From Thermocrinis minervae (lineage in GTDB: Bacteria; Aquificota; Aquificia; Aquificales; Aquificaceae), in contig NZ_LT670846.1 in the NCBI RefSeq assembly GCF_900142435.1, positions 710,750-774,749 of the forward strand: a stretch of DNA of 64,000 nt, read 5' to 3'. The notes under the pieces were generated by a model. It did no database searches, had not been told where the DNA came from, and was given only the letters and a program-made list of their open reading frames with translations. The translations under genes and the position numbers were made by a program. Below are positions 1 through 64,000 of this stretch, in pieces. Numbering within the stretch: position 1 is the first letter of the stretch; every line of letters begins with the position of its first letter.

Positions 1-1784
1 TAGTTCCCAAGAAGGGAGCATCCAAGGTGGTCTACTACATCAAGGAAGGTGAACCCGAGTACGTCTCCTCCATAACCTTCATAGGAAACAAAGCCTTTAG
101 AAGCGGTAGACTGCTTGATCTTATGGAGACAAAACCCCCAAGCCTTATTGCCTTTAGGTTCAAGCCACCCTACAGTGAGGAAGTTCTGAAGGAGGATATA
201 AAGAAGATAGAGGACTTTTACAGGTCCGAGGGTTTCCTAGAAGCCAAGGTTTCCTACAGTGTAAAGGCTGAAGGACCCAAGCGTAACATAACCATAAAGA
301 TAGAGGAAGGACCAAGGTACAAGCTCAAGAGTCTAAAGGTTGAAGGCAATAACTACTTCTCTTACTCGGAGATAGTTCAAAACATCCTTAAAAAGAATAA
401 GGGCAACTTCTACAGGAGTGAAGTCATAGACAAAATAATCCAAAATGCCAAAGATCTGTACTCTTCCATAGGATTCCTTAACGTAGAGGTTTCTAAGGAT
501 GAAAAGGTGGATCCAAGGGAAAAGGTGGTTGAGGTGACCCTTAAGGTAAACGAGGGAGAACCCGTCTACGTAGATCAGATACACATAAAGGGCAACTACG
601 AGACTAGAGACTATGTGGTAAGAAGGGAGCTGAGATTTCAGGAAGGAGAGCTGGCAAACCAAGGGGAGATAGAGAGGTCCAAAACCCGTATATTTAACCT
701 CGGTTACTACCAGGATGTAAGCATAGAACCTGTACCGAAGGAGAGGAACAAGTGGGATTTCGATGTAAGACTCATAGAAAGATTTACGGGACAGTTCTCT
801 ATAGGTCTGGGCTACAACCAAGTGACTAAGCTCTCCGGCTTTGTATCCGTGCGTAAGGGTAACTTCTTAGGAACGGGAGATATAGCAGGCATATCCGTAT
901 CTTATGGTTCTTACTACAAGGACAATTCCCTCTCTTACACCAAAAAGTGGTTCCTAAACAAACCCATAGATCTCACCGGCTCTCTTTATGACAGGCGCAT
1001 AGACTACACCACATACACGGTAGAAAGGACTGGCTTGGACTTTATATTCTCAAGGGAGTTTGCCGAGTACTGGAAAGCTTATGTGGGTACTAGCGTTCAG
1101 AGGGTAAGATACTCCAACATATCCCCAAACGCCTCGCCTGTGATACAACAGGAGGCTGGTACAAGACAGTCCAGGAAGCTTCTCTTCGGTATCCAGAGAG
1201 ATACAAGGGATAATTACCTTATGCCTACCAAGGGAGCCCTAACTACCTTAGATTACTCGGTGGCCGTGCCGGTACTAGGTGGTAACGAAAGGTTCAACAA
1301 GGTGGTCCTCTCCCACCAACAGTTCATAAAGGATAGCATCTTTGATACAGGTCTAATACTTGCCCTTAGGGGTACCGTGGGCTTCGTTGAGCCTTACGGA
1401 AGCAATAAGACGGTTCCTTTGGATGAAAGATTCTTCGTAGGTGGTGACTTTACCATAAGAGGATACAAGTATGGTTACGCTGGACCCCTTGACCCTAATA
1501 CGAACGACCCTGTGGGTTCTACCAAAGAGCTGATCCTTTCAGCAGAACTAAACTATCCTCTTTACAAAAACGTACTCTACGGTGCCATCTTCTATGACAC
1601 TGGTTTGGGAGCGAACAACCTCAAGGACTTCAAACTTCAGAACTTTAGAAGTGGCTTTGGTGCAGGCATAAGGTTCATAACACCCTTTGCCCCTATAAAG
1701 CTTGATCTGGCTTTCAAAACAAAGAAGGTACCAGGAGACACATCCAGGTCTAAGATTCACTTTGTGTTAGGATTTTTCTTCTGA
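1..1784 (+). CDS. bamA: BamA/Omp85 outer-membrane assembly protein (5' end outside window)
   Basis: The frame is open from base 3, so the N-terminus (signal peptide and first POTRA repeats) lies outside the window. About 594 residues are visible. The first 250 or so contain POTRA-type repeats (segments such as [15 protein letters not shown] and [18 protein letters not shown]). The remainder is a 16-stranded-barrel domain with the Omp85 loop-6 motif as IRGY near base 1458 and a C-terminal aromatic beta-signal ending FVLGFFF. BamA folds and inserts outer-membrane proteins, so the host is a diderm. The stop overlaps the thiD start by one base (TGATG), indicating cotranscription. No other BAM component is visible. 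Confidence 0.95.
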
Positions 1785-2581
1785 TGGTGCCAAGAGCGTT
1801 AACCATAGCGGGTTCTGACAGTTCTGGTGGTGCGGGTATACAGGCAGACCTTAAAACCTTTACCGTGCTGGGTGTGTATGGTATGACGGCCATAACCTCC
1901 ATAACAGTGCAGAATACTGTAGGAGTGTACCGCGTGGTAGACCTCCCTCCGGAGGTAGTCTACGAGCAGATAAGGGTAGTATGTGAAGACATAGGTGTTG
2001 ACTCGGCAAAGACAGGCATGCTCTCCAACGCTCATACAGTAAAGGCGGTGGCCAGGGCAGTGAGAGATTTCAAAATAGAGAAGCTCGTAGTAGACCCAGT
2101 CATGAGGGCCAAATCAGGAGACCCACTTTTAAGGCTCCACGACAGGCATACCCTTATAGAGGAAATAGTCCCGCTGGCCTACATCATAACACCCAACATA
2201 CCAGAGGCCCAGGAGCTTTGCGGCTTTGAGATAAAGAACGTGGAAGACATGAAAGAAGCCTGCATAAGTATACATTCTTTAGGTGCCAGGAATGTTCTTC
2301 TCAAAGGTGGGCACATAGAAGGCTCTGTAGTGGTGGATGTACTCTACGACGGGAAGGAGTTTACCATGATAGAAAGGCCACGCATAAACACCAAGAATAC
2401 CCATGGAACTGGCTGTACTCTCTCGGCAGCCATATGCGCTTTCCTAGCAAAGGGGCTACCCTTAAAGGAGGCTGTTTTAAAGGCAAGGGACTACCTACAG
2501 GGAGCTGTGGAGAACTCCTTAAACCTAGGGAAGGGCCATGGACCCCTAAACCATATGTGGACGCTTCGGACCTTAACGTAA
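1784..2581 (+). CDS. thiD: Hydroxymethylpyrimidine/phosphomethylpyrimidine kinase
   Basis: A 265-residue ribokinase-fold enzyme of normal ThiD length. It phosphorylates HMP and HMP-phosphate to HMP-PP, the pyrimidine half of thiamine. The N-terminal substrate loop [18 protein letters not shown] and the C-terminal anion-hole/catalytic motif [12 protein letters not shown] are both intact. It is translationally coupled to bamA by a one-base overlap, although the two functions are unrelated. TPP is the cofactor of the transketolase and 2-oxoacid oxidoreductase encoded elsewhere in the window. Its last codons overlap the direct repeat proposed as a Pho box for the pst operon. Confidence 0.96.
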
Positions 2582-2610
2582 CCTTAACAAAAACCAAGTA
2601 GCATTATCAT
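2571..2610 (+). promoter_or_regulatory. Candidate Pho box and promoter of pst operon
   Basis: Two identical 7-mers CCTTAAC at 2571-2577 and 2582-2588 are separated by 4 nt. This gives the 11-nt period and 7-4-7 architecture of PhoB-type boxes, directly upstream of pstS. The second repeat contains a -35-like TTAACA (2584-2589), and TATCAT (2605-2610) is a possible -10 at a short 15-nt spacing. The first repeat lies in the thiD 3' end. The repeat is seen directly. Binding by a PhoB/PhoP regulator is inferred from position, and no such regulator is encoded in the window. Confidence 0.5.
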
Positions 2611-2638
2611 AGCAATACTTTTACAAGGAGGTAACCAG

Positions 2639-3628
2639 ATGAAGAAGGCGATAGCTCTCCTGACGCTAGTGGGTTCTGTGGCTATGGCTGTAGAGATAAC
2701 CGGTGCAGGTTCAACTTTTGTATATCCCATACTATCAAGGTGGGCTTATGAATACGGAAAGGCCACAGGCAACAAAGTAAACTACCAGTCCATAGGTTCT
2801 GGTGGTGGTATTAGACAGATCATAAACAGGACCGTGGACTTTGGAGCATCGGATGCACCCCTTGAGCCCGAAGAGCTAAAAAAGCATAATCTCTTACAGT
2901 TCCCCATAGTAATAGGTGGAGTTGTGCTGACGTACAACATACCCGGGGTGAGAGTGCCCATAAACCTGGATGGACAGACAGTATGCCACATGTATCTGGG
3001 CGAGATAAAAAGCTGGAACGATCCATCCATACAGAAGCTTAACCCCAACGTAAAACTTCCCAACGTCCCTATAGTGGTAGTACATAGGTCCGATGGATCT
3101 GGAACTACTTGGATATTCACAAACTGGCTCTCCAAGGTGTGCCCCGAGTGGAAGGGAAAGGTAGGTTATGGAACATCTGTGAACTGGCCTGCAGGTATAG
3201 GAGCTAAAGGTAGCGAGGGTGTTGCTAACTATACAAGAAGAACTACCGGTGCTATAGGGTATGTAGAGTACATATACGCAAAGCAGAATAACTTACCCAT
3301 GGCTAGGGTAAAAAACAGGGCTGGTATGTTTGTAGAACCTTCCATAAAGACCTTCCAAGCTGCAGCAGCAAACGCCTCTTGGAAGAAGGAACAGCATTTT
3401 TACGAAATCCTTACAGACCAACCTGGTAAGGATTCCTACCCCATAGCTGGTGCTACCTTTATACTCTTGGCTAAGGACCAACCCGAGAGGTCAAAGAAGG
3501 CGGTACAATTCTTCAAATGGATCTACGATCATGGAGATAGGATGGCAGAAAGTTTGAACTACATACCCATGCCTCAAAAAGTTAAGAAGCTTATAGAAGA
3601 TTACTGGAAGGAGAATGGGGTGTTCTAA
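2639..3628 (+). CDS. pstS: Phosphate ABC transporter, periplasmic phosphate-binding protein
   Basis: A 329-residue PstS. The Sec signal peptide is short (about residues 1-17, ending AMA before VEITGAGSTF). Phosphate-binding segments GAGSTFVYP, GSGGGIRQI and RSDGSGTTWIF are all present. A strong ribosome-binding site AAGGAGGT (2625-2632) sits 6 nt before the ATG, in contrast to the leaderless-looking starts elsewhere here. First gene of pstSCAB, preceded by a direct repeat resembling a Pho box. It delivers periplasmic phosphate to PstCA. Confidence 0.97.
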   Translation: MKKAIALLTLVGSVAMAVEITGAGSTFVYPILSRWAYEYGKATGNKVNYQSIGSGGGIRQIINRTVDFGASDAPLEPEELKKHNLLQFPIVIGGVVLTYNIPGVRVPINLDGQTVCHMYLGEIKSWNDPSIQKLNPNVKLPNVPIVVVHRSDGSGTTWIFTNWLSKVCPEWKGKVGYGTSVNWPAGIGAKGSEGVANYTRRTTGAIGYVEYIYAKQNNLPMARVKNRAGMFVEPSIKTFQAAAANASWKKEQHFYEILTDQPGKDSYPIAGATFILLAKDQPERSKKAVQFFKWIYDHGDRMAESLNYIPMPQKVKKLIEDYWKENGVF

Positions 3629-3630
3629 AC

Positions 3631-4551
3631 ATGAACAAACTGTTGAACGCTGTATTCGGCTACAAGCTTAAATTCTGGGCCCTCTTTGTGGGCCTTCTTT
3701 TTCCTATAGCAATGTCCTTGGTACTTCTGCATGAATCTAGATTGGCCATAGAGAAGTTTGGCTTTTTGAATTTCTTAACAAACACCAAGTGGGATCCTGT
3801 GGCCGAAGAGTTTGGCGGTGCTACCATGATAGTGGGCACCCTAATAAGCACCTTAATAGCCATATTTCTTGCCACACCTGTAGCCATAGGCATAGCCATA
3901 TTTTTAACGGAGTTAGCTCCTAGAAAGCTTGCAGGAATCCTGTCAACCCTTACAGAGCTCCTTGCGGCCATTCCTTCCATTATTTACGGTATGTGGGGTT
4001 TCTTTGTACTCGCACCTCTCATGAGTCAAAAGGTAGAACCTTTCCTTCAGAGGATTTTTGGAAATATACCCATCATAGGACAGCTTTTCTCGGGGTATCC
4101 CACAGGTTTGGACGTACTCACCACGAGCCTCGTTCTATCCATAATGATCATGCCCTTTACCACATCTGTCGTAAGGGAAGCTTTTATGTTAGTGCCAGAC
4201 GTAATGAAAGAATCTGCTTATGGTTTGGGCGCCACCAAGTGGGAAACCATAAGGCATGTAGTTATTCCGTACACAACATCGGGTATAGTGGGTGGTGTTA
4301 TACTATCTACTGGTAGGGCTTTGGGTGAGACTATGGCGGTCACCTTCTTGGCCGGTAACGTACCTCAGATACCTAAATCTCTCTTTGACAGTTTTACAAC
4401 CGTTACTGTAACCCTTGCCAACCAGTTTACAGAAGCAGACACAGACCTCTATCTTTCTTCCCTATACTACCTTGCGCTCGTTCTGTTCGCTATATCCTTT
4501 TCCACCTTGATACTTTCTAAAGTCCTCTATATGAGGATAGGTAAGAGATAA
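3631..4551 (+). CDS. pstC: Phosphate ABC transporter permease PstC
   Basis: A 306-residue inner-membrane permease with about six membrane segments. The cytoplasmic coupling loop ESAYGLGATKWETIRHVVIP is the typical EAA motif that docks on PstB, and GRALGETMAV is characteristic of PstC/PstA. It starts 2 nt after the pstS stop. With PstA it forms the channel of the high-affinity phosphate importer. Confidence 0.96.
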   Translation: MNKLLNAVFGYKLKFWALFVGLLFPIAMSLVLLHESRLAIEKFGFLNFLTNTKWDPVAEEFGGATMIVGTLISTLIAIFLATPVAIGIAIFLTELAPRKLAGILSTLTELLAAIPSIIYGMWGFFVLAPLMSQKVEPFLQRIFGNIPIIGQLFSGYPTGLDVLTTSLVLSIMIMPFTTSVVREAFMLVPDVMKESAYGLGATKWETIRHVVIPYTTSGIVGGVILSTGRALGETMAVTFLAGNVPQIPKSLFDSFTTVTVTLANQFTEADTDLYLSSLYYLALVLFAISFSTLILSKVLYMRIGKR

Positions 4552-4560
4552 GGTAGAAGG

Positions 4561-5430
4561 ATGAAAAGAAGAAAGCTCAAGAACGCTTTCATGCTGTTTT
4601 TGTTCACACTTATGGCAGCTTACGGTCTATTTTGGCTCTTTTGGATCCTTGGGTCTGTTTTTATGGAAGGTGTAAGTTACCTAACTCCTTCTCTGATACT
4701 GGAAGACCCTACTCCGCCTGGTGTAGAGGGTGGTGGGTTAAGACCTGCCTTTGTGGGCCACTTCATCATAACCTCCATAGCAACCCTTATAGGCATCCCT
4801 ATAGGTATAATGGCCGGTATATACTTTGCCGAGTACAGGGAAGATAAGCTCGTCGAAATACTCAGAAACGTAACAGAGCTAATGGTAAGTACACCATCTA
4901 TAGTGATGGGAGCTGTTGTGTATGCCTTCTTAGTGAAACCTTTACACCACTTTAACGCCCTTGCTGGCAGCGTCTCATTGGCTCTGCTCATGGTACCTGT
5001 CATAGCAGTCGCTACCAATGAGATGTTAAGGCTCATACCTCAACAGATGAGAGAAGCCGCTTATGCTCTTGGTGCCTACAAGTGGCAGATGATATGGCAT
5101 GTAACTCTGAAGGCAGCCAAGAAGGGCATAATAACTGCTGTCCTTCTGGGGGTAGCTCGTATATCTGGCGAGACTGCACCCTTGCTGTTTACCGCTTTCA
5201 ACAACACAGACCTTAGTTTCAACCTACTCAAGCCTATGGCTTCTCTTACTGTTAACATATTCAACTATGTGATGGGGCCATACGACTACTGGCACAAACA
5301 GGCTTGGGCAGCAGGCTTTATACTAACAATGGGTGTTTTACTCTTCTCCATACTCGCGAGGCTTACGCTACGCACGGACTTCTCTAGGATCTTCTCGGGC
5401 ATAGTGGACTCCATATTTAAAAGGAGGTAA
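4561..5430 (+). CDS. pstA: Phosphate ABC transporter permease PstA
   Basis: A 289-residue polytopic permease, partner of PstC. It shows the EAA loop REAAYALGAYKWQMIWHVTL and the PstA-type segment ISGETAPLLFTAF. The starting ATG is preceded by AGAAGG a few bases upstream. It lies in the middle of the uninterrupted pstSCAB order, 9 nt after pstC and 3 nt before pstB. Confidence 0.96.
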   Translation: MKRRKLKNAFMLFLFTLMAAYGLFWLFWILGSVFMEGVSYLTPSLILEDPTPPGVEGGGLRPAFVGHFIITSIATLIGIPIGIMAGIYFAEYREDKLVEILRNVTELMVSTPSIVMGAVVYAFLVKPLHHFNALAGSVSLALLMVPVIAVATNEMLRLIPQQMREAAYALGAYKWQMIWHVTLKAAKKGIITAVLLGVARISGETAPLLFTAFNNTDLSFNLLKPMASLTVNIFNYVMGPYDYWHKQAWAAGFILTMGVLLFSILARLTLRTDFSRIFSGIVDSIFKRR

Positions 5431-5433
5431 AGG

Positions 5434-6186
5434 ATGAACGTAAAGATCCAGGTAAAGGACCTTAATTTCTACTACGGTAAGAACAGAGCACTGGAGAACA
5501 TAAACATGCCCATCTACGAGAAAAAGATAACCGCCATAATAGGACCTTCCGGATGTGGAAAGACGACGCTCCTTAGGTGCTTTAACAGGATGCACGACCT
5601 TTACCCCAACATAAGGTATGAAGGTGAAATCCTTCTGGACGGTAAGAACATACTCGGGAAGGATGTGGACCTTATAGAGCTAAGAAGCAGGGTGGGTATG
5701 GTGTTCCAAAAACCCACACCCTTTCCCATGTCTATATTTGACAACGTGGCCTTTGGACTAAGGCTTAAGGGTATAAAGGGAACGGAGCTAAAGGACAGAG
5801 TAGAGCAAGCTCTAAAGGATGCTGCCCTTTGGGATGAGGTCAAAGACAGACTAAAGCAGAGTGCCTTTTCCCTGTCTGGTGGTCAGCAGCAGAGGTTGTG
5901 CATAGCTAGGGCTATAGCTGTAGAGCCAGAGGTTCTTTTGTGTGATGAACCTACATCAGCCCTTGACCCCATATCTACGGCTAGCATAGAAGAGCTTTTG
6001 ATAAAACTCAAAAGCAGGATAACCATAGTAATAGTCACGCATAACATGCAACAGGCGGCGAGGATTTCCGATTACACAGCCTTTATGTACATGGGCAAGC
6101 TCATAGAGTTTGACCTTACTGAAAAAATATTCACAAAACCCTCTCAAAAGCTTACGGAAGATTACGTAACCGGAAGGTTTGGATGA
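5434..6186 (+). CDS. pstB: Phosphate ABC transporter ATP-binding protein
   Basis: A 250-residue ABC ATPase. The Walker A motif is [12 protein letters not shown], the signature is [14 protein letters not shown] and the Walker B motif is [12 protein letters not shown]. The segment around CFNRMHDL is typical of PstB. An AAGGAGG ribosome-binding site precedes the ATG. It energises phosphate uptake through PstCA. The stop overlaps the start of the downstream P-type ATPase by 4 nt (ATGA). No phoU gene follows, which is unusual for a pst operon. Confidence 0.97.
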
Positions 6187-8612
6187 CCTCAGGGTACCAA
6201 GGGCTTTCTAGCCGTGAAGCAAAGGAAAGACTAAAGGTACACGGATACAACACAGTAAAGGAAAAAGAAAGGTATAAGTATCTAAAGCTCATACTAAACC
6301 AATTCAAAGATCCCTATTTAATACTACTTTTGATAGTGGCTAGTCTGTCTTTCTTCTTGGGAGACAGCACAGATGCCGCGATCATAATGCTCATAATACT
6401 TGTAAGCAGTCTCATTGAGTTCTGGCAAGAGCTCAAGGCTAACATAACCGTAGAAAAGCTTTTAGAAGTCACCGAGGTACGTACCAACGTTATCAGAGAC
6501 GGTAGAGAAGTGCAAATCCCGCTTAAGGAAGTGGTTCCAGGAGATCTGGTTATCCTTACAGCCGGTGATATGATACCCGGGGATTGTAAGCTCATAGAGG
6601 CAAAAAACTTGTTTGTGAACGAATCTTTGATAAGCGGGGAATCCTTCCCTGTAGAGAAGAGGGATGGAGATGTGCTTTACATGGGTACGCATGTTATGAG
6701 CGGTTTTGGAGTAGCCCAGGTTTTTGCTACGGGTAAGGATACCGAATACGGAAAGCTCGTGCAGAGGCTAAAGCTCGGTAAAGAGGAAACATCATTTGAA
6801 CTAGGTCTAAAGAGCTTTGGCTTTATGCTCCTCCAGGTGGCTACCCTCTTGGTCCTCTTTGTGTTCATGGTAAACGCGCTCATGCATAAAGGAATTTTGG
6901 ACTCCTTGCTCTTTGCCCTTTCTTTAGGTATAGGCATAACTCCTACACTTCTACCAGCCGTTATAAGTGTTGGTCTTTCTTATGGTGCATCAAGGCTTGC
7001 AAAGCGTGGAGTTTTGGTAAAAAGACTTACAGCTATACAGAACCTTGGAAGCATGGATGTACTTTGCAGTGACAAGACGGGCACGCTCACCATAGGTCAG
7101 ATGAAGGTCCAAGGTTGGGTAGGTGTAGATGGAAAGGAATACAAAAAGGTCCTTGAACTGGCTTATCTTAACTCTTACTTTCAGACGGGTTATAGGAATC
7201 CTGTGGACGAGGCTATAAAAGAGGCAAGACCAGAATCCATCAGGATTGAGGACTACCAAAAGCTGGATGAACTTCCTTACGACTTTAACAGGAAGAGGCT
7301 TTCTGTGCTGTTAAAGTCCAAAGAGGGGAACATACTGGTGACCAAAGGCGCTTTTGATCATGTACTTGAAGTATGCTCCCATGTAGAGGTAGGAGAAGAC
7401 AACTCTGTGGATGTAGAAAAGCATAAAAAAAGCATAGAAAGGCTGTATGAAAAGTACAGCAGAGAAGGTTATAAGGTGATAGCAATAGCCTATAAGTATG
7501 TGTCTAAAGAAGATGTTTCTTACGAGGATGAGAGCGATATGGTCTTTACGGGTTTTCTGCTTTTACAGGATCCTCTAAAGCCCGATGCTAAAAGGCTCAT
7601 AAACAGTTTGAGGGATGTAGGTGTGGAGTTGAAGATAATAACAGGAGACAACAGACATGTGGCCATGCATATAAAGGAAGCCCTTTCTTTAAAGGGTGAC
7701 ATCCTTACTGGAAAAGACATAGAAAGACTATCAGAGGAGGCTTTGATAAGAAAGGTAAAGACTACGGCCATTTTTGCTGAGCTTACTCCACTTCAAAAGG
7801 AAGAAGTAATAATGGCCACAAAGAAGGCTGGCCATGTAGTAGGTTATGTGGGTGATGGCATAAACGACGTGGCGGCCATGCGCGTAGCAGACATAGCCAT
7901 AAGCGTGGAAAACGCCGTAGACATAGCAAAAGATACCGCAGATGTTTTACTAATGAGGGAGGACCTAATAACCATAAGGACGGCTGTGCTTGAAGGAAGA
8001 AGGAGCTTTATAAACACTATGAAGTACCTTTTCGTACAGACTAGTTCTAACTTTGGTAACGTTTTCTCCATGGCTGGTGCTTCCCTCATAGTACCCTTCA
8101 TACCCATGCTACCAAAACAGGTCCTCATGCTTGGTCTTCTGTCTGTGATAGCACTTTTGAGCGTTCCTATGGATAACGTAGACCGTGGGTGGATAATGCA
8201 GCCAAAGAGGTGGAATATAAACTTTATAAAGAAGTTTATGTACGTCTTTGGTCCAGCAAGCTCCCTGTTTGACTACATAATGTTTCTTTCCTTGCTTTAC
8301 GTGTTCAAAGTAGACACTCACACTTTTAGATCTGCATGGTTTTTAGAAAGTTTAACCACACAAGTTTTCGCTATAGCCATACTCAGAACGAAGATGAGAT
8401 TCTATGAAAGCAGGCCATCAAAGCTCTTAACGCTTACACTCATCTTGACAGTAATCGCTGGTCTGCTCATCCCCTTCACACCGCTGTCAAGCATGCTCGA
8501 AGTTTACACCTTACCCATGGTGCTGTACTTTTTTATTCTGTTAGTGACTCTTACTTATCTTATCCTCATAGAATTTTTGAAAAGTATTTTCTACAGTAGA
8601 ACAGACCTTTAA
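6183..8612 (+). CDS. P-type cation ATPase, MgtA-like (P3B)
   Basis: An 809-residue P-type ATPase. It has an N-terminal cation-ATPase domain, an actuator domain with SGES (where TGES is usual), the phosphorylation motif SDKTGTLT (about base 7070), the hinge motif [10 protein letters not shown], and about ten membrane segments. The region [20 protein letters not shown] and the following MDNVD resemble Mg2+-importing MgtA/MgtB rather than Ca2+ or heavy-metal pumps; there is no N-terminal heavy-metal domain. Substrate Mg2+ is inferred. A 4-nt overlap with pstB implies cotranslation with the phosphate importer. A proton or other cation pump is the alternative. Confidence 0.85.
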
Positions 8613-8637
8613 CATGGACTGTTAAAATATTCAACCT

Positions 8638-9636
8638 ATGAAGGAGTTCTGGTACTGGATAGAGGAGTTTGACAAGAAGCTCATCACCACCGCTTTGGAA
8701 TCTGGAGCCACAACCCTTATAGTAGAGGATCCAGCAAAGGTTCAAGAGGTCAAAAAGCTAGGTCTTGTTAAGGTGGTTTCTCCAGAGGGTGGAGATCTAA
8801 AGCTTGGTCAGGATGTGGTTTACGTCCTCATAAAAGGAAAGGAGGACGAAGAGAGAGCTGCCAAGTACCCACAAAATGTAAAAGTAATAGTGGAAACTAC
8901 CGATTGGACCATAATACCGCTGGAGAACTTAATAGCCCAACGGGAAGAGCTCTACGCTGTGGTGAAGAATGAGGAAGAAGCCAAGACGGCCATAAAGATA
9001 TTGGAAAAGGGAGTCAAAGGTATCGTCTTAAAGACTAAAGATATAAACACGATAAAGAGGGTTGGGAAAGCTTTAGAAGAGGAAGAGGAGAAGCTGCCCT
9101 TGGTTGTAGTAAAGATAACAAGGATATTACCCTTAGGGCTCGGGGACAGGGTGTGCGTGGACACTACATCAATACTTTCGCGTGGTGAGGGTATGTTGGT
9201 GGGGAATTCATCCGCTGGCATGTTTTTGGTACACGCCGAAACAGAAGAAAACCCTTACGTAGCATCAAGGCCCTTCAGGGTAAACGCGGGTGCTGTACAC
9301 ATGTACATAAGAGTTCCATCGGGTAAGACCAAGTACCTTTGTGAGCTAAGCGCAGGTGACACGGTTATGGTTTACGACTATAAGGGAAACGGTAGGATAG
9401 TTTACGTAGGTAGGGCCAAGGTAGAAAGGAGGCCTATGCTACTGGTGGAAGGGAGGTACGAGGGCAGAAAAGTCAGCGCCATCTTGCAGAACGCAGAGAC
9501 CATAAGACTAACGAGGCCAGACGGTAGCCCTGTGTCCGTGGTTGAGCTAAAGGAAGGGGATGAAGTTTTGGGTTACGTGGAAGAAGCAGGAAGACACTTT
9601 GGTATAAAGGTAGAAGAGACCATAACGGAGAAATGA
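8638..9636 (+). CDS. 3-dehydroquinate synthase, class II (archaeal type)
   Basis: A 332-residue homologue of the methanogen DHQ synthase II family. That family makes 3-dehydroquinate by NAD-dependent oxidative deamination and cyclisation of an amino-dideoxy-heptulosonate, instead of from DAHP as classical AroB does. Recognisable segments are [29 protein letters not shown] and YLCELSAGD. The first half is a TIM-like region and the second a beta domain. No Shine-Dalgarno is present, and TAAAAT ends 9 nt before the ATG, suggesting a very short leader. It overlaps murE by 4 nt (ATGA). It presumably feeds aromatic amino-acid synthesis. Confidence 0.9.
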
Positions 9637-11027
9637 ACCTGCAAAAGTTCCTGGAGGGTGTAAAGGGAATAACCGCCAATTCAAAGGAAGTACAGGAAGG
9701 TTACGTATTTGTTGCCATAAAGGGTACTAGCAAGGATGGCCATGACTTTGTCCAAGAAGCCCTCCAGAGGGGAGCAAAATGGGTCTTTGTAGAGAGAGAC
9801 CTAGGGTTAGAATCTAACAGGATAATAAAGGTAGAAAACACACGCAAGGTGCTGGGGGAGCTCTCTGACCTCTTCTATGGCCAGCCTTCCAAAAAGTTAA
9901 AGGTTATAGGTATAACGGGGACCAACGGGAAGAGTACGAGTACACACCTTATAGAGCATATACTGAACGCAGGTGGCATAAAGACGGGTCTTATAGGTAC
10001 CCTCTACTACAGACTGGGTAATAAGGTCTACCTTGAGGAAGGAAGGACCACACCAGATCCTGTCCTATGGCATAAAACTCTAAGCGAGATGCTTTTAGAT
10101 GGAGCCAAGGCCGTATCCTGTGAGGTTTCTTCTCATGCCCTTGACCAGTACAGAGTGTGGGGAACCACCTTTGAGATAGTAGGATTTACCAACCTGTCCC
10201 AGGACCATCTTGACTACCATGGGACCATGGAAGAGTACTTTAGAGCAAAGCTAAGACTTTTCACCGAATACCCGTACAGGTATGCCATAGTAAACGCGGA
10301 TGATCCTTATGGTCAAAGGATCCTGAAAGAAGGAAAGGGGCCTTTCATCACCTACGGTAAGAAGGCAGATCTTAGGATAGTAGATTTCTATACAGGGCTC
10401 GATGGTTCAAGGCTAGTAGTAGAGTGGGAAGGGAGAAGGTACGAGTTTTATTCAAACCTCGTGGGTAACTTCCAAGCTTACAACCTCTCGTTGGGTATCC
10501 TCGTAGGTTTCCTCGTGGGCCTTTCCTACGAGGACATAAAAAAAGGTGTAAATAACGTGTACGTTCCTGGAAGGTTTGAGACTTACAAGGGTAAGGGTTT
10601 TCTAGTGGTGGTAGATTACGCTCACACGCCAGATGCTTTGAGGAATGTTCTGCTTACGGCCAGGGCTATAGCTAAGGGTAGGCTCATGGTCCTCTTCGGA
10701 GCTGGTGGAAACAGGGACAGGAGTAAAAGACCCCTCATGGGCAAGGTAGCTGAAGAGCTTGCCGATAAGATATTCTTAACCTCCGACAACCCGAGGTATG
10801 AGGAACCCATGGACATAATAGAAGACATCCTTTCAGGTATAGAGGACAGAACAAAGGTGGTAGTAGAGCCAGACAGGAGGATGGCCATAGAGCTTGCCAT
10901 AAAGGAGTGCAGAGAGGGAGACGTGTTGGTTATAGCAGGTAAGGGACACGAAAGCTACCAAGAGATAAAGGGCGTTAGGTATCCCTTCAAGGATTCACAA
11001 GTGGTGAAGGAGGTCCTCAATGTGTGA
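9633..11027 (+). CDS. murE: UDP-N-acetylmuramoyl-tripeptide synthetase
   Basis: A 464-residue Mur ligase. The ATP-binding loop is GITGTNGKSTST, the carbamoylated-lysine region is EYFRAKLRLF, and the amino-acid-recognition motif DNPRYEEP marks the meso-diaminopimelate-specific type. It adds meso-DAP to UDP-MurNAc-L-Ala-D-Glu in cytoplasmic peptidoglycan synthesis. The start overlaps the DHQ synthase stop (ATGA) and the 3' end overlaps the next small gene by 8 nt. It is slightly shorter than the usual 480-500 residues, but all three Mur domains are represented. Confidence 0.95.
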   Translation: MNLQKFLEGVKGITANSKEVQEGYVFVAIKGTSKDGHDFVQEALQRGAKWVFVERDLGLESNRIIKVENTRKVLGELSDLFYGQPSKKLKVIGITGTNGKSTSTHLIEHILNAGGIKTGLIGTLYYRLGNKVYLEEGRTTPDPVLWHKTLSEMLLDGAKAVSCEVSSHALDQYRVWGTTFEIVGFTNLSQDHLDYHGTMEEYFRAKLRLFTEYPYRYAIVNADDPYGQRILKEGKGPFITYGKKADLRIVDFYTGLDGSRLVVEWEGRRYEFYSNLVGNFQAYNLSLGILVGFLVGLSYEDIKKGVNNVYVPGRFETYKGKGFLVVVDYAHTPDALRNVLLTARAIAKGRLMVLFGAGGNRDRSKRPLMGKVAEELADKIFLTSDNPRYEEPMDIIEDILSGIEDRTKVVVEPDRRMAIELAIKECREGDVLVIAGKGHESYQEIKGVRYPFKDSQVVKEVLNV

Positions 11028-11280
11028 TTTTGACTCCCTCCTGTACCAGCTCAAAAACGAGCTTTTAAACATTTACAAGGAGGCTGAGGTACCACAACCA
11101 AGGATCAAGATAACCTCTCTGTCCAGCGGAAAGTTATGTGGCCTTGCCAACCTAGCCAAACTGATACTCTACCTTGAGCGGGAAGGTTACATCACTGTCA
11201 CAAACAAGGATGACAGCTACCAGAACTGGGAAATACAGATAGAGGCAGGCATTCTGGACCTTCTTTTTGGATATTCCTAA
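11020..11280 (+). CDS. Small conserved-looking protein of unknown function
   Basis: An 86-residue cytoplasmic protein without signal or membrane segment. It is predicted mainly helical, with a C-terminal beta-like end (GYITVTNKDD, WEIQIEAGILDLLFGYS). The start ATG overlaps the murE 3' end by 8 nt and has GAAGGAGG about 8 nt upstream, which supports real translation. I do not recognise a family. It ends 18 nt before metK and its last codons border the metK -10 element. Confidence 0.7.
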   Translation: MCDFDSLLYQLKNELLNIYKEAEVPQPRIKITSLSSGKLCGLANLAKLILYLEREGYITVTNKDDSYQNWEIQIEAGILDLLFGYS

Positions 11281-11285
11281 GAATG

Positions 11286-11291
11286 TATAAT
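11286..11291 (+). promoter_or_regulatory. -10 element of metK, predicted leaderless
   Basis: A perfect TATAAT lies with exactly 7 nt between it and the metK ATG (11299). Transcription would therefore begin at or within a base of the start codon. No Shine-Dalgarno sequence is present. A -35 is not obvious. Confidence 0.55.
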
Positions 11292-11298
11292 CATAAAC

Positions 11299-12429
11299 AT
11301 GGAATGCATAAAGATGGCAGAATCTCCCACGGAGGGTCATCCCGATAAGCTGGCGGACCTAATAGCAGATGCCTTGCTTGACGAGTTCATAAGGAAGGAT
11401 CCATACAGCAGAGTGTCCCTGGAGGTCTCCATAATAGCGGGTATGACCTTCGTAGCTGGGCATGTCTCCACAGAGTCCTACGTAGATATACCAGGTACAG
11501 TCAGAAGCTGTATAAAGGAGGTGGGATACAACAGGCCAGAGTATGGCTTTGATGCCGATAGCTCTGCCGTCATAGTCTCCATAGAGGAGCAGAGTCCCGA
11601 GATAGTGCTAGGACTTTCTTCAGAAGGTGCAGGGGACACGGCCATAGTTGTTGGGTATGCGTGCGATGAAACCAAAGAACTGATGCCCTTACCTATAAGC
11701 CTGGCACACAAGCTATCAAAGAAGATAGCGGACTTAAGAAAGTTTGGAAGGTCCAACTTTTTAAGACCCGATGGAAAGGTTCTCATCACATGCGTTTACG
11801 AGGACGGAGTACCTTCTTACGTCAAGGACGTGGTGGTTTTCTGCCAGCATGATCCTGACATATCTGTGGAAAGGCTTAGGGAGTTCATAGTAGAGGAAGC
11901 TATCAAAAAAGTCATACCAAGTCAGTACATAAGGGCCAACACCCGTTATCTTGTTAACCCATCAGGAAGGTTTGTGATGGGTGGACCTGCTGCCGACGTA
12001 GGACAGACAGGAAGGAAGATAGTTTCGGATGCTTACGGTGATGTAGCCTATTCGGGTGGCAGTGCCTTCTCTGGGAAAGACCCTTCCAAGACGGACAGAT
12101 CCGCCTCCTACATGGCCAGGTGTATGGCAAAACATGTAGTAGCAAGCGGTCTGGCCAAGAGGTGCCTAGTACAAATAGCTTATGCCTTTGGAGTTCCAGA
12201 ACCTATAGCCTTTGACGTAGAGACCTTCAACACCGAGAGGATACCCAAGGAAAGGATAAAGGAGATTCTAAGAAGCGTGTTCCCTCTAACACCCAAAGGA
12301 ATAATAGACTTTTTAAAGCTTAGGAATCCCATCTACAAGAAGACGGCTGTATATGGACACTTTGGTAAAGAGGAGCTACCCTGGGAGCACCTTACAAAGC
12401 TAGAAGAGATACTACAGAAGGTAAGTTAA
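11299..12429 (+). CDS. metK: S-adenosylmethionine synthetase
   Basis: A 376-residue MetK, normal length. It forms SAM from methionine and ATP. Motifs are TEGHPDKLAD (ATP/methionine site), GAGDTAIVVGYA and the glycine-rich phosphate loop GGSAFSGKDPSKTDRSASY. The ATG at 11299 has no Shine-Dalgarno; a perfect TATAAT 7 nt upstream suggests a leaderless mRNA. A later ATG (11314) is possible but would trim the first strand. The gene faces tRNA-Ser, tkt and metE. With metE on the other strand, the methyl cycle is represented here. Confidence 0.97.
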   Translation: MECIKMAESPTEGHPDKLADLIADALLDEFIRKDPYSRVSLEVSIIAGMTFVAGHVSTESYVDIPGTVRSCIKEVGYNRPEYGFDADSSAVIVSIEEQSPEIVLGLSSEGAGDTAIVVGYACDETKELMPLPISLAHKLSKKIADLRKFGRSNFLRPDGKVLITCVYEDGVPSYVKDVVVFCQHDPDISVERLREFIVEEAIKKVIPSQYIRANTRYLVNPSGRFVMGGPAADVGQTGRKIVSDAYGDVAYSGGSAFSGKDPSKTDRSASYMARCMAKHVVASGLAKRCLVQIAYAFGVPEPIAFDVETFNTERIPKERIKEILRSVFPLTPKGIIDFLKLRNPIYKKTAVYGHFGKEELPWEHLTKLEEILQKVS

Positions 12430-12434
12430 GCTTA

Positions 12435-12524
12435 CGGAGAGGGCGGGATTCGAACCCGCGGTAGGGCTGTTAACCCTACACAGCATTTCCAGTGCTGCGC
12501 CTTCGACCACTCGGCCACCTCTCC
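12435..12524 (-). tRNA. tRNA-Ser (GGA anticodon)
   Basis: Read on the minus strand, the acceptor stem GGAGAGG pairs with CCTCTCC. The anticodon arm is CAGCA-CTGGAAA-TGCTG with anticodon GGA (decodes UCC/UCU). A long class II variable arm (GTAGGG paired with CCCTAC) confirms serine, and the T-arm is GCGGG-TTCGAAT-CCCGC. The discriminator base is G at 12435. The 3' CCA is not encoded (TAA follows), so CCA must be added enzymatically. It lies 11 nt downstream of tkt on the same strand and could be released from the metE-tkt transcript; a TTATAT-like -10 also precedes it. Confidence 0.97.
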
Positions 12525-12535
12525 TTATATAACTA

Positions 12536-14506
12536 TTATTTTATCCAACTTTGAACCGAGTTCACTATGTTCTGCTCGGTGAAGCCAAAGTACTCCATGA
12601 GCACATCACCCGGTGCAGACTTGCCGAAGGTCTCCATGGAGATGATAAGGCCATCCTCACCCACGTACTTATGCCAGCACATACCTCTAGCTGCCTCTAT
12701 AGCTACCTTCTTTACACCCTTCGGAAGGATTTGATCTTTGTACTCTTTAGGTTGGAGTTCAAAGACTTCAAAGCTCACCATGTTAACGACCCTTGCCTTT
12801 ATCCCCATGGAGGTCAACCTCTCCCACGCTTTCAGGGTGGGATGTACTTCTGAACCGCTGGCTATAAGGATTACCTGAGGGTCCTCGGAGTCTGCTAAGA
12901 TGTAAGCCCCCTTGAGCACTCCACTAGGATGGGCATACCTAGTTCTGTCTATGAGAGGGAGTTTCTGCCTTGTGAGTATGAGAGCTGTAGGTCCATCCTT
13001 TCTGCTTAATGCTAGTCTATAAGCATAGATGACCTCATTGGCGTCTGCCGGTCTTATCACCCATAGGTTGGGTATAAGCCTGAGGGAGGATATGTGCTCC
13101 ACGGGCTGATGGGTAGGACCATCTTCGCCAAGGCCTATGGAATCATGGGTGAATATGTAGATAACCTGCAGCTGGGACATGGCTGCCATCCTTATGGAGG
13201 GCCTCATGTAGTCCGAGAAGACTAGGAAAGTTCCACCAAAGGGGAGTATACCACCGTGGTAAGCCATGCCGTTTAGGATGGTACCCATGGCGTGCTCTCT
13301 CACGCCAAAGTGAATGTTTCTACCTGTAGGGTTCTCATGTGAGAAGGCTTTCGAATCCTTTATGTGTGCTCCTGTGGATTCGGTAAGGTCTGCAGAACCG
13401 CCTACCATAGTGGGATTGTGTTTGGCTATGAAGTTCAACACTCTGTGACTTGCTTGCCTTGTGGCAAGTGGCTCTTTAAAAGGTTCCATGCTGTCCAAAG
13501 GGTCAATCCATTCCTTGTTTAGAGCTTTCAGGAGTTCCTTGGCTAACTCAGGATAGGCTTCTTGATACCTTTTGAAGGTTTGCTCCCACTCAGACTGAAG
13601 CCTTTTGCCTTTTTCTATCTTCTCCTGCCTGTAGGAGTAGACTTCCTGAGGAACATAAAACTCTTCTTCTGGCCACCCAAAGCGTCTTTTGGTCTCAAGG
13701 ACGACCTCCTTACCCAACGGTGCACCGTGAGCGGAAGCATCATCCTCCTTGGGGCTACCGTACGCTAGATGAGTCCTTACAGATATAAAGGCTGGCTTTT
13801 GTCCTTGCTCTATGGCCTTACGTATAGCCTTCTCCAAAAGATCTAGGTTGTATCCGTCTTCTACCTCATCCACGTACCAACCGAAGGCTTCAAACCTCTT
13901 GAGCACGTCCTCGGACCAGGCCAAAGATGTAGGACCATCTATGGAAACCCTGTTGTTGTCCCATATTACTATGAGTTTATTCAACCTCCAGTGGCCAGCT
14001 AGCTCACCTACTTCGCAGGAAACTCCTTCCATCAAGTCTCCGTCACTAACTAAGGCAAAGGTGTAGTGATCTATTATAGGGAAGCCTTCTCTGTTGAAGT
14101 AAGAGGAGAGATACCTTTCGGCCAGAGCCATACCTACCGCGTTTCCTATACCTTGACCCAAGGGTCCTGTAGTGGCTTCCACACCAGGCGTTAGAAAGCT
14201 CTCTGGATGACCAGGCGTTATGCTGTTTAACTGCCTGAAGGCCTTAAGGTCATCCAAGCTCACATCATAACCCATCACGAAGAGAAGAGAATAGAGCATG
14301 GCGCTGGCATGACCGGCAGACAGAACAAACCTATCCCTGTTTAACCACTTAGGATCTTTTGGGTTGAACCTCATAAACCGGTCGTATATGAGGTAGGCTA
14401 TGTGGGAGGCACCAAGGGGCATACCAGGGTGGCCAGACTTGGCCTTTTCTACCATGTCAACGCTTAAAAACCTTATGGTGTTTATAAGAAGCTCATCCCT
14501 GCTCAT
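12536..14506 (-). CDS. tkt: Transketolase
   Basis: A 656-residue full-length transketolase. It has the N-terminal TPP domain ([33 protein letters not shown]), a pyrimidine-binding middle domain ([14 protein letters not shown]) and a C-terminal domain. It transfers two-carbon ketol units between sugar phosphates, supplying ribose-5-P and erythrose-4-P. The start ATG overlaps the metE stop (ATGA), so the two genes are cotranslated; I know of no direct metabolic link between them. Downstream is tRNA-Ser. Confidence 0.97.
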
Positions 14507-16776
14507 GCCTTTACAAGCTCCTCCCTTAAGTCTTTAGCCACCTTTACCATGTTCTTAAGGGCTGGGATGACCTCTTCCCATCTTCTTGTCTTGAGACCAC
14601 AGTCTGGGTTGACCCACAGGAGTTCTTTATCCAGTACCCGCATAGCCCTCTCTAAGATGGTCCTTATCTCCTCTTCTGATGGTATAGCAGGTGAGTGTAT
14701 GTCGTAGACGCCTATACCTATCTGCCTGTCCCACTCTTTAAACTCTTCAAAGGCCTTTATTATCTCGCCCTTGCTCCTGGAAGCCTCTATGGATATAACG
14801 TCAAAGTCCATTTGGTAAATGTAAGGGACTATCTCATTAAACTCTGAGTAGCACATATGGGTGTGGATCTGGGTCTCGGGCTTTGCCCTGGAGCACAGTC
14901 TGAAGGCCTTTATGGCCCAGTCAAAGTACTCTTCCCAATGTTTCCTCTTTATGGGCGCGCCTTCCCTGAAGGCAGGTTCATCTATCTGTATTACCTTTAT
15001 ACCTGCTTCCTCCAGATCCTTCACCTCGTCGAGCAAGGCAAGAGCTATCTGGTATGCTATCTCCTTCTTGGGAACGTCTTCCCTGTAGTAACTCCAGGTG
15101 AGTATAGTTACGGGACCTGTAAGCATGCCCTTTACAGGTTTTTCTGTCAAGGACTGAGCGTAGGTTATCTCCTCCAAGGTCATAGGTTTTGGCCTTGCTA
15201 CGTCTCCGTAAATGATAGGGGGTCTGTATACCCTTGAACCGTAAGAGAGGACCCATCCGTGTTTAGTGGTGGCGATACCTTCTAGTTTTTCTGCGAAGAA
15301 CTCTACCATGTCTGTCCTTTCGAACTCTCCATGGACTAACACATCAAGCCCTATCTCTTCCTGAATCTTGATGACGTGCTGTATTTGTTCCCTTATGAAC
15401 TTCTTGTACTCCTCTTCGGAGATCTTCCCGTTCCTGTATGCTGTACGCATGCTCCTGACTTCCTGCGTCTGCGGGAAGGATCCGATGGTTGTGGTAGGGA
15501 AGAGTGGTAAGTTTAGTATCTGCCTTTGGATTTTTACCCTCTCCTTGTAGGGAAGATCCCTCTGAAAGTCCTTATCTGTGAGAGAGGCTAGCCTTCTTTG
15601 TACTTCCTCGGACCTACCGAAAGCTTGTGACAGAAGGGCATCTATGTCTTCCACTTCCTTAAGGGCCTGTTCTTCACCCAGGAAGGCCTCCTTTAGTACC
15701 TTGAGCTCTCTGAGTTTTTCCTTTGCGAAGGATAGCCTTTCTTTTAGACCCTCTGGAAGTGCATCTTCGGGTTCTATGGTTACAGGCAGATGAAAGAGAG
15801 GGCAAGAGTTGGATATGACTAGCTCCTGGGACAGCTTTGAGAGGTCTTCAAGGAGTTTTAGCTTATCCTTAAGGTTTGTCCTCCAGACTTGCCTTCCGTT
15901 AACTACACCGGCTATAAGCGCTTTATCCTTTGGAAAACCTTCCTTCATAAGGTTTTGCAGGTTCTCCGAGTTGGAAACAAGGTCAAAACCCAGCGCTCTG
16001 ACGGGCAAAGACACGTATCTTTTGTAATCAGACACGCTGTCGTAGTAGGTGATAAGGTAAACGTCAAGGATACCCTGCAAGGATCTGTATGTCTCCTCTA
16101 CTATGTCCCATTCCCAACCATCCAGTTCAAACACTAGAGCTGGGTCTTCAAGGATGACAGTGTGAGCCCCTGCCAACTTTAGAGACTCAAAAAGCTCCCT
16201 GTAGACCCTAATAAGGGAGGGAAGATACTTCTCGTAGTCCTCTCTTTTGCTTAACTTGTCCATCTCGTACATGGGTAAAGGTCCTTCCACACGCATGTAT
16301 GCCTTAGAGAGCTTTAGGAAAGTGAAGGGAGCTATAAGCCTTGGGATCGGGTCAAAGCCTTTACCCTTTAGGAATGTATACCACCTTAGGGGTAGGTTTT
16401 CCAATATCTGGAACTCTTTACCTTCAAGCTCTGGTACGAGATAGTGGTAGTTGGTGTTAAAGTACTTGGTCATTTCAAGGGCACTTTTGCCCCTGGCCAT
16501 CTCAAAGTAAGTAGACAGTCCCGAGTACTGACCGAACCTTGAGGGGATGTTGCCCACGGTCACGGCCATGTCCAGCATAAAGTCGTAGAGAGACATCTCA
16601 CCCGATGGATATAGATCCACGTACTTGGAGTAAAGTCCTGCCCTCCACAGTTCTAAGTTTTCTATACCCTTGGTTAAATCCTCCTCGGTCATGGCTCCTT
16701 TCCAAAAGTTCTCTAGTAGGCTTTTAAACTCCCTTTTCTCTCCAAGCTTTGGAAAACCATAGGCAAGGGTCTTCAT
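14503..16776 (-). CDS. metE: Cobalamin-independent methionine synthase
   Basis: A 757-residue MetE with two (beta/alpha)8 barrels. It transfers the methyl of 5-methyltetrahydropteroyl-triglutamate to homocysteine. The C-terminal catalytic barrel starts near [12 protein letters not shown] and carries zinc ligands in [10 protein letters not shown] and NPDCGLKTR. The ATG has a GGAGG site 9 nt upstream and a perfect TATAAT about 32 nt upstream (16808-16813), so it has a normal leader, unlike metK. Downstream overlap with tkt is 4 nt. Being B12-independent, it fits an organism that need not make cobalamin for methionine. Confidence 0.97.
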
Positions 16777-16795
16777 AACAAACCTCCAGGCTAGG

Positions 16796-16813
16796 GTTAG
16801 ACTAACAATTATA
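16796..16813 (-). promoter_or_regulatory. metE promoter -10 with adjacent inverted repeat
   Basis: On the minus strand a perfect TATAAT (16808-16813) is followed after one base by the dyad GTTAGTCTAAC (16796-16806), near the expected start point. The element overlaps the stop codon of the upstream gene. An operator role for the dyad is inferred from position only. Confidence 0.45.
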
Positions 16814-17330
16814 ACCTTTGGTACTCTTCAAGAGAAAGCCACTTGCCCAAAGCTCTTGAGTATACCCACTCAACCCTTTCAATCCTTAGTCCCCTTAGCT
16901 TTTTGTATTCCTCAAAGTTTTCCAAGAAGCTCTTCATGTGCTCCTCAGAGTCGAAGAAGAGGATAATACTACCAGACTTTAACGCCGCAAAGGCATGATC
17001 CTCTCTTATGAAGGCAGAACACACAGCACATCTACACCCTTTGGGAAGGGGTGGGGGTTCCAACCTCATCCGTCTTAAGGAGTAATAAGCTACCAATAGG
17101 GTGAGGGAAAACCCAAGGGAGTCCCATACGAAAGAGAAACCCAAAGGAAAGAGCTTCATAAAAAAACCGAAGATAGAAACCATAAAGAAGGTAAGGGCTA
17201 TGCCTATTATCAAGATCACGTACCTTATGGCTACACCTTTGAGCATCAAACCTATGGCCAGAAACACTTCCACTATCTCAAAGACCCTTGAGGAGGCAAG
17301 TACTATAAGACCCTTTTCATCTATCTGCAT
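16809..17330 (-). CDS. Membrane protein with C-terminal NosL-like domain
   Basis: 173 residues. Residues 1-88 form about three membrane segments with a MauE/DoxX-like look. Residues 98-173 resemble NosL, a Cu(I)-binding lipoprotein of nitrous-oxide reductase maturation: C99/C101/C104 stand where NosL has Cxx[14 protein letters not shown] matches the FFDS motif, and [15 protein letters not shown] matches the end. The Met after the second Cys in NosL is replaced (AVCSAF). The domain is predicted extracytoplasmic or cytoplasmic depending on topology. It overlaps the small membrane protein upstream by 14 nt. A metal-handling role is inferred. Confidence 0.65.
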
Positions 17331-17523
17331 TTTTCTTGGGTACAGGAAAAGGTGGTTCGTTCCTTATGTTCTTAAGCATGTGTACAAAATGCTCTCTGTT
17401 CTTTTCCGAGAACATCATGCCTAAAAAACCTGCCATAAAACTAAACATCACCACAATCCATAGCAAAGCGCCCGTTAACCATAACTTTGTCTTATCCCTC
17501 ATGTTGATGTATAGCATAGACAT
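17317..17523 (-). CDS. Small single-span membrane protein
   Basis: 68 residues with one hydrophobic segment (LTGALLWIVVMFSFMAGFLGMMF) and a basic, proline-rich cytoplasmic tail. It overlaps the following NosL-domain gene by 14 nt. A start at the internal ATG (17502, MRDKTKLW) is also plausible and would remove seven residues. The family is not recognised. The overlap suggests it works with, or is inserted together with, the NosL-domain protein. Confidence 0.55.
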   Translation of the reverse strand: MSMLYINMRDKTKLWLTGALLWIVVMFSFMAGFLGMMFSEKNREHFVHMLKNIRNEPPFPVPKKNADR

Positions 17524-17545
17524 TCAAAAACACAAATACAAGGAT

Positions 17546-18376
17546 TTAGATCATGTATAAGTTAAAACATGACAAAAACCTAAGTCCAAAGTAAAAGTTC
17601 CAAAATCTAAACTCGTAAGTGTATATGGTTAGTCTGTAGTTTCCTTTGGAGACTATAGGTTCCTTAATGTTTGTCTGTTGGAAAACTCCTAGCACCTTGT
17701 CGTCTTTCTCCAGGACCATGAGGACCTTTTCTTTTGGCACGTTTGCTACGAGGAAGGATTCTTCCTTAATAGTAGAGTTGTTAAAGTAAAAGCCCTTCTT
17801 AGAGAAAACGTACACATCCACACGTCTGTCTGTGGTGGATGGAAAGGCTTCTTCTATAGCTTCCTCAGAGGGTTGACATACTTCCGAGTAGTAGACATTT
17901 CTCCTACTTCCAAGTATGAAGGAGTAAGAAGGAAAGTCCCACCCTAAGAAGGAAAAGATTATGGGCATGTCGGAGAGAAGTATGGAACATCTTCCGTACT
18001 CCAGAGAGTACAGGTCAGAAGGTGTCTTTCCTAAGAGTACCTTTGGAGCGTACTCAAAGGTCAGGTAGGAGAGGAGTTTAAAGGGGACAAAATCTTTGTA
18101 GCTTACACCCTTCTGGACATCCATATAAAAGTCTACACCTCTCTGCTGCAATATGGTCTTTAGCTTTTTTGGGTTTCCAAGGTGCCAGTTTTCATATGTT
18201 TTTACACCGGCCACAAAGCTGCATCTTTTGTAGTTCAGAAGTGGAGCCTCTGGGCTGGCTGAGTAATTTATCACTGGAAAGTATGCCACAGGAAGAGAAT
18301 GGTACAGAAGAAAGCCTGCTGTGTAAAGGCTCAGAAACCACCTAATAGCCTGCGGGTATAGCTTCCTCAATACCAC
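17546..18376 (-). CDS. Membrane-anchored protein of unknown function
   Basis: 276 residues with an N-terminal hydrophobic anchor (WFLSLYTAGFLLYHSLPVAYF) and a large, presumably periplasmic, mixed alpha/beta domain rich in aromatic residues. No catalytic motif is recognised. The start overlaps the end of the glycosyltransferase gene by 35 nt, so they are very likely one operon; a role in modifying or presenting the same surface glycan is possible but only inferred. A cysteine occurs in YKRCSF, another in GRCSIL. Confidence 0.6.
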   Translation of the reverse strand: MVLRKLYPQAIRWFLSLYTAGFLLYHSLPVAYFPVINYSASPEAPLLNYKRCSFVAGVKTYENWHLGNPKKLKTILQQRGVDFYMDVQKGVSYKDFVPFKLLSYLTFEYAPKVLLGKTPSDLYSLEYGRCSILLSDMPIIFSFLGWDFPSYSFILGSRRNVYYSEVCQPSEEAIEEAFPSTTDRRVDVYVFSKKGFYFNNSTIKEESFLVANVPKEKVLMVLEKDDKVLGVFQQTNIKEPIVSKGNYRLTIYTYEFRFWNFYFGLRFLSCFNLYMI

Positions 18377-19778
18377 CCCTGTAGTTCCTCAGCTTGTATA
18401 TGTAAAAGGTCTTTACTACCTTACCCCTCCAGACTACCGGAAGAGTCCTTTCCTCTATTATACCTTCAAAGGCCTTTAGGACCCTTCCATCCACAGGGGC
18501 CATGTCAACGAATATGGCATCTTTTCCTATGTATTCTTCCATACCCTTTCTCCAGAGATCATACTGGTTCATGCGCCTGCCCAGGTTTATGCAGTAAGTC
18601 CTTGGATTCCCTTTAACGTAAAAGGCAAGCTCTGCAGAGATTTGATACTGTGGTGAGAAGACAAGCTCCCTTCCCGTGTACATCTTGCTTACCTCCAGCC
18701 CTAAGGCTTTCCAGCCTATCCCCACCTTTACAGGATCATTCTCAGGTGGTAGTAGCCTAGTTAGACCAAGCTTGTCCAGGATTGGAGTAAAGTGGATCAG
18801 CACAAACAGGACACTAGAAAGAACATAGGAAGGAAGAATCCATCTGGTATTCCTTGCGATAAAGTAGGATGCTAGGATAAAGCCAGCAAAGTATGCAAAA
18901 CCAGTCCAGTTGGCCTCTACTCGTTTTTTAACAGCTAGAAGCATGAAGAAGACAAACACTGGGAAGGAATAGCTAAAGAAAAAGAAAAGCTTTTGATCCT
19001 TGTAAGCTTTTAACCAACCCCATAGCATGAAGAAAAATGGAATTAGGGACGTAAGCAGTGCCTGTCCACCAAGAAATTCCAATATGTTCTCCACGTTAAA
19101 GAGCCCAGAACCTTTTGTGGCAAGGGTAGACACATGTTTAAAGGACACGAATCCGTGGATGTAGTTCCAGTACAAAACGGGGCTGGACAACATAAAGGCT
19201 ACAGCTAGGGCAAGGTATGGCCTTGAGTCCCTCAGGATGTGCTTTTTTACAAAGTATGCGTACAGCAAAGAGCACGGCAAAAGGAATACAGCCGTATACT
19301 TACTCAAGAAGGTAAGGCCTGAGGTAAGGCCTACCAAAAGCCAGAGGAAAGTGGTATTCTTCTCAAAAGCAAAGTACAAGATGATAACAGACAAGCTCCA
19401 GAAGAAGATAAAGGGCGCGTCTGTGGTCATGAGTATGGAGTTGATAGAAAGGCCAACGCTGAGTTGGGGGAGGGTCGAGGCTACTATAGCAGTCTTTTCG
19501 TCATAGAGCTTTCGGATAAACCTGTAGGTGAGTATGGAAAGTAAGAAGGAAAACATCACTGGCCAGATCCTGACAGCCAGCTCTGTGTTACCCAAAAGCT
19601 TTGTACTTAGAAAGTTAAGGTAGGCTACCATAGGGGGTTTGGAGTAGTAGCTAAGGTCCAAATGTCTTGACCAGTCCCAGTATTGAGCTTCTTCTGGAGT
19701 TAGATCAAGAGGATAGTAAAGGATGTAAAGCAGGCGAAAGACGAGCAATGAAAGGTTAAAAAGGAGAACAAAGAGCAT
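18342..19778 (-). CDS. ArnT/PMT-type membrane glycosyltransferase
   Basis: 478 residues with about 10-11 membrane segments and a C-terminal soluble domain. The N-terminal loop has the PMT_2/ArnT signature: an acidic pair in LTPEEAQYWDWSRHLDL, followed by YYSKPPMVAYL. Such enzymes use polyprenyl-phosphate sugars and act on the periplasmic side on lipid A, protein or glycan. The acceptor cannot be told from sequence. The gene starts 3 nt after the preceding MBL-fold gene and overlaps the unknown anchored protein. Confidence 0.85.
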   Translation of the reverse strand: MLFVLLFNLSLLVFRLLYILYYPLDLTPEEAQYWDWSRHLDLSYYSKPPMVAYLNFLSTKLLGNTELAVRIWPVMFSFLLSILTYRFIRKLYDEKTAIVASTLPQLSVGLSINSILMTTDAPFIFFWSLSVIILYFAFEKNTTFLWLLVGLTSGLTFLSKYTAVFLLPCSLLYAYFVKKHILRDSRPYLALAVAFMLSSPVLYWNYIHGFVSFKHVSTLATKGSGLFNVENILEFLGGQALLTSLIPFFFMLWGWLKAYKDQKLFFFFSYSFPVFVFFMLLAVKKRVEANWTGFAYFAGFILASYFIARNTRWILPSYVLSSVLFVLIHFTPILDKLGLTRLLPPENDPVKVGIGWKALGLEVSKMYTGRELVFSPQYQISAELAFYVKGNPRTYCINLGRRMNQYDLWRKGMEEYIGKDAIFVDMAPVDGRVLKAFEGIIEERTLPVVWRGKVVKTFYIYKLRNYRGGIEEAIPAGY

Positions 19779-19781
19779 AGT

Positions 19782-20696
19782 TCACTCTTCAAGATCCAAT
19801 TCCATGTAAACCTTGCTCACGTTGGCGTTGTGAAAGGTATCGTACATAACATGGTTTTTGTAAGGGCTTTCTTTTAAGGTTTGCTTTATCTCATCCAAGA
19901 ACATACCCTTTTCCTTTAACTTTTTTATGTTCTCTCTTAGGTAGGTTATGTAGCCCAGTGTGTAATCTATGGCTGACTTATCCATAGGCATGTTGTGTCC
20001 ACCGAGTATGACCTGAGTGTCTAAGCTCTTGAGCTCTTTCAGAACCTTCTCCCAGTTTTTGGAGTTTGCTCCAGCATCACCCATGAAGGGTATCCTCTTC
20101 TCGTAAACCAAGTCTCCAGCGAAGAGTATCTTATCTTCAGGCATGTAAATCACTATGTCATTGTTGGTGTGAGCTGGTGCCACTGCCCTTATGAGGAAGG
20201 TCTTCTGTCCTACCTTCAAGATGGTCTCTGTGTCTACCACTAGGTCTGGCTTTACCACTACCACACTGTCATAGAGTTTAGGGAAACGTTCTTTTATAGT
20301 GTTTATGTAGCTGTTTAACTCACCAGAGTCATACATCTCAAGCATCTTCTTGTGGGCTATCAGCTTGGCTCCTATATCCCTATAGGTTTTGGTGCCAAAG
20401 TAGTGGTCAGGATGGTAGTGGGTGACTATAATGTACCTTACAGGAAGTTTCTTGACCTTTTGTAACCTTTGGATAAACTCCTTGGAAAGTTCAGGTGTCG
20501 AAAGAGCATCTATGACCACCCATCCTTCCTTTGTAAGGACTGCGTATGCATTAGAGATAAAACCCCTGTTCTCCACAGAAGGCAGAGCATCCAAGCCTCT
20601 AACCATGTAAACATCCTTTTTGATCCTTATAAGCTTCATCTCATTGCCGAGAGAAAAGACAAACAAGACCAACAAGTACACAAGCACCCTAACCAT
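19782..20696 (-). CDS. Periplasmic metallo-beta-lactamase-fold hydrolase
   Basis: About 304 residues from ATG 20696 (a TTG two codons earlier is the alternative). The signal peptide is VRVLVYLLVLFVFSLG. The MBL zinc site is intact: THYHPDHYFG (HxHxDH), a later His in APAHTNND, Asp in LFAGDLVYE, and HNMP. This resembles the periplasmic SoxH/quinoprotein-relay-type hydrolases seen in sulfur oxidisers. The substrate is unknown. The gene is divergent from the radical SAM gene. Confidence 0.8.
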   Translation of the reverse strand: MVRVLVYLLVLFVFSLGNEMKLIRIKKDVYMVRGLDALPSVENRGFISNAYAVLTKEGWVVIDALSTPELSKEFIQRLQKVKKLPVRYIIVTHYHPDHYFGTKTYRDIGAKLIAHKKMLEMYDSGELNSYINTIKERFPKLYDSVVVVKPDLVVDTETILKVGQKTFLIRAVAPAHTNNDIVIYMPEDKILFAGDLVYEKRIPFMGDAGANSKNWEKVLKELKSLDTQVILGGHNMPMDKSAIDYTLGYITYLRENIKKLKEKGMFLDEIKQTLKESPYKNHVMYDTFHNANVSKVYMELDLEE

Positions 20697-20725
20697 ATCC
20701 AATCCCCCATACTAATTTTATCTGT

Positions 20726-21619
20726 ATGGGCATGCTGTCCTACTTGAACCTATCGGAGGAAGAGTGGCATAAGCGTATAGAAAAGGCCTTCAGTATGCTG
20801 GAAAACTGTAGAGTTTGCCCACACAACTGCGGAGTAAACAGGCTTAAAGGGGAGAAGGGTGTATGCAACACGGGTAGGTACGCGGTAGTAGACTGCTATT
20901 TCCCTCACCTAGGTGAAGAAAGGCCCATCAGAGGTTACAAGGGTAGCGGTACTGTGTTTTTCTCCAACTGCAACCTTAAGTGTGTTTACTGTCAGAACTA
21001 CCAGATAAGCCAACTCGGAGAAGGTAGAGAGGTGGATGAAGAACAGCTGGCAGATATGTTCCTGAACCTTCAACGTATGGGCTGTCATAACATAAACCTT
21101 GTGACACCCTCTCACGTGGTCCCGCAGATAATAAAGGCCATCTACGTAGCAGTAAGGAAGGGCTTAAGGATTCCCATAGTTTATAACACATCCTCCTTTG
21201 ACTCGTTGGAATCTCTTAGGCTTCTGGAAGGTATCGTGGACATATACCTTGCAGACATAAAGTACTCTGACAATCAGATGGGAAGGAAGTATTCCAAGGT
21301 AAAGAACTACTTTGATGTGGCCAAAGAAGCCATAAAGGAGATGTACAGACAGGTAGGTTCCTTGGTGATAGACGAAAGGGGTATAGCAGTAAGGGGGCTA
21401 CTTGTTAGACACTTGGTGCTTCCCAACAACATAGCTGGTACCAAGGAGTGCATGGACTTCATAAGGAGTTTAGACAGTAGGATAGCGGTGAATGTGATGA
21501 GTCAGTATTATCCTGCGTACAAAGCTTTTGAGTATCCAGAGCTTTCAAGGAGGATAACAAAAGAAGAGCACATCCAAGCTCTCAAAGAGTCCCAAGGTTT
21601 AAAATTGATCTTGGACTGA
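20726..21619 (+). CDS. Radical SAM protein, PflA-like (COG1313-type)
   Basis: 297 residues. The SAM-binding 4Fe-4S motif is [10 protein letters not shown] (CX3CX2C), inside the context [14 protein letters not shown] typical of the family annotated as putative pyruvate-formate-lyase-activating enzyme. A second N-terminal cysteine set ([20 protein letters not shown]) could hold another cluster. The substrate is not known, and no glycyl-radical enzyme is encoded here. There is no Shine-Dalgarno; TAATTT ends 7 nt before the ATG. The stop overlaps the next start by one base. Confidence 0.85.
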
Positions 21620-22569
21620 TGAGGGTTTTAATAACAGGTGTTGCGGGGTTTATAGGCTCTCATCTGTGTGAGAAGTTTTTAGATGAAGGTCATGAAGTCA
21701 TAGGTCTTGACAACTTCCTAACAGGCTCTCCCGACAACATAGCCCACCTCTTTGGGCACCCAAGGTTTAAGTTTATACACTACAACGTGGTCAACTTCTT
21801 ATACGTAGATGGCCCTATTGATTTAGTGGTTCATCTGGCCTGTCCTGCCTCCCCTGTGGATTACCTGAACAACCCTATACACACTATGAAAGTTAACTCT
21901 CTAGGGACTTTGAACTCCCTAGGCCTTGCCAAGTTAAAAAGAGCCAGGTATGTGTTTGCCTCATCCTCTGAAGTCTACGGGGATCCACTGGTGCATCCGC
22001 AAAGAGAAGACTACTGGGGAAACGTAAACCCCATAGGTCCTAGAAGTGTGTACGATGAGGCCAAGAGGTTTTCCGAAGCTATGTGTATGGCCTATCACAG
22101 AGAACACTCCCTTGATGTCAGGATAGCCAGGATATTCAACACGTATGGGGAACGTATGAGAATAGGGGATGGAAGGGTTATCCCCACTTTCATACAGCAG
22201 GCTCTGGAGGGTAAAGACATTACCATCCACTCGGACGGTTCCCAGACTAGAAGCTTCTGCTACATCTCAGATATGGTAGAAGGGCTTTACAAGCTTTCTG
22301 TGGAGGAAGGCCTTGTAGGAGAAGTGGTAAACCTAGGAAACCCTCAGGAGGTTACCATAAAACAGCTCGCCGAGATTATAATAATGCTCACAGGAAGTAA
22401 GTCTAGGATTACCTATACAGAAGGTAGGGTTGACGACCCGAGGAGGAGGTGTCCGGACATAAGCAAAGCAAGAAGGTTGTTAGGATGGGAACCAAAGGTT
22501 GACCTGGAAGAAGGCCTTTTGAGGACGATAGAATGGTTTAGGAGGAAATGCTATGGAACCTTACGTTAA
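21619..22569 (+). CDS. NAD-dependent epimerase, UDP-glucuronate decarboxylase-like
   Basis: 316-residue extended SDR. The NAD motif is [10 protein letters not shown], the catalytic Ser is in [10 protein letters not shown] and the YxxxK is YDEAK. The segments [31 protein letters not shown] and [12 protein letters not shown] closely match UDP-xylose synthase (UXS), which converts UDP-glucuronate to UDP-xylose for surface polysaccharide. It starts at a one-base overlap with the radical SAM gene and overlaps the next gene by 17 nt. Confidence 0.88.
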
Positions 22570-23410
22570 CCCCTTTGCTTACCTATTTAATATCCTGTGG
22601 TTCTTCTTCCTCTTTATGTTCTTTATGCTTCCTTTCTTGAAAAGATATGCTCTTAACAAAGCAAGGGAGGAGATGATAAGCCAGATAGAAAAGAAGAGAA
22701 ACAGCAGGGTAATAACCCTGATACACAGACAGGAAAGCTTGGGCTTTTTTGGCATACCCATGTTTAGGTTTATAGACATCGAGGACTCGGAGGAAGTACT
22801 AAGGGCCATAAGGATGACCCCAGAGGACATGCCCATAGACCTCATAGTGCATACCCCTGGGGGTCTTGCTCTGGCGGCCACACAGATAGCCAACGCGCTT
22901 GTAAGGCATAAGGGACCTGTGAGGGTTATAATACCCCATTACGCCATGTCCGGTGGAACTCTTATAGCCCTAGCAGCGGATGAGATAATAATGGATCACA
23001 ATGCTGTCTTAGGACCTGTGGATCCACAGATAGGTAACATGCCGGCTGCCTCCATACTTAAGGTCCTGGAGATGAAGGAACCAAAGGATATGGATGATCA
23101 AACTCTAATACTAGCGGACGTGGCTTCAAAGGCCATAAACCAGATGAAGGAATACCTTGTGTGGCTTCTTACCCAGAACGGAATGGATCATCAAAGGGCA
23201 GAGCGGATAGCAGAGGAGCTGGCCACTGGAAAGTACACTCATGACTATCCTCTAACCGTGGAACACCTTAAGAAGTTGGGGCTGAATGTGTCTACAGACG
23301 TTCCAGAAGAGGTCTACATGCTCATGGAACTCTATCCACAACCTGTGGGCTCTCAAGTTCCATCAGTTCAGTACATACCAGTCCCATACAAAAGCTCAAA
23401 GGTGCGTTAA
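22553..23410 (+). CDS. Membrane-anchored ClpP-fold serine protease (SDH_sah family)
   Basis: 285 residues. One N-terminal membrane span ([19 protein letters not shown]) is followed by a ClpP/crotonase-fold domain with HTPGG, the nucleophile in [16 protein letters not shown], and [12 protein letters not shown]. This matches the family named serine dehydrogenase proteinase, related to SppA. It probably degrades membrane proteins or signal peptides on the cytoplasmic side. The ATG lies inside the epimerase 3' end with a GGAGG site 7 nt upstream. Confidence 0.85.
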
Positions 23411-23423
23411 AATTTTTACCACC

Positions 23424-24710
23424 ATGAGACATCTTTACCAGGTGGATAAGGAAATCTTCCAGGCTGTAGTAAAGGAGTACGAAAGGCAGTTTTACCATCT
23501 TGAGCTCATAGCCTCCGAAAACTACACATCACTGGCTGTGATGGAAGCACAAGGATCAGTGCTCACCAACAAGTACGCGGAAGGTCTTCCTGGAAAAAGG
23601 TACTACGGCGGATGTGAGTTTGTAGACATAGCAGAAAGCTTAGCCATAGAAAGGGTTAAAGCCCTTTATGGAGCTGAACACGCCAACGTGCAACCACACT
23701 CGGGAAGCCAAGCAAACATGGCTGTCTACATGGCCGTGCTAAAGCCTGGTGACACTATCCTTGGTATGGACCTGGCACATGGTGGGCACCTGACCCATGG
23801 TGCAAAGGTAAACTTTTCAGGAAAGGTATACAACGCAGTATACTATGGCCTTAACCCAGAAACAGAGCTCATAGACTACGATCAAGTCTACAAACTAGCA
23901 AAGGAACACAAGCCCAAGCTCATCGTAGCTGGAGCTTCAGCATACCCAAGGGTAATAGACTGGGCAAAGTTCAGAGATATAGCCGACGAGGTAGGAGCTC
24001 TATTTATGGTAGACATGGCCCACTACGCAGGTCTCGTGGCCGGCGGGGTCTATCCAAATCCAGTACCATACGCGCATTTTGTAACATCTACCACACACAA
24101 AACCCTGAGGGGTCCAAGAGGAGGTTTTATACTCTGCAAGCAGGAGTTTGCCAAGGACATAGACAAGTCCGTGTTTCCAGGTATACAGGGTGGCCCCCTC
24201 ATGCATGTGATAGCTGCAAAGGCCGTTGCTTTCAAGGAAGCCATGTCCGAGGAGTTTAAGGATTATGCAAAACAGGTGGTTAAAAATGCACAGGCTCTTG
24301 CCGAAGAGCTTATGAGGGAAGGCTTCAAGATAGTCTCCGGTGGCACAGATAGTCATATAGTCCTTGTAGACCTTAGAAATACAGGCCTCACAGGTAAGCA
24401 AGTAGAAGAGGCGTTAGGGAAGGCTAACATAACGGTGAACAAGAACGCTGTTCCTTTTGACCCACTACCACCCACGAAGACAAGCGGCATCAGGATAGGC
24501 ACACCCGCCATGACCACAAGGGGTATGAAAGAAGATGAGATGAGAATAATAGCAAGACTCATATCAAGGGTCATAAAAAACATAGACGACCAGAAGGTGA
24601 TAGAGGAAGTGAGACAAGAAGTTATAAGTCTGTGTGAACAGTTCCCCCTCTATCCCGAGTTGAGGGAGGCCATACATGAGCTTTCTGATAGCAAAACAAC
24701 CCGTATTTGA
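23424..24710 (+). CDS. glyA: Serine hydroxymethyltransferase
   Basis: 428 residues from ATG 23424 ([12 protein letters not shown]), the start matching the family N-terminus. The frame continues upstream into the previous gene but is not homologous there. PLP lysine is in [14 protein letters not shown] and the N-terminal [10 protein letters not shown] motif is intact. It converts serine plus THF to glycine plus methylene-THF. There is no Shine-Dalgarno, and TAAAAT ends 10 nt before the ATG, implying a few-nt leader. The 3' end overlaps the EAL/HDOD gene by 35 nt. Confidence 0.97.
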
Positions 24711-25905
24711 TAAAAAGGGTAGCGTTGTAGCCTTTGAAGTCTACCTGAGGAAAAAAGAGAATATAAACGAATACCCAAAGGAAGTACCCTACAACAGAGC
24801 AACTTTTATCATAGTAGAATTGTTGTTTGAATACGGATTTGCCAGAATAGGAGAAGGGAAAAAGGTTATTATAAATGTGGCCTTAGATTCCATAATCAAT
24901 AAGACCCTTAGTTCGTTGGATTATCAACACCTTATAATAGATATACTAGAACCTCAGGTGTTTGTAGGTGATGTGGTCTATAAGCAAACTATAAAAGTTA
25001 TAAATAACATGAAGGAGCAAGGTGTTTTGTTTATCTCCAGTCCGTGGGTCTTTAAAGAAGACCGCTATAAGGAACTTGCAAATCTTGTAGATATCTTATC
25101 GATGAGTGTTAAGTATATAGATGAAAATGTATTACATTTTAGTAAAGCAAATAACAAAAGAGTTTTGATTACCATGATAGAATCGGAGGATGAGTACAAA
25201 AAAGCTAAAGAAATAAAAGCTGATTTTTTCCAGGGGAATTATTTAGATAGACCTTATGTGATAAAGGAGTTTCATACTGCACCTTATCTTAAGAGTACTC
25301 TCTTAAAACTGCTAGCTATGGTACATACAGCACAAAGCACTAAGGAAATAGCCCAGGTTATAGCTACAGATGTAGGTATGTCGGCTAAGATTCTAAGGTT
25401 GGTGAATTCAGCATACTTTTCACCCGTCAGCGAGATAAAGAGTATAGAGCAGGCCTGTGCTATGCTCGGTCTTAAGAATCTCAAGAATCTCCTTTTAGTA
25501 CTTTCAATAAACGACTATATGAGTATAGAGAATCCAGAGCTCTGGAGAAAATCTCTAATAAGAGCTATAATAGCTTCAGAATTGACGGGAATGATAGCTC
25601 CTAACTATTACTCTGAGGCATACCTTATGGGACTCTTCTCTCTTATAGACCAAATATTGGGTGTGGATAAGATAGATTTTCTAAAAGAAGTTAAAGTTGA
25701 CCATGCGATAATAGATGGATTTACTGGAAAGAATACACTTCTAAAAAACCTTCTATACGCAGCTACGTTGTTAGAAGAAAAGATGTATGACTTGAAAGGA
25801 TACGAACTAGAAGAGTTAGAGCGTTTACTTGGCATACCAGTAGAGCGGCTTATAGATATAGCAAGGGATGCGGAAAATAAAGCTGACTACTTGCTAAAAC
25901 TGTAG
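24676..25905 (+). CDS. EAL-like/HDOD two-domain signalling protein
   Basis: 409 residues of YuxH-like architecture. Residues 1-200 are a degenerate EAL domain (starts [22 protein letters not shown]; the ExLE region reads IIDILEP, and metal and catalytic residues are not evident). Residues 208-400 are an HDOD domain ([49 protein letters not shown]) without the HD metal site. Such proteins act in c-di-GMP, motility or stress signalling without enzymatic activity. It overlaps glyA by 35 nt and converges 1 nt from the receiver/ODP fusion gene. It looks visibly richer in A+T than neighbouring genes. Confidence 0.85.
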
Positions 25906-25906
25906 C

Positions 25907-27595
25907 TTATACGGTTTTTGAACCTTTCCTAAAAGCTGTTAAGAGAAGTTCCTTTAAAAGGTTCGGAGGCACCTTTTGCTCCAAGGATTTAGATATTAGT
26001 AGATCTACAAGTTCTCCTTCGCTTACATAAACCTCTTCTAAGACTCCATCGTCCGATACATAAACCAAGTCGTTGAGACTTTCTAGAAATTCCTTAAAGT
26101 CCTCTGCGGACATGCTATTTTTGTATATCTGTATAAGCTCTTGGAACAGTTGCCTTTGATCCATATCTGTCTTTTGAAGAATCCTGTCTGACCCTACAGG
26201 CATGTTCAGGAGCATATCCATGATCGCCTGTAATCCTTCGCTGCTTACAGGATTCCCCATCTTGGGGAAAACCCTTTTTATATGTAATTTTTTAAGAATA
26301 GAAAGAGCGTTTCTCAGAGAGGAAGTACAAGGTAAGTGAGAAGCATTAAACATAAGAAGCATCTCCTTTTCTGGATCCTGCGATAGAGAAAAGTCTTCTG
26401 CGCTAGCGTAAGAACTAAATAGCTCTCCCGTAAATAGAAAGCCTGTATTTTCCTCATAAACGACAAAACTCCCTTTGTCTGGTACATAGGATATCTTTAT
26501 GAATCTAAGTACATCTCCAGTTGACAGCTTAACGCGGCCGTCTACAAAGCTTTCTATAAACCTGATCCTATTAACGGGTACTCCAAGTGAAAGGAAATCA
26601 TTTATAAAGTTTACGCTTGTTATTATGTAAAGCCTTGGATTATCCCTGAGAAGATTGAAAGCATTTACGTAATCCTCAGGCCTATTACCAAACACAACTA
26701 CCGCCTTTAGAAGCTCCACAGGGCCTATAACGCTTTCTATCTTAAGTCTAAGGGTTGAATAATCCGTAGGATTACTACAACCATAAAGCATAGCAAAGCT
26801 CACATTCTCCTTTTTGTATACCCTAAGGTAGGCATTCCTTTGAAGGAGGGAATCGTATCTAACATTACCTACCCAATAGAGGGCATCGTCTGCTAATACA
26901 ACAGCCTGATTCAGGTCTTCTTTCACAGGGACAACAGCCTGAACTTGTGGAGCTTCTTTATGGACTTCTTCAGGAGCAAAAATAAGACTAAAAAACTCCG
27001 AATTGTTTTTTACGTATGTTTCCAACTTGACGTCTTCTTCGTATGGAAAGAATTCCATAATATACTCTTGACTTTGAAACAGATCTCTTAATACTTCTGG
27101 ATTGCAGCTAAAGCCTTTTATCTTTCCATCTTTTATGTAAACCTTACAACTTTTACCCTTTGCACTGATTTCAAAAGCTGTAGATAAATCTCTTCTCATT
27201 ACATCTAGAAGTTCGTTCATAGGACCTCTATCTTCCATTAAGAAAAGATCTTTTCTTACAAGGTGAAGGACCTTAGCAAGAAAGTCAAGGGGATTAAAGG
27301 GTACAACAGCTATGTTATAATCCGAAAGGCCAAATTTCTTTAGATCTTCTAGTCTGTCGTAGCTTTCTGCAAAGAATATAGGAAATAAGTAGTAATTTTG
27401 TTTTAAAAGCTCAACCCAGAAATTTAGGTATTTAATATCTGCTAAGAATACATCTACAGGCATTATCTTCAGAAGTTCGTAAGCCTTATCTTCTTCGAGG
27501 GCTATAAGCAGTTTATGTCCAGTGATAGTAAGTATATCTCCTAAGGTAGAAGAGTATTTTCTTTCCTTATCAAAAAGGAGAAAGCTTATACCCAT
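25907..27595 (-). CDS. Receiver-like / DUF4388-like / degenerate ODP-type MBL fusion
   Basis: 562 residues. Residues 1-115 are a receiver-like domain (D9 and acceptor-position D53, but the conserved KPF lysine is lost: VVPF at 97-100). Residues 123-190 resemble DUF4388/PATAN. Residues 238-455 align by eye with the FprA/ODP beta-lactamase fold: YWVGNVRYDSLLQRNAYL, KAVVVFGNRPEDYV where diiron proteins have an HxExDH-type motif, GSFVVYEENTGFLFTGELF, and FPKMGNPV where PxHG is expected. All histidine ligands are replaced. The C-terminal 105 residues are helical. Start overlaps the 82-residue gene's stop (TGATG). Likely a non-enzymatic signalling scaffold; function inferred. Confidence 0.75.
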   Translation of the reverse strand: MGISFLLFDKERKYSSTLGDILTITGHKLLIALEEDKAYELLKIMPVDVFLADIKYLNFWVELLKQNYYLFPIFFAESYDRLEDLKKFGLSDYNIAVVPFNPLDFLAKVLHLVRKDLFLMEDRGPMNELLDVMRRDLSTAFEISAKGKSCKVYIKDGKIKGFSCNPEVLRDLFQSQEYIMEFFPYEEDVKLETYVKNNSEFFSLIFAPEEVHKEAPQVQAVVPVKEDLNQAVVLADDALYWVGNVRYDSLLQRNAYLRVYKKENVSFAMLYGCSNPTDYSTLRLKIESVIGPVELLKAVVVFGNRPEDYVNAFNLLRDNPRLYIITSVNFINDFLSLGVPVNRIRFIESFVDGRVKLSTGDVLRFIKISYVPDKGSFVVYEENTGFLFTGELFSSYASAEDFSLSQDPEKEMLLMFNASHLPCTSSLRNALSILKKLHIKRVFPKMGNPVSSEGLQAIMDMLLNMPVGSDRILQKTDMDQRQLFQELIQIYKNSMSAEDFKEFLESLNDLVYVSDDGVLEEVYVSEGELVDLLISKSLEQKVPPNLLKELLLTAFRKGSKTV

Positions 27596-27843
27596 CAGTA
27601 GATCTCCTCTTTTCTAGCAGCTATCTGTAAGTTACCGATCTGATCTTTAAGGACTATCATGGATTGTACTACCATAAAAAAGGCATGCTCTAAGTTCAAC
27701 AAGGCTGCTTGGAAAGAAAGACTGTCTTCCAATACTCTCAACTCTCTAAAGCGCCTGTAGTACTCATCTATCTTAGTACCACAATCTATAAGATCCTTTA
27801 CTACCTCATGGGACAGTTTTAAGGCCTGCTCTCTTGTATCCAT
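27595..27843 (-). CDS. Small helical protein of unknown function
   Basis: 82 residues, almost wholly helical with an amphipathic, coiled-coil-like pattern (KLSHEVVKDLIDCGTKIDEY, LNLEHAFFMVVQSMIVLKDQ). No family is recognised. It overlaps the phosphohexomutase-like gene by 25 nt upstream and the receiver/ODP fusion by 1 nt downstream, with GGAAGGAGGG upstream of the ATG, so the three are translated as a set. An adaptor or helical-bundle partner is a guess. Confidence 0.65.
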   Translation of the reverse strand: MDTREQALKLSHEVVKDLIDCGTKIDEYYRRFRELRVLEDSLSFQAALLNLEHAFFMVVQSMIVLKDQIGNLQIAARKEEIY

Positions 27844-28217
27844 AATCTTCCTACCTGGTTTCCCTCCTTCTTAGGCATATTATACCTACTATAGAGTATT
27901 GATTCAAGCTTTAGTTTATCTTCTTCAGAAAGTCCTATAAAGACTAGCTCTTGAAAGTTCTCTTCTTGTTTGTATATAACGTTGAGTGAGCAATCTTGTG
28001 TGCCTACAATAACGTCACCGCCACCGTTCATAAAACCAACCGCCAGGGACATGGTGCAAAAGTTTAGCTCGTTTACACACATGAGCGGCTCTCTTTCTTC
28101 TATAACCATAAGTATACACAGAGCGAGTCCAACCCTTAAGAGATTTTCTGCCGTGAGAGGATACACCCCGGCCGTACCTCTTATGCTTGAACCTTCAAAC
28201 AACTTGTTCAAGGGCAC
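27819..28217 (-). CDS. Orphan phosphohexomutase domain-I-like protein
   Basis: 132 residues. The N-terminus LFEGSSIRGTAGVYPLTAEN, followed by LLRVGLALC, matches the start of phosphoglucosamine/phosphomanno-mutases (FGTDGIRG...LTPE...G). The stretch REPLMCVNELNF, then MSLAVGFMNGGGDVIVG, follows the domain-I pattern, but the VGRD arginine and aspartate are gone and the protein ends before the catalytic TASHNP serine loop and domains II-IV. It therefore cannot be a mutase. GTG start at 28217 with AAGGAGGT 5 nt upstream, inside tlyA; it overlaps the next gene by 25 nt. It is intact, not a random remnant. Confidence 0.7.
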   Translation of the reverse strand: MPLNKLFEGSSIRGTAGVYPLTAENLLRVGLALCILMVIEEREPLMCVNELNFCTMSLAVGFMNGGGDVIVGTQDCSLNVIYKQEENFQELVFIGLSEEDKLKLESILYSRYNMPKKEGNQVGRLWIQESRP

Positions 28218-28977
28218 GGTCTACCTCCTTATTTATATCTTCCACTTCTGGAATACTTCTACCGGCAAGCACAAAAAACTCTTCATTCCCTTTTGAGCCT
28301 TTAGGTTTCGACTTTATTATTCCCCCTATTTTATAGCCAAGCTCTCTTATAAAGTTTACAACCTTGATTATAGCTTGTCTTTTAGCCTCTCTGTCTTTTA
28401 CCACTCCCTTCTTTACAAACTTAGGCCCTACTTCAAACTGAGGTTTTACCAAAACGAGCAGAAGTCCTTCCTCCTTGAGAAAAGGTACCACGTGAGGAAG
28501 GACCTTTGTAGCCGAGATAAAGGATACGTCCACAACGGCTATGTCTACCTTCTCCGGTATGTGCTCCTGAGTTACTTCTCTTATGTCCGTCTCTTCGTAC
28601 AGGATTACCCGTGGATCCTGTCTTAGCTTTGGGTCCATCTGACCTTTACCTACGTCCACCGCGTAGACTTTATCTACACCCCTTTGCAAAAGACAATCAG
28701 TAAATCCACCCGTAGAGGAACCTACATCCAAAGCCACCATTTTGTGAACGTCCAAGCCAAAGTTCTCGAGCGCGTGTTCTAACTTGTAACCACCCCGGGA
28801 AACGTACTTGATGGGTTCTTTTACTTCTATCCTCTGTTCTCTTTTTACCTGATGCCCTGGTTTGTCCACTACCTTACCATCCACCAGAACGAGACCAGCC
28901 ATTATCAAAGCTTGTGCCTTTTCCCTAGTGGGTGCGTAGCCAAGCTCTACAAGAAGCTTATCAAGCCTTTCCTTCAA
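28195..28977 (-). CDS. tlyA: TlyA-family rRNA 2'-O-methyltransferase
   Basis: 260 residues. Residues 1-60 are an S4 RNA-binding domain (RLDKLLVELGYAPTREKAQALI). From about 75 it is an FtsJ-type SAM methyltransferase (ALDVGSSTGGFTDCLLQRG, YAVDVGKGQ, VDVSFISATKVLP). The family 2'-O-methylates ribosomal RNA cytidines; the historical hemolysin name is misleading. It overlaps yggT by 4 nt and the downstream phosphohexomutase-like gene by 23 nt, within the ribosomal directon. Confidence 0.92.
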   Translation of the reverse strand: MKERLDKLLVELGYAPTREKAQALIMAGLVLVDGKVVDKPGHQVKREQRIEVKEPIKYVSRGGYKLEHALENFGLDVHKMVALDVGSSTGGFTDCLLQRGVDKVYAVDVGKGQMDPKLRQDPRVILYEETDIREVTQEHIPEKVDIAVVDVSFISATKVLPHVVPFLKEEGLLLVLVKPQFEVGPKFVKKGVVKDREAKRQAIIKVVNFIRELGYKIGGIIKSKPKGSKGNEEFFVLAGRSIPEVEDINKEVDRALEQVV

Positions 28978-29210
28978 AGTTTGAAAGCTATCTTTACAAG
29001 GTAGAGGATGAATAAAAGTACAGCAGGGGAGAAGTCAAGCCCGTTGTAGGGTGGTATAAGCTTCCTTATAGGATCCAGAAATGGAGAGAGGAGCCTGTCT
29101 AGACTTTCGTAAAATTTACTCTCTCTGACTGCAGGTATCCACGAGCCTATGGCATGCAGGATGACGAGGATGATAAGTAGGTTAACGAGGAGGGAAAAAA
29201 GCCCCCTCAT
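28974..29210 (-). CDS. YggT-family membrane protein
   Basis: 78 residues with two hydrophobic segments separated by the characteristic [21 protein letters not shown] loop and a [17 protein letters not shown] motif. The family is widespread and linked to cell division or membrane protein quality, but without a firm biochemical role. Here it is tightly coupled between rplQ and tlyA (4-nt overlaps on both sides). Confidence 0.88.
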
Positions 29211-29563
29211 TCTACAAACTCAAGTATGGCAAGCTCACAGGAATCGCCTATTCGTCTGTGAGGAAGTTTTATTATTCTGGTATAACCACCGTTCCTATTC
29301 TCATACCTGGGAGCTATATCTTCAAAGAGTTTCTTTACAGCTTTCTTGTCTGGCAAGAGTGCCAAAGCTCTTCTTCTTGCTGCAAGGTCTCCCCTTTTGC
29401 CAAGGGTTACAAGCTTTTCGACAAAAGACCTTACAGCTTTTGCTCTCTGTAAAGATGTCTCTATCCTTTCTTCCAGTATCAAAGCTCTAGCAAGAGATCT
29501 GTAGAGAGCTAACCTCTGTTCCTTTGTCCTATCAAAGTGTTTCTTCTTAACCTTGTGCCTCAT
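29207..29563 (-). CDS. rplQ: 50S ribosomal protein L17
   Basis: 118 residues, standard L17. The N-terminal [20 protein letters not shown] and the C-terminal [17 protein letters not shown], followed by [10 protein letters not shown], are family hallmarks. It forms part of the tunnel exit rim. It follows rpoA with a 4-nt overlap, closing the classical alpha operon order, but transcription seems to continue into yggT and tlyA. Confidence 0.98.
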
Positions 29564-30507
29564 GGTCTTCCTACCTCCATACCAAGGTATAGCCCCATCT
29601 TTCTAAGAGCTTCTTTTATTTCGTTTATTGCCTTTCTACCTACGTTCTTCGTACTCTTAAGATCCTCTTCTGTGAGAACCACTAGTTCTCCTATCGTGGT
29701 TATACCCATCTTCTTTATGGAGTTAAGGGCCCTTTGAGATATATCGAGTTCTTCCACAGGCAACGATAGCTTCTCGGCGAGCTCATCTACGGATACTACC
29801 GGTTCTTCTACCCTTGGATACTCATAGGATATCTTCTCTAACTTGCTAAAGTGATTAACAAGTATGCTTACTGCCTCTTTTACCACCTCTTCGGGTGTCT
29901 TTGTTCCCTTTGTCCACACTTCCATTATGAGCCTGTCATAATCGCTTCTCTTTCCTACCCTGGTTTTTTCTATCCTGAAGGCAACCTGTTTTACGGGGCT
30001 AAAGTCTGCGTCCACGAGTATCCATCCTACCTCACCTATGACTTCCATCTCCTCTGTGGGTAGATAACCAAAACCGTTTTCTATACGTACCTCTATGTTG
30101 AGCTCTTTTTCTGGATCGGTGATGGTAGCAATCTTCTGGTCTGGGTTCAGGATGCTTACGTTTGGTGGCAGTGAAAAGTCCTTTGCGTACACTTCTCCAG
30201 GACCCTTCTTCTTGAGGTACAGAGTTTCCACAGAACCTTCATGAAGTACAAAGAGGACTTTCTTGAGGTTTGCTATGACTTCCAGAGCATCTTCCATAAC
30301 ACCTTCTATAGGAGAAAATTCGTGGTAGCAACCGTATATCTTTACTCCAGTAATGGCCGTTCCTTGGATGGAAGAAAGGAGCGTACGTCTAAGGGAGTTG
30401 CCTATGGTGGTACCAAAGCCCCTTTCTAAAGGTTCTACAACAAACCTGCCATAAGTTTTTGTCTGCTCTTCCCAGTAAATCTTAGAAGGATAGAGAAACT
30501 CTCTCAT
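29560..30507 (-). CDS. rpoA: RNA polymerase alpha subunit
   Basis: 315 residues. The N-terminal assembly domain has [21 protein letters not shown] linker is followed by a C-terminal DNA-binding domain of two HhH motifs ([40 protein letters not shown]). The intact C-terminal domain means UP-element or activator contacts are possible. It lies between rpsD and rplQ as in most bacteria. Confidence 0.98.
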
Positions 30508-30519
30508 ACTGTACCTCCA

Positions 30520-31149
30520 TCAGACCCTCGAGTAGAACTCTATAATGTACTGCAGGTTTATAGGAATTTCGAGCTGTACGTCCTTGGGTAGGTCTATGAC
30601 CTTGCCTCTAAAGTTTTCCTTGTCGAGCTCAAGCCATGGTGGTATGCTCCTTGGATCTATGTTCTCTAAATTCTCCAAGAGCTGAGGGATGTCCCTAGAG
30701 GATGGCTTTACCTCTATCACGTCCCCCACTTCAACACGGTAAGAGGGTATGTTTACCTTCTTTCCGTTCACGAGGAAGTGCCCATGAACTATCCACTGCC
30801 TTGCCTGTCTTCTTGTGGAGGCAAAACCGAGCCTGTAGACTACGTTATCCAGCCTTCTTTCCAGTAGCTGTAGGAGAACCTGGCCTGTGTTTCCTTTTGC
30901 CCTAGAAGCTTCTTCAAAGTATCTTTTGAACTGTTTCTCTCTAAGGCCGCCGTAGAGGAATTTGAGCTTCTGCTTCTCCATAAGGCGCAGACCGTACTCT
31001 GTAAGCTTCCTCCTTCTGCCTTTTAACCTTCCGTGCTGTCCAGGCGGGAAGTTCCTTCTTGAGAGTATCCTACCGGCGCTTTTCTTCCCAGATACTATGA
31101 CGCCAAACCTTCTGTCTAGTCTAGACCAAGGTCCTATGTATCTTCCCAT
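30520..31149 (-). CDS. rpsD: 30S ribosomal protein S4
   Basis: 209 residues. It begins MGRYIGPWSRLDRRFG and carries the S4 RNA-binding domain (RLDNVVYRLGFASTRRQARQ, HGHFLVNGKKVNIPSY). The N-terminal zinc cysteines of some S4 proteins are absent, so it is the C-minus type. S4 initiates 30S assembly and represses its own operon in several bacteria. It starts 1 nt after rpsK. Confidence 0.98.
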   Translation of the reverse strand: MGRYIGPWSRLDRRFGVIVSGKKSAGRILSRRNFPPGQHGRLKGRRRKLTEYGLRLMEKQKLKFLYGGLREKQFKRYFEEASRAKGNTGQVLLQLLERRLDNVVYRLGFASTRRQARQWIVHGHFLVNGKKVNIPSYRVEVGDVIEVKPSSRDIPQLLENLENIDPRSIPPWLELDKENFRGKVIDLPKDVQLEIPINLQYIIEFYSRV

Positions 31150-31150
31150 A

Positions 31151-31531
31151 TCAGACCCTCCTCTTGGCGGGTGGTCTACAACCGTTATGAGGTATGGGCG
31201 TTATGTCTCTTATCACGTTTACCTTCACACCTGAGGCAAAGACAGCTCTAAGAGCAGACTCTCTTCCAGCACCAGCACCTTTTATCCTAACTTCTACCTC
31301 CTGGAGACCATACTCTTGTATGGCTCTTTTCATGGCCTTTTGTGCAGCGAGTTGTGCTGCATAAGGGGTGCTTTTCCTGGTGCCCTTAAATCCTACAGTA
31401 CCACCGCTTTCCCAAACTAATGTGTTTCCTTGCTCATCGGTGACTGTAACAATGGTGTTGTTGAAGGTGCTAAGTATATGCACTATACCCTTGGTTACTG
31501 TTCTCTTCTGCTTCTTTTGCTTTTTAGCCAT
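31151..31531 (-). CDS. rpsK: 30S ribosomal protein S11
   Basis: 126 residues with the lysine-rich N-terminus typical of thermophiles. Core motifs are [47 protein letters not shown] and the C-terminal [13 protein letters not shown]. It sits on the 30S platform at the Shine-Dalgarno helix. Operon order rpsM-rpsK-rpsD is preserved. Confidence 0.98.
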
Positions 31532-31542
31532 ACTTTACCTCC

Positions 31543-31923
31543 TTACTTTACTATTTTCTTCTTAGTGCCGCCTACGGTCTTTCTCTTACCCTTTCTAGTC
31601 CTCGCGTTTGTTCTAGTCTGCTGACCTCTTACAGGGAGGCCTTTTGCATGCCTTATGCCTCTGTAACATCCCATATCTATGAGCTTCTTTATGTTCATCT
31701 GCACTTCACGCCTGAGGTCACCCTCTACCTTGTAGTTCTGTTCTATGAACTTCCTTATGGTGTTTAGCTCCTCGGGAGAAAGTTCCCCCACTCTTTTCGT
31801 GCAGGGTATTCCAGTCTTTTGACAAATCTCTCTAGCTCTTGACCAGCCTATACCATAGATGTAGGTCAGCGCTACCTCTAGTTTCTTATGATCGGGTAAG
31901 TCTACACCAGCTATCCTTGCCAT
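31543..31923 (-). CDS. rpsM: 30S ribosomal protein S13
   Basis: 126 residues. It begins [20 protein letters not shown] and contains the helix-two-turn-helix [16 protein letters not shown] and the basic tail [20 protein letters not shown]. It contacts the A- and P-site tRNAs and forms intersubunit bridges. A GGAGGTAGAG site precedes the ATG. It follows rpmJ by 12 nt. Confidence 0.98.
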
Positions 31924-31935
31924 AACTCTACCTCC

Positions 31936-32052
31936 TTAATTACCCTGCCTTTGCTTATGCTTTGGGTTCTCACATATGACCATAACTCTACCCTTTCTCC
32001 TGATGACCTTACATTTGGCACATATAGGTTTTACTGAGGGTTTTACCTTCAT
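31936..32052 (-). CDS. rpmJ: 50S ribosomal protein L36
   Basis: A 38-residue protein. It begins [20 protein letters not shown] and ends with [13 protein letters not shown]. The C-x2-C...C...H zinc ribbon is intact, making this the C-plus form. AGGAGGTGCTCAG lies before the ATG. Its place between infA and rpsM is the normal one. Confidence 0.95.
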
Positions 32053-32064
32053 CTGAGCACCTCC

Positions 32065-32296
32065 TTAGTATCTGTATATTATCCTTCCCCGTGTGAGGTC
32101 ATAAGGTGATAGCTCTACCTTCACACGGTCTCCTGGAAGTATACGGATAAAGTTAACACGCATTTTTCCAGAGACATGTGCGAGTACTAGATGACCCGTA
32201 TCCAACCTTACTCTAAACATAGCGTTTGGTAGCACCTCTTCAACAACACCTTCAAGTACTATACCTTTTTCCTTATGTTGCTGTTCATCTTTCTTC

Positions 32297-32304
<8 letters not shown>
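32065..32304 (-). CDS. infA: Translation initiation factor IF-1
   Basis: 79 residues from ATG 32304 (MGKKKDEQQ); a TTG two codons earlier is less likely. A lysine-rich N-terminal extension precedes the OB-fold core ([35 protein letters not shown]). It occupies the A site of 30S during initiation. The start overlaps the map 3' end. Given the many SD-less starts in this window, initiation-factor behaviour in this host is of interest. Confidence 0.95.
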
Positions 32305-35025
<2,721 letters not shown>

Positions 35026-35029
<4 letters not shown>

Positions 35030-35472
35030 TTTAGTACCTCGTAGGTGGAGCCTGAGGCTTGAATCTTCTCTATGGCACTCTTGGAAAAAGCATGGGCCTT
35101 TATGTGTAGCTTTTTGGTAAGCTCACCGTCACCTAAGATCTTTACAGGCATTCCTTTCTTCACAAGACCCTTATCGTATAGTGTGTCAGGGTTTACCTCT
35201 TGGCCCTCGGAGAAGTACCTATCTATAGTCTTTAGGTTTACTACTGTGTATTCTCTACGGGATGGGTTGTTAAAACCTCTTTTGGGTATGCGTTTATGCA
35301 GAGGTGTCTGGCCACCTTCAAACCATGAAGGCATCTTCCTATCGCCTGATCTTGACTTTTGACCTTTGTGTCCTCTACCGGCGGTTTTTCCATGTCCAGA
35401 ACCTATGCCTCTACCTACTCTCTTTCTTTCCTTTGTAGCTCCTTCATGTGGAGCAAGTTCATGAAGCTTCAT
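35026..35472 (-). CDS. rplO: 50S ribosomal protein L15
   Basis: 148 residues. The glycine/arginine-rich N-terminus [20 protein letters not shown] is diagnostic, followed by a globular L15/L18e domain ending [13 protein letters not shown]. It is a late 50S assembly protein. Its start overlaps rpmD by 14 nt. Confidence 0.98.
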
Positions 35473-35653
35473 CTTCTACCTCCTCCACCTTTAGAAGATA
35501 GAAGGCTTTTCTTATATTACCCCTTACCATAGGGTTGTCAGGCAGTATCCTACTTTGTCCAATTTTTTTAAGGCCTAAGCTATGTACAGCTTTTACGTGT
35601 TCCTCTCTCTTTCCAGCTAAGCCTCTAACTAAGGTCACTTTTAGCTTCTTCAT
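35459..35653 (-). CDS. rpmD: 50S ribosomal protein L30
   Basis: 64 residues, the small bacterial L30. It has [31 protein letters not shown] and [20 protein letters not shown]. It overlaps rpsE by 4 nt and rplO by 14 nt. Confidence 0.96.
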
Positions 35654-36237
35654 GGCAGCTGTACCTCTCTCGCGTATAGGTTGTATCTCTTTCTTAATTC
35701 TTCTTCTGGTATGCCTCTCATCCTGCTTACTTCTTCAAGAGTTCTAAGCTGTAACAGCGCATCAAATACAGCCCTTACTACGTTGTTGGGGTTGGTGCTA
35801 CCTTGTAGTTTGGTAAGTACGTCTGTATAACCTGCTAGTTCTAAAATGGGTTTTGCAGCTCCACCGGCTACTATACCCGTTCCTCTCCTGGCTGGGAGGA
35901 TCTTTATCTGTGTGGGGCCGTAGTGACCTATGACTTCATGGGGTACTGTTCCGTTTACTATGGGAACCCTTATTATATGCTTTTTCCCATCCTCTATAGC
36001 CTTTGCTATGGCTATGGGTACTTCCTTTGCTTTACCCAATCCGAAACCGACAAAGCCTCTTCTATCTCCTACCACCACAAGAGCGCTAAAGGAGAACCTC
36101 CTACCACCCTTTGTAACCCTTGCAGTCCTTTTGGCGTAGATAAGCCTTTCTTCTATCTGTAGTTCATCTTCCAAGGCACTTATACCTTGTTCTCTTCTTC
36201 TCCTGTCTATGAGTTTTTCTATGGACTTACCACCCAT
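35650..36237 (-). CDS. rpsE: 30S ribosomal protein S5
   Basis: 195 residues. The S5 double-stranded-RNA-binding domain (RVTKGGRRFSFSALVVVGDR, then GFVGFGLGKAKEVP) is followed by the C-terminal domain (LPARRGTGIVAGGAAKPILE, TKLQGSTNPNNVVRA). It affects decoding accuracy with S4. Normal place after rplR. Confidence 0.98.
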   Translation of the reverse strand: MGGKSIEKLIDRRRREQGISALEDELQIEERLIYAKRTARVTKGGRRFSFSALVVVGDRRGFVGFGLGKAKEVPIAIAKAIEDGKKHIIRVPIVNGTVPHEVIGHYGPTQIKILPARRGTGIVAGGAAKPILELAGYTDVLTKLQGSTNPNNVVRAVFDALLQLRTLEEVSRMRGIPEEELRKRYNLYAREVQLP

Positions 36238-36251
36238 TCTCTACCTCCTTT

Positions 36252-36623
36252 TTAGAACTCAAGACCTAGCTCTCTGCAAGCATCTGCAAAGGCTTTTATC
36301 TTCCCATGGTACAAGAACCCATTTCTATCAAAGACTACCTTTGTTATGCCCTTTTCCTTTGCTTTCTTTACCAAAAGTTGGGCAACCTTCTTCACATCCT
36401 CGATAGACTTTCCACCTCTTTTCCCAAACATCTGGACGTAATCCTTGTCTATAGAGGATGCAGATACTAAGGTGATACCTTTAGTATCATCTATTATCTG
36501 AGCGTAGAAGGCGTTTAAACTCCTGTATACGCAAAGTCTTGGCCTTTCAGGGGTACCAAAGATCTTCTTCCTTATCCTCTTGTGCCTTCTTTCCCTTCTT
36601 TCTTGTCTTGTCAACTTGGCCAT
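36252..36623 (-). CDS. rplR: 50S ribosomal protein L18
   Basis: 123 residues. A basic N-terminus ([18 protein letters not shown]) precedes [20 protein letters not shown] and ends [16 protein letters not shown]. It binds 5S rRNA together with L5. A GGAGGTTTTCC site precedes the ATG. Confidence 0.98.
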
Positions 36624-36634
36624 GGAAAACCTCC

Positions 36635-37180
36635 TTACTTCTTACCCTTTCCTGCAGCTTTTCCAGCTTTGAGCTTTATAACCTCACCTTCGTACCTTAT
36701 ACCCTTACCTTTATAGGCGTCTGGCTTCCTGAAGGATCTTATCTCGGCAGCCACTTGTCCAACCAATTGCTTATCTATGCCACTTACGTATATCTTGTTT
36801 TCCTTAACTTCAATCTTTATACCCGGTGGTATAGGATACACTATTGGATGTGAATATCCAAGGTTTAACTCTAGGTTATTCCCTTTAACTGCAGCTTTGT
36901 AACCTAGACCTACTACTTCAAGTACCACCGTATAGCCTTCTGTAACACCCTTTATCATGTTCCTTATAAGGGCTGCTGTGGTTCCGTGAAGTGCCCTGTG
37001 GAATGGATCGTCTGAAGGTCTTTCTACCCTTATGACGTTTCCTTCTTGTATTACTTTCATGTCAGGGTGTACATTCATGGAGAGTTTGCCCTTTGGTCCT
37101 TCAACGGTTATAACACCGTTAGCTATGCTTACCTTCACGTTTGAAGGTATCTCTATGGGTGCTTTACCTATCCTTGACAT
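36635..37180 (-). CDS. rplF: 50S ribosomal protein L6
   Basis: 181 residues with the two repeated L6 folds. Markers are [29 protein letters not shown] and the C-terminal signature [20 protein letters not shown]. It lies near the sarcin-ricin region. A lysine-rich tail follows. It starts 9 nt after rpsH. Confidence 0.98.
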
Positions 37181-37189
37181 GGCTTCACC

Positions 37190-37594
37190 TCACCAAACAA
37201 AAGCTATTACTTCGCCACCCTTTCCGAGTTTCCTGGCTTCGTGGTCTGTAACCACACCAGCGTCTGTTGAAAGTATGGCTATACCCAGTCCTCTTCTTAC
37301 GTAAGGTATCCTGTGCTTGGGTACGTAAACCCTTCTTCCTGGCTTTGATATTTTCTTTATTTCGGTGAGCGGACTTACTTCCTTCTTGGGATCAAGATAT
37401 TTCAAATGTATCTTGAGCATATACTGGGTGCCCTTTCTTTCTTCTTCTAGTCTTTCCCAATCTTTGATGAAACCTTCCTTTTTGAGTATCTCTAGTATTG
37501 CTTCCTTTAGCTTAGAAGAAGGAACTATCACGTAATCTTTCTTCTGCATAAGGGCGTTTTTAATTGCGGAAAACATGTCCGCTATCGGGTCCAT
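37190..37594 (-). CDS. rpsH: 30S ribosomal protein S8
   Basis: 134 residues. It begins DPIADMFSAIKNALMQKKDY and ends with the conserved GLGIAILSTDAGVVTDHEAR and GGEVIAFVW. S8 binds central-domain 16S rRNA and in E. coli represses the spc operon by binding its mRNA. Normal place after rpsN. Confidence 0.98.
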   Translation of the reverse strand: MDPIADMFSAIKNALMQKKDYVIVPSSKLKEAILEILKKEGFIKDWERLEEERKGTQYMLKIHLKYLDPKKEVSPLTEIKKISKPGRRVYVPKHRIPYVRRGLGIAILSTDAGVVTDHEARKLGKGGEVIAFVW

Positions 37595-37606
37595 TCTATC
37601 ACCTCC

Positions 37607-37795
37607 TTACCAGCTTGCTTTTCTCACTCCAGGGAGTTCACCCCTAAGGGCCCTTTCCCTGAAGCATATCCTGCACATACCGAAGTACCTTATGTATCCT
37701 CTTGGCCTTCCACACAGAGGACATCTGTTCTTCTGCCTTACCTTATACTTAGGAAAATGCATAAGGTCCTTAGCTACTTTGCACTTCCTAGCCAT
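37607..37795 (-). CDS. rpsN: 30S ribosomal protein S14, zinc type
   Basis: 62 residues, the short S14 (type Z). Zinc cysteines are in [14 protein letters not shown] and [13 protein letters not shown], and it ends LPGVRKASW. It starts 1 nt after rplE. The zinc-dependent form implies zinc demand, relevant to the Zn/Mn-type ABC importer in the window. Confidence 0.97.
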
Positions 37796-37796
37796 G

Positions 37797-38360
37797 TTAC
37801 ACGCTCCTTATGGGTAATCCTAATAAAGAAAGAAGCCAAAGGGCTTCTTCGTCTGTCTTGGCAGTTGTATGGATGATTATATCCATACCCCTGATAGCAT
37901 CCACCTTCTCGTAGTCTATCTCTGGGAAGACTATTTGCTCAGCTATACCAAAGGCGTAGTTACCTCTACCGTCAAAGGATCTGGGGTTAAGACCCTTAAA
38001 GTCCTTAACCCTTGGTAGAGCTACGCTTATAAGTTTGTCCAAAAACTCCCACATCCTGACCTTACGTAGGGTTACCTTCAGGCCTACTGGCATTCCCTTC
38101 CTAAGCTTGAAGCCAGCCTCTGACTTCCTAGCTCTTCTTATGGAAGGATGCTGACCTGTTATGGCCTTGAGGTCTTCCATAGCCCTCTCAAGGTACTTTA
38201 TGTCGCTTACCGCCTCTCCAACGCCCATGTTGACCACTATTTTCACCAGCCTGGGTACCTGCATGGGGTTTTTGTAGCCGAAACGTTGGATAAGCTTAGG
38301 TACTACCTCCTCCTTGTACTTTATGTACAGCCTTGGTACGTACTTGGTCTGCGTGCTCAT
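37797..38360 (-). CDS. rplE: 50S ribosomal protein L5
   Basis: 187 residues. Markers are [37 protein letters not shown] and [19 protein letters not shown]. It binds 5S rRNA and contacts P-site tRNA. It overlaps rplX by 4 nt. Confidence 0.98.
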
Positions 38361-38719
38361 GCTTTAACCCTCTCTAAGGCTTTTTCTCTAACAAGGTCTA
38401 TGTTTTCATTGCATTTTTTACAGTACCTGTACTTCCTCATTACATTTCCTTCTTGTACTATCCTAAAGCCCACCCTCGTCGGTTTTTCGCATTTGGGACA
38501 TAGGAGCATCACGTTGCTTATGTGAATTGGAGCTTCCATCTCAAATATGCCACCTTCCCTTACGTTGGGTATAGCCTTAACATGCTTTTTGACTATGTTC
38601 ACACCCTTAACCAGAACCCTGTTCTTCTCCCGGATAACCTTAAGGACTTCTCCAACCTTACCCTTGTCTTTACCCCTCATAACTACCACTTTGTCTCCCT
38701 GCTTTATTTTAGACGCCAT
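38357..38719 (-). CDS. rplX: 50S ribosomal protein L24
   Basis: 120 residues. The KOW motif is [20 protein letters not shown]. The C-terminal part has a zinc-ribbon-like cysteine set ([24 protein letters not shown]) and a helical tail, slightly longer than in enterobacteria. An assembly initiator of 50S. It overlaps rplN by one base. Confidence 0.97.
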
Positions 38720-39084
38720 CAGACTACCTCCGGTGCCAAGGATGCAAGCTTAGTAAAACCTCTGTTTCTGACCTCTCTGGCTATTGGTCCCAGGATACGT
38801 GTTCCTAGGGGCTCTCCGTACTGGTTGAGAAGCACCACCGCGTTATCGTCAAACTTTATGTAGCTTCCGTCAGGTCTCCTTACCTCCTTCTTGGTCCTGA
38901 CCACAACAGCCCTGTAAATGTTTCCCTTCTTGGCAGGGCTGTTGGGGGCAGCGCTCTTGACGGTGACCGTTACCACGTCACCAAGGGTGGCATACTTCCT
39001 AGGCGCATAGGGTATACCTATAACCTGTACTTTTTTGGCACCAGAGTTGTCTGCAACATTACAGTAAGTCTGCCTCTGTATCAT
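38719..39084 (-). CDS. rplN: 50S ribosomal protein L14
   Basis: 121 residues. It begins [20 protein letters not shown] and contains [20 protein letters not shown], then [13 protein letters not shown]. It is the first gene of this ribosomal unit; rpsQ, rpmC and the S10-operon genes that usually precede it are absent, and the ornithine-decarboxylase-family gene lies upstream instead. GAGGAG lies about 10 nt before the ATG. The 72-nt upstream gap holds an extended -10 promoter and a perfect palindrome. Confidence 0.98.
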
Positions 39085-39117
39085 GGCACATCACTCCTCG
39101 TTAAAATACAAGACTTA

Positions 39118-39140
39118 ATACAAGCTTGTATATTATAGCA
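39118..39140 (-). promoter_or_regulatory. Ribosomal operon promoter with 14-nt palindrome
   Basis: On the minus strand an extended -10, TGCTATAAT (39140-39132), is followed immediately by the perfect palindrome ATACAAGCTTGTAT (39118-39131), which would cover the predicted start point. An 8-nt direct repeat CTTGTATT occurs twice with a 12-nt period across and after the palindrome. A -35 is weak, as expected for an extended -10. Operator function is inferred. Confidence 0.6.
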
Positions 39141-39156
39141 CAAGTTTTATCGGTTC

Positions 39157-40329
39157 TTAGACTGCAACTATCTTTGGAGCGGGAAAACCGTTAAAGTTAG
39201 AAGCGTAGACGTTCGTGTAAGCTCCGGCAGATAGGATGTAAACGTAGTCCCCTACCTCAGGCTCAGGTAGAGCTACGCTTTTGGCCACCACGTCCATACT
39301 GTCACATGATACACCCCCTATTGTCCACTCTTTTAAAGGACCTTCCCTCTCTACGTAGAAGGGATACCTTATACCACCCAGAGCTTCGGCAAGACCGTTG
39401 AAGACACCCGTATCTATGTAGAGCCAATGCTCTTCACCCCTCTTGGCCTTTCCTATGACCCTAGTGATCATGATGCCCTGGTCTCCCACCACACCTCTTC
39501 CAGGTTCCATCTGCACCTCGTGGGGTAACTTAGGGAAATACTTTTGAAGAAGTCCCTTCACGTAATAGGCTATATCCTCCACCCTTAAGGCCTCGTACAT
39601 GTACCTTACGGGCAGTCCACCACCCATGTTTAGCACTTGAAGGTTTATACCCTTCCTTCTTGCCTTCTCCCATAGCTCGCTGGCCAGCTTTATAGCTATG
39701 AACCAGTTTCTGTAATTGTTGCACTGAGAACCTACGTGAAAGGTTATTCCATACGGGATGAGACCTTTGTCTTTGGCATATTCAAGTACTTCAAGAGCTG
39801 TATCTATGTCTAAACCAAATTTCTTAGAAAGGGGCCATTCACTGCCTTCATTAGGTACTACTATACGTACGTAAACCCTTGAACGTTTTGCTACTTTTGA
39901 TATTTTGTCCACTTCGACAAAGGAATCCACCGCAAACCTGTCCACACCATGTCTGTATGCGTACTCTATAAAGTCCATGGGTTTTATGGGATTGCTAGAA
40001 ATTATCCTGTCGGGTGATACACCAAAAGAAAGAACTTTCTTGAGCTCTTCTGTGGAGGCTATTTCAAACCCAGAACCGAGCTCGGCCAGGGAGCTTATTA
40101 TGGATATGTGGTCGTTGGCCTTTACTGCATAGTAAATTTTAACAAAAGGCAGGTGGTACTTTATTTCTATGTATCTACTCTTTACACCTTTGAGGTCTAT
40201 AAGGAGGGTAGGGGTTTCATCAGGCTTAAGGTAGTCCTTAAGATGAGGCCTGTCGGAAATAAACTCGTTGAAGTACCTTCTTGAGTAATCAAACTGTATC
40301 TTAAGGTAGTCTACAGAACCTGCAACCAT
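39157..40329 (-). CDS. Ornithine/diamino-acid decarboxylase family (fold III PLP enzyme)
   Basis: 390 residues. The PLP lysine is in VKIYYAVKAN. The specificity-helix region is VDSFVEVDKIS, the glycine loop is NMGGGLPV, the phosphate-binding segment is EPGRGVVGD and the catalytic cysteine segment is VSCDSMDVV, as in ornithine decarboxylases rather than LysA. It probably makes putrescine (or cadaverine) for thermophile polyamines; carboxynorspermidine decarboxylase is less likely because that subfamily differs in the C-terminal motif. There is no Shine-Dalgarno, and TAAATT (40337-40342) ends 7 nt before the ATG, predicting a leaderless start. It lies 16 nt after bioA. Confidence 0.85.
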   Translation of the reverse strand: MVAGSVDYLKIQFDYSRRYFNEFISDRPHLKDYLKPDETPTLLIDLKGVKSRYIEIKYHLPFVKIYYAVKANDHISIISSLAELGSGFEIASTEELKKVLSFGVSPDRIISSNPIKPMDFIEYAYRHGVDRFAVDSFVEVDKISKVAKRSRVYVRIVVPNEGSEWPLSKKFGLDIDTALEVLEYAKDKGLIPYGITFHVGSQCNNYRNWFIAIKLASELWEKARRKGINLQVLNMGGGLPVRYMYEALRVEDIAYYVKGLLQKYFPKLPHEVQMEPGRGVVGDQGIMITRVIGKAKRGEEHWLYIDTGVFNGLAEALGGIRYPFYVEREGPLKEWTIGGVSCDSMDVVAKSVALPEPEVGDYVYILSAGAYTNVYASNFNGFPAPKIVAV

Positions 40330-40345
40330 ACAGAAAAATTTAAAC

Positions 40346-41686
40346 TCAAAGGGTGCTTATGGCCCACTTTAGTGCATCTATCACGGTGTCCATCTGGTCG
40401 GTATTTATCACCAAAGGCATCATGAGTACCATGACATCTCCCAAAGGTCTTAGGAAAACTCCCTTTTCTCTACACTTGTAGGCCACTTTAAAGCCTGTTC
40501 TTTCTCCATATGGGTAGGGCCTACCTGTCTTCTTATCCTCTACTAACTCTATACCTGCCATAAAGCCAAGTTGGCGCACGTCCCCCACGTGGTCCAGATC
40601 CCAAAACTCCTCAAGCCTTTTTGTAAGATACTCTATCTTGTGCTGGAGCTTCTCCAGGGTTTTTTCTTCCTCAAAGAGTTCTATGTTGGCAAGTGCTACG
40701 GCGCATGCTAGGTTGTTACCTGTATAGGTGTGCCCATGGTAGAAATGTTTCTTCTCGCCAAACTCACTCAGGAAGGCATTAAAGACCTCCTCGGTGGTCA
40801 GGGTTGCCGCCAGTGGTAAGTAACCCCCCGTTATTCCCTTCCCGAGACACATAAAGTCAGGGCACACATCTTCTTGCTGGCAGTAAAACATGCTACCCGT
40901 CCTTCCAAAACCTGTGGCCACCTCGTCCACTATCATCAACACACCGTACTTCTTAGTGAGTTCCCTTACCCCTTTTAAAAATCCTTTTGGGAAGGGTAAC
41001 ATGCCAGCGGCTGCCTGTATGCCAGCTTCCAATATAACAGCCACCACATCAGACCTCTCTTTTAGCACCTTTTCTAGAATGGACAGAAGCTCTTCCTTAC
41101 ACTCATCGCATAGCCTTCCGTACTTCTCTTTACAGAATAAGTAAGGAGAAGGAATCTTTACTGTTTCAAACAGAAGGTCTTTGTATGTGCCATGGAATAG
41201 ATCTATACCGCCTACGCTCACAGAGCCTATAGTGTCTCCATGGTAGGCTTCCGACAAAGTTACGAAAACCTTCCTTCTCTCTCCTAGGTTTCTCCAGTAC
41301 TGGTATGCGAGCTTTATGGCTATCTCCACGGCTTCAGCTCCATCCTCTGAGTAGAAGACTTTGGTAAGGCAAGAAGGTGTTATGTCTACTAGCTTCTTGG
41401 CGAGGAGTATGGCAGGTACGTTTGAACTTCCAAGGGTTGTAGTGTGAGCCACTTTTTGAAGTTGTTCTATAAGTGCTTGGTTTAACTTAGGGTGATTATG
41501 TCCGTGGACGTTGCACCATAGAGAAGATATGGCGTCTATAAACCTCCGCCCATATATATCGTATAGGTATACGCCCTCTCCTCTTTCAAAAATAAGATTC
41601 TCTTCTTCCCTGTAGACCTTCATCTGAGTAAAAGGATGCCAGAAATAGGTCTTGTCCCAATTTTCTAAGGTCTTTGGGTCCAGCAT
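40346..41686 (-). CDS. bioA: Adenosylmethionine-8-amino-7-oxononanoate aminotransferase
   Basis: 446 residues. BioA uses SAM as amino donor to make 7,8-diaminopelargonate in biotin synthesis. Markers are WHPFTQMK, SSLWCNVHGHNHPKLN, the PLP site in VDEVATGFGRTG and the lysine in MCLGKGITGGYLPLAA. There is no Shine-Dalgarno, and a perfect TATAAT ends 7 nt before the ATG. Biotin is needed by the carboxylases of the reductive TCA cycle (family knowledge). It is divergent from the hypD/hoxX relic. Confidence 0.96.
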   Translation of the reverse strand: MLDPKTLENWDKTYFWHPFTQMKVYREEENLIFERGEGVYLYDIYGRRFIDAISSLWCNVHGHNHPKLNQALIEQLQKVAHTTTLGSSNVPAILLAKKLVDITPSCLTKVFYSEDGAEAVEIAIKLAYQYWRNLGERRKVFVTLSEAYHGDTIGSVSVGGIDLFHGTYKDLLFETVKIPSPYLFCKEKYGRLCDECKEELLSILEKVLKERSDVVAVILEAGIQAAAGMLPFPKGFLKGVRELTKKYGVLMIVDEVATGFGRTGSMFYCQQEDVCPDFMCLGKGITGGYLPLAATLTTEEVFNAFLSEFGEKKHFYHGHTYTGNNLACAVALANIELFEEEKTLEKLQHKIEYLTKRLEEFWDLDHVGDVRQLGFMAGIELVEDKKTGRPYPYGERTGFKVAYKCREKGVFLRPLGDVMVLMMPLVINTDQMDTVIDALKWAISTL

Positions 41687-41693
41687 GGGTAGA

Positions 41694-41699
41694 ATTATA
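41694..41699 (-). promoter_or_regulatory. -10 element of bioA, predicted leaderless
   Basis: Minus-strand TATAAT with exactly 7 nt to the bioA ATG at 41686, the same spacing as at metK and ctaA. No Shine-Dalgarno lies in the 7 nt (TCTACCC). Confidence 0.55.
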
Positions 41700-41706
41700 A
41701 GGTTTC

Positions 41707-41734
41707 TTGACAGGAAAATTAATGAACGTATATT
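41707..41734 (+). promoter_or_regulatory. Promoter of the hypD/hoxX relic
   Basis: A perfect -35 TTGACA (41707-41712), a 16-nt spacer and TATATT (41729-41734). The in-frame GTG at 41743 is 8 nt after the -10, so the transcript would begin essentially at the start codon. The promoter survives although the genes behind it are broken. Confidence 0.65.
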
Positions 41735-41742
41735 TATTATTC

Positions 41743-41892
41743 GTGCAGAACACCTCAGCTAGTCTTTTAAATACCTACAGGGATACGAAGATATTCCAAA
41801 AGCTTGTGAAGGATATAAAGAGAGAACTACAGGACCTTCCAAACCTTCCTATTCACATAATGGAGTTCTGCGGTGGACATAAGACTTTTTGA
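41743..41892 (+). pseudogene. hypD: hypD N-terminal fragment
   Basis: About 49 codons from the GTG at 41743 (a TTG at 41707 or ATG at 41722 would place the protein start inside the promoter). The segment TYRDTKIFQKLVKDIKRELQ then PIHIMEFCGGHK matches the beginning of HypD, the iron-sulfur scaffold that helps assemble the Fe(CN)2CO ligand set of [NiFe] hydrogenases. After CGGHK it reaches a stop within three codons. The remaining 300 or so residues, including the C-terminal cluster cysteines, are missing. The point of loss coincides with the beginning of hoxX-derived sequence, so a deletion joined the two genes. Confidence 0.75.
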
Positions 41893-42928
41893 AAGGTGAG
41901 CCACCGGGTAAGGTTTTAGCCGTTAGAGATGAGACTGTATGCATAGCAACCCTGGATGGAGCCGTTTGGATAACCCATCTAAGAGAGAAGGGTAGGGATT
42001 CTATAAAGCTGCCAGCGTTAAGGGTGTTACATGATGTGTATGCTAAAGAAATACCGCTAAAACCTTGGGAGAGCTATGAAGGGAGGACATACAGAGAGAT
42101 AATCTACTGGGAAGAAAAGGGCATAGGAAACATTGAGTTTAACTTCTACAACGGAGCCATGAGTACAGAGCAGTGCCAAAGACTTTTGGAAACTATAAGA
42201 TATGCCAAGAAGAGGCCGGTGGATGTAATCATACTGTGGGGTTCGGAGGACTTTTGGTCAAACGGTATGAACTTAAACACCATTGAAAACGCAGAAAGTC
42301 CAGCCGATGAGTCGTGGAGAAACATAAACGCTATGGATGACCTATGTGAAGAGATGATCAGAAGTGTGGATAAGTTTTTTGTATGCTCAATGCAGGGAAA
42401 TGCTGGGGCGGGTGGTGTATTCCTAGCTCTAGCTGGAGACTTGGTAATAGCGAGAAGTTCTGTAGTTTTAAATCCTCATTACAAGAACATAGGTAACCTC
42501 TACGGATCCGAATTTTGGACTTATCTGCTTCCTAAAAGAGTTGGTTGGGATGTCAGCAGACAAATAATGGAAAATAGACTGCCTATCAGCGCAAGAAAAG
42601 CTCAGGAGATTGGCCTTATTGATGTTGTCTTTGATGGGGACCCTAAGACGTTTAGGAGTAAGGTCATGGATTCTGTAAAAAAACTTATCTATGAAGGAAA
42701 ATAGAAGAGTTACTCATGAAAAAGAGACTCATAAGGGAGGCAGATGAAAGGGAAAAACCCCTCAGCTGTTACAGGGAGGAAGAACTATCAAGGATGAAGT
42801 TAAACTTTTACGGATTCGACACAAGCTATCATATAGCAAGATATTACTTTGTACATAGAACTCTGCCTTTTAGAACGCCACCCTACCTTGCAAAACATAG
42901 AAGGGGCCAGGGGCCCCAGAAGGTTTAG
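41883..42928 (+). pseudogene. hoxX: hoxX/hypX 3' remnant, frameshifted
   Basis: Begins within the hypD junction and reads GKVLAVRDETVCIATLDGAV, then the enoyl-CoA-hydratase-like domain (VIILWGSEDFWSNGMNLNTI, SMQGNAGAGGVFLALAGDLV, NPHYKNIGNLYGSEFWTYLL). This is the C-terminal half of HypX/HoxX, which makes CO for the hydrogenase active site from formyl-THF via formyl-CoA. The N-terminal formyltransferase half is absent. The frame breaks at TAG 42702-42704 and resumes at 42704 (EELLMKKRLIREADEREKPL, then MKLNFYGFDTSYHIARYYFV), the normal HoxX end. One missing base in a TAY codon explains the break. It is convergent with the oxidoreductase gamma gene (4-nt overlap). Confidence 0.8.
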
Positions 42929-43638
42929 ACAGCTACCTTTTTTGGCGGTGGCGGTAGGAAGGGCTCTAGGCCCTGTTCTTGGGCCCACTTTTTGGCAAAC
43001 TCGTAAGCGGCTTTAGCTGTTTCCAGGTTTTTCTGAATAAGCTCAAGCTTCTTCTTAAACTTCCTTTCGAGGGCCGAGTCCAATGAAGCCGTTCCACCAG
43101 AGGCTACGAACTTCTTGAGGAACCTGGACTTTATTCCTTCCTCTATAGCTTCTATACTGATGTTTCCTATAGCGCCAAAAAGGGCTCCTATCATGGCCAT
43201 GTTGGTGGAGAGCTCTGTTCCGGCTATGTCTATGGCAAATTTGGTGGCTGAAAAGTTTAGCACTTTTACGTTCAAGGAAGCTAGAAACTCCTTGTCTTCA
43301 TCCGTCAGAAGGTCTTCTTCAGAGTTTATGATTATCAGACCATTCTTCTTTATGCCAGAGTAGAAGGGCATGGTGTAGGATTTACCCATGGTTATGACCT
43401 GTGGGTGAAAGACCATAATGACGTCTGGATAGACCACTTCTCCCCTGTCAAAGATGGGCTCTACCCCTATCCTTGCATAGCTTTCGGCGGGCGCCATCCT
43501 CTTCTCAGCGCCAAAGAAGGGGTTCGAAACAGCGTAATAACCTTCGTAGTCTGCAGCGGTTGCTATAATGTGGGCGGCTGTAACCGCGCCTTGGCCACCC
43601 AGAGCTGGCATCCTTATGTTTACCCTCTTCCTCATCAT
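42925..43638 (-). CDS. porG: 2-oxoacid:ferredoxin oxidoreductase gamma subunit (probably pyruvate type)
   Basis: 237 residues. The gamma-domain motif is ALGGQGAVTAAHIIATAADY, followed by NPFFGAEKRMAPAESYARIG, typical of PorG/OorC. It supports CoA binding and inter-subunit contacts. It is the last gene of the five-gene operon whose order (ferredoxin, CdhB-like, alpha, beta, gamma) matches porEDABG of Hydrogenobacter rather than the forDABGE order. It overlaps the beta gene by 4 nt. Confidence 0.88.
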   Translation of the reverse strand: MMRKRVNIRMPALGGQGAVTAAHIIATAADYEGYYAVSNPFFGAEKRMAPAESYARIGVEPIFDRGEVVYPDVIMVFHPQVITMGKSYTMPFYSGIKKNGLIIINSEEDLLTDEDKEFLASLNVKVLNFSATKFAIDIAGTELSTNMAMIGALFGAIGNISIEAIEEGIKSRFLKKFVASGGTASLDSALERKFKKKLELIQKNLETAKAAYEFAKKWAQEQGLEPFLPPPPKKVAV

Positions 43639-44495
43639 AGCAAGCCTTCCTCCTTCTTCCTGTTTATGACCTCCTCCGCTTGCGGTGTCATGTATTCAAA
43701 GAAGCTAAACCTCTCTTTATCCCTTGCCCTCATCTCTTCAAGTCCGTCGTCTGAGTTTAGACCTATCTCAAGTATGCAGGGAGTGTATAGGTGTATGTAG
43801 GTAGGACCCACTTCCCTGGCCACGTATATGGCCTTTTTGACCACCTGTTCTACCTTCTTGGGAGATGAGACGGTAAGTCTTGCTACGTAGTGGCAACCAG
43901 AGTCGATAGCTAACTGCCACATGGGGACCTTGTCCCACTGTTTGCCCTTTGGTGCCATCTTAAAGACATGTCCTCTTACAGTGGTTCCGCTCTCCTGACC
44001 GCCCGTGTTGGCGTAAACTTCGTTGTCAAAACATATGGTGGTTATCTTCTCCTGTCTGAAGAAAGATTGGAGGGTGCAGTCCAATCCTATGTCAACAGTA
44101 GCACCGTCTCCCGCAAGTACTACTACGTCCTTTACCTTATCTGGGAACCTCCATTCGAGTACTCTCTTTATACCAGATGCTACAGCATTTTGGTTTCCAA
44201 AGAGTGAGTGGACAGTGTGCAGAGCTATGTGTGGGAAGACTAGGGATGTACAACCCGTGGAGTTAACTATTATGGTATCCTCTGGGTTAGGCAGGGAGGC
44301 AAGTATGTACCTAAGAGCGGCCGACTCTGGACATCCTGCACAAAGGGAGTGCTCCTCTATAAGCTCCTTAGCGTAGGGCAGGTCCATAACACCCCTTTTG
44401 GGATTGCCCCAGGTAGCTTTAAACTGTAGGTCCTTGATCTCCTGGGGCATGACGTCCAAAAACTCCTCGTTTATCTGGTAGATCTTAAATGACAT
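43635..44495 (-). CDS. porB: 2-oxoacid:ferredoxin oxidoreductase beta subunit (probably pyruvate type)
   Basis: 286 residues. The TPP/Mg2+ motif runs GDGATVDIGLDCTLQ, then FDNEVYANTGGQESGTT. Cluster cysteines are in CAGCPESAALR, with further Cys in NSTGCTSL and YTPCILEIG. It binds TPP and a 4Fe-4S cluster and, with alpha, carries out reductive carboxylation of acetyl-CoA in the reductive TCA cycle. Substrate choice between pyruvate and 2-oxoglutarate rests on operon order only. Confidence 0.9.
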   Translation of the reverse strand: MSFKIYQINEEFLDVMPQEIKDLQFKATWGNPKRGVMDLPYAKELIEEHSLCAGCPESAALRYILASLPNPEDTIIVNSTGCTSLVFPHIALHTVHSLFGNQNAVASGIKRVLEWRFPDKVKDVVVLAGDGATVDIGLDCTLQSFFRQEKITTICFDNEVYANTGGQESGTTVRGHVFKMAPKGKQWDKVPMWQLAIDSGCHYVARLTVSSPKKVEQVVKKAIYVAREVGPTYIHLYTPCILEIGLNSDDGLEEMRARDKERFSFFEYMTPQAEEVINRKKEEGLL

Positions 44496-45690
44496 GCTTT
44501 ACCTCCTTACCTACGAACTTTAGAACTTCCTTAACTATGACTTCAGGAGGCATGGTCATACCACCAGCAACCCTTGGAGATCCTATTATTTCGGCATCAG
44601 AGTGTTTGTACAGGTACCTTCTTACTTCCCTTTCAAGCCAACCTACTACATTGAACTCTGGTACAAATATATACCTGGCATTTTTGACAGCTTCCCTAAG
44701 CTCCTGTATAGGGAAGGGCCTTATGGTCTTTAGCTTTACTACCTTTGTCTTTATACCCTCTTCGTCTTCAAGTATTCTGCATGCTTCTTTTGCTTGAGCT
44801 GCGGCCGTTCCGCAGGTGACGAATACTATGTCTGCCTCTGGATCTCCAAACTCCTCTATGAGCCCTCTGAGGTAATGCTTGGCGTATGGTCTTGATCTCT
44901 CTATAGCAGCTCTAACTTCCCACTGCCAGCTTGCATGGGTGGCGTAAGATATGTAGTTGGACTTCATCACAAAGGGGTCCCTCAGGAATCTGCCTGGTGG
45001 AACCTCTGCATCTATAACAGGCATGGGTGCTCTGTAAGGGTTATAAGGTGGTAGGGCTATGTCATCTGGTGGGAGCATAACCGCTTCCCTAGTATGAGAT
45101 ACAAAGAAGCCGTCTACTACTGTAATCACCGGAACGTGAACATCTGGTTGTTCTGCGACTACAAAACCTGCCAGTATCATGTCAAAGAGATCTTGGGCAT
45201 TCTCTGCGTACCAGATCATACATCCTGTATCGAGCAGAAAGCTAACCTCAAGGTTGTCGGGCTGTATAGACAGGGGTGAGTTTACTCCTCTTGCCATGAG
45301 GACAAGCTGGACAGGTATGCGTGTTCCTGCCCACATGGGGAAGTTCTCCATAGCCCTTAGGGTTCCTGGTCCTGATGTGGTTGTGATGCACCTAGCTCCC
45401 GCAAGGGCACAGCCAGCTATCTCGGACATAACGCCAAATTCAGATTCTCCCCTGAAGTAAACTCCTACGTAACCTTCTACCCATAGTTCACCTATGAGGT
45501 GTGCAGCTTCTGATTGAGGAGTTATGGGATAAGAGACTGAAGCGTCAACGGAAGCTCTTTTAACGGCTTCCTTTACCGCCTCAGATCCTGTCATGAAATG
45601 CTTTGTCCTTGGTGCTTCGAAGAGAAGATAGTCTGGTGAGACTATCCTCTGCCCGGCCCTGTTGTATTGTACAAGCTCAGATTTTTGCAT
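44485..45690 (-). CDS. porA: 2-oxoacid:ferredoxin oxidoreductase alpha subunit (probably pyruvate type)
   Basis: 401 residues. It contains the alpha pyrimidine-domain segment SYPITPQSEAAHLIGELW and GARCITTTSGPGTLRAMENF, plus a C-terminal domain II (YIFVPEFNVVGWLEREVRRY). It starts from an ATG with CGGAGGTAGGTCC before it; this ribosome-binding site is the end of a possible 26-codon ORF. The beta gene overlaps its end by 11 nt. Confidence 0.92.
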   Translation of the reverse strand: MQKSELVQYNRAGQRIVSPDYLLFEAPRTKHFMTGSEAVKEAVKRASVDASVSYPITPQSEAAHLIGELWVEGYVGVYFRGESEFGVMSEIAGCALAGARCITTTSGPGTLRAMENFPMWAGTRIPVQLVLMARGVNSPLSIQPDNLEVSFLLDTGCMIWYAENAQDLFDMILAGFVVAEQPDVHVPVITVVDGFFVSHTREAVMLPPDDIALPPYNPYRAPMPVIDAEVPPGRFLRDPFVMKSNYISYATHASWQWEVRAAIERSRPYAKHYLRGLIEEFGDPEADIVFVTCGTAAAQAKEACRILEDEEGIKTKVVKLKTIRPFPIQELREAVKNARYIFVPEFNVVGWLEREVRRYLYKHSDAEIIGSPRVAGGMTMPPEVIVKEVLKFVGKEVKHVI

Positions 45691-45694
45691 GGAC

Positions 45695-45775
45695 CTACCT
45701 CCGTTGAAGTTTTCTACTCAAATCTACTTTGAGGTCTTTAAGAAAACAAGGATCTATATCATCATGTATGTTCAT
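45695..45775 (-). CDS. Possible 26-residue small protein in the oxidoreductase operon
   Basis: An ATG overlaps the stop of the CdhB-like gene (ATGA) and reads MNIHDDIDPCFLKDLKVDLS, then RKLQRR and a stop. It fills the only sizeable gap in the operon (81 nt), and its stop lies 4 nt before the porA ATG, with the porA ribosome-binding site forming its last codons. It could be a translated coupling leader or a tiny subunit. No homology is recognised. Confidence 0.35.
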   Translation of the reverse strand: MNIHDDIDPCFLKDLKVDLSRKLQRR

Positions 45776-46341
45776 TTTCCTAACTCCTTCTTTACCTCCT
45801 CAGCTATCTTTATAAACTTCTCCATCTCCTCTATGTGCTGATCTCTAAGGGTTATCATAGCATCCTCATGTCCAGCCATGCCGCACATGGCTATGGTAAA
45901 GCAATCTGTCTCGGCCCTTATTATCTTTAGGGCTACGTTTGCATAGTGGCAATGGACTCCTACAAATATGCATGCTTTTATCTTGTTGTGCCAAATGGTG
46001 AGATTTGGATGGTTAGGGTTTATCTCAACGGCTGGGTTTATCTTAGGATACTTAGGCCTGTAGTCGTACATGGGGATTATCCTGGCGTTTAGAACCTCGG
46101 CCATCTTCTTTACGAGTTTAGCCTTTTCTTTTGCTTCTTCATTCCACGCGTAGAGTACCTGTGGCCCTGGGAATATAGTGGGATTCTGTCTTGTAAGCAT
46201 GGCCTTTGCGGCCTCTCTCATTGCTATCTCTTCATCAACTATTTGATTAAACATAAGGGCCTTTCCAGGTGGTGGATTTAAAACACCTTCATAAACGGCT
46301 ACAGGATACGGTGAGTATCCAGATGGTCCAAGGGTTGCCAT
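45772..46341 (-). CDS. Accessory subunit of five-subunit oxidoreductase, CdhB-like
   Basis: 189 residues. The C-terminal half (NLTIWHNKIKACIFVGVHCH, YANVALKIIRAETDCFTIAM) resembles the epsilon subunit (CdhB) of archaeal CO dehydrogenase/acetyl-CoA synthase, a Rossmann-like FAD or structural subunit; homologues in this phylum carry that family name. Cysteines and histidines are clustered in CIFVGVHCHYAN and AMCGMAGHED. It distinguishes the five-subunit enzyme from ordinary four-subunit PORs. It is coupled to the small ORF and porA downstream. Confidence 0.8.
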   Translation of the reverse strand: MATLGPSGYSPYPVAVYEGVLNPPPGKALMFNQIVDEEIAMREAAKAMLTRQNPTIFPGPQVLYAWNEEAKEKAKLVKKMAEVLNARIIPMYDYRPKYPKINPAVEINPNHPNLTIWHNKIKACIFVGVHCHYANVALKIIRAETDCFTIAMCGMAGHEDAMITLRDQHIEEMEKFIKIAEEVKKELGK

Positions 46342-46353
46342 GCTATACCTCCT

Positions 46354-46584
46354 TTACTTTTCTGCAAGAACTTCTGGCATTACCATTCGTATGGCATTTC
46401 TTTTAAGAAGGTCAGAGCACACGTACACGCAAAGAGCACACCCCTTACACCGTTCAGTTATCACGTAAGCGTGATGCTCCGCATCGTTGTACATCAGGGT
46501 GTTAGGCTCTGGACAAAAAAGGGTGCATTGCTTACAGTTGTACTTACTGCACTCTTCGTTTATGACCTCTGCCACATAGTACAT
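46354..46584 (-). CDS. Ferredoxin-like 2x4Fe-4S subunit of 2-oxoacid oxidoreductase
   Basis: 76 residues. Two cluster motifs are seen: CSKYNCKQCTLFCPEP (spacing C-x4-C-x2-C-x3-C, longer than standard) and CKGCALCVYVC. It passes electrons between the TPP site and external ferredoxin. It is the first gene of the operon, with AAGGAGGCC before the ATG and a promoter 37-65 nt upstream. Confidence 0.88.
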   Translation of the reverse strand: MYYVAEVINEECSKYNCKQCTLFCPEPNTLMYNDAEHHAYVITERCKGCALCVYVCSDLLKRNAIRMVMPEVLAEK

Positions 46585-46620
46585 ACTCCGGCCTCCTTAA
46601 AAAAAGTTTGGGGATTAATT

Positions 46621-46649
46621 AATATAGATTTTTACTCTATACTTGGCAA
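46621..46649 (-). promoter_or_regulatory. Promoter of 2-oxoacid oxidoreductase operon
   Basis: Minus strand TTGCCA (46644-46649), a 17-nt spacer, TATATT (46621-46626). This is the best sigma-70-like match in the window. It leaves a leader of about 30 nt with a strong ribosome-binding site, unlike the leaderless-type promoters elsewhere. Confidence 0.7.
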
Positions 46650-46700
46650 GTTTTTGTTTACCCCTTGTCTAGGAACTCCATCCAGCTATCTTTATCCTCT

Positions 46701-48566
46701 ATGCAATGGGCTAAAGGTTTGTTGGTGTGGATAGCTCTTATCCTTATGGTGGTTTTTGCCTTCAACATGTTAGAGGTTGAAAGGGAGCACTCTATAAAGA
46801 CATCCATAAACACCGTGCTTCAGCTTGCAGACGAAGGGAAGCTGAAAGAAGTCAAGGTCAAAGACGGTGTGCTTATAGGTCTTACCACGGACGGTCAGAG
46901 GATAGAGACGGGCATACCACCTACCGGTAACCTGATAGATGATCTTGTCAAGAAGGGCGTTAAAGTAGAGGTAGTTCCCCCTGAACGTTCAAGCTGGCTT
47001 ATCACCTTCTTGGTTTCGTGGCTACCCATAATAATCTTCATAGGCATATGGATCTACATGATGAGACAGTTCAGCTCGGGTGGAAACTCAAGGGCCTTCA
47101 GCTTTGGAAAGAGTAGGGCAAAAGTTTACATAGAGGAAAGGCCAAAGGTTACCCTTCAGGACGTGGCGGGTATGGATGAGGTGAAGGAGGAGGTAAAGGA
47201 GATAATAGAATACCTAAAGGACCCTCTCAAGTTCCAAAGGCTTGGTGGAAGACCACCTAAGGGGGTTCTCCTTTTTGGAGAACCTGGAGTAGGCAAGACT
47301 CTGCTGGCAAGAGCCATAGCTGGTGAGGCTCATGTTCCCTTCATATCCATCTCCGGCTCGGACTTTGTTGAAATGTTTGTAGGCGTGGGTGCTGCCAGGG
47401 TGAGAGATCTTTTTGATACTGCCAAAAGACATGCGCCATGCATCATCTTTATAGACGAAATAGATGCTGTAGGAAGGTCAAGGGGAGCCTTCAACCTAGG
47501 TGGAGGGCACGACGAGAGGGAACAAACCTTAAACCAACTTCTTGTAGAGATGGACGGGTTTGATACCTCCGAAGGGATAATAGTCATAGCCGCCACCAAC
47601 AGGCCGGACATCCTGGACCCTGCTTTATTAAGACCCGGTCGTTTTGACAGACAGATATACATACCAAGACCAGACCTAAGGGGTAGGTACGAGATACTGA
47701 AGGTACACGCAAGAAACAAAAAGCTTGCTCCAGATGTAGACCTTGAGATAGTAGCCAGAGCTACGCCAGGGTTTACAGGCGCAGACCTTGAGAACCTACT
47801 AAACGAGGCCGCTCTACTGGCGGCGAGGAAGGGTAAAGAGGCCATAGAGATGTCTGACATAGAAGAGGCCCTTGATAGGATAACCATGGGACTGGAAAGG
47901 AAAGGCATGGTTATGTCCCAGGAGGAGAAGGAGAAGATAGCTTACCACGAGGTAGGCCACGCCATAATGAGCCTTATGGTTCCTGGCTCGGAAGCTTTGC
48001 ATAAAGTATCCATAATTCCTAGAGGTATGGCTCTTGGAGTAACTCAGCAACTTCCTATAGACGATAAGTACATGTACGACAAGAGGGACCTTTACGGTAG
48101 AATATTGACCCTAATGGGTGGAAGAGCTGCAGAGGAGGTGTTCTACGGGAAAGAGGGTATAACCACAGGAGCTGAGAACGACCTACAGAGAGCTACAGAC
48201 CTTGCCTACAGGATTGTCTCCATGTGGGGCATGAGCGAAAGGCTCGGACCCATAGCCGTCAGACGCAACGCAAACCCCTTCCTGGGTGGAATAAGCACCT
48301 ACGTGGACATAAGCGAGGAGCTAAGAAGGGAGATAGACGAGGAGGTAAGACGGATCCTAACACAGGCCTACGAAGAGACAAAAAGCATCATCCAAGAGAA
48401 CGCTGATGCTATAAGGGCCATAGTCAAAAAGCTGCTGGAAAAGGAGACTATGACTTGTGAAGAAGTAGTTGAGATACTAAGCCTTCATGGTGTTGAAGTT
48501 AAAAATGGTTGCAAGAAGGAAGAGTATAAAAAGGGGATAAAGGAGGAGCGTAGGGTAGAAGCTTAA
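46701..48566 (+). CDS. ftsH: ATP-dependent zinc metalloprotease FtsH
   Basis: 621 residues from ATG 46701 ([17 protein letters not shown]); the frame extends 12 codons further to a TTG that seems less natural. Two membrane segments flank a small periplasmic domain (to about residue 125). The AAA domain has [25 protein letters not shown] and the second region of homology; the zinc site is [10 protein letters not shown]. It degrades membrane and regulatory proteins. There is no Shine-Dalgarno; TTGTCT-16 nt-TATCTT ends 8 nt before the ATG. Confidence 0.96.
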
Positions 48567-48580
48567 GGAGGAGGTAAGCC

Positions 48581-49861
48581 GTGGGTATGACTATAACTGA
48601 AAAAATACTGGCAGATCATGCAGGTAAGAAAGAGGTCTATCCGGGAGAGCTCATAACGGCTAGGATAGACCTTGCCATGGCCAACGACGTGACAGCACCC
48701 CTAGCCATCAAGGTGCTTGAGAAGTACGGCATAGACAAGGTCTTTGACCCTGAAAGGATAGCTCTAGTGCTCTCTCACTTTGTGCCTGCGAAGGACATAA
48801 AGTCTGCAGAGCAAGCTAAAATGGTCAGGGATTTTGTAAAGAAGCACAACATAAAGTGGTTCTTCCAAGAAGGTGAAGGTATAGAGCACACCATACTTCC
48901 AGAAGAAGGACTTGTAGTACCTGGAGACCTTGTTGTGGGTGCTGACTCTCATACCTGTACGTACGGTGCACTCGGTGCCTTTGCCACTGGTGTAGGTTCT
49001 ACGGACATAGCTTACGCTTTTGCTACTGGAGAGATTTGGCTAAAGGTTCCTGAATCTATGAAGTTCATTTTCTACGGAAGGACAAAACCTTGGGTTTTCG
49101 GTAAGGATCTCATACTCTACACTATAGGCCAGATAGGTGTGGATGGTGCTCTTTACAGAGCTATGGAGTTTGAAGGAGAGGCTATAAGGGAGCTTTCCAT
49201 AGATCAGAGGCTTACCATAACCAACATGGCTGTAGAAGCAGGAGCAAAGAACGGTATCATAGCCCCAGATGAAAAGACCATAGAGTACGTTTCTCAAAGG
49301 GCAAAAAGACCGTGGAAGATATACCAAAGTGATCCAGACGCTCATTACCATTCTGTGTACGAGTGGGATGCAGGAAGCATAGAGCCTTTGGTAGCCTGGC
49401 CGTATCTTCCTTCCAACGTCCATCCCGTTACTGAATCTACCCATATAACCATAGACCAGGCCTTCATAGGCTCTTGTACCAACGGAAGGTTGGAGGATCT
49501 TAGGATAGCGGCTAAGGTCCTAAAGGGTAAGAAGGTACACCCTTACGTGAGATGTATAGTCATCCCAGCTTCAAAGAAGGTTTATATGCAAGCCCTCAAA
49601 GAAGGACTGATAGATATATTCCTTGAAGCTGGCTGTGTAGTATCTGTGTCCACATGCGGGCCATGCCTTGGTGGTCATATGGGTATACTAGCAGAAGGAG
49701 AGAGATGCATATCCACATCCAACAGGAACTTCCCTGGTAGGATGGGTCACCCTAAGAGTGAAGCCTATCTAGCAAATCCTGCTGTAGTAGCTGCCAGTGC
49801 TGTACTAGGAAGGATAGCTCATCCAGAAGAGGTGGTAAAGCTAGAAGAGGTATACACCTAG
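48581..49861 (+). CDS. leuC: 3-isopropylmalate dehydratase large subunit (LeuC2/homoaconitase-like)
   Basis: 426 residues, the shorter archaeal/thermophile LeuC type. Cluster cysteines are in IGSCTNGRLEDL and STCGPCLGGHMG; GADSHTCTYGALGAFATGVG is present. It isomerises isopropylmalate in leucine synthesis; homoaconitate or methylmalate substrates cannot be excluded. GTG start at 48581 with GGAGGAGGTAA upstream; ATG 48587 is the alternative. The small subunit is not in the window. Its 3' end overlaps the convergent ylxP stop by 4 nt. Confidence 0.93.
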   Translation: MGMTITEKILADHAGKKEVYPGELITARIDLAMANDVTAPLAIKVLEKYGIDKVFDPERIALVLSHFVPAKDIKSAEQAKMVRDFVKKHNIKWFFQEGEGIEHTILPEEGLVVPGDLVVGADSHTCTYGALGAFATGVGSTDIAYAFATGEIWLKVPESMKFIFYGRTKPWVFGKDLILYTIGQIGVDGALYRAMEFEGEAIRELSIDQRLTITNMAVEAGAKNGIIAPDEKTIEYVSQRAKRPWKIYQSDPDAHYHSVYEWDAGSIEPLVAWPYLPSNVHPVTESTHITIDQAFIGSCTNGRLEDLRIAAKVLKGKKVHPYVRCIVIPASKKVYMQALKEGLIDIFLEAGCVVSVSTCGPCLGGHMGILAEGERCISTSNRNFPGRMGHPKSEAYLANPAVVAASAVLGRIAHPEEVVKLEEVYT

Positions 49862-50145
49862 AGGTTTATGAACTCAACCCTCGTGGAGAGGATGAACTCG
49901 GGGTAGCTCTTGTCTACGAAGTTTCTGACCTTAGCGAGGATCTCTTCGGCGATGCTCCTCTCCGCGCCCACACATACTACAGCTAACAGAGATCTCTGCC
50001 ACAGATCTTGCCCGTCTACCTCGGCCACTGACACGTTAAAAGAGTTCTTTATCCTCTCTTTTATAGACCTAAGGTACTGCCTTTTCTCCTTAATGGACCT
50101 ACTTTCTGGAAAGTACAGGTCTACAGTAAGTACACCCACAACCAC
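49858..50145 (-). CDS. DUF503/YlxP-family protein
   Basis: 95 residues. The start VGVLTVDLYFPESRSIKEKR and the middle FNVSVAEVDGQDLWQRSLLA are family hallmarks. The family is often next to translation genes and related to RbfA-like folds, with unclear function. It is the last gene of the ctaA-to-ylxP directon, 10 nt after the nitrilase. Confidence 0.85.
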   Translation of the reverse strand: MVVGVLTVDLYFPESRSIKEKRQYLRSIKERIKNSFNVSVAEVDGQDLWQRSLLAVVCVGAERSIAEEILAKVRNFVDKSYPEFILSTRVEFINL

Positions 50146-50155
50146 GGAGAATATT

Positions 50156-50893
50156 TTAAGACAGTGGTAAACCTTTTCTAACCTCGTCCACTAGCTTTAA
50201 ATCCACGAAGGAGGAGAGAAGAGTATCACCCCAGTCTGAGTAGGCAAGAAGCCTTCCCCAAGGGTCTACTATGGCGCTACATCCTGCGTACTCTTCCTCT
50301 CCTATCTTTCCGTAGGCATTTGCTAGTATGAGAAAAGATTGTGTATCCAAGGCTCTTGCAAGTGTCAGAACTCTTAGATGCTCTTTCCTCCTTAACCCCC
50401 ACATGGAGGGAACAACCAAGATCTTGGCACCCTTTCTCCTTAGATCTAACGCAAGCTCTGGAAATCTGAGCTCAAAGCATATGAGAATACCTATTGGGCC
50501 GTGTGGTGTATAAAACACAGGGTTTTCATCTCCAGGGGAGAAATGATTATTCTCCTCGTACAAAGGGAAGAGCTTTATCTTCGACCTTTGACCTAGTAGC
50601 TTTCCCTCCGATATAATTACTGCGCTGTTGTAAAGCCTTCCATCCTTGAGTACGGGATACGTCCCTACTATGGTGAGCTTTCTTTTGCCAGAGTATTCTA
50701 CTAGCTTTTCTATTATCTGATCTGTAGCCTTTGCATGTTCATACATATTTTCGTAGTCAAAACCACACTGCCACATCTCAGGAAGGACTACCAAAGATCC
50801 TTCTTCTACCTGATTCAGAAATCCCTCTGCTATTTTTAGGTTTTCTTCCACCTTTCCAAAGGCTACTTTAAACTGTAAGCTATAAACCCTCAT
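50156..50893 (-). CDS. Carbon-nitrogen hydrolase (nitrilase superfamily)
   Basis: 245 residues. The Glu-Lys-Cys triad is in LVVLPEMWQCGF, SKIKLFPLYEE and LICFELRFPE. It is closest in look to omega-amidase/YafV-type enzymes that hydrolyse 2-oxoglutaramate or deaminated glutathione. The substrate is not determinable. Its ATG overlaps the ABC permease stop (ATGA). Confidence 0.88.
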   Translation of the reverse strand: MRVYSLQFKVAFGKVEENLKIAEGFLNQVEEGSLVVLPEMWQCGFDYENMYEHAKATDQIIEKLVEYSGKRKLTIVGTYPVLKDGRLYNSAVIISEGKLLGQRSKIKLFPLYEENNHFSPGDENPVFYTPHGPIGILICFELRFPELALDLRRKGAKILVVPSMWGLRRKEHLRVLTLARALDTQSFLILANAYGKIGEEEYAGCSAIVDPWGRLLAYSDWGDTLLSSFVDLKLVDEVRKGLPLS

Positions 50894-51696
50894 GATCTCA
50901 CAACTTTAGACGTAAATTTGAACATAACAAGTAAAACAAACAAACCCACCATAAACATCACTATACTACCGCTGGGTGGCACGTTAAGAGTGAAGGATGT
51001 GAAGATTCCAAGCAGTGTTGCTATCAAAGAGAATAGAATAGAAAACACTATTGTCTGTAGAAAAGCGTTGGCCACCATAAGGGCAGCAAGTGGCGGTATT
51101 GATATGAAGGAAGTGGCCAGGAGTAGACCTAAGGCTTTCATAGAAAGTACTATGTTTATGCATGCGAGTGCTACAAGCATGTAGTTTAGGATCCTTACTT
51201 TTATCCCATGTACCTTGGCTATGTCCTCGCTGAAGACCATCAGCATTAGACGTCTGTAGTTAAAAGTCAGAAAGGCTATGGTCAGGAGTGATGCCAGTAG
51301 GGTGTAAAGCACCTCGTTTGTGGATGTGGTCAGAAGGCTACCAAACAGGTACGAAACTATTTGTGTACCAAGCTTGCCACTTAGTCCGAGTATGACTATG
51401 GAAAGGGCAACGCCGAAGGAGAAGATTAATGACAGAACTGTGTCAGCAGGCAATCTTCTGTCTTCTATGAGGTACTCTGTTACAAGCCCAGCAACTAGCA
51501 CGTAGAGGAGTGTAAACAGAAAGGGATCCAGATCCATCACTATAGCTATGGCTATACCGCTAAAAGCAAAGTGAGATATGCTTGCTCCTAGCATGGATAG
51601 CCTTCTGAGGGTCAGGTAAACACCTACGAAGGATGCAGATACGCTCACCAGTATGGCTGAAACTATCCCTTGCCAGAAGTATATAAGGTCACTCAT
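50890..51696 (-). CDS. Zn/Mn-type ABC transporter permease
   Basis: 268 residues from ATG 51696 (MSDLIYFWQGIVSA); the frame extends upstream into the ATPase gene but without homology. About eight membrane segments, with SASFVGVYLTLRRLSMLGAS and SHFAFSGIAIA typical of the ZnuB/MntB family. With the neighbouring ATPase and binding protein it forms a cluster A-I metal importer. The metal is not certain. It is located in the ctaA-ctaB operon. Confidence 0.9.
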   Translation of the reverse strand: MSDLIYFWQGIVSAILVSVSASFVGVYLTLRRLSMLGASISHFAFSGIAIAIVMDLDPFLFTLLYVLVAGLVTEYLIEDRRLPADTVLSLIFSFGVALSIVILGLSGKLGTQIVSYLFGSLLTTSTNEVLYTLLASLLTIAFLTFNYRRLMLMVFSEDIAKVHGIKVRILNYMLVALACINIVLSMKALGLLLATSFISIPPLAALMVANAFLQTIVFSILFSLIATLLGIFTSFTLNVPPSGSIVMFMVGLFVLLVMFKFTSKVVRS

Positions 51697-51698
51697 GT

Positions 51699-52349
51699 TC
51701 AGTGCAGTCCGTATATGTCCACCAGCATGGTTTTTAAATCCTGAGGCTCTACCAGCCTGCACTCTTGCATACCCAAGCATAGTACCTTTGTGGCGTTCCT
51801 CACTACAAAACCAAGGTCGTGGGATACTACTACAAGGGTTTTGTCCTTACGGGCAGTCCTTAAGAACTCTTCCACATGCTCCTGGGCATGTATATCCAAA
51901 CCAGTCGTGGGCTCATCGAGGATAAGAAGGTCTGGATCCTTAAGGAAGGCAATAGAAAGAAGTACCTTCTGTTGCTCGCCTCCAGATAGCTTTACGTAAG
52001 GCCTGTGGAGGACATTCTCAAGGTGGAGAAAGCTTATGATCCAGCCTACCTTCTGCTTTGGTGCTACAGCCCTGAAGAGTTCCGCCGGGGTTCCAGTAAA
52101 GAACCTTTCCACAGAAATTCTCTGCGGTACGTACCCAACCCTTTTGCTATTTACTAAAATCCTGCCACTTTGCGCTTTTATCAGGCCGAGTATTATCTTA
52201 AGGAGGGTTGTCTTTCCAGCACCGTTTGGTCCAACTATGCAGAAGAAGTCTCCCCTGTACACTGAGAAGCTAAGGTCCTTAAAAAGATACTCTCCCCTTC
52301 GGTAGGCAAAGGTTAGGTTTTCTACCCTTATTATCTCATTCATCTGCAC
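51699..52349 (-). CDS. Zn/Mn-type ABC transporter ATP-binding protein
   Basis: 216 residues, a short ABC ATPase. Walker A is VGPNGAGKTTLLKIILG, the signature is LSGGEQQKVLLSIA and Walker B is LLILDEPTTGLDI. It energises the metal importer. Its start overlaps the binding-protein gene by about 10 nt, and the permease gene begins 2 nt after its stop. Confidence 0.92.
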   Translation of the reverse strand: MQMNEIIRVENLTFAYRRGEYLFKDLSFSVYRGDFFCIVGPNGAGKTTLLKIILGLIKAQSGRILVNSKRVGYVPQRISVERFFTGTPAELFRAVAPKQKVGWIISFLHLENVLHRPYVKLSGGEQQKVLLSIAFLKDPDLLILDEPTTGLDIHAQEHVEEFLRTARKDKTLVVVSHDLGFVVRNATKVLCLGMQECRLVEPQDLKTMLVDIYGLH

Positions 52350-53134
52350 TCTAAAGCTCTGCGCAAAGTTTGAAGGTTTTCAAGCATAAAATCTATGTAG
52401 TCTTTGTTACCCTCTGGCAACATGGAGGTGTTTATGTAAAGTACCTCAACTCTTGCTTCCTTTGCTATCTTATTGACGGCATCTGAGCTAAAACCCTTCT
52501 CCACCAGGATATACCTTAGGCCCTTCTCTTTTATAAGGTCTATCAATCTTGCCAGGTCTTTGGGTCTTGGCTCTTCTTCTGCATGTAGCCCAGCTATACC
52601 CACGGAAGAAATGCCATAGTCTTTCAGGTAGCCTAGGGAAAGGTGAGTAGACACAAGGAGGTTGAACTTGCACGATGAGAGGCCTTTTCTGTATTCATGA
52701 TCCAAGGCGTAGAGTTTCTTTAGGTACTGCCTCTTCTTGTTTTCATCCACGAAGTCTCCCTTGAGGCCCTGGACGTAGGCTATGGTCCTTTTGGGAGAAA
52801 GCCAAAAATGGGGATCTGTCTGCCCGTAAGCCTTTTCAAGGAATACCCAATTTCTCGCCTCCAGTGTTCTCTTAGCGTAGCCCATAAGCTTCCTCTCCCA
52901 TGGTTCCACGCCTAAGGTTATGAGCAAAGATGCCTGCGAAAGCCTTCTCATATCGTCTGGGTTAAGCTCGTAGTGATGGGGATCTCCAGAAGTTTTGATG
53001 AGTACGTCCACTCTGTAACTATCTTTTACTATGTTCTTTACTGGATAGTAGAGTGGGTACGTGCTTACCACTATAAGGTCCTTAGCAAAGGATATACCTA
53101 AGAGTAGTAGGAATAAAGATAAAAACACCTTCAT
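52340..53134 (-). CDS. Zn/Mn-type ABC transporter substrate-binding protein
   Basis: 264 residues from ATG 53134, which overlaps the DUF420 stop (ATGA) and starts a clean signal peptide (KVFLSLFLLLLGISFA). Metal-ligand segments of the ZnuA/MntA family are SGDPHHYELNPDD, TDPHFWLSPKRT, STHLSLGYL and GLHAEEEPRPKDL. The long His-rich loop of typical ZnuA is absent. It captures Zn2+, Mn2+ or a similar metal in the periplasm. Confidence 0.88.
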   Translation of the reverse strand: MKVFLSLFLLLLGISFAKDLIVVSTYPLYYPVKNIVKDSYRVDVLIKTSGDPHHYELNPDDMRRLSQASLLITLGVEPWERKLMGYAKRTLEARNWVFLEKAYGQTDPHFWLSPKRTIAYVQGLKGDFVDENKKRQYLKKLYALDHEYRKGLSSCKFNLLVSTHLSLGYLKDYGISSVGIAGLHAEEEPRPKDLARLIDLIKEKGLRYILVEKGFSSDAVNKIAKEARVEVLYINTSMLPEGNKDYIDFMLENLQTLRRALECR

Positions 53135-53547
53135 GGGTTTAGCCATCTCATGAATACGTAAATCAACCATCCAGTAAAGGCTACATAGATCCACACAAAG
53201 GCGGTTATAGGAGCAACCTTTCTATGCTTGTGGTGTAGTCCTTTAAGTCCATAAAACAAGGTAACGACAGCTAGAGGAAAGTTTACCAAGGCGAGTATGG
53301 TATGCGACCACAGTATGGTAAGGAAAAGCCCCCTGTAAGGTCCCATGTACTTCTCAGGCGGGTAGAGGGCGTTCTTTATGAGGTATAGGGCTACAAAGAT
53401 GAGTGCAAAGAAGGATGCAGTGATCATACTTCTCTTGTGGTACTCCCTGAGGTTCTTCTTTATGAAGACAAGGCCCGCTATTATGCAAAGCCCACTTATA
53501 CCTATGGTTATAGCGCCAAGAGTGTCCAACAGAAGCTTACCTTCCAT
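53131..53547 (-). CDS. DUF420 membrane protein (YozB/CtaM-like)
   Basis: 138 residues, four membrane segments, with RSMITASFFALIFVALYLIK and LWSHTILALVNFPLAVVTLF, then HHKHRK. The family includes CtaM, needed for cytochrome aa3 oxidase in Firmicutes. Its position behind ctaA, ctaB and an oxidase-like gene supports a role in heme A oxidase assembly. It overlaps the oxidase-like gene by 11 nt and the binding-protein gene by 4 nt. Confidence 0.85.
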   Translation of the reverse strand: MEGKLLLDTLGAITIGISGLCIIAGLVFIKKNLREYHKRSMITASFFALIFVALYLIKNALYPPEKYMGPYRGLFLTILWSHTILALVNFPLAVVTLFYGLKGLHHKHRKVAPITAFVWIYVAFTGWLIYVFMRWLNP

Positions 53548-54796
53548 GGTCAGATACCTCTAAAGATTTCTTCAGAACGTATACAACGAATATTATCCCA
53601 GATATCACGGCCAAAAGGGTTCCCACACCCATAAGAGCTAAGGAAAACAGAACGAAGGGGTCATCAGTATAGGCAGTGCCGTAGGTTTTGCGTGGAGCGT
53701 GCCTTTTGCCCGCAAAGTACAGACCCAGTACGAAGAGGATCATCCCAACACCGTACATAATCGTCTGTAGCTTAGAGAGACTTAGTTTTATCCTTTTACC
53801 TTCTCCTACAAGATAGTCGTAGGATAGTATCATAAGGGAGAGGGTTAAACTGGTCACGGCTCCGTGATAGTGAGCAGGAACCCTTAGATCCTGGCCAAAA
53901 CCCATATAGGCTATAGCTATGCCTAAAAAGTAAAGACTCATAGAGAGAAGAAGTCCAGTTTTATGTAATCCTTCCGGCTTTAGACCTGCTTCCTTGAGTA
54001 TGAAGAAGGCGTGCACAAACATGGGAATGCCCAAGCCTACCGCGTAGGCCACCTCGGTAAACACCTTAGCCTCTCTGGATACTGGGTCCTGGAAGAGAAC
54101 GGGAACCAAGGCCAAGAGTGAACCAAACAACAAAAAGCTCACAGATACCCATCTTAACTTGTCTATTTTGATGTCTTTCTTTGAGAGGTAGTACCAGCAG
54201 AAGAGGAGAAGAGCACCGTTTATGTACTGGTGTATGTGGCCTGGTGCCCAATAAAGCCTCTCGTAGAAGAGATAAACCTCATCGTGAGAGCCTGTTTTAA
54301 AGGTAGAAAGTAGAAAAGCTACTAGCATAAGGAAGGATAAAGCTACAGTCAACGAAAGGGTATGTTTTTCAGGATATGTGGAAGATATATCTTTCATAGC
54401 CCTAGGTAAGGTTGAAAGGGTAGCTATCCAGAAACCTGCAAAAAAAGAACCAGCTCCAAGGAAGAAAAGGGGATGCACTATGGTGGGAAGGTAGTTGTTA
54501 GAGACGGCCTTTCCCTGACCTGCAAGAGCTGCAGCAGCTATAAGGAAAAAGCCAGCAAGAGCTAGGTAGTAGCTAAAGCGTGGAACTGTTTGGTAGTACC
54601 TTTGCCATAGTACCATGGTGAAGGTAAGCAAGAATACAACTATGGCTAGGTCTACGTGTCCTACGAGTGCGTGGTAGAAGTAATTAGGGGGGAAGTACTT
54701 GTATACGCCAGGTGTGCGGGCCATTGCCACAACAAAGGCTAAAAAACCACCAACACCCAAAGAGGTTATAGCCAGTAGGAAAAGCTTTCTCTCCAT
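53537..54796 (-). CDS. Heme-copper oxidase subunit I-like protein lacking CuB His-His
   Basis: 419 residues, about 12 membrane segments. The pattern follows subunit I: helix II His in YHALVGHVDLAIVVF (H47), helix VI His in YWAPGHIHQYING (H187), and helix X HxH in VPAHYHGAVTSL (H309/H311). The helix VII His-His pair that completes CuB is missing (LLALVPVLFQDP in that place). It could bind hemes but is unlikely to reduce oxygen conventionally. It starts 1 nt after ctaB. A heme handling, assembly or sensing role is inferred. Confidence 0.7.
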   Translation of the reverse strand: MERKLFLLAITSLGVGGFLAFVVAMARTPGVYKYFPPNYFYHALVGHVDLAIVVFLLTFTMVLWQRYYQTVPRFSYYLALAGFFLIAAAALAGQGKAVSNNYLPTIVHPLFFLGAGSFFAGFWIATLSTLPRAMKDISSTYPEKHTLSLTVALSFLMLVAFLLSTFKTGSHDEVYLFYERLYWAPGHIHQYINGALLLFCWYYLSKKDIKIDKLRWVSVSFLLFGSLLALVPVLFQDPVSREAKVFTEVAYAVGLGIPMFVHAFFILKEAGLKPEGLHKTGLLLSMSLYFLGIAIAYMGFGQDLRVPAHYHGAVTSLTLSLMILSYDYLVGEGKRIKLSLSKLQTIMYGVGMILFVLGLYFAGKRHAPRKTYGTAYTDDPFVLFSLALMGVGTLLAVISGIIFVVYVLKKSLEVSDHGR

Positions 54797-54797
54797 G

Positions 54798-55675
54798 TTA
54801 TCTCACCATGTCAAACACCATCAAAGAAAAGAGCAGAGCAAGGTAAATTATAGAATAGAAGAATACCAGCATGTACTTTTCCTTCCTGAAGAAGAAGGCG
54901 TATATGGTTACCGCGATGTAAACAAGGCTGAGGATTAGGGCACAGAAGAAGTAAAGCTTCCCTGCCATACCGTAGACAGAGGGAAGAAGGCTTATGGGTA
55001 AAAGGGAGGCTGTGTAGAGCAGTGTCTTTAGCTTTGTTTGATGTATGCCAGCTACCACTGGCAGCGCTGGAACGTTAGCCTTTTTGTAATCTTCAAGGTA
55101 CTTTATGGCTAGCACCCAAAAGTGTGGAGGTTGCCACACGAACATTATGAGAAACAGAAGCAAAGGTTCTACGCTCAAACTGTTGGACACAGCCGTATAG
55201 CCTATGACAGGTGGCAGAGCACCAGAAACACCACCTATCTCAGTGGCCAGAGGAGTTTTTCTCTTGAGCATAAGCGTGTAGACTACTGAGTACCAAAAGG
55301 CTGCAAGGGCTGTAAAGAATGTGGCCAGAGGGTTTGTAAAGTAGAACATAACCAGGAGGGCTATGACTATGAGCGTTATACCAAACACAAGGGCATGCGA
55401 TGGTGGAACCGCACCCAAAGGTATAGGCCTATTGGAGGTTCTACTCATTATGGCATCTATATCTTTCTCAAACACTTGGTTGAGCACTGCAGAGCCTCCA
55501 GATGCTAAGCCAGTACCTACAAGGGTCCATAGGACAAGGTCTAAGTTTGGTATTCCCCTTTTGGCGAAGTACATACCCGTCAAGGTAGTTATGAGTACGA
55601 GTAGCACAATACCTGGTTTTGTAAGCGCTATGTAGTCTCTAATGGTGGTTGTGTATGATATAGCCTTTGTTAACT

Positions 55676-55682
<7 letters not shown>
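54798..55682 (-). CDS. ctaB: Protoheme IX farnesyltransferase
   Basis: 294 residues, about nine membrane segments, UbiA superfamily. The allylic diphosphate motif is NQVFEKDIDAIMSRTSNRP, and the second segment is LFLIMFVWQPPHFWVLAIKY. It converts heme B to heme O, which CtaA oxidises to heme A. The start overlaps the ctaA stop (7 nt). Confidence 0.96.
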
Positions 55683-58906
<3,224 letters not shown>

Positions 58907-58907
58907 T

Positions 58908-58914
58908 CCGATAA
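58908..58914 (+). promoter_or_regulatory. Sigma-28-like -10 element of flgK
   Basis: CCGATAA matches the FliA/sigma-28 -10 core and ends 6 nt before the flgK GTG. A weak -35-like CTTTA lies about 15 nt upstream (consensus CTAAA). flgK is a typical sigma-28 target in other bacteria. A sigma-70 -10 reading of the AT-rich stretch is possible. Confidence 0.45.
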
Positions 58915-58920
58915 TAATAT

Positions 58921-60486
58921 GTGAGCATGTTTGGGTATACCTTCGGTGTAATCTCGGCTGGATTGGAAGTATTTAGGAAAGCCATAGACATAACCAACAG
59001 GAATATACTAAACGCGAACAACCCCGATTACGCTCAGGAAGAGCCTGTTATAACCAACTTTGCTCCTGCAGGTGTGAACCTACAGACTATCAAAAGGATT
59101 CAGAACTTCTACTATCTTTCCCTGCGTAACGACAAGCTTTCTACTGTTTACTACCTTAAAGAGAGGGTAAGCGGTAACTCTCAAGTGGAGGACATATTCC
59201 AAGAGTTTACACAGGGTCTGGGCGGTACTGAGTACATAAATGATCTCTTTGGAGCTTACCAAGATCTTATGAAGGATCCTACCAATGAAGGAGCTAAGGC
59301 TCAGCTTATCAATTCTGCCAAAAGCTTAGTATCCTACCTAAGGGACAGGATAAACGATTTGGACAGGATAAATAACGGTATAGACTACAACCTAAGAAAC
59401 TACATATCCCAAGTGAACGATCTTACCAAGAAGATAGCGGAGCTCAACAAAGATATACTCATACAGTATGCACAGACTTACGCAAATGGTCAGGATTACA
59501 AAAACCTCCTTGACCAGAGGGACCAGTACTTGAAGGAACTTTCTCAGCTTATAAACATAAGAGTCCAAGAGGATGATCTGGGAAGGGTAAGGGTAGAGAC
59601 CTCACAGGGCTTTGTGTTGGTGGAAGACGGTACAAGTTGGGATCTTTCTTACGATGGGGGTTCAAGGAAGGTCTACTGGAATTCAAAGGATGGAAGCAAA
59701 GTAGACATAAGCTCCCTTCTTACCTCTGGGAAGATTAAAGGGTTGCTTGACTTCTCCCAAGACATAAGCAGCTATATGAATAAGCTTGACAGCGTGGCTA
59801 AAGCTCTCATCAGCCAGGTGAAAGTGCCATTAAGACAGGGTTATGGTAATACCTTCTACTACATCCAAAACGTCAGCAATCCTACAGCTCCATTGGGTAT
59901 TAGCAAACCCATTACGCTGAACGGCAGCTCCTCTGTTATAATAACCCCTTCCCCCACAGATTCCTTGAATGACCTTGCAAACACTATAAATGCAGCAGCC
60001 GTTGGCTTTACAGCTTCCGTAGTAGCCAATCCGGATGGTACATACACACTCAAGGTAGTTGCCTCTGATCCAAACTACACTATACAAGACCAAAACGGTA
60101 AGTTATTCAAAGCCGAAGGACTTTTTACTGGAACCTCTGTAAGGGATATAGACCTAAATCCAAACGTGTCAGACATGCTGCAGAACATGGATTATTCCCT
60201 TGCTGATGAGTTTGACAGTTTTTCAGTAGAGTGGTGGAACACTGTTAAAGGACAGTACCAAAACCTTTTAAACGATGTCTCATCAAACTTAAACTCACTC
60301 AAGAACAGACAGGACAGGGAATCTGCGCTGCTCAACTCTTTGGATGCTAAGCTTCAAGAGATGCAGGGTGTTTCCATAGATGCAGAGTTCATGCGAGCTA
60401 TGGAGTTGCAAAGGAGCTACGAGGCCTTAGCAAAGATTGTGAACGCTATGGATGAACTCATAAGAACTACTTTAAACATGGTTTGA
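58921..60486 (+). CDS. flgK: Flagellar hook-associated protein 1 (FlgK)
   Basis: 521 residues. The N-terminus has the flagellar rod/hook motif NRNILNANNPDYAQEEPVIT. The C-terminus has SIDAEFMRAMELQRSYEALA, then KIVNAMDELIRTTLNMV, coiled ends that join the hook to the filament. A variable domain lies between. GTG 58921 is chosen because the -10 is 6 nt away; ATG 58927 is the alternative. It is exported by the flagellar type III system, and flgL follows. The cell is motile. Confidence 0.93.
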   Translation: MSMFGYTFGVISAGLEVFRKAIDITNRNILNANNPDYAQEEPVITNFAPAGVNLQTIKRIQNFYYLSLRNDKLSTVYYLKERVSGNSQVEDIFQEFTQGLGGTEYINDLFGAYQDLMKDPTNEGAKAQLINSAKSLVSYLRDRINDLDRINNGIDYNLRNYISQVNDLTKKIAELNKDILIQYAQTYANGQDYKNLLDQRDQYLKELSQLINIRVQEDDLGRVRVETSQGFVLVEDGTSWDLSYDGGSRKVYWNSKDGSKVDISSLLTSGKIKGLLDFSQDISSYMNKLDSVAKALISQVKVPLRQGYGNTFYYIQNVSNPTAPLGISKPITLNGSSSVIITPSPTDSLNDLANTINAAAVGFTASVVANPDGTYTLKVVASDPNYTIQDQNGKLFKAEGLFTGTSVRDIDLNPNVSDMLQNMDYSLADEFDSFSVEWWNTVKGQYQNLLNDVSSNLNSLKNRQDRESALLNSLDAKLQEMQGVSIDAEFMRAMELQRSYEALAKIVNAMDELIRTTLNMV

Positions 60487-60497
60487 GGTGAAAGGCT

Positions 60498-61658
60498 ATG
60501 AAGGTACCAGATAATCTACTCTTTTCTCTGTTTGTAGAGCAGGATGCAAGTATAAGAAAAAAACTTGAAGAAAAAACTCTAGAGATATCAACAGGAAGAA
60601 GGCTACAGCACATATCTGATGATCCTGGAGCACTTTTAAACATCACAGACCTCAAGAAGGAAATAGCTCAACTTTCCGAGTACGCTCAAAAAAGGCTCTT
60701 TGCTGACACAAACCTTTCCTTTATAGACAAAAACTTGGGAAACGTCGAAAACGAGCTGAAAAATCTTTACTCTCTTACTTTGCAGGCTAAAAACAGCACC
60801 GTAGATGTGAACTCCCTTACATCCACTTCACAGGCTTTCTACAAAGCCCTTTCCTTCATATTAGACACCGCCAACGACAAGATAGGGCAGAATTACCTCT
60901 TCGGTGGTTCATCACTAACTACAAAACCTTTTGATGAGAATCTAAACTACGTAGCCTCAAGCACACCTTTTGAAGTCAATATCTCAGAGAATACCAAAGT
61001 TTCTGTTTTCCTACCCGGCAAGGATGTATTCGGGACAAACATCCTTTTATCAAACTATTCCACCAACGACCCAAACGCTGCGTTTACTACACCAGGTACG
61101 CTTACAATCCAGGTAGGGACTGATGTTATCAGCGTAAACTACGGGGGTATGGGCCAACCTCAAAACCTTTCGGAGCTTGTCAGTTATATAAACTCCAACT
61201 ACGCGGGCAAGCTCGTAGCCTTTGTATCTCAGAATGCCGATGGAAGTTACTCTCTGATGTTATCTCCGGCTACTGTATCTACACCCATATCGGCTACAGC
61301 TACGGGTGACCTTTCTTCGGGTTTTACTAATCCTAACATCATGCAGGTTGTAAAGAGGATTGCAGATAAGCTGAACGCAGGCATACATCCAGATGACTCA
61401 GACGTGTTTGCTATAACGAGGTCCTACGAAAGGATAGACTATCAAAGATCTAACGTGGGTGCTGTCCTTTCCCAGGTGAAAAACCTTCAACCTATGCAGG
61501 AGAACAGGGGGGATGTTTTAAACAAAGAAAAGTCTGACTTGGAAGATGCAGACCTCTCTAAAAGTATTATGGATTATACTAAGTACCAGCTGGCTTACGA
61601 AGCGCTAATGAAGATAATAAGTTCTCAGAGAGACATGACCATACTTAGGTATGTTTAG
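60498..61658 (+). CDS. flgL: Flagellar hook-associated protein 3 (FlgL)
   Basis: 386 residues, flagellin-like ends. The N-terminal helix region SIRKKLEEKTLEISTGRRLQ, then HISDDPGALLNI, and the C-terminal DLSKSIMDYTKYQLAYEALM match FlgL. Second junction protein between hook and filament. GAGGTGAAAGG lies before the ATG. It overlaps the Nudix gene by 8 nt. Confidence 0.93.
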   Translation: MKVPDNLLFSLFVEQDASIRKKLEEKTLEISTGRRLQHISDDPGALLNITDLKKEIAQLSEYAQKRLFADTNLSFIDKNLGNVENELKNLYSLTLQAKNSTVDVNSLTSTSQAFYKALSFILDTANDKIGQNYLFGGSSLTTKPFDENLNYVASSTPFEVNISENTKVSVFLPGKDVFGTNILLSNYSTNDPNAAFTTPGTLTIQVGTDVISVNYGGMGQPQNLSELVSYINSNYAGKLVAFVSQNADGSYSLMLSPATVSTPISATATGDLSSGFTNPNIMQVVKRIADKLNAGIHPDDSDVFAITRSYERIDYQRSNVGAVLSQVKNLQPMQENRGDVLNKEKSDLEDADLSKSIMDYTKYQLAYEALMKIISSQRDMTILRYV

Positions 61659-62061
61659 ACCTAACACTCCATATCTTGCCGTTGATGGTATAGTAAGGTT
61701 GTGGGAGGGAGAAAGGTTCAAGGGTATAGTACTCATAGAGAGGAAGAACCCACCCTACGGGTATGCTCTACCAGGAGGTTTTGTTGAAGTAGGTGAGCGT
61801 GTCGAGGAGGCAGTACTAAGGGAGGTAAAAGAAGAGACATCCCTTGAAGGTAAGATAGCCTATCTGCTGGGAGTCTTTTCAGACCCAAACAGGGACCTTA
61901 GGTTTCATGTGGTGTCTGTAGTTTTTGTCATAGATGCCGAAGGTACTCCAAAGGCTTCAAGCGATGCCAAGGAAGTACACCTTTTCCCCTTAGAAGATAT
62001 CCCCTGGGACTCTTTAGTCTTCGATCATGCCAAGATATTGAAGGAATTTCTAAGAAGGTAG
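61651..62061 (+). CDS. Nudix hydrolase (ADP-ribose/nucleotide pyrophosphatase type)
   Basis: 136 residues. The Nudix box GGFVEVGERVEEAVLREVKE, followed by ET, has all catalytic glutamates. It starts with FRPNTPYLAVDGIVRLWEGE and ends HAKILKEFLRR. It hydrolyses a nucleoside diphosphate derivative; the family member in other Aquificales acts on ADP-ribose or oxidised nucleotides. Overlap with flgL shows cotranscription with flagellar genes, without an obvious reason. Confidence 0.9.
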   Translation: MFRPNTPYLAVDGIVRLWEGERFKGIVLIERKNPPYGYALPGGFVEVGERVEEAVLREVKEETSLEGKIAYLLGVFSDPNRDLRFHVVSVVFVIDAEGTPKASSDAKEVHLFPLEDIPWDSLVFDHAKILKEFLRR

Positions 62062-62132
62062 TTGACCCATATCATAAAGGTTCTCTAACAGGATAGGATA
62101 AAATCTAAGAAAAATTTGCAGGAGGTTTAGCC

Positions 62133-62642
62133 ATGGCCGAACAAGTAACACTGAAGGGAAACCCTGTGACCCTATGCGGTCCTTCTCTGAAAGAGGGTGA
62201 TGATGCTCCCGTTGCGGTAGTTGTGACTAAGGACCTCCAGGAAAAGGCCGTAGGTGGAGCAAAGGGCGTTGTTCAGGTGATAATAACAGTACCATCTTTG
62301 GACACTCCAGTCTGTGAAACAGAGACTAAGAAGTTCAACGAGCTTATGGCTGGTATGCAGGGCGTAGACGTAACCGTTGTTTCCATGGACCTACCCTTCG
62401 CACAGAAGAGGTTCTGTGAGAGCTTCAACATAGGGAATGTAACGGTAGCCTCTGACTTTAGGTACAGGGACATGGAGAAGTACGGAGTTCTAATAGCTGA
62501 GGGAGCCCTTAAAGGCATACTTGCAAGGGCAGTCTTCGTAGTGGACAAAAACGGAAAGATAGCTTACAAGCAGCTTGTTCCTGAGATAACTCAAGAACCC
62601 AACTATGACGAAGTGGTCCAAAAGGTAAAGGCCCTACTGTGA
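62133..62642 (+). CDS. tpx: Thiol peroxidase
   Basis: 169 residues, atypical 2-Cys peroxiredoxin. The peroxidatic Cys is in PSLDTPVCETETKKFN and the resolving Cys in KRFCESFNIGN. It reduces hydrogen and lipid peroxides using thioredoxin. Ribosome-binding site CAGGAGGTTT precedes the ATG. The 71-nt upstream gap holds TTGACC (62062-62067) and TAAAAT (62099-62104), which are too far apart to pair. Confidence 0.96.
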   Translation: MAEQVTLKGNPVTLCGPSLKEGDDAPVAVVVTKDLQEKAVGGAKGVVQVIITVPSLDTPVCETETKKFNELMAGMQGVDVTVVSMDLPFAQKRFCESFNIGNVTVASDFRYRDMEKYGVLIAEGALKGILARAVFVVDKNGKIAYKQLVPEITQEPNYDEVVQKVKALL

Positions 62643-62658
62643 TGGGGGCCTTCCCCAT
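62642..62658. terminator. Weak bidirectional hairpin between tpx and convergent gene
   Basis: ATGGGG and CCCCAT pair around a 5-nt GCCTT loop in the 16-nt gap between the convergent stops. A short T-rich run follows on the plus strand. The stem is only 6 bp, so this is a tentative terminator. Confidence 0.35.
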
Positions 62659-63573
62659 TTAATCCCTAAGAAGAAGGTAGATAAAGAAAAGCAGGGTTGC
62701 TTGAAGACCAAAGAAGGCAGTAAGCTTTACGTAAGAGAAGTGCGGGCTTAGGTACCTTATAGCTATACCTGAGGTATTGTCAAGGAAAGCAAATACAAAA
62801 GACAGTGCAGTCATTAGGTTTATGTATTTTTTCCTGTCGCTGAACAGGGCAAGGTGGCCAACGGTCAGCAGATAAAGGGGCATGGAAAGAAGGTGAGGGT
62901 GGAAGACCTTCCACATACCCTCCCATGTTTTGGGTTTCATGTACCTCTCTGGGTTTCCTAGGTAGTAGTCTTTTATGCCCTGTAGGTCAAAGCCCATCTT
63001 GGAGAAGAAGGCCATAAAGCTGGATGCTATAAAGAGCAGGGAGAGCAAGGAGAATAAAACAAGGATAAGTCTTATAGTGGAAATCCCTACCTTTTCTCCC
63101 TTGGAGTTTGAAAAGAGAAATAAAAAGTTAAGGATTATCAAAAGGGCTACCGTAAGCTGTAAAAGTACAAAGAGTACTAGCTTGGGTAGCACCCAGTGAG
63201 GTCCCAAAAAGTAGATCACCATATCCCACGCGTGGTACAGTATGGCAGTAAGGAAGGCTGTAGCATTAAGGACTTTCTTGAAGGTTTCAGGAAAGTTTGT
63301 CTGCAAAAACAAGGAGCTGAGTACGAGAAGGAACATTGAATCTAGAAAGGTATGCACATGCATATCCTCCGAAAGTTGGGCCAAGGATATCCTTTCCGGA
63401 GATTCAGGATCTTGAAAGTAGTATCTGAGGAGGCTCTCATGGCTAAAACCATACTTGGTGTAGAAGAAGAGCCACGAGCTTACCCAGTAGAGCACGGAAA
63501 AGAGAAGGAAGAGCAGGAGCATGTAGTAGAGCATCCTATTTTCCTTTATGTTGGAAGATACGAAAAACCTCAT
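62659..63573 (-). CDS. Membrane protein with internal tandem duplication, unknown function
   Basis: 304 residues, about eight membrane segments. Two halves are visibly repeated at an offset of about 152 residues: FFYTKYGFSHESL (36-48) against FFSKMGFDLQGI (189-200); HVH (72-74) against HPH (225-227); YFLGPHWVLPKL (121-132) against RYLSPHFSYVKL (273-284), each followed by a long hydrophobic segment. Each half keeps an HxH and a PH. Histidines near membrane ends could ligate heme or metal; unproven. Its ATG overlaps the stop of the FMN-binding gene (4 nt), suggesting a membrane electron-transfer pair. Confidence 0.75.
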   Translation of the reverse strand: MRFFVSSNIKENRMLYYMLLLFLLFSVLYWVSSWLFFYTKYGFSHESLLRYYFQDPESPERISLAQLSEDMHVHTFLDSMFLLVLSSLFLQTNFPETFKKVLNATAFLTAILYHAWDMVIYFLGPHWVLPKLVLFVLLQLTVALLIILNFLFLFSNSKGEKVGISTIRLILVLFSLLSLLFIASSFMAFFSKMGFDLQGIKDYYLGNPERYMKPKTWEGMWKVFHPHLLSMPLYLLTVGHLALFSDRKKYINLMTALSFVFAFLDNTSGIAIRYLSPHFSYVKLTAFFGLQATLLFFIYLLLRD

Positions 63574-64000
63574 CTAGCACCCCCAAACAGCACCTTCCAC
63601 ATATGAAGCACCTTCCTGGCGTTGTCCGTTATGGCCCTTGAGGTGAGGGTAGCACCCGTCATGTTTATTACGTCCTTTTTTAGCCTGACAGGATCTGCCC
63701 CTGACTTTCCTTTGAACTGCCTTAGCCATTCCTCATCGGGCATGTACTCCAAGGGTTCATTGAAGGAAAGGACCTCAATCGCAAGGATCCTACCCTTTGA
63801 ATCAAGGGCGTAAAGGACTGTCTCGGGATGCGTCCTTACAGTATGCACGTCTACGTAGGCGTAGCCTACTATCTGTCCATTCCTTTTGGCTATGTACCAA
63901 GAGATAAGCCTGCTGTTTAGTTTTACCTTAGAGGCCTCTTCTATGGCATTAACCTGCTCGGGAGTAAGCACTACATTCTTCACCTCCACCTTGGCACCTG
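63570..64000 (-). CDS. FMN-binding domain protein (5' end outside window)
   Basis: About 143 residues are visible and the frame is open at the window edge, so a signal or anchor may lie outside. The C-terminal motif INMTGATLTSRAITDNARKV matches the NqrC/RnfG-type FMN_bind domain, in which the second Thr of SGATxT carries FMN by a phosphoester. These domains act outside the cytoplasmic membrane in electron transfer. It is coupled to the duplicated His-bearing membrane protein. Confidence 0.85.
   Translation of the reverse strand, partial: GAKVEVKNVVLTPEQVNAIEEASKVKLNSRLISWYIAKRNGQIVGYAYVDVHTVRTHPETVLYALDSKGRILAIEVLSFNEPLEYMPDEEWLRQFKGKSGADPVRLKKDVINMTGATLTSRAITDNARKVLHMWKVLFGGAR

Follow-up and report, generated by a model that had tools for sequence, protein, structure and literature searches.

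At the right edge of the analyzed 64,000-nucleotide stretch (the window, G000:C1:710750-774749) of the complete, Aquificales-type 1.37-Mb host genome, a gene for a 304-residue membrane protein overlaps the end of a gene for an FMN_bind protein. The preliminary description suggested that the two form an unrecognised two-component membrane redox module, in which histidines placed symmetrically in a duplicated protein might serve as heme b or quinone-site ligands. Here we ask whether the protein is a true duplication, what family it belongs to, and which of its histidines could form such a site.

The membrane protein and its FMN_bind partner

The features of the locus are as follows.

62659..63573 (-): 304-aa membrane protein with eight transmembrane helices (8 TM), duplicated and fused (ORF, repeat statistics, AlphaFold2 helices)
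63109..63573 (-): half 1, N-terminal 4-TM unit, residues 1-155 (hhalign; H72 retained)
62662..63108 (-): half 2, C-terminal 4-TM unit, residues 156-304 (hhalign; H227 and H240 retained)
63352..63360 (-): H72-V-H74, start of TM2; H72 invariant, H74 not
62893..62901 (-): H225-P-H227, start of TM6; H227 invariant, H225 not
62854..62856 (-): H240, invariant, in TM6, 13 residues after H227 (alignment)
63570..63573 (-): ATGA, overlap of the FMN_bind stop and the membrane-protein start (sequence)
63642..63659 (-): TGATLT flavinylation motif, intact (sequence)
63570..64000, continuing to about 64100 past the window (-): FMN_bind gene (PF04205, E 7.5e-8)
Residues 13-40, 64-89, 96-123, 125-154, 164-192, 217-244, 248-274, and 279-303 of the 304-aa protein: long helices (AlphaFold2)
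Residues 45-53 and 197-205 of the 304-aa protein: short loop helices (AlphaFold2)

The two-fold repeat was borne out both by self-alignment and by the predicted structure. Half 1 aligned to half 2 with a BLOSUM62 local score of 139, whereas 1000 shuffles averaged 37 and never exceeded 67, and hhalign comparison of the two half profiles (39 sequences) gave a probability of 99.4% and a score of 125, where 20 column-shuffled control profiles scored at most 15. AlphaFold2 predicted eight long helices (pLDDT 93, pTM 0.89), each half consisting of long helices and one short helix in an identical order.

The partner is an FMN_bind protein, as first described (33.4 bits to PF04205; curated cut-off, 22), and showed weak, below-cut-off similarity to rnfG (TIGR01947; E 6e-7). 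Its flavinylation motif is intact, and among 15 aligned homologues the G, the A, and the second T of this motif are invariant and the first T is nearly so. The 4-nucleotide stop/start overlap, a sign of translational coupling, recurs in many orthologues. A survey past the right edge completed the FMN_bind ORF (L002:2320-2910), whose likely start is about 100 nucleotides beyond the window, and revealed a porin-like gene beyond it (L002:2920-4284). The FMN_bind protein is presumably exported and carries FMN attached to its motif Thr by ApbE; the host genome has one ApbE gene (G000:C1:229242-229949) and one FMN_bind gene. NqrC and RnfG share the same domain (PF04205) and flavinylation motif, but no NqrB/RnfD (PF03116) was detected in the host genome by a search that was positive in four control genomes, and the partner is therefore placed outside an Rnf/Nqr complex. 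On the other side of the membrane-protein gene lies a convergent peroxiredoxin (Redoxin/AhpC-TSA) gene (62133-62642, +), which showed no sign of a conserved neighbourhood when orthologous loci were compared by ORF sizes only.

The membrane protein itself matched nothing in Pfam (at E<=1) or NCBIfam, and only chance matches were obtained in a PDB sequence search. In Pfam, five single 4-TM relatives (see below) had no match at E<=1 except a sub-threshold Inovirus_capsid match to the protein of locus L144, and across Pfam and NCBIfam no relative gave a convincing match. Literature on the combination of FMN_bind, porin, and a four-helix protein yielded nothing relevant. Judged by Pfam models, the protein falls outside the NapH-, MsrQ-, PepSY-, DsbD-, NQR/RNF-like, and DUF4405 classes. 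No significant match was found in a PDB fold search, the best being Bacillus subtilis heme A synthase 6a2j (Foldseek probability 0.89, E 0.066, TM-score 0.24). CtaA/Cox15 proteins likewise have 8 TM in a two-fold repeat and an ExxH at the start of TM2, which a weak profile match places opposite E69-x-x-H72, and a distant, repurposed CtaA relative that binds or modifies haem would account for these likenesses. The low TM-score and the hhalign probabilities of 0.1% and 3.4% argue against it, as do the TM4 and TM8 histidines of CtaA, at whose places the 304-aa protein has lysines. A true CtaA (COX15-CtaA, 8-TM two-fold repeat) is moreover encoded elsewhere in the window (55676-56566, -). Membership in the CtaA family was rejected, and a repurposed CtaA relative is very improbable.

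Single, split, and fused relatives and their genomic company

The alignment of the membrane protein (A1) was too diverse for search patterns, and relatives were hence located with the FMN_bind partner as bait, after which the neighbouring genes were read. No relatives were found in a single-sequence scan of genome contigs with the 304-aa protein, nor was any match found in plasmid tblastn searches. Taxon names are from the titles of metagenome-assembled genomes (MAGs), and some contigs may be misbinned.

Outside Aquificales, the membrane partner is mostly a single 4-TM protein of about 160 to 180 aa, seen in Desulfobacterota, Dadabacteria, Acidobacteriota, Nitrospirota, Planctomycetota, Omnitrophota, and Methyloprofundus. 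Fused 8-TM proteins were found in Aquificaceae, some Hydrogenothermaceae, three genomes of the Kryptonia group, and a single MAG from a deltaproteobacterium, while Persephonella and its relatives encode both halves as two separate, coupled genes. Both halves of the fused form matched the single 4-TM relatives in hhalign (probability, 99.8% for half 1 and 99.9% for half 2). The family is recognised by a 4-TM unit that has an HxH at the start of TM2, together with an adjoining FMN_bind gene or a haem-c insert, and the window protein belongs to it. FMN_bind lies directly upstream in every complete Aquificales membrane-protein locus read, and immediately upstream in 73 of 78 loci from Nitrospirota, Planctomycetota, and Dadabacteria-type samples, all 78 of which encode the HxH; the pairing with single 4-TM relatives was also seen in Desulfobacterota, Acidobacteriota, Nitrospirota, and Methyloprofundus. 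The single-unit profile matched 90/246 sampled genomes in Nitrospirota, 81/294 in Planctomycetota, 61/399 in Pseudomonadota, and 42/58 in the phylum of L117, counts that include the haem-c-insert relatives.

These haem-c-insert relatives form a family of uncatalogued proteins of ~250 aa in Pseudomonadota (L151-L174), in which TM1 and TM2 of the same 4-TM unit, with its conserved HIH, are separated by an inserted CxxCH haem-c motif (profile match to the 4-TM unit, 99.2% over 152 columns). Because attachment of haem c takes place in the periplasm, the TM1-TM2 loop and the HxH must lie on that side of the membrane. Some members adjoin cbb3-type cytochromes c, and those of L165/L175 (L175:7114-7863) are located within a [NiFe]-hydrogenase operon, flanked by hybE-like and hydrogenase-large-subunit-like genes.

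Several other observations concern the limits of the family. Very long Planctomycete frames that might be taken for fusions, the haem-c-insert proteins excepted, were overlapping-ORF artefacts of GC-rich DNA. In Gemmatimonadota (L126, L131, and L134), FMN_bind is followed by a different 4-TM His-containing protein (MTRFQRW...) without a Pfam match; no relationship to the family was detectable, and it is a possible replacement partner for FMN_bind. Contig L080, titled Acidobacteria bacterium J001, encodes an Aquificaceae-like fused 8-TM protein and FMN_bind and is probably misbinned or horizontally transferred.

The membrane protein also keeps company with ApbE. In raw counts that ignore kinship, presence or absence of the two agreed in 59/61 Aquificales genomes (39 with both and 20 with neither), the two exceptions being a MAG of 76% completeness and one further genome, and in four genera both are jointly missing from some members. 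ApbE adjoins the pair in Thermocrinis-like, g2, and several f3 loci, and at the Planctomycetota locus L144 it is fused to an FMN_bind domain upstream of the 4-TM gene. In G020:C142 (L065), a fragmented ApbE lies next to remnants of the membrane protein, FMN_bind was not detected, and the system there seems to be decaying as a whole.

A porin-like outer membrane protein often adjoins the pair as well, and several Aquificaceae have, between the porin and FMN_bind genes, a gene for a lipoprotein of about 540 to 565 aa with two CxxCH motifs and only weak Cytochrome_P460 and Cytochrom_C matches (L034:7378-9006, L055:3581-5275, and L046:3282-4913). The porin and, in some genera, the lipoprotein suggest a dedicated substrate or onward electron path, although neither is universal. 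The porin, together with an eight-helix pseudo-symmetric architecture of a kind common among transporters, could also be read as the sign of a transporter or channel working with it, with the flavin protein as an independent or regulatory member of the operon. Many loci have no porin nearby and retain FMN_bind, however, no transporter family match was found in Pfam, NCBIfam, or the PDB, and such a function does not agree with the haem-c insertion seen in relatives; we regard it as improbable, nearly as much so as CtaA ancestry.

The proposal of a two-component redox module thus stood in its essentials, given the FMN_bind pairing in several phyla, the ApbE co-occurrence, the FMN_bind-ApbE fusions, and the haem-c relatives; the number of components is somewhat more than two, porin and/or ApbE often being adjacent.

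Complementary conservation of the histidines

In the window sequence, an HxH (residues 72/74 and 225/227) and a PH (125-126 and 277-278) stand at matching places in the two halves. These positions match as first described, but conservation does not follow the symmetry. H72, H227, and H240 are the only invariant histidines among 39 fused orthologues (39/39 each), whereas His is found at position 74 in 3/39, at 225 in 4/39, and at 278 in 4/39, and is not a common state at 126. On these alignments the PH pair of the window protein is incidental, because H126 and H278 are unconserved across the 39 fused orthologues, while the HxH pair is conserved in the fused form as one His per half. Besides the histidines, K131, K192, and G206 are invariant (in 30 orthologues and then in 39 fused ones), and Y203, K215, and K283 are nearly so, K283 fully wherever the sequence reaches that position.

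Every single unit examined has both HxH histidines (22/22), and 18/22 have a third His at a distance of 13 residues beyond them; this third His is absent from the Planctomycetota singles, and K131 is absent from several singles. The N halves have retained the first His (39/39 fused, 10/10 split) and largely lost the second and third. The C halves have retained the second and third (38/38 fused, 10/10 split; 39/39 in the full-length alignment) and mostly lost the first, which is present in 4/38 fused and 0/10 split sequences. In a tree of the halves with the His columns left out, the N halves group together (93/83), as do the C halves (100/98), fused and split forms together in each case; one duplication therefore preceded fusion or fission.

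The suggestion that symmetric histidines act as ligands was accordingly not upheld, the conserved set being asymmetric and complementary, with H72 in half 1 and H227 and H240 in half 2, and identical ligand sets in the two halves were ruled out by this pattern. Because H72 on one side and H227/H240 on the other are retained in complementary fashion, the sequences suggest one composite site between the halves, with the single-unit forms acting as dimers. A haem b or quinone role for H72, H227, and H240 is plausible. PepSY, MsrQ, and DUF4405 cytochromes have four histidines (PMC11334425). With three invariant histidines spread over its eight helices, the fused form falls short of the two bis-His pairs of a di-haem b protein, and the single units have the HxH and the partly conserved third His; this scarcity tells against the function proposed below.

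Proposed function

The 304-aa protein is probably the membrane-bound partner in a flavin-based system that depends on ApbE and delivers electrons from the membrane into the periplasm. In the mechanism that we propose, the single 4-TM proteins would act as dimers, each site combining His1 from one unit with His2 (and His3) from its partner. Only one of the two composite sites would have survived the duplication, with H72 of half 1 and H227 of half 2 lying close to the periplasmic side of the membrane. This site, with the conserved K131/K192/K215/K283, would take electrons, most simply from quinol because a cytosolic redox domain is absent, and pass them to the docked FMN of the FMN_bind protein. 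The FMN would in turn reduce an acceptor in the periplasm, perhaps a substrate let in through the neighbouring porin or, in some relatives, the two-CxxCH lipoprotein encoded nearby. That the composite site holds a bis-His haem b has, in our estimate, slightly less than an even chance, and a haem-free quinone site is a reasonable though lesser candidate. Transfer from quinol to FMN is the likelier direction, with fair confidence over the reverse.

Few possible redox ligands, the absence of a cytosolic redox domain, and the position of some relatives among the maturation genes of a [NiFe]-hydrogenase operon (L175) would also suit a redox-inactive protein that serves as an anchor, docking platform, or maturation factor for FMN_bind (and ApbE or hydrogenase), electrons coming from another protein. 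An anchor would not need an HxH and buried lysines conserved across phyla, a redox role is favoured by those relatives whose own chain contains a c-haem motif, and the complementary His loss after duplication points to a real composite site; we therefore think a redox-inactive role unlikely.

The proposed redox system resembles the flavinylation-associated membrane systems described previously (PMC8238504), in which a membrane protein is likewise encoded with an ApbE-type FMN_bind substrate and flavin and cytochrome versions coexist, as they do in the 4-TM family; published work has shown flavin and cytochrome replacing each other in systems that are otherwise alike (PMC8238504). It differs from the NapH-, MsrQ-, PepSY-, DsbD-, and NQR/RNF-like classes of that work in lacking their Pfam families, in size, and in having no FeS, thiol, or NAD module. 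Its membrane component shares with DUF4405 cytochrome b (PMC11334425) a small size, a helical membrane-embedded build, conserved histidines, and clustering with apbE, but DUF4405 has six TM and four central histidines, whereas the new family has 4 (or 8) TM with an HxH and no Pfam match.

More generally, dimers built from 4-TM units, which share an HxH site between the subunits and feed covalent FMN or haem c periplasmically, may represent a previously unrecognised class of membrane electron-transfer protein, found in Nitrospirota, Planctomycetota, Dadabacteria, Pseudomonadota, and Aquificota, in which duplication in Aquificales split the histidines and left one asymmetric site in a fused protein or in two coupled genes; we hold this broader reading to be evenly balanced. 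Surveys have found many genomes with flavinylation machinery and without a recognised membrane electron carrier (PMC8238504, PMC11334425), and the uncatalogued 4-TM family is a candidate for part of this gap. The split of the histidines after duplication predicts an active site between the two units, and the module, which probably moves electrons from the membrane to the space outside it, may be a missing piece of many respiratory chains.
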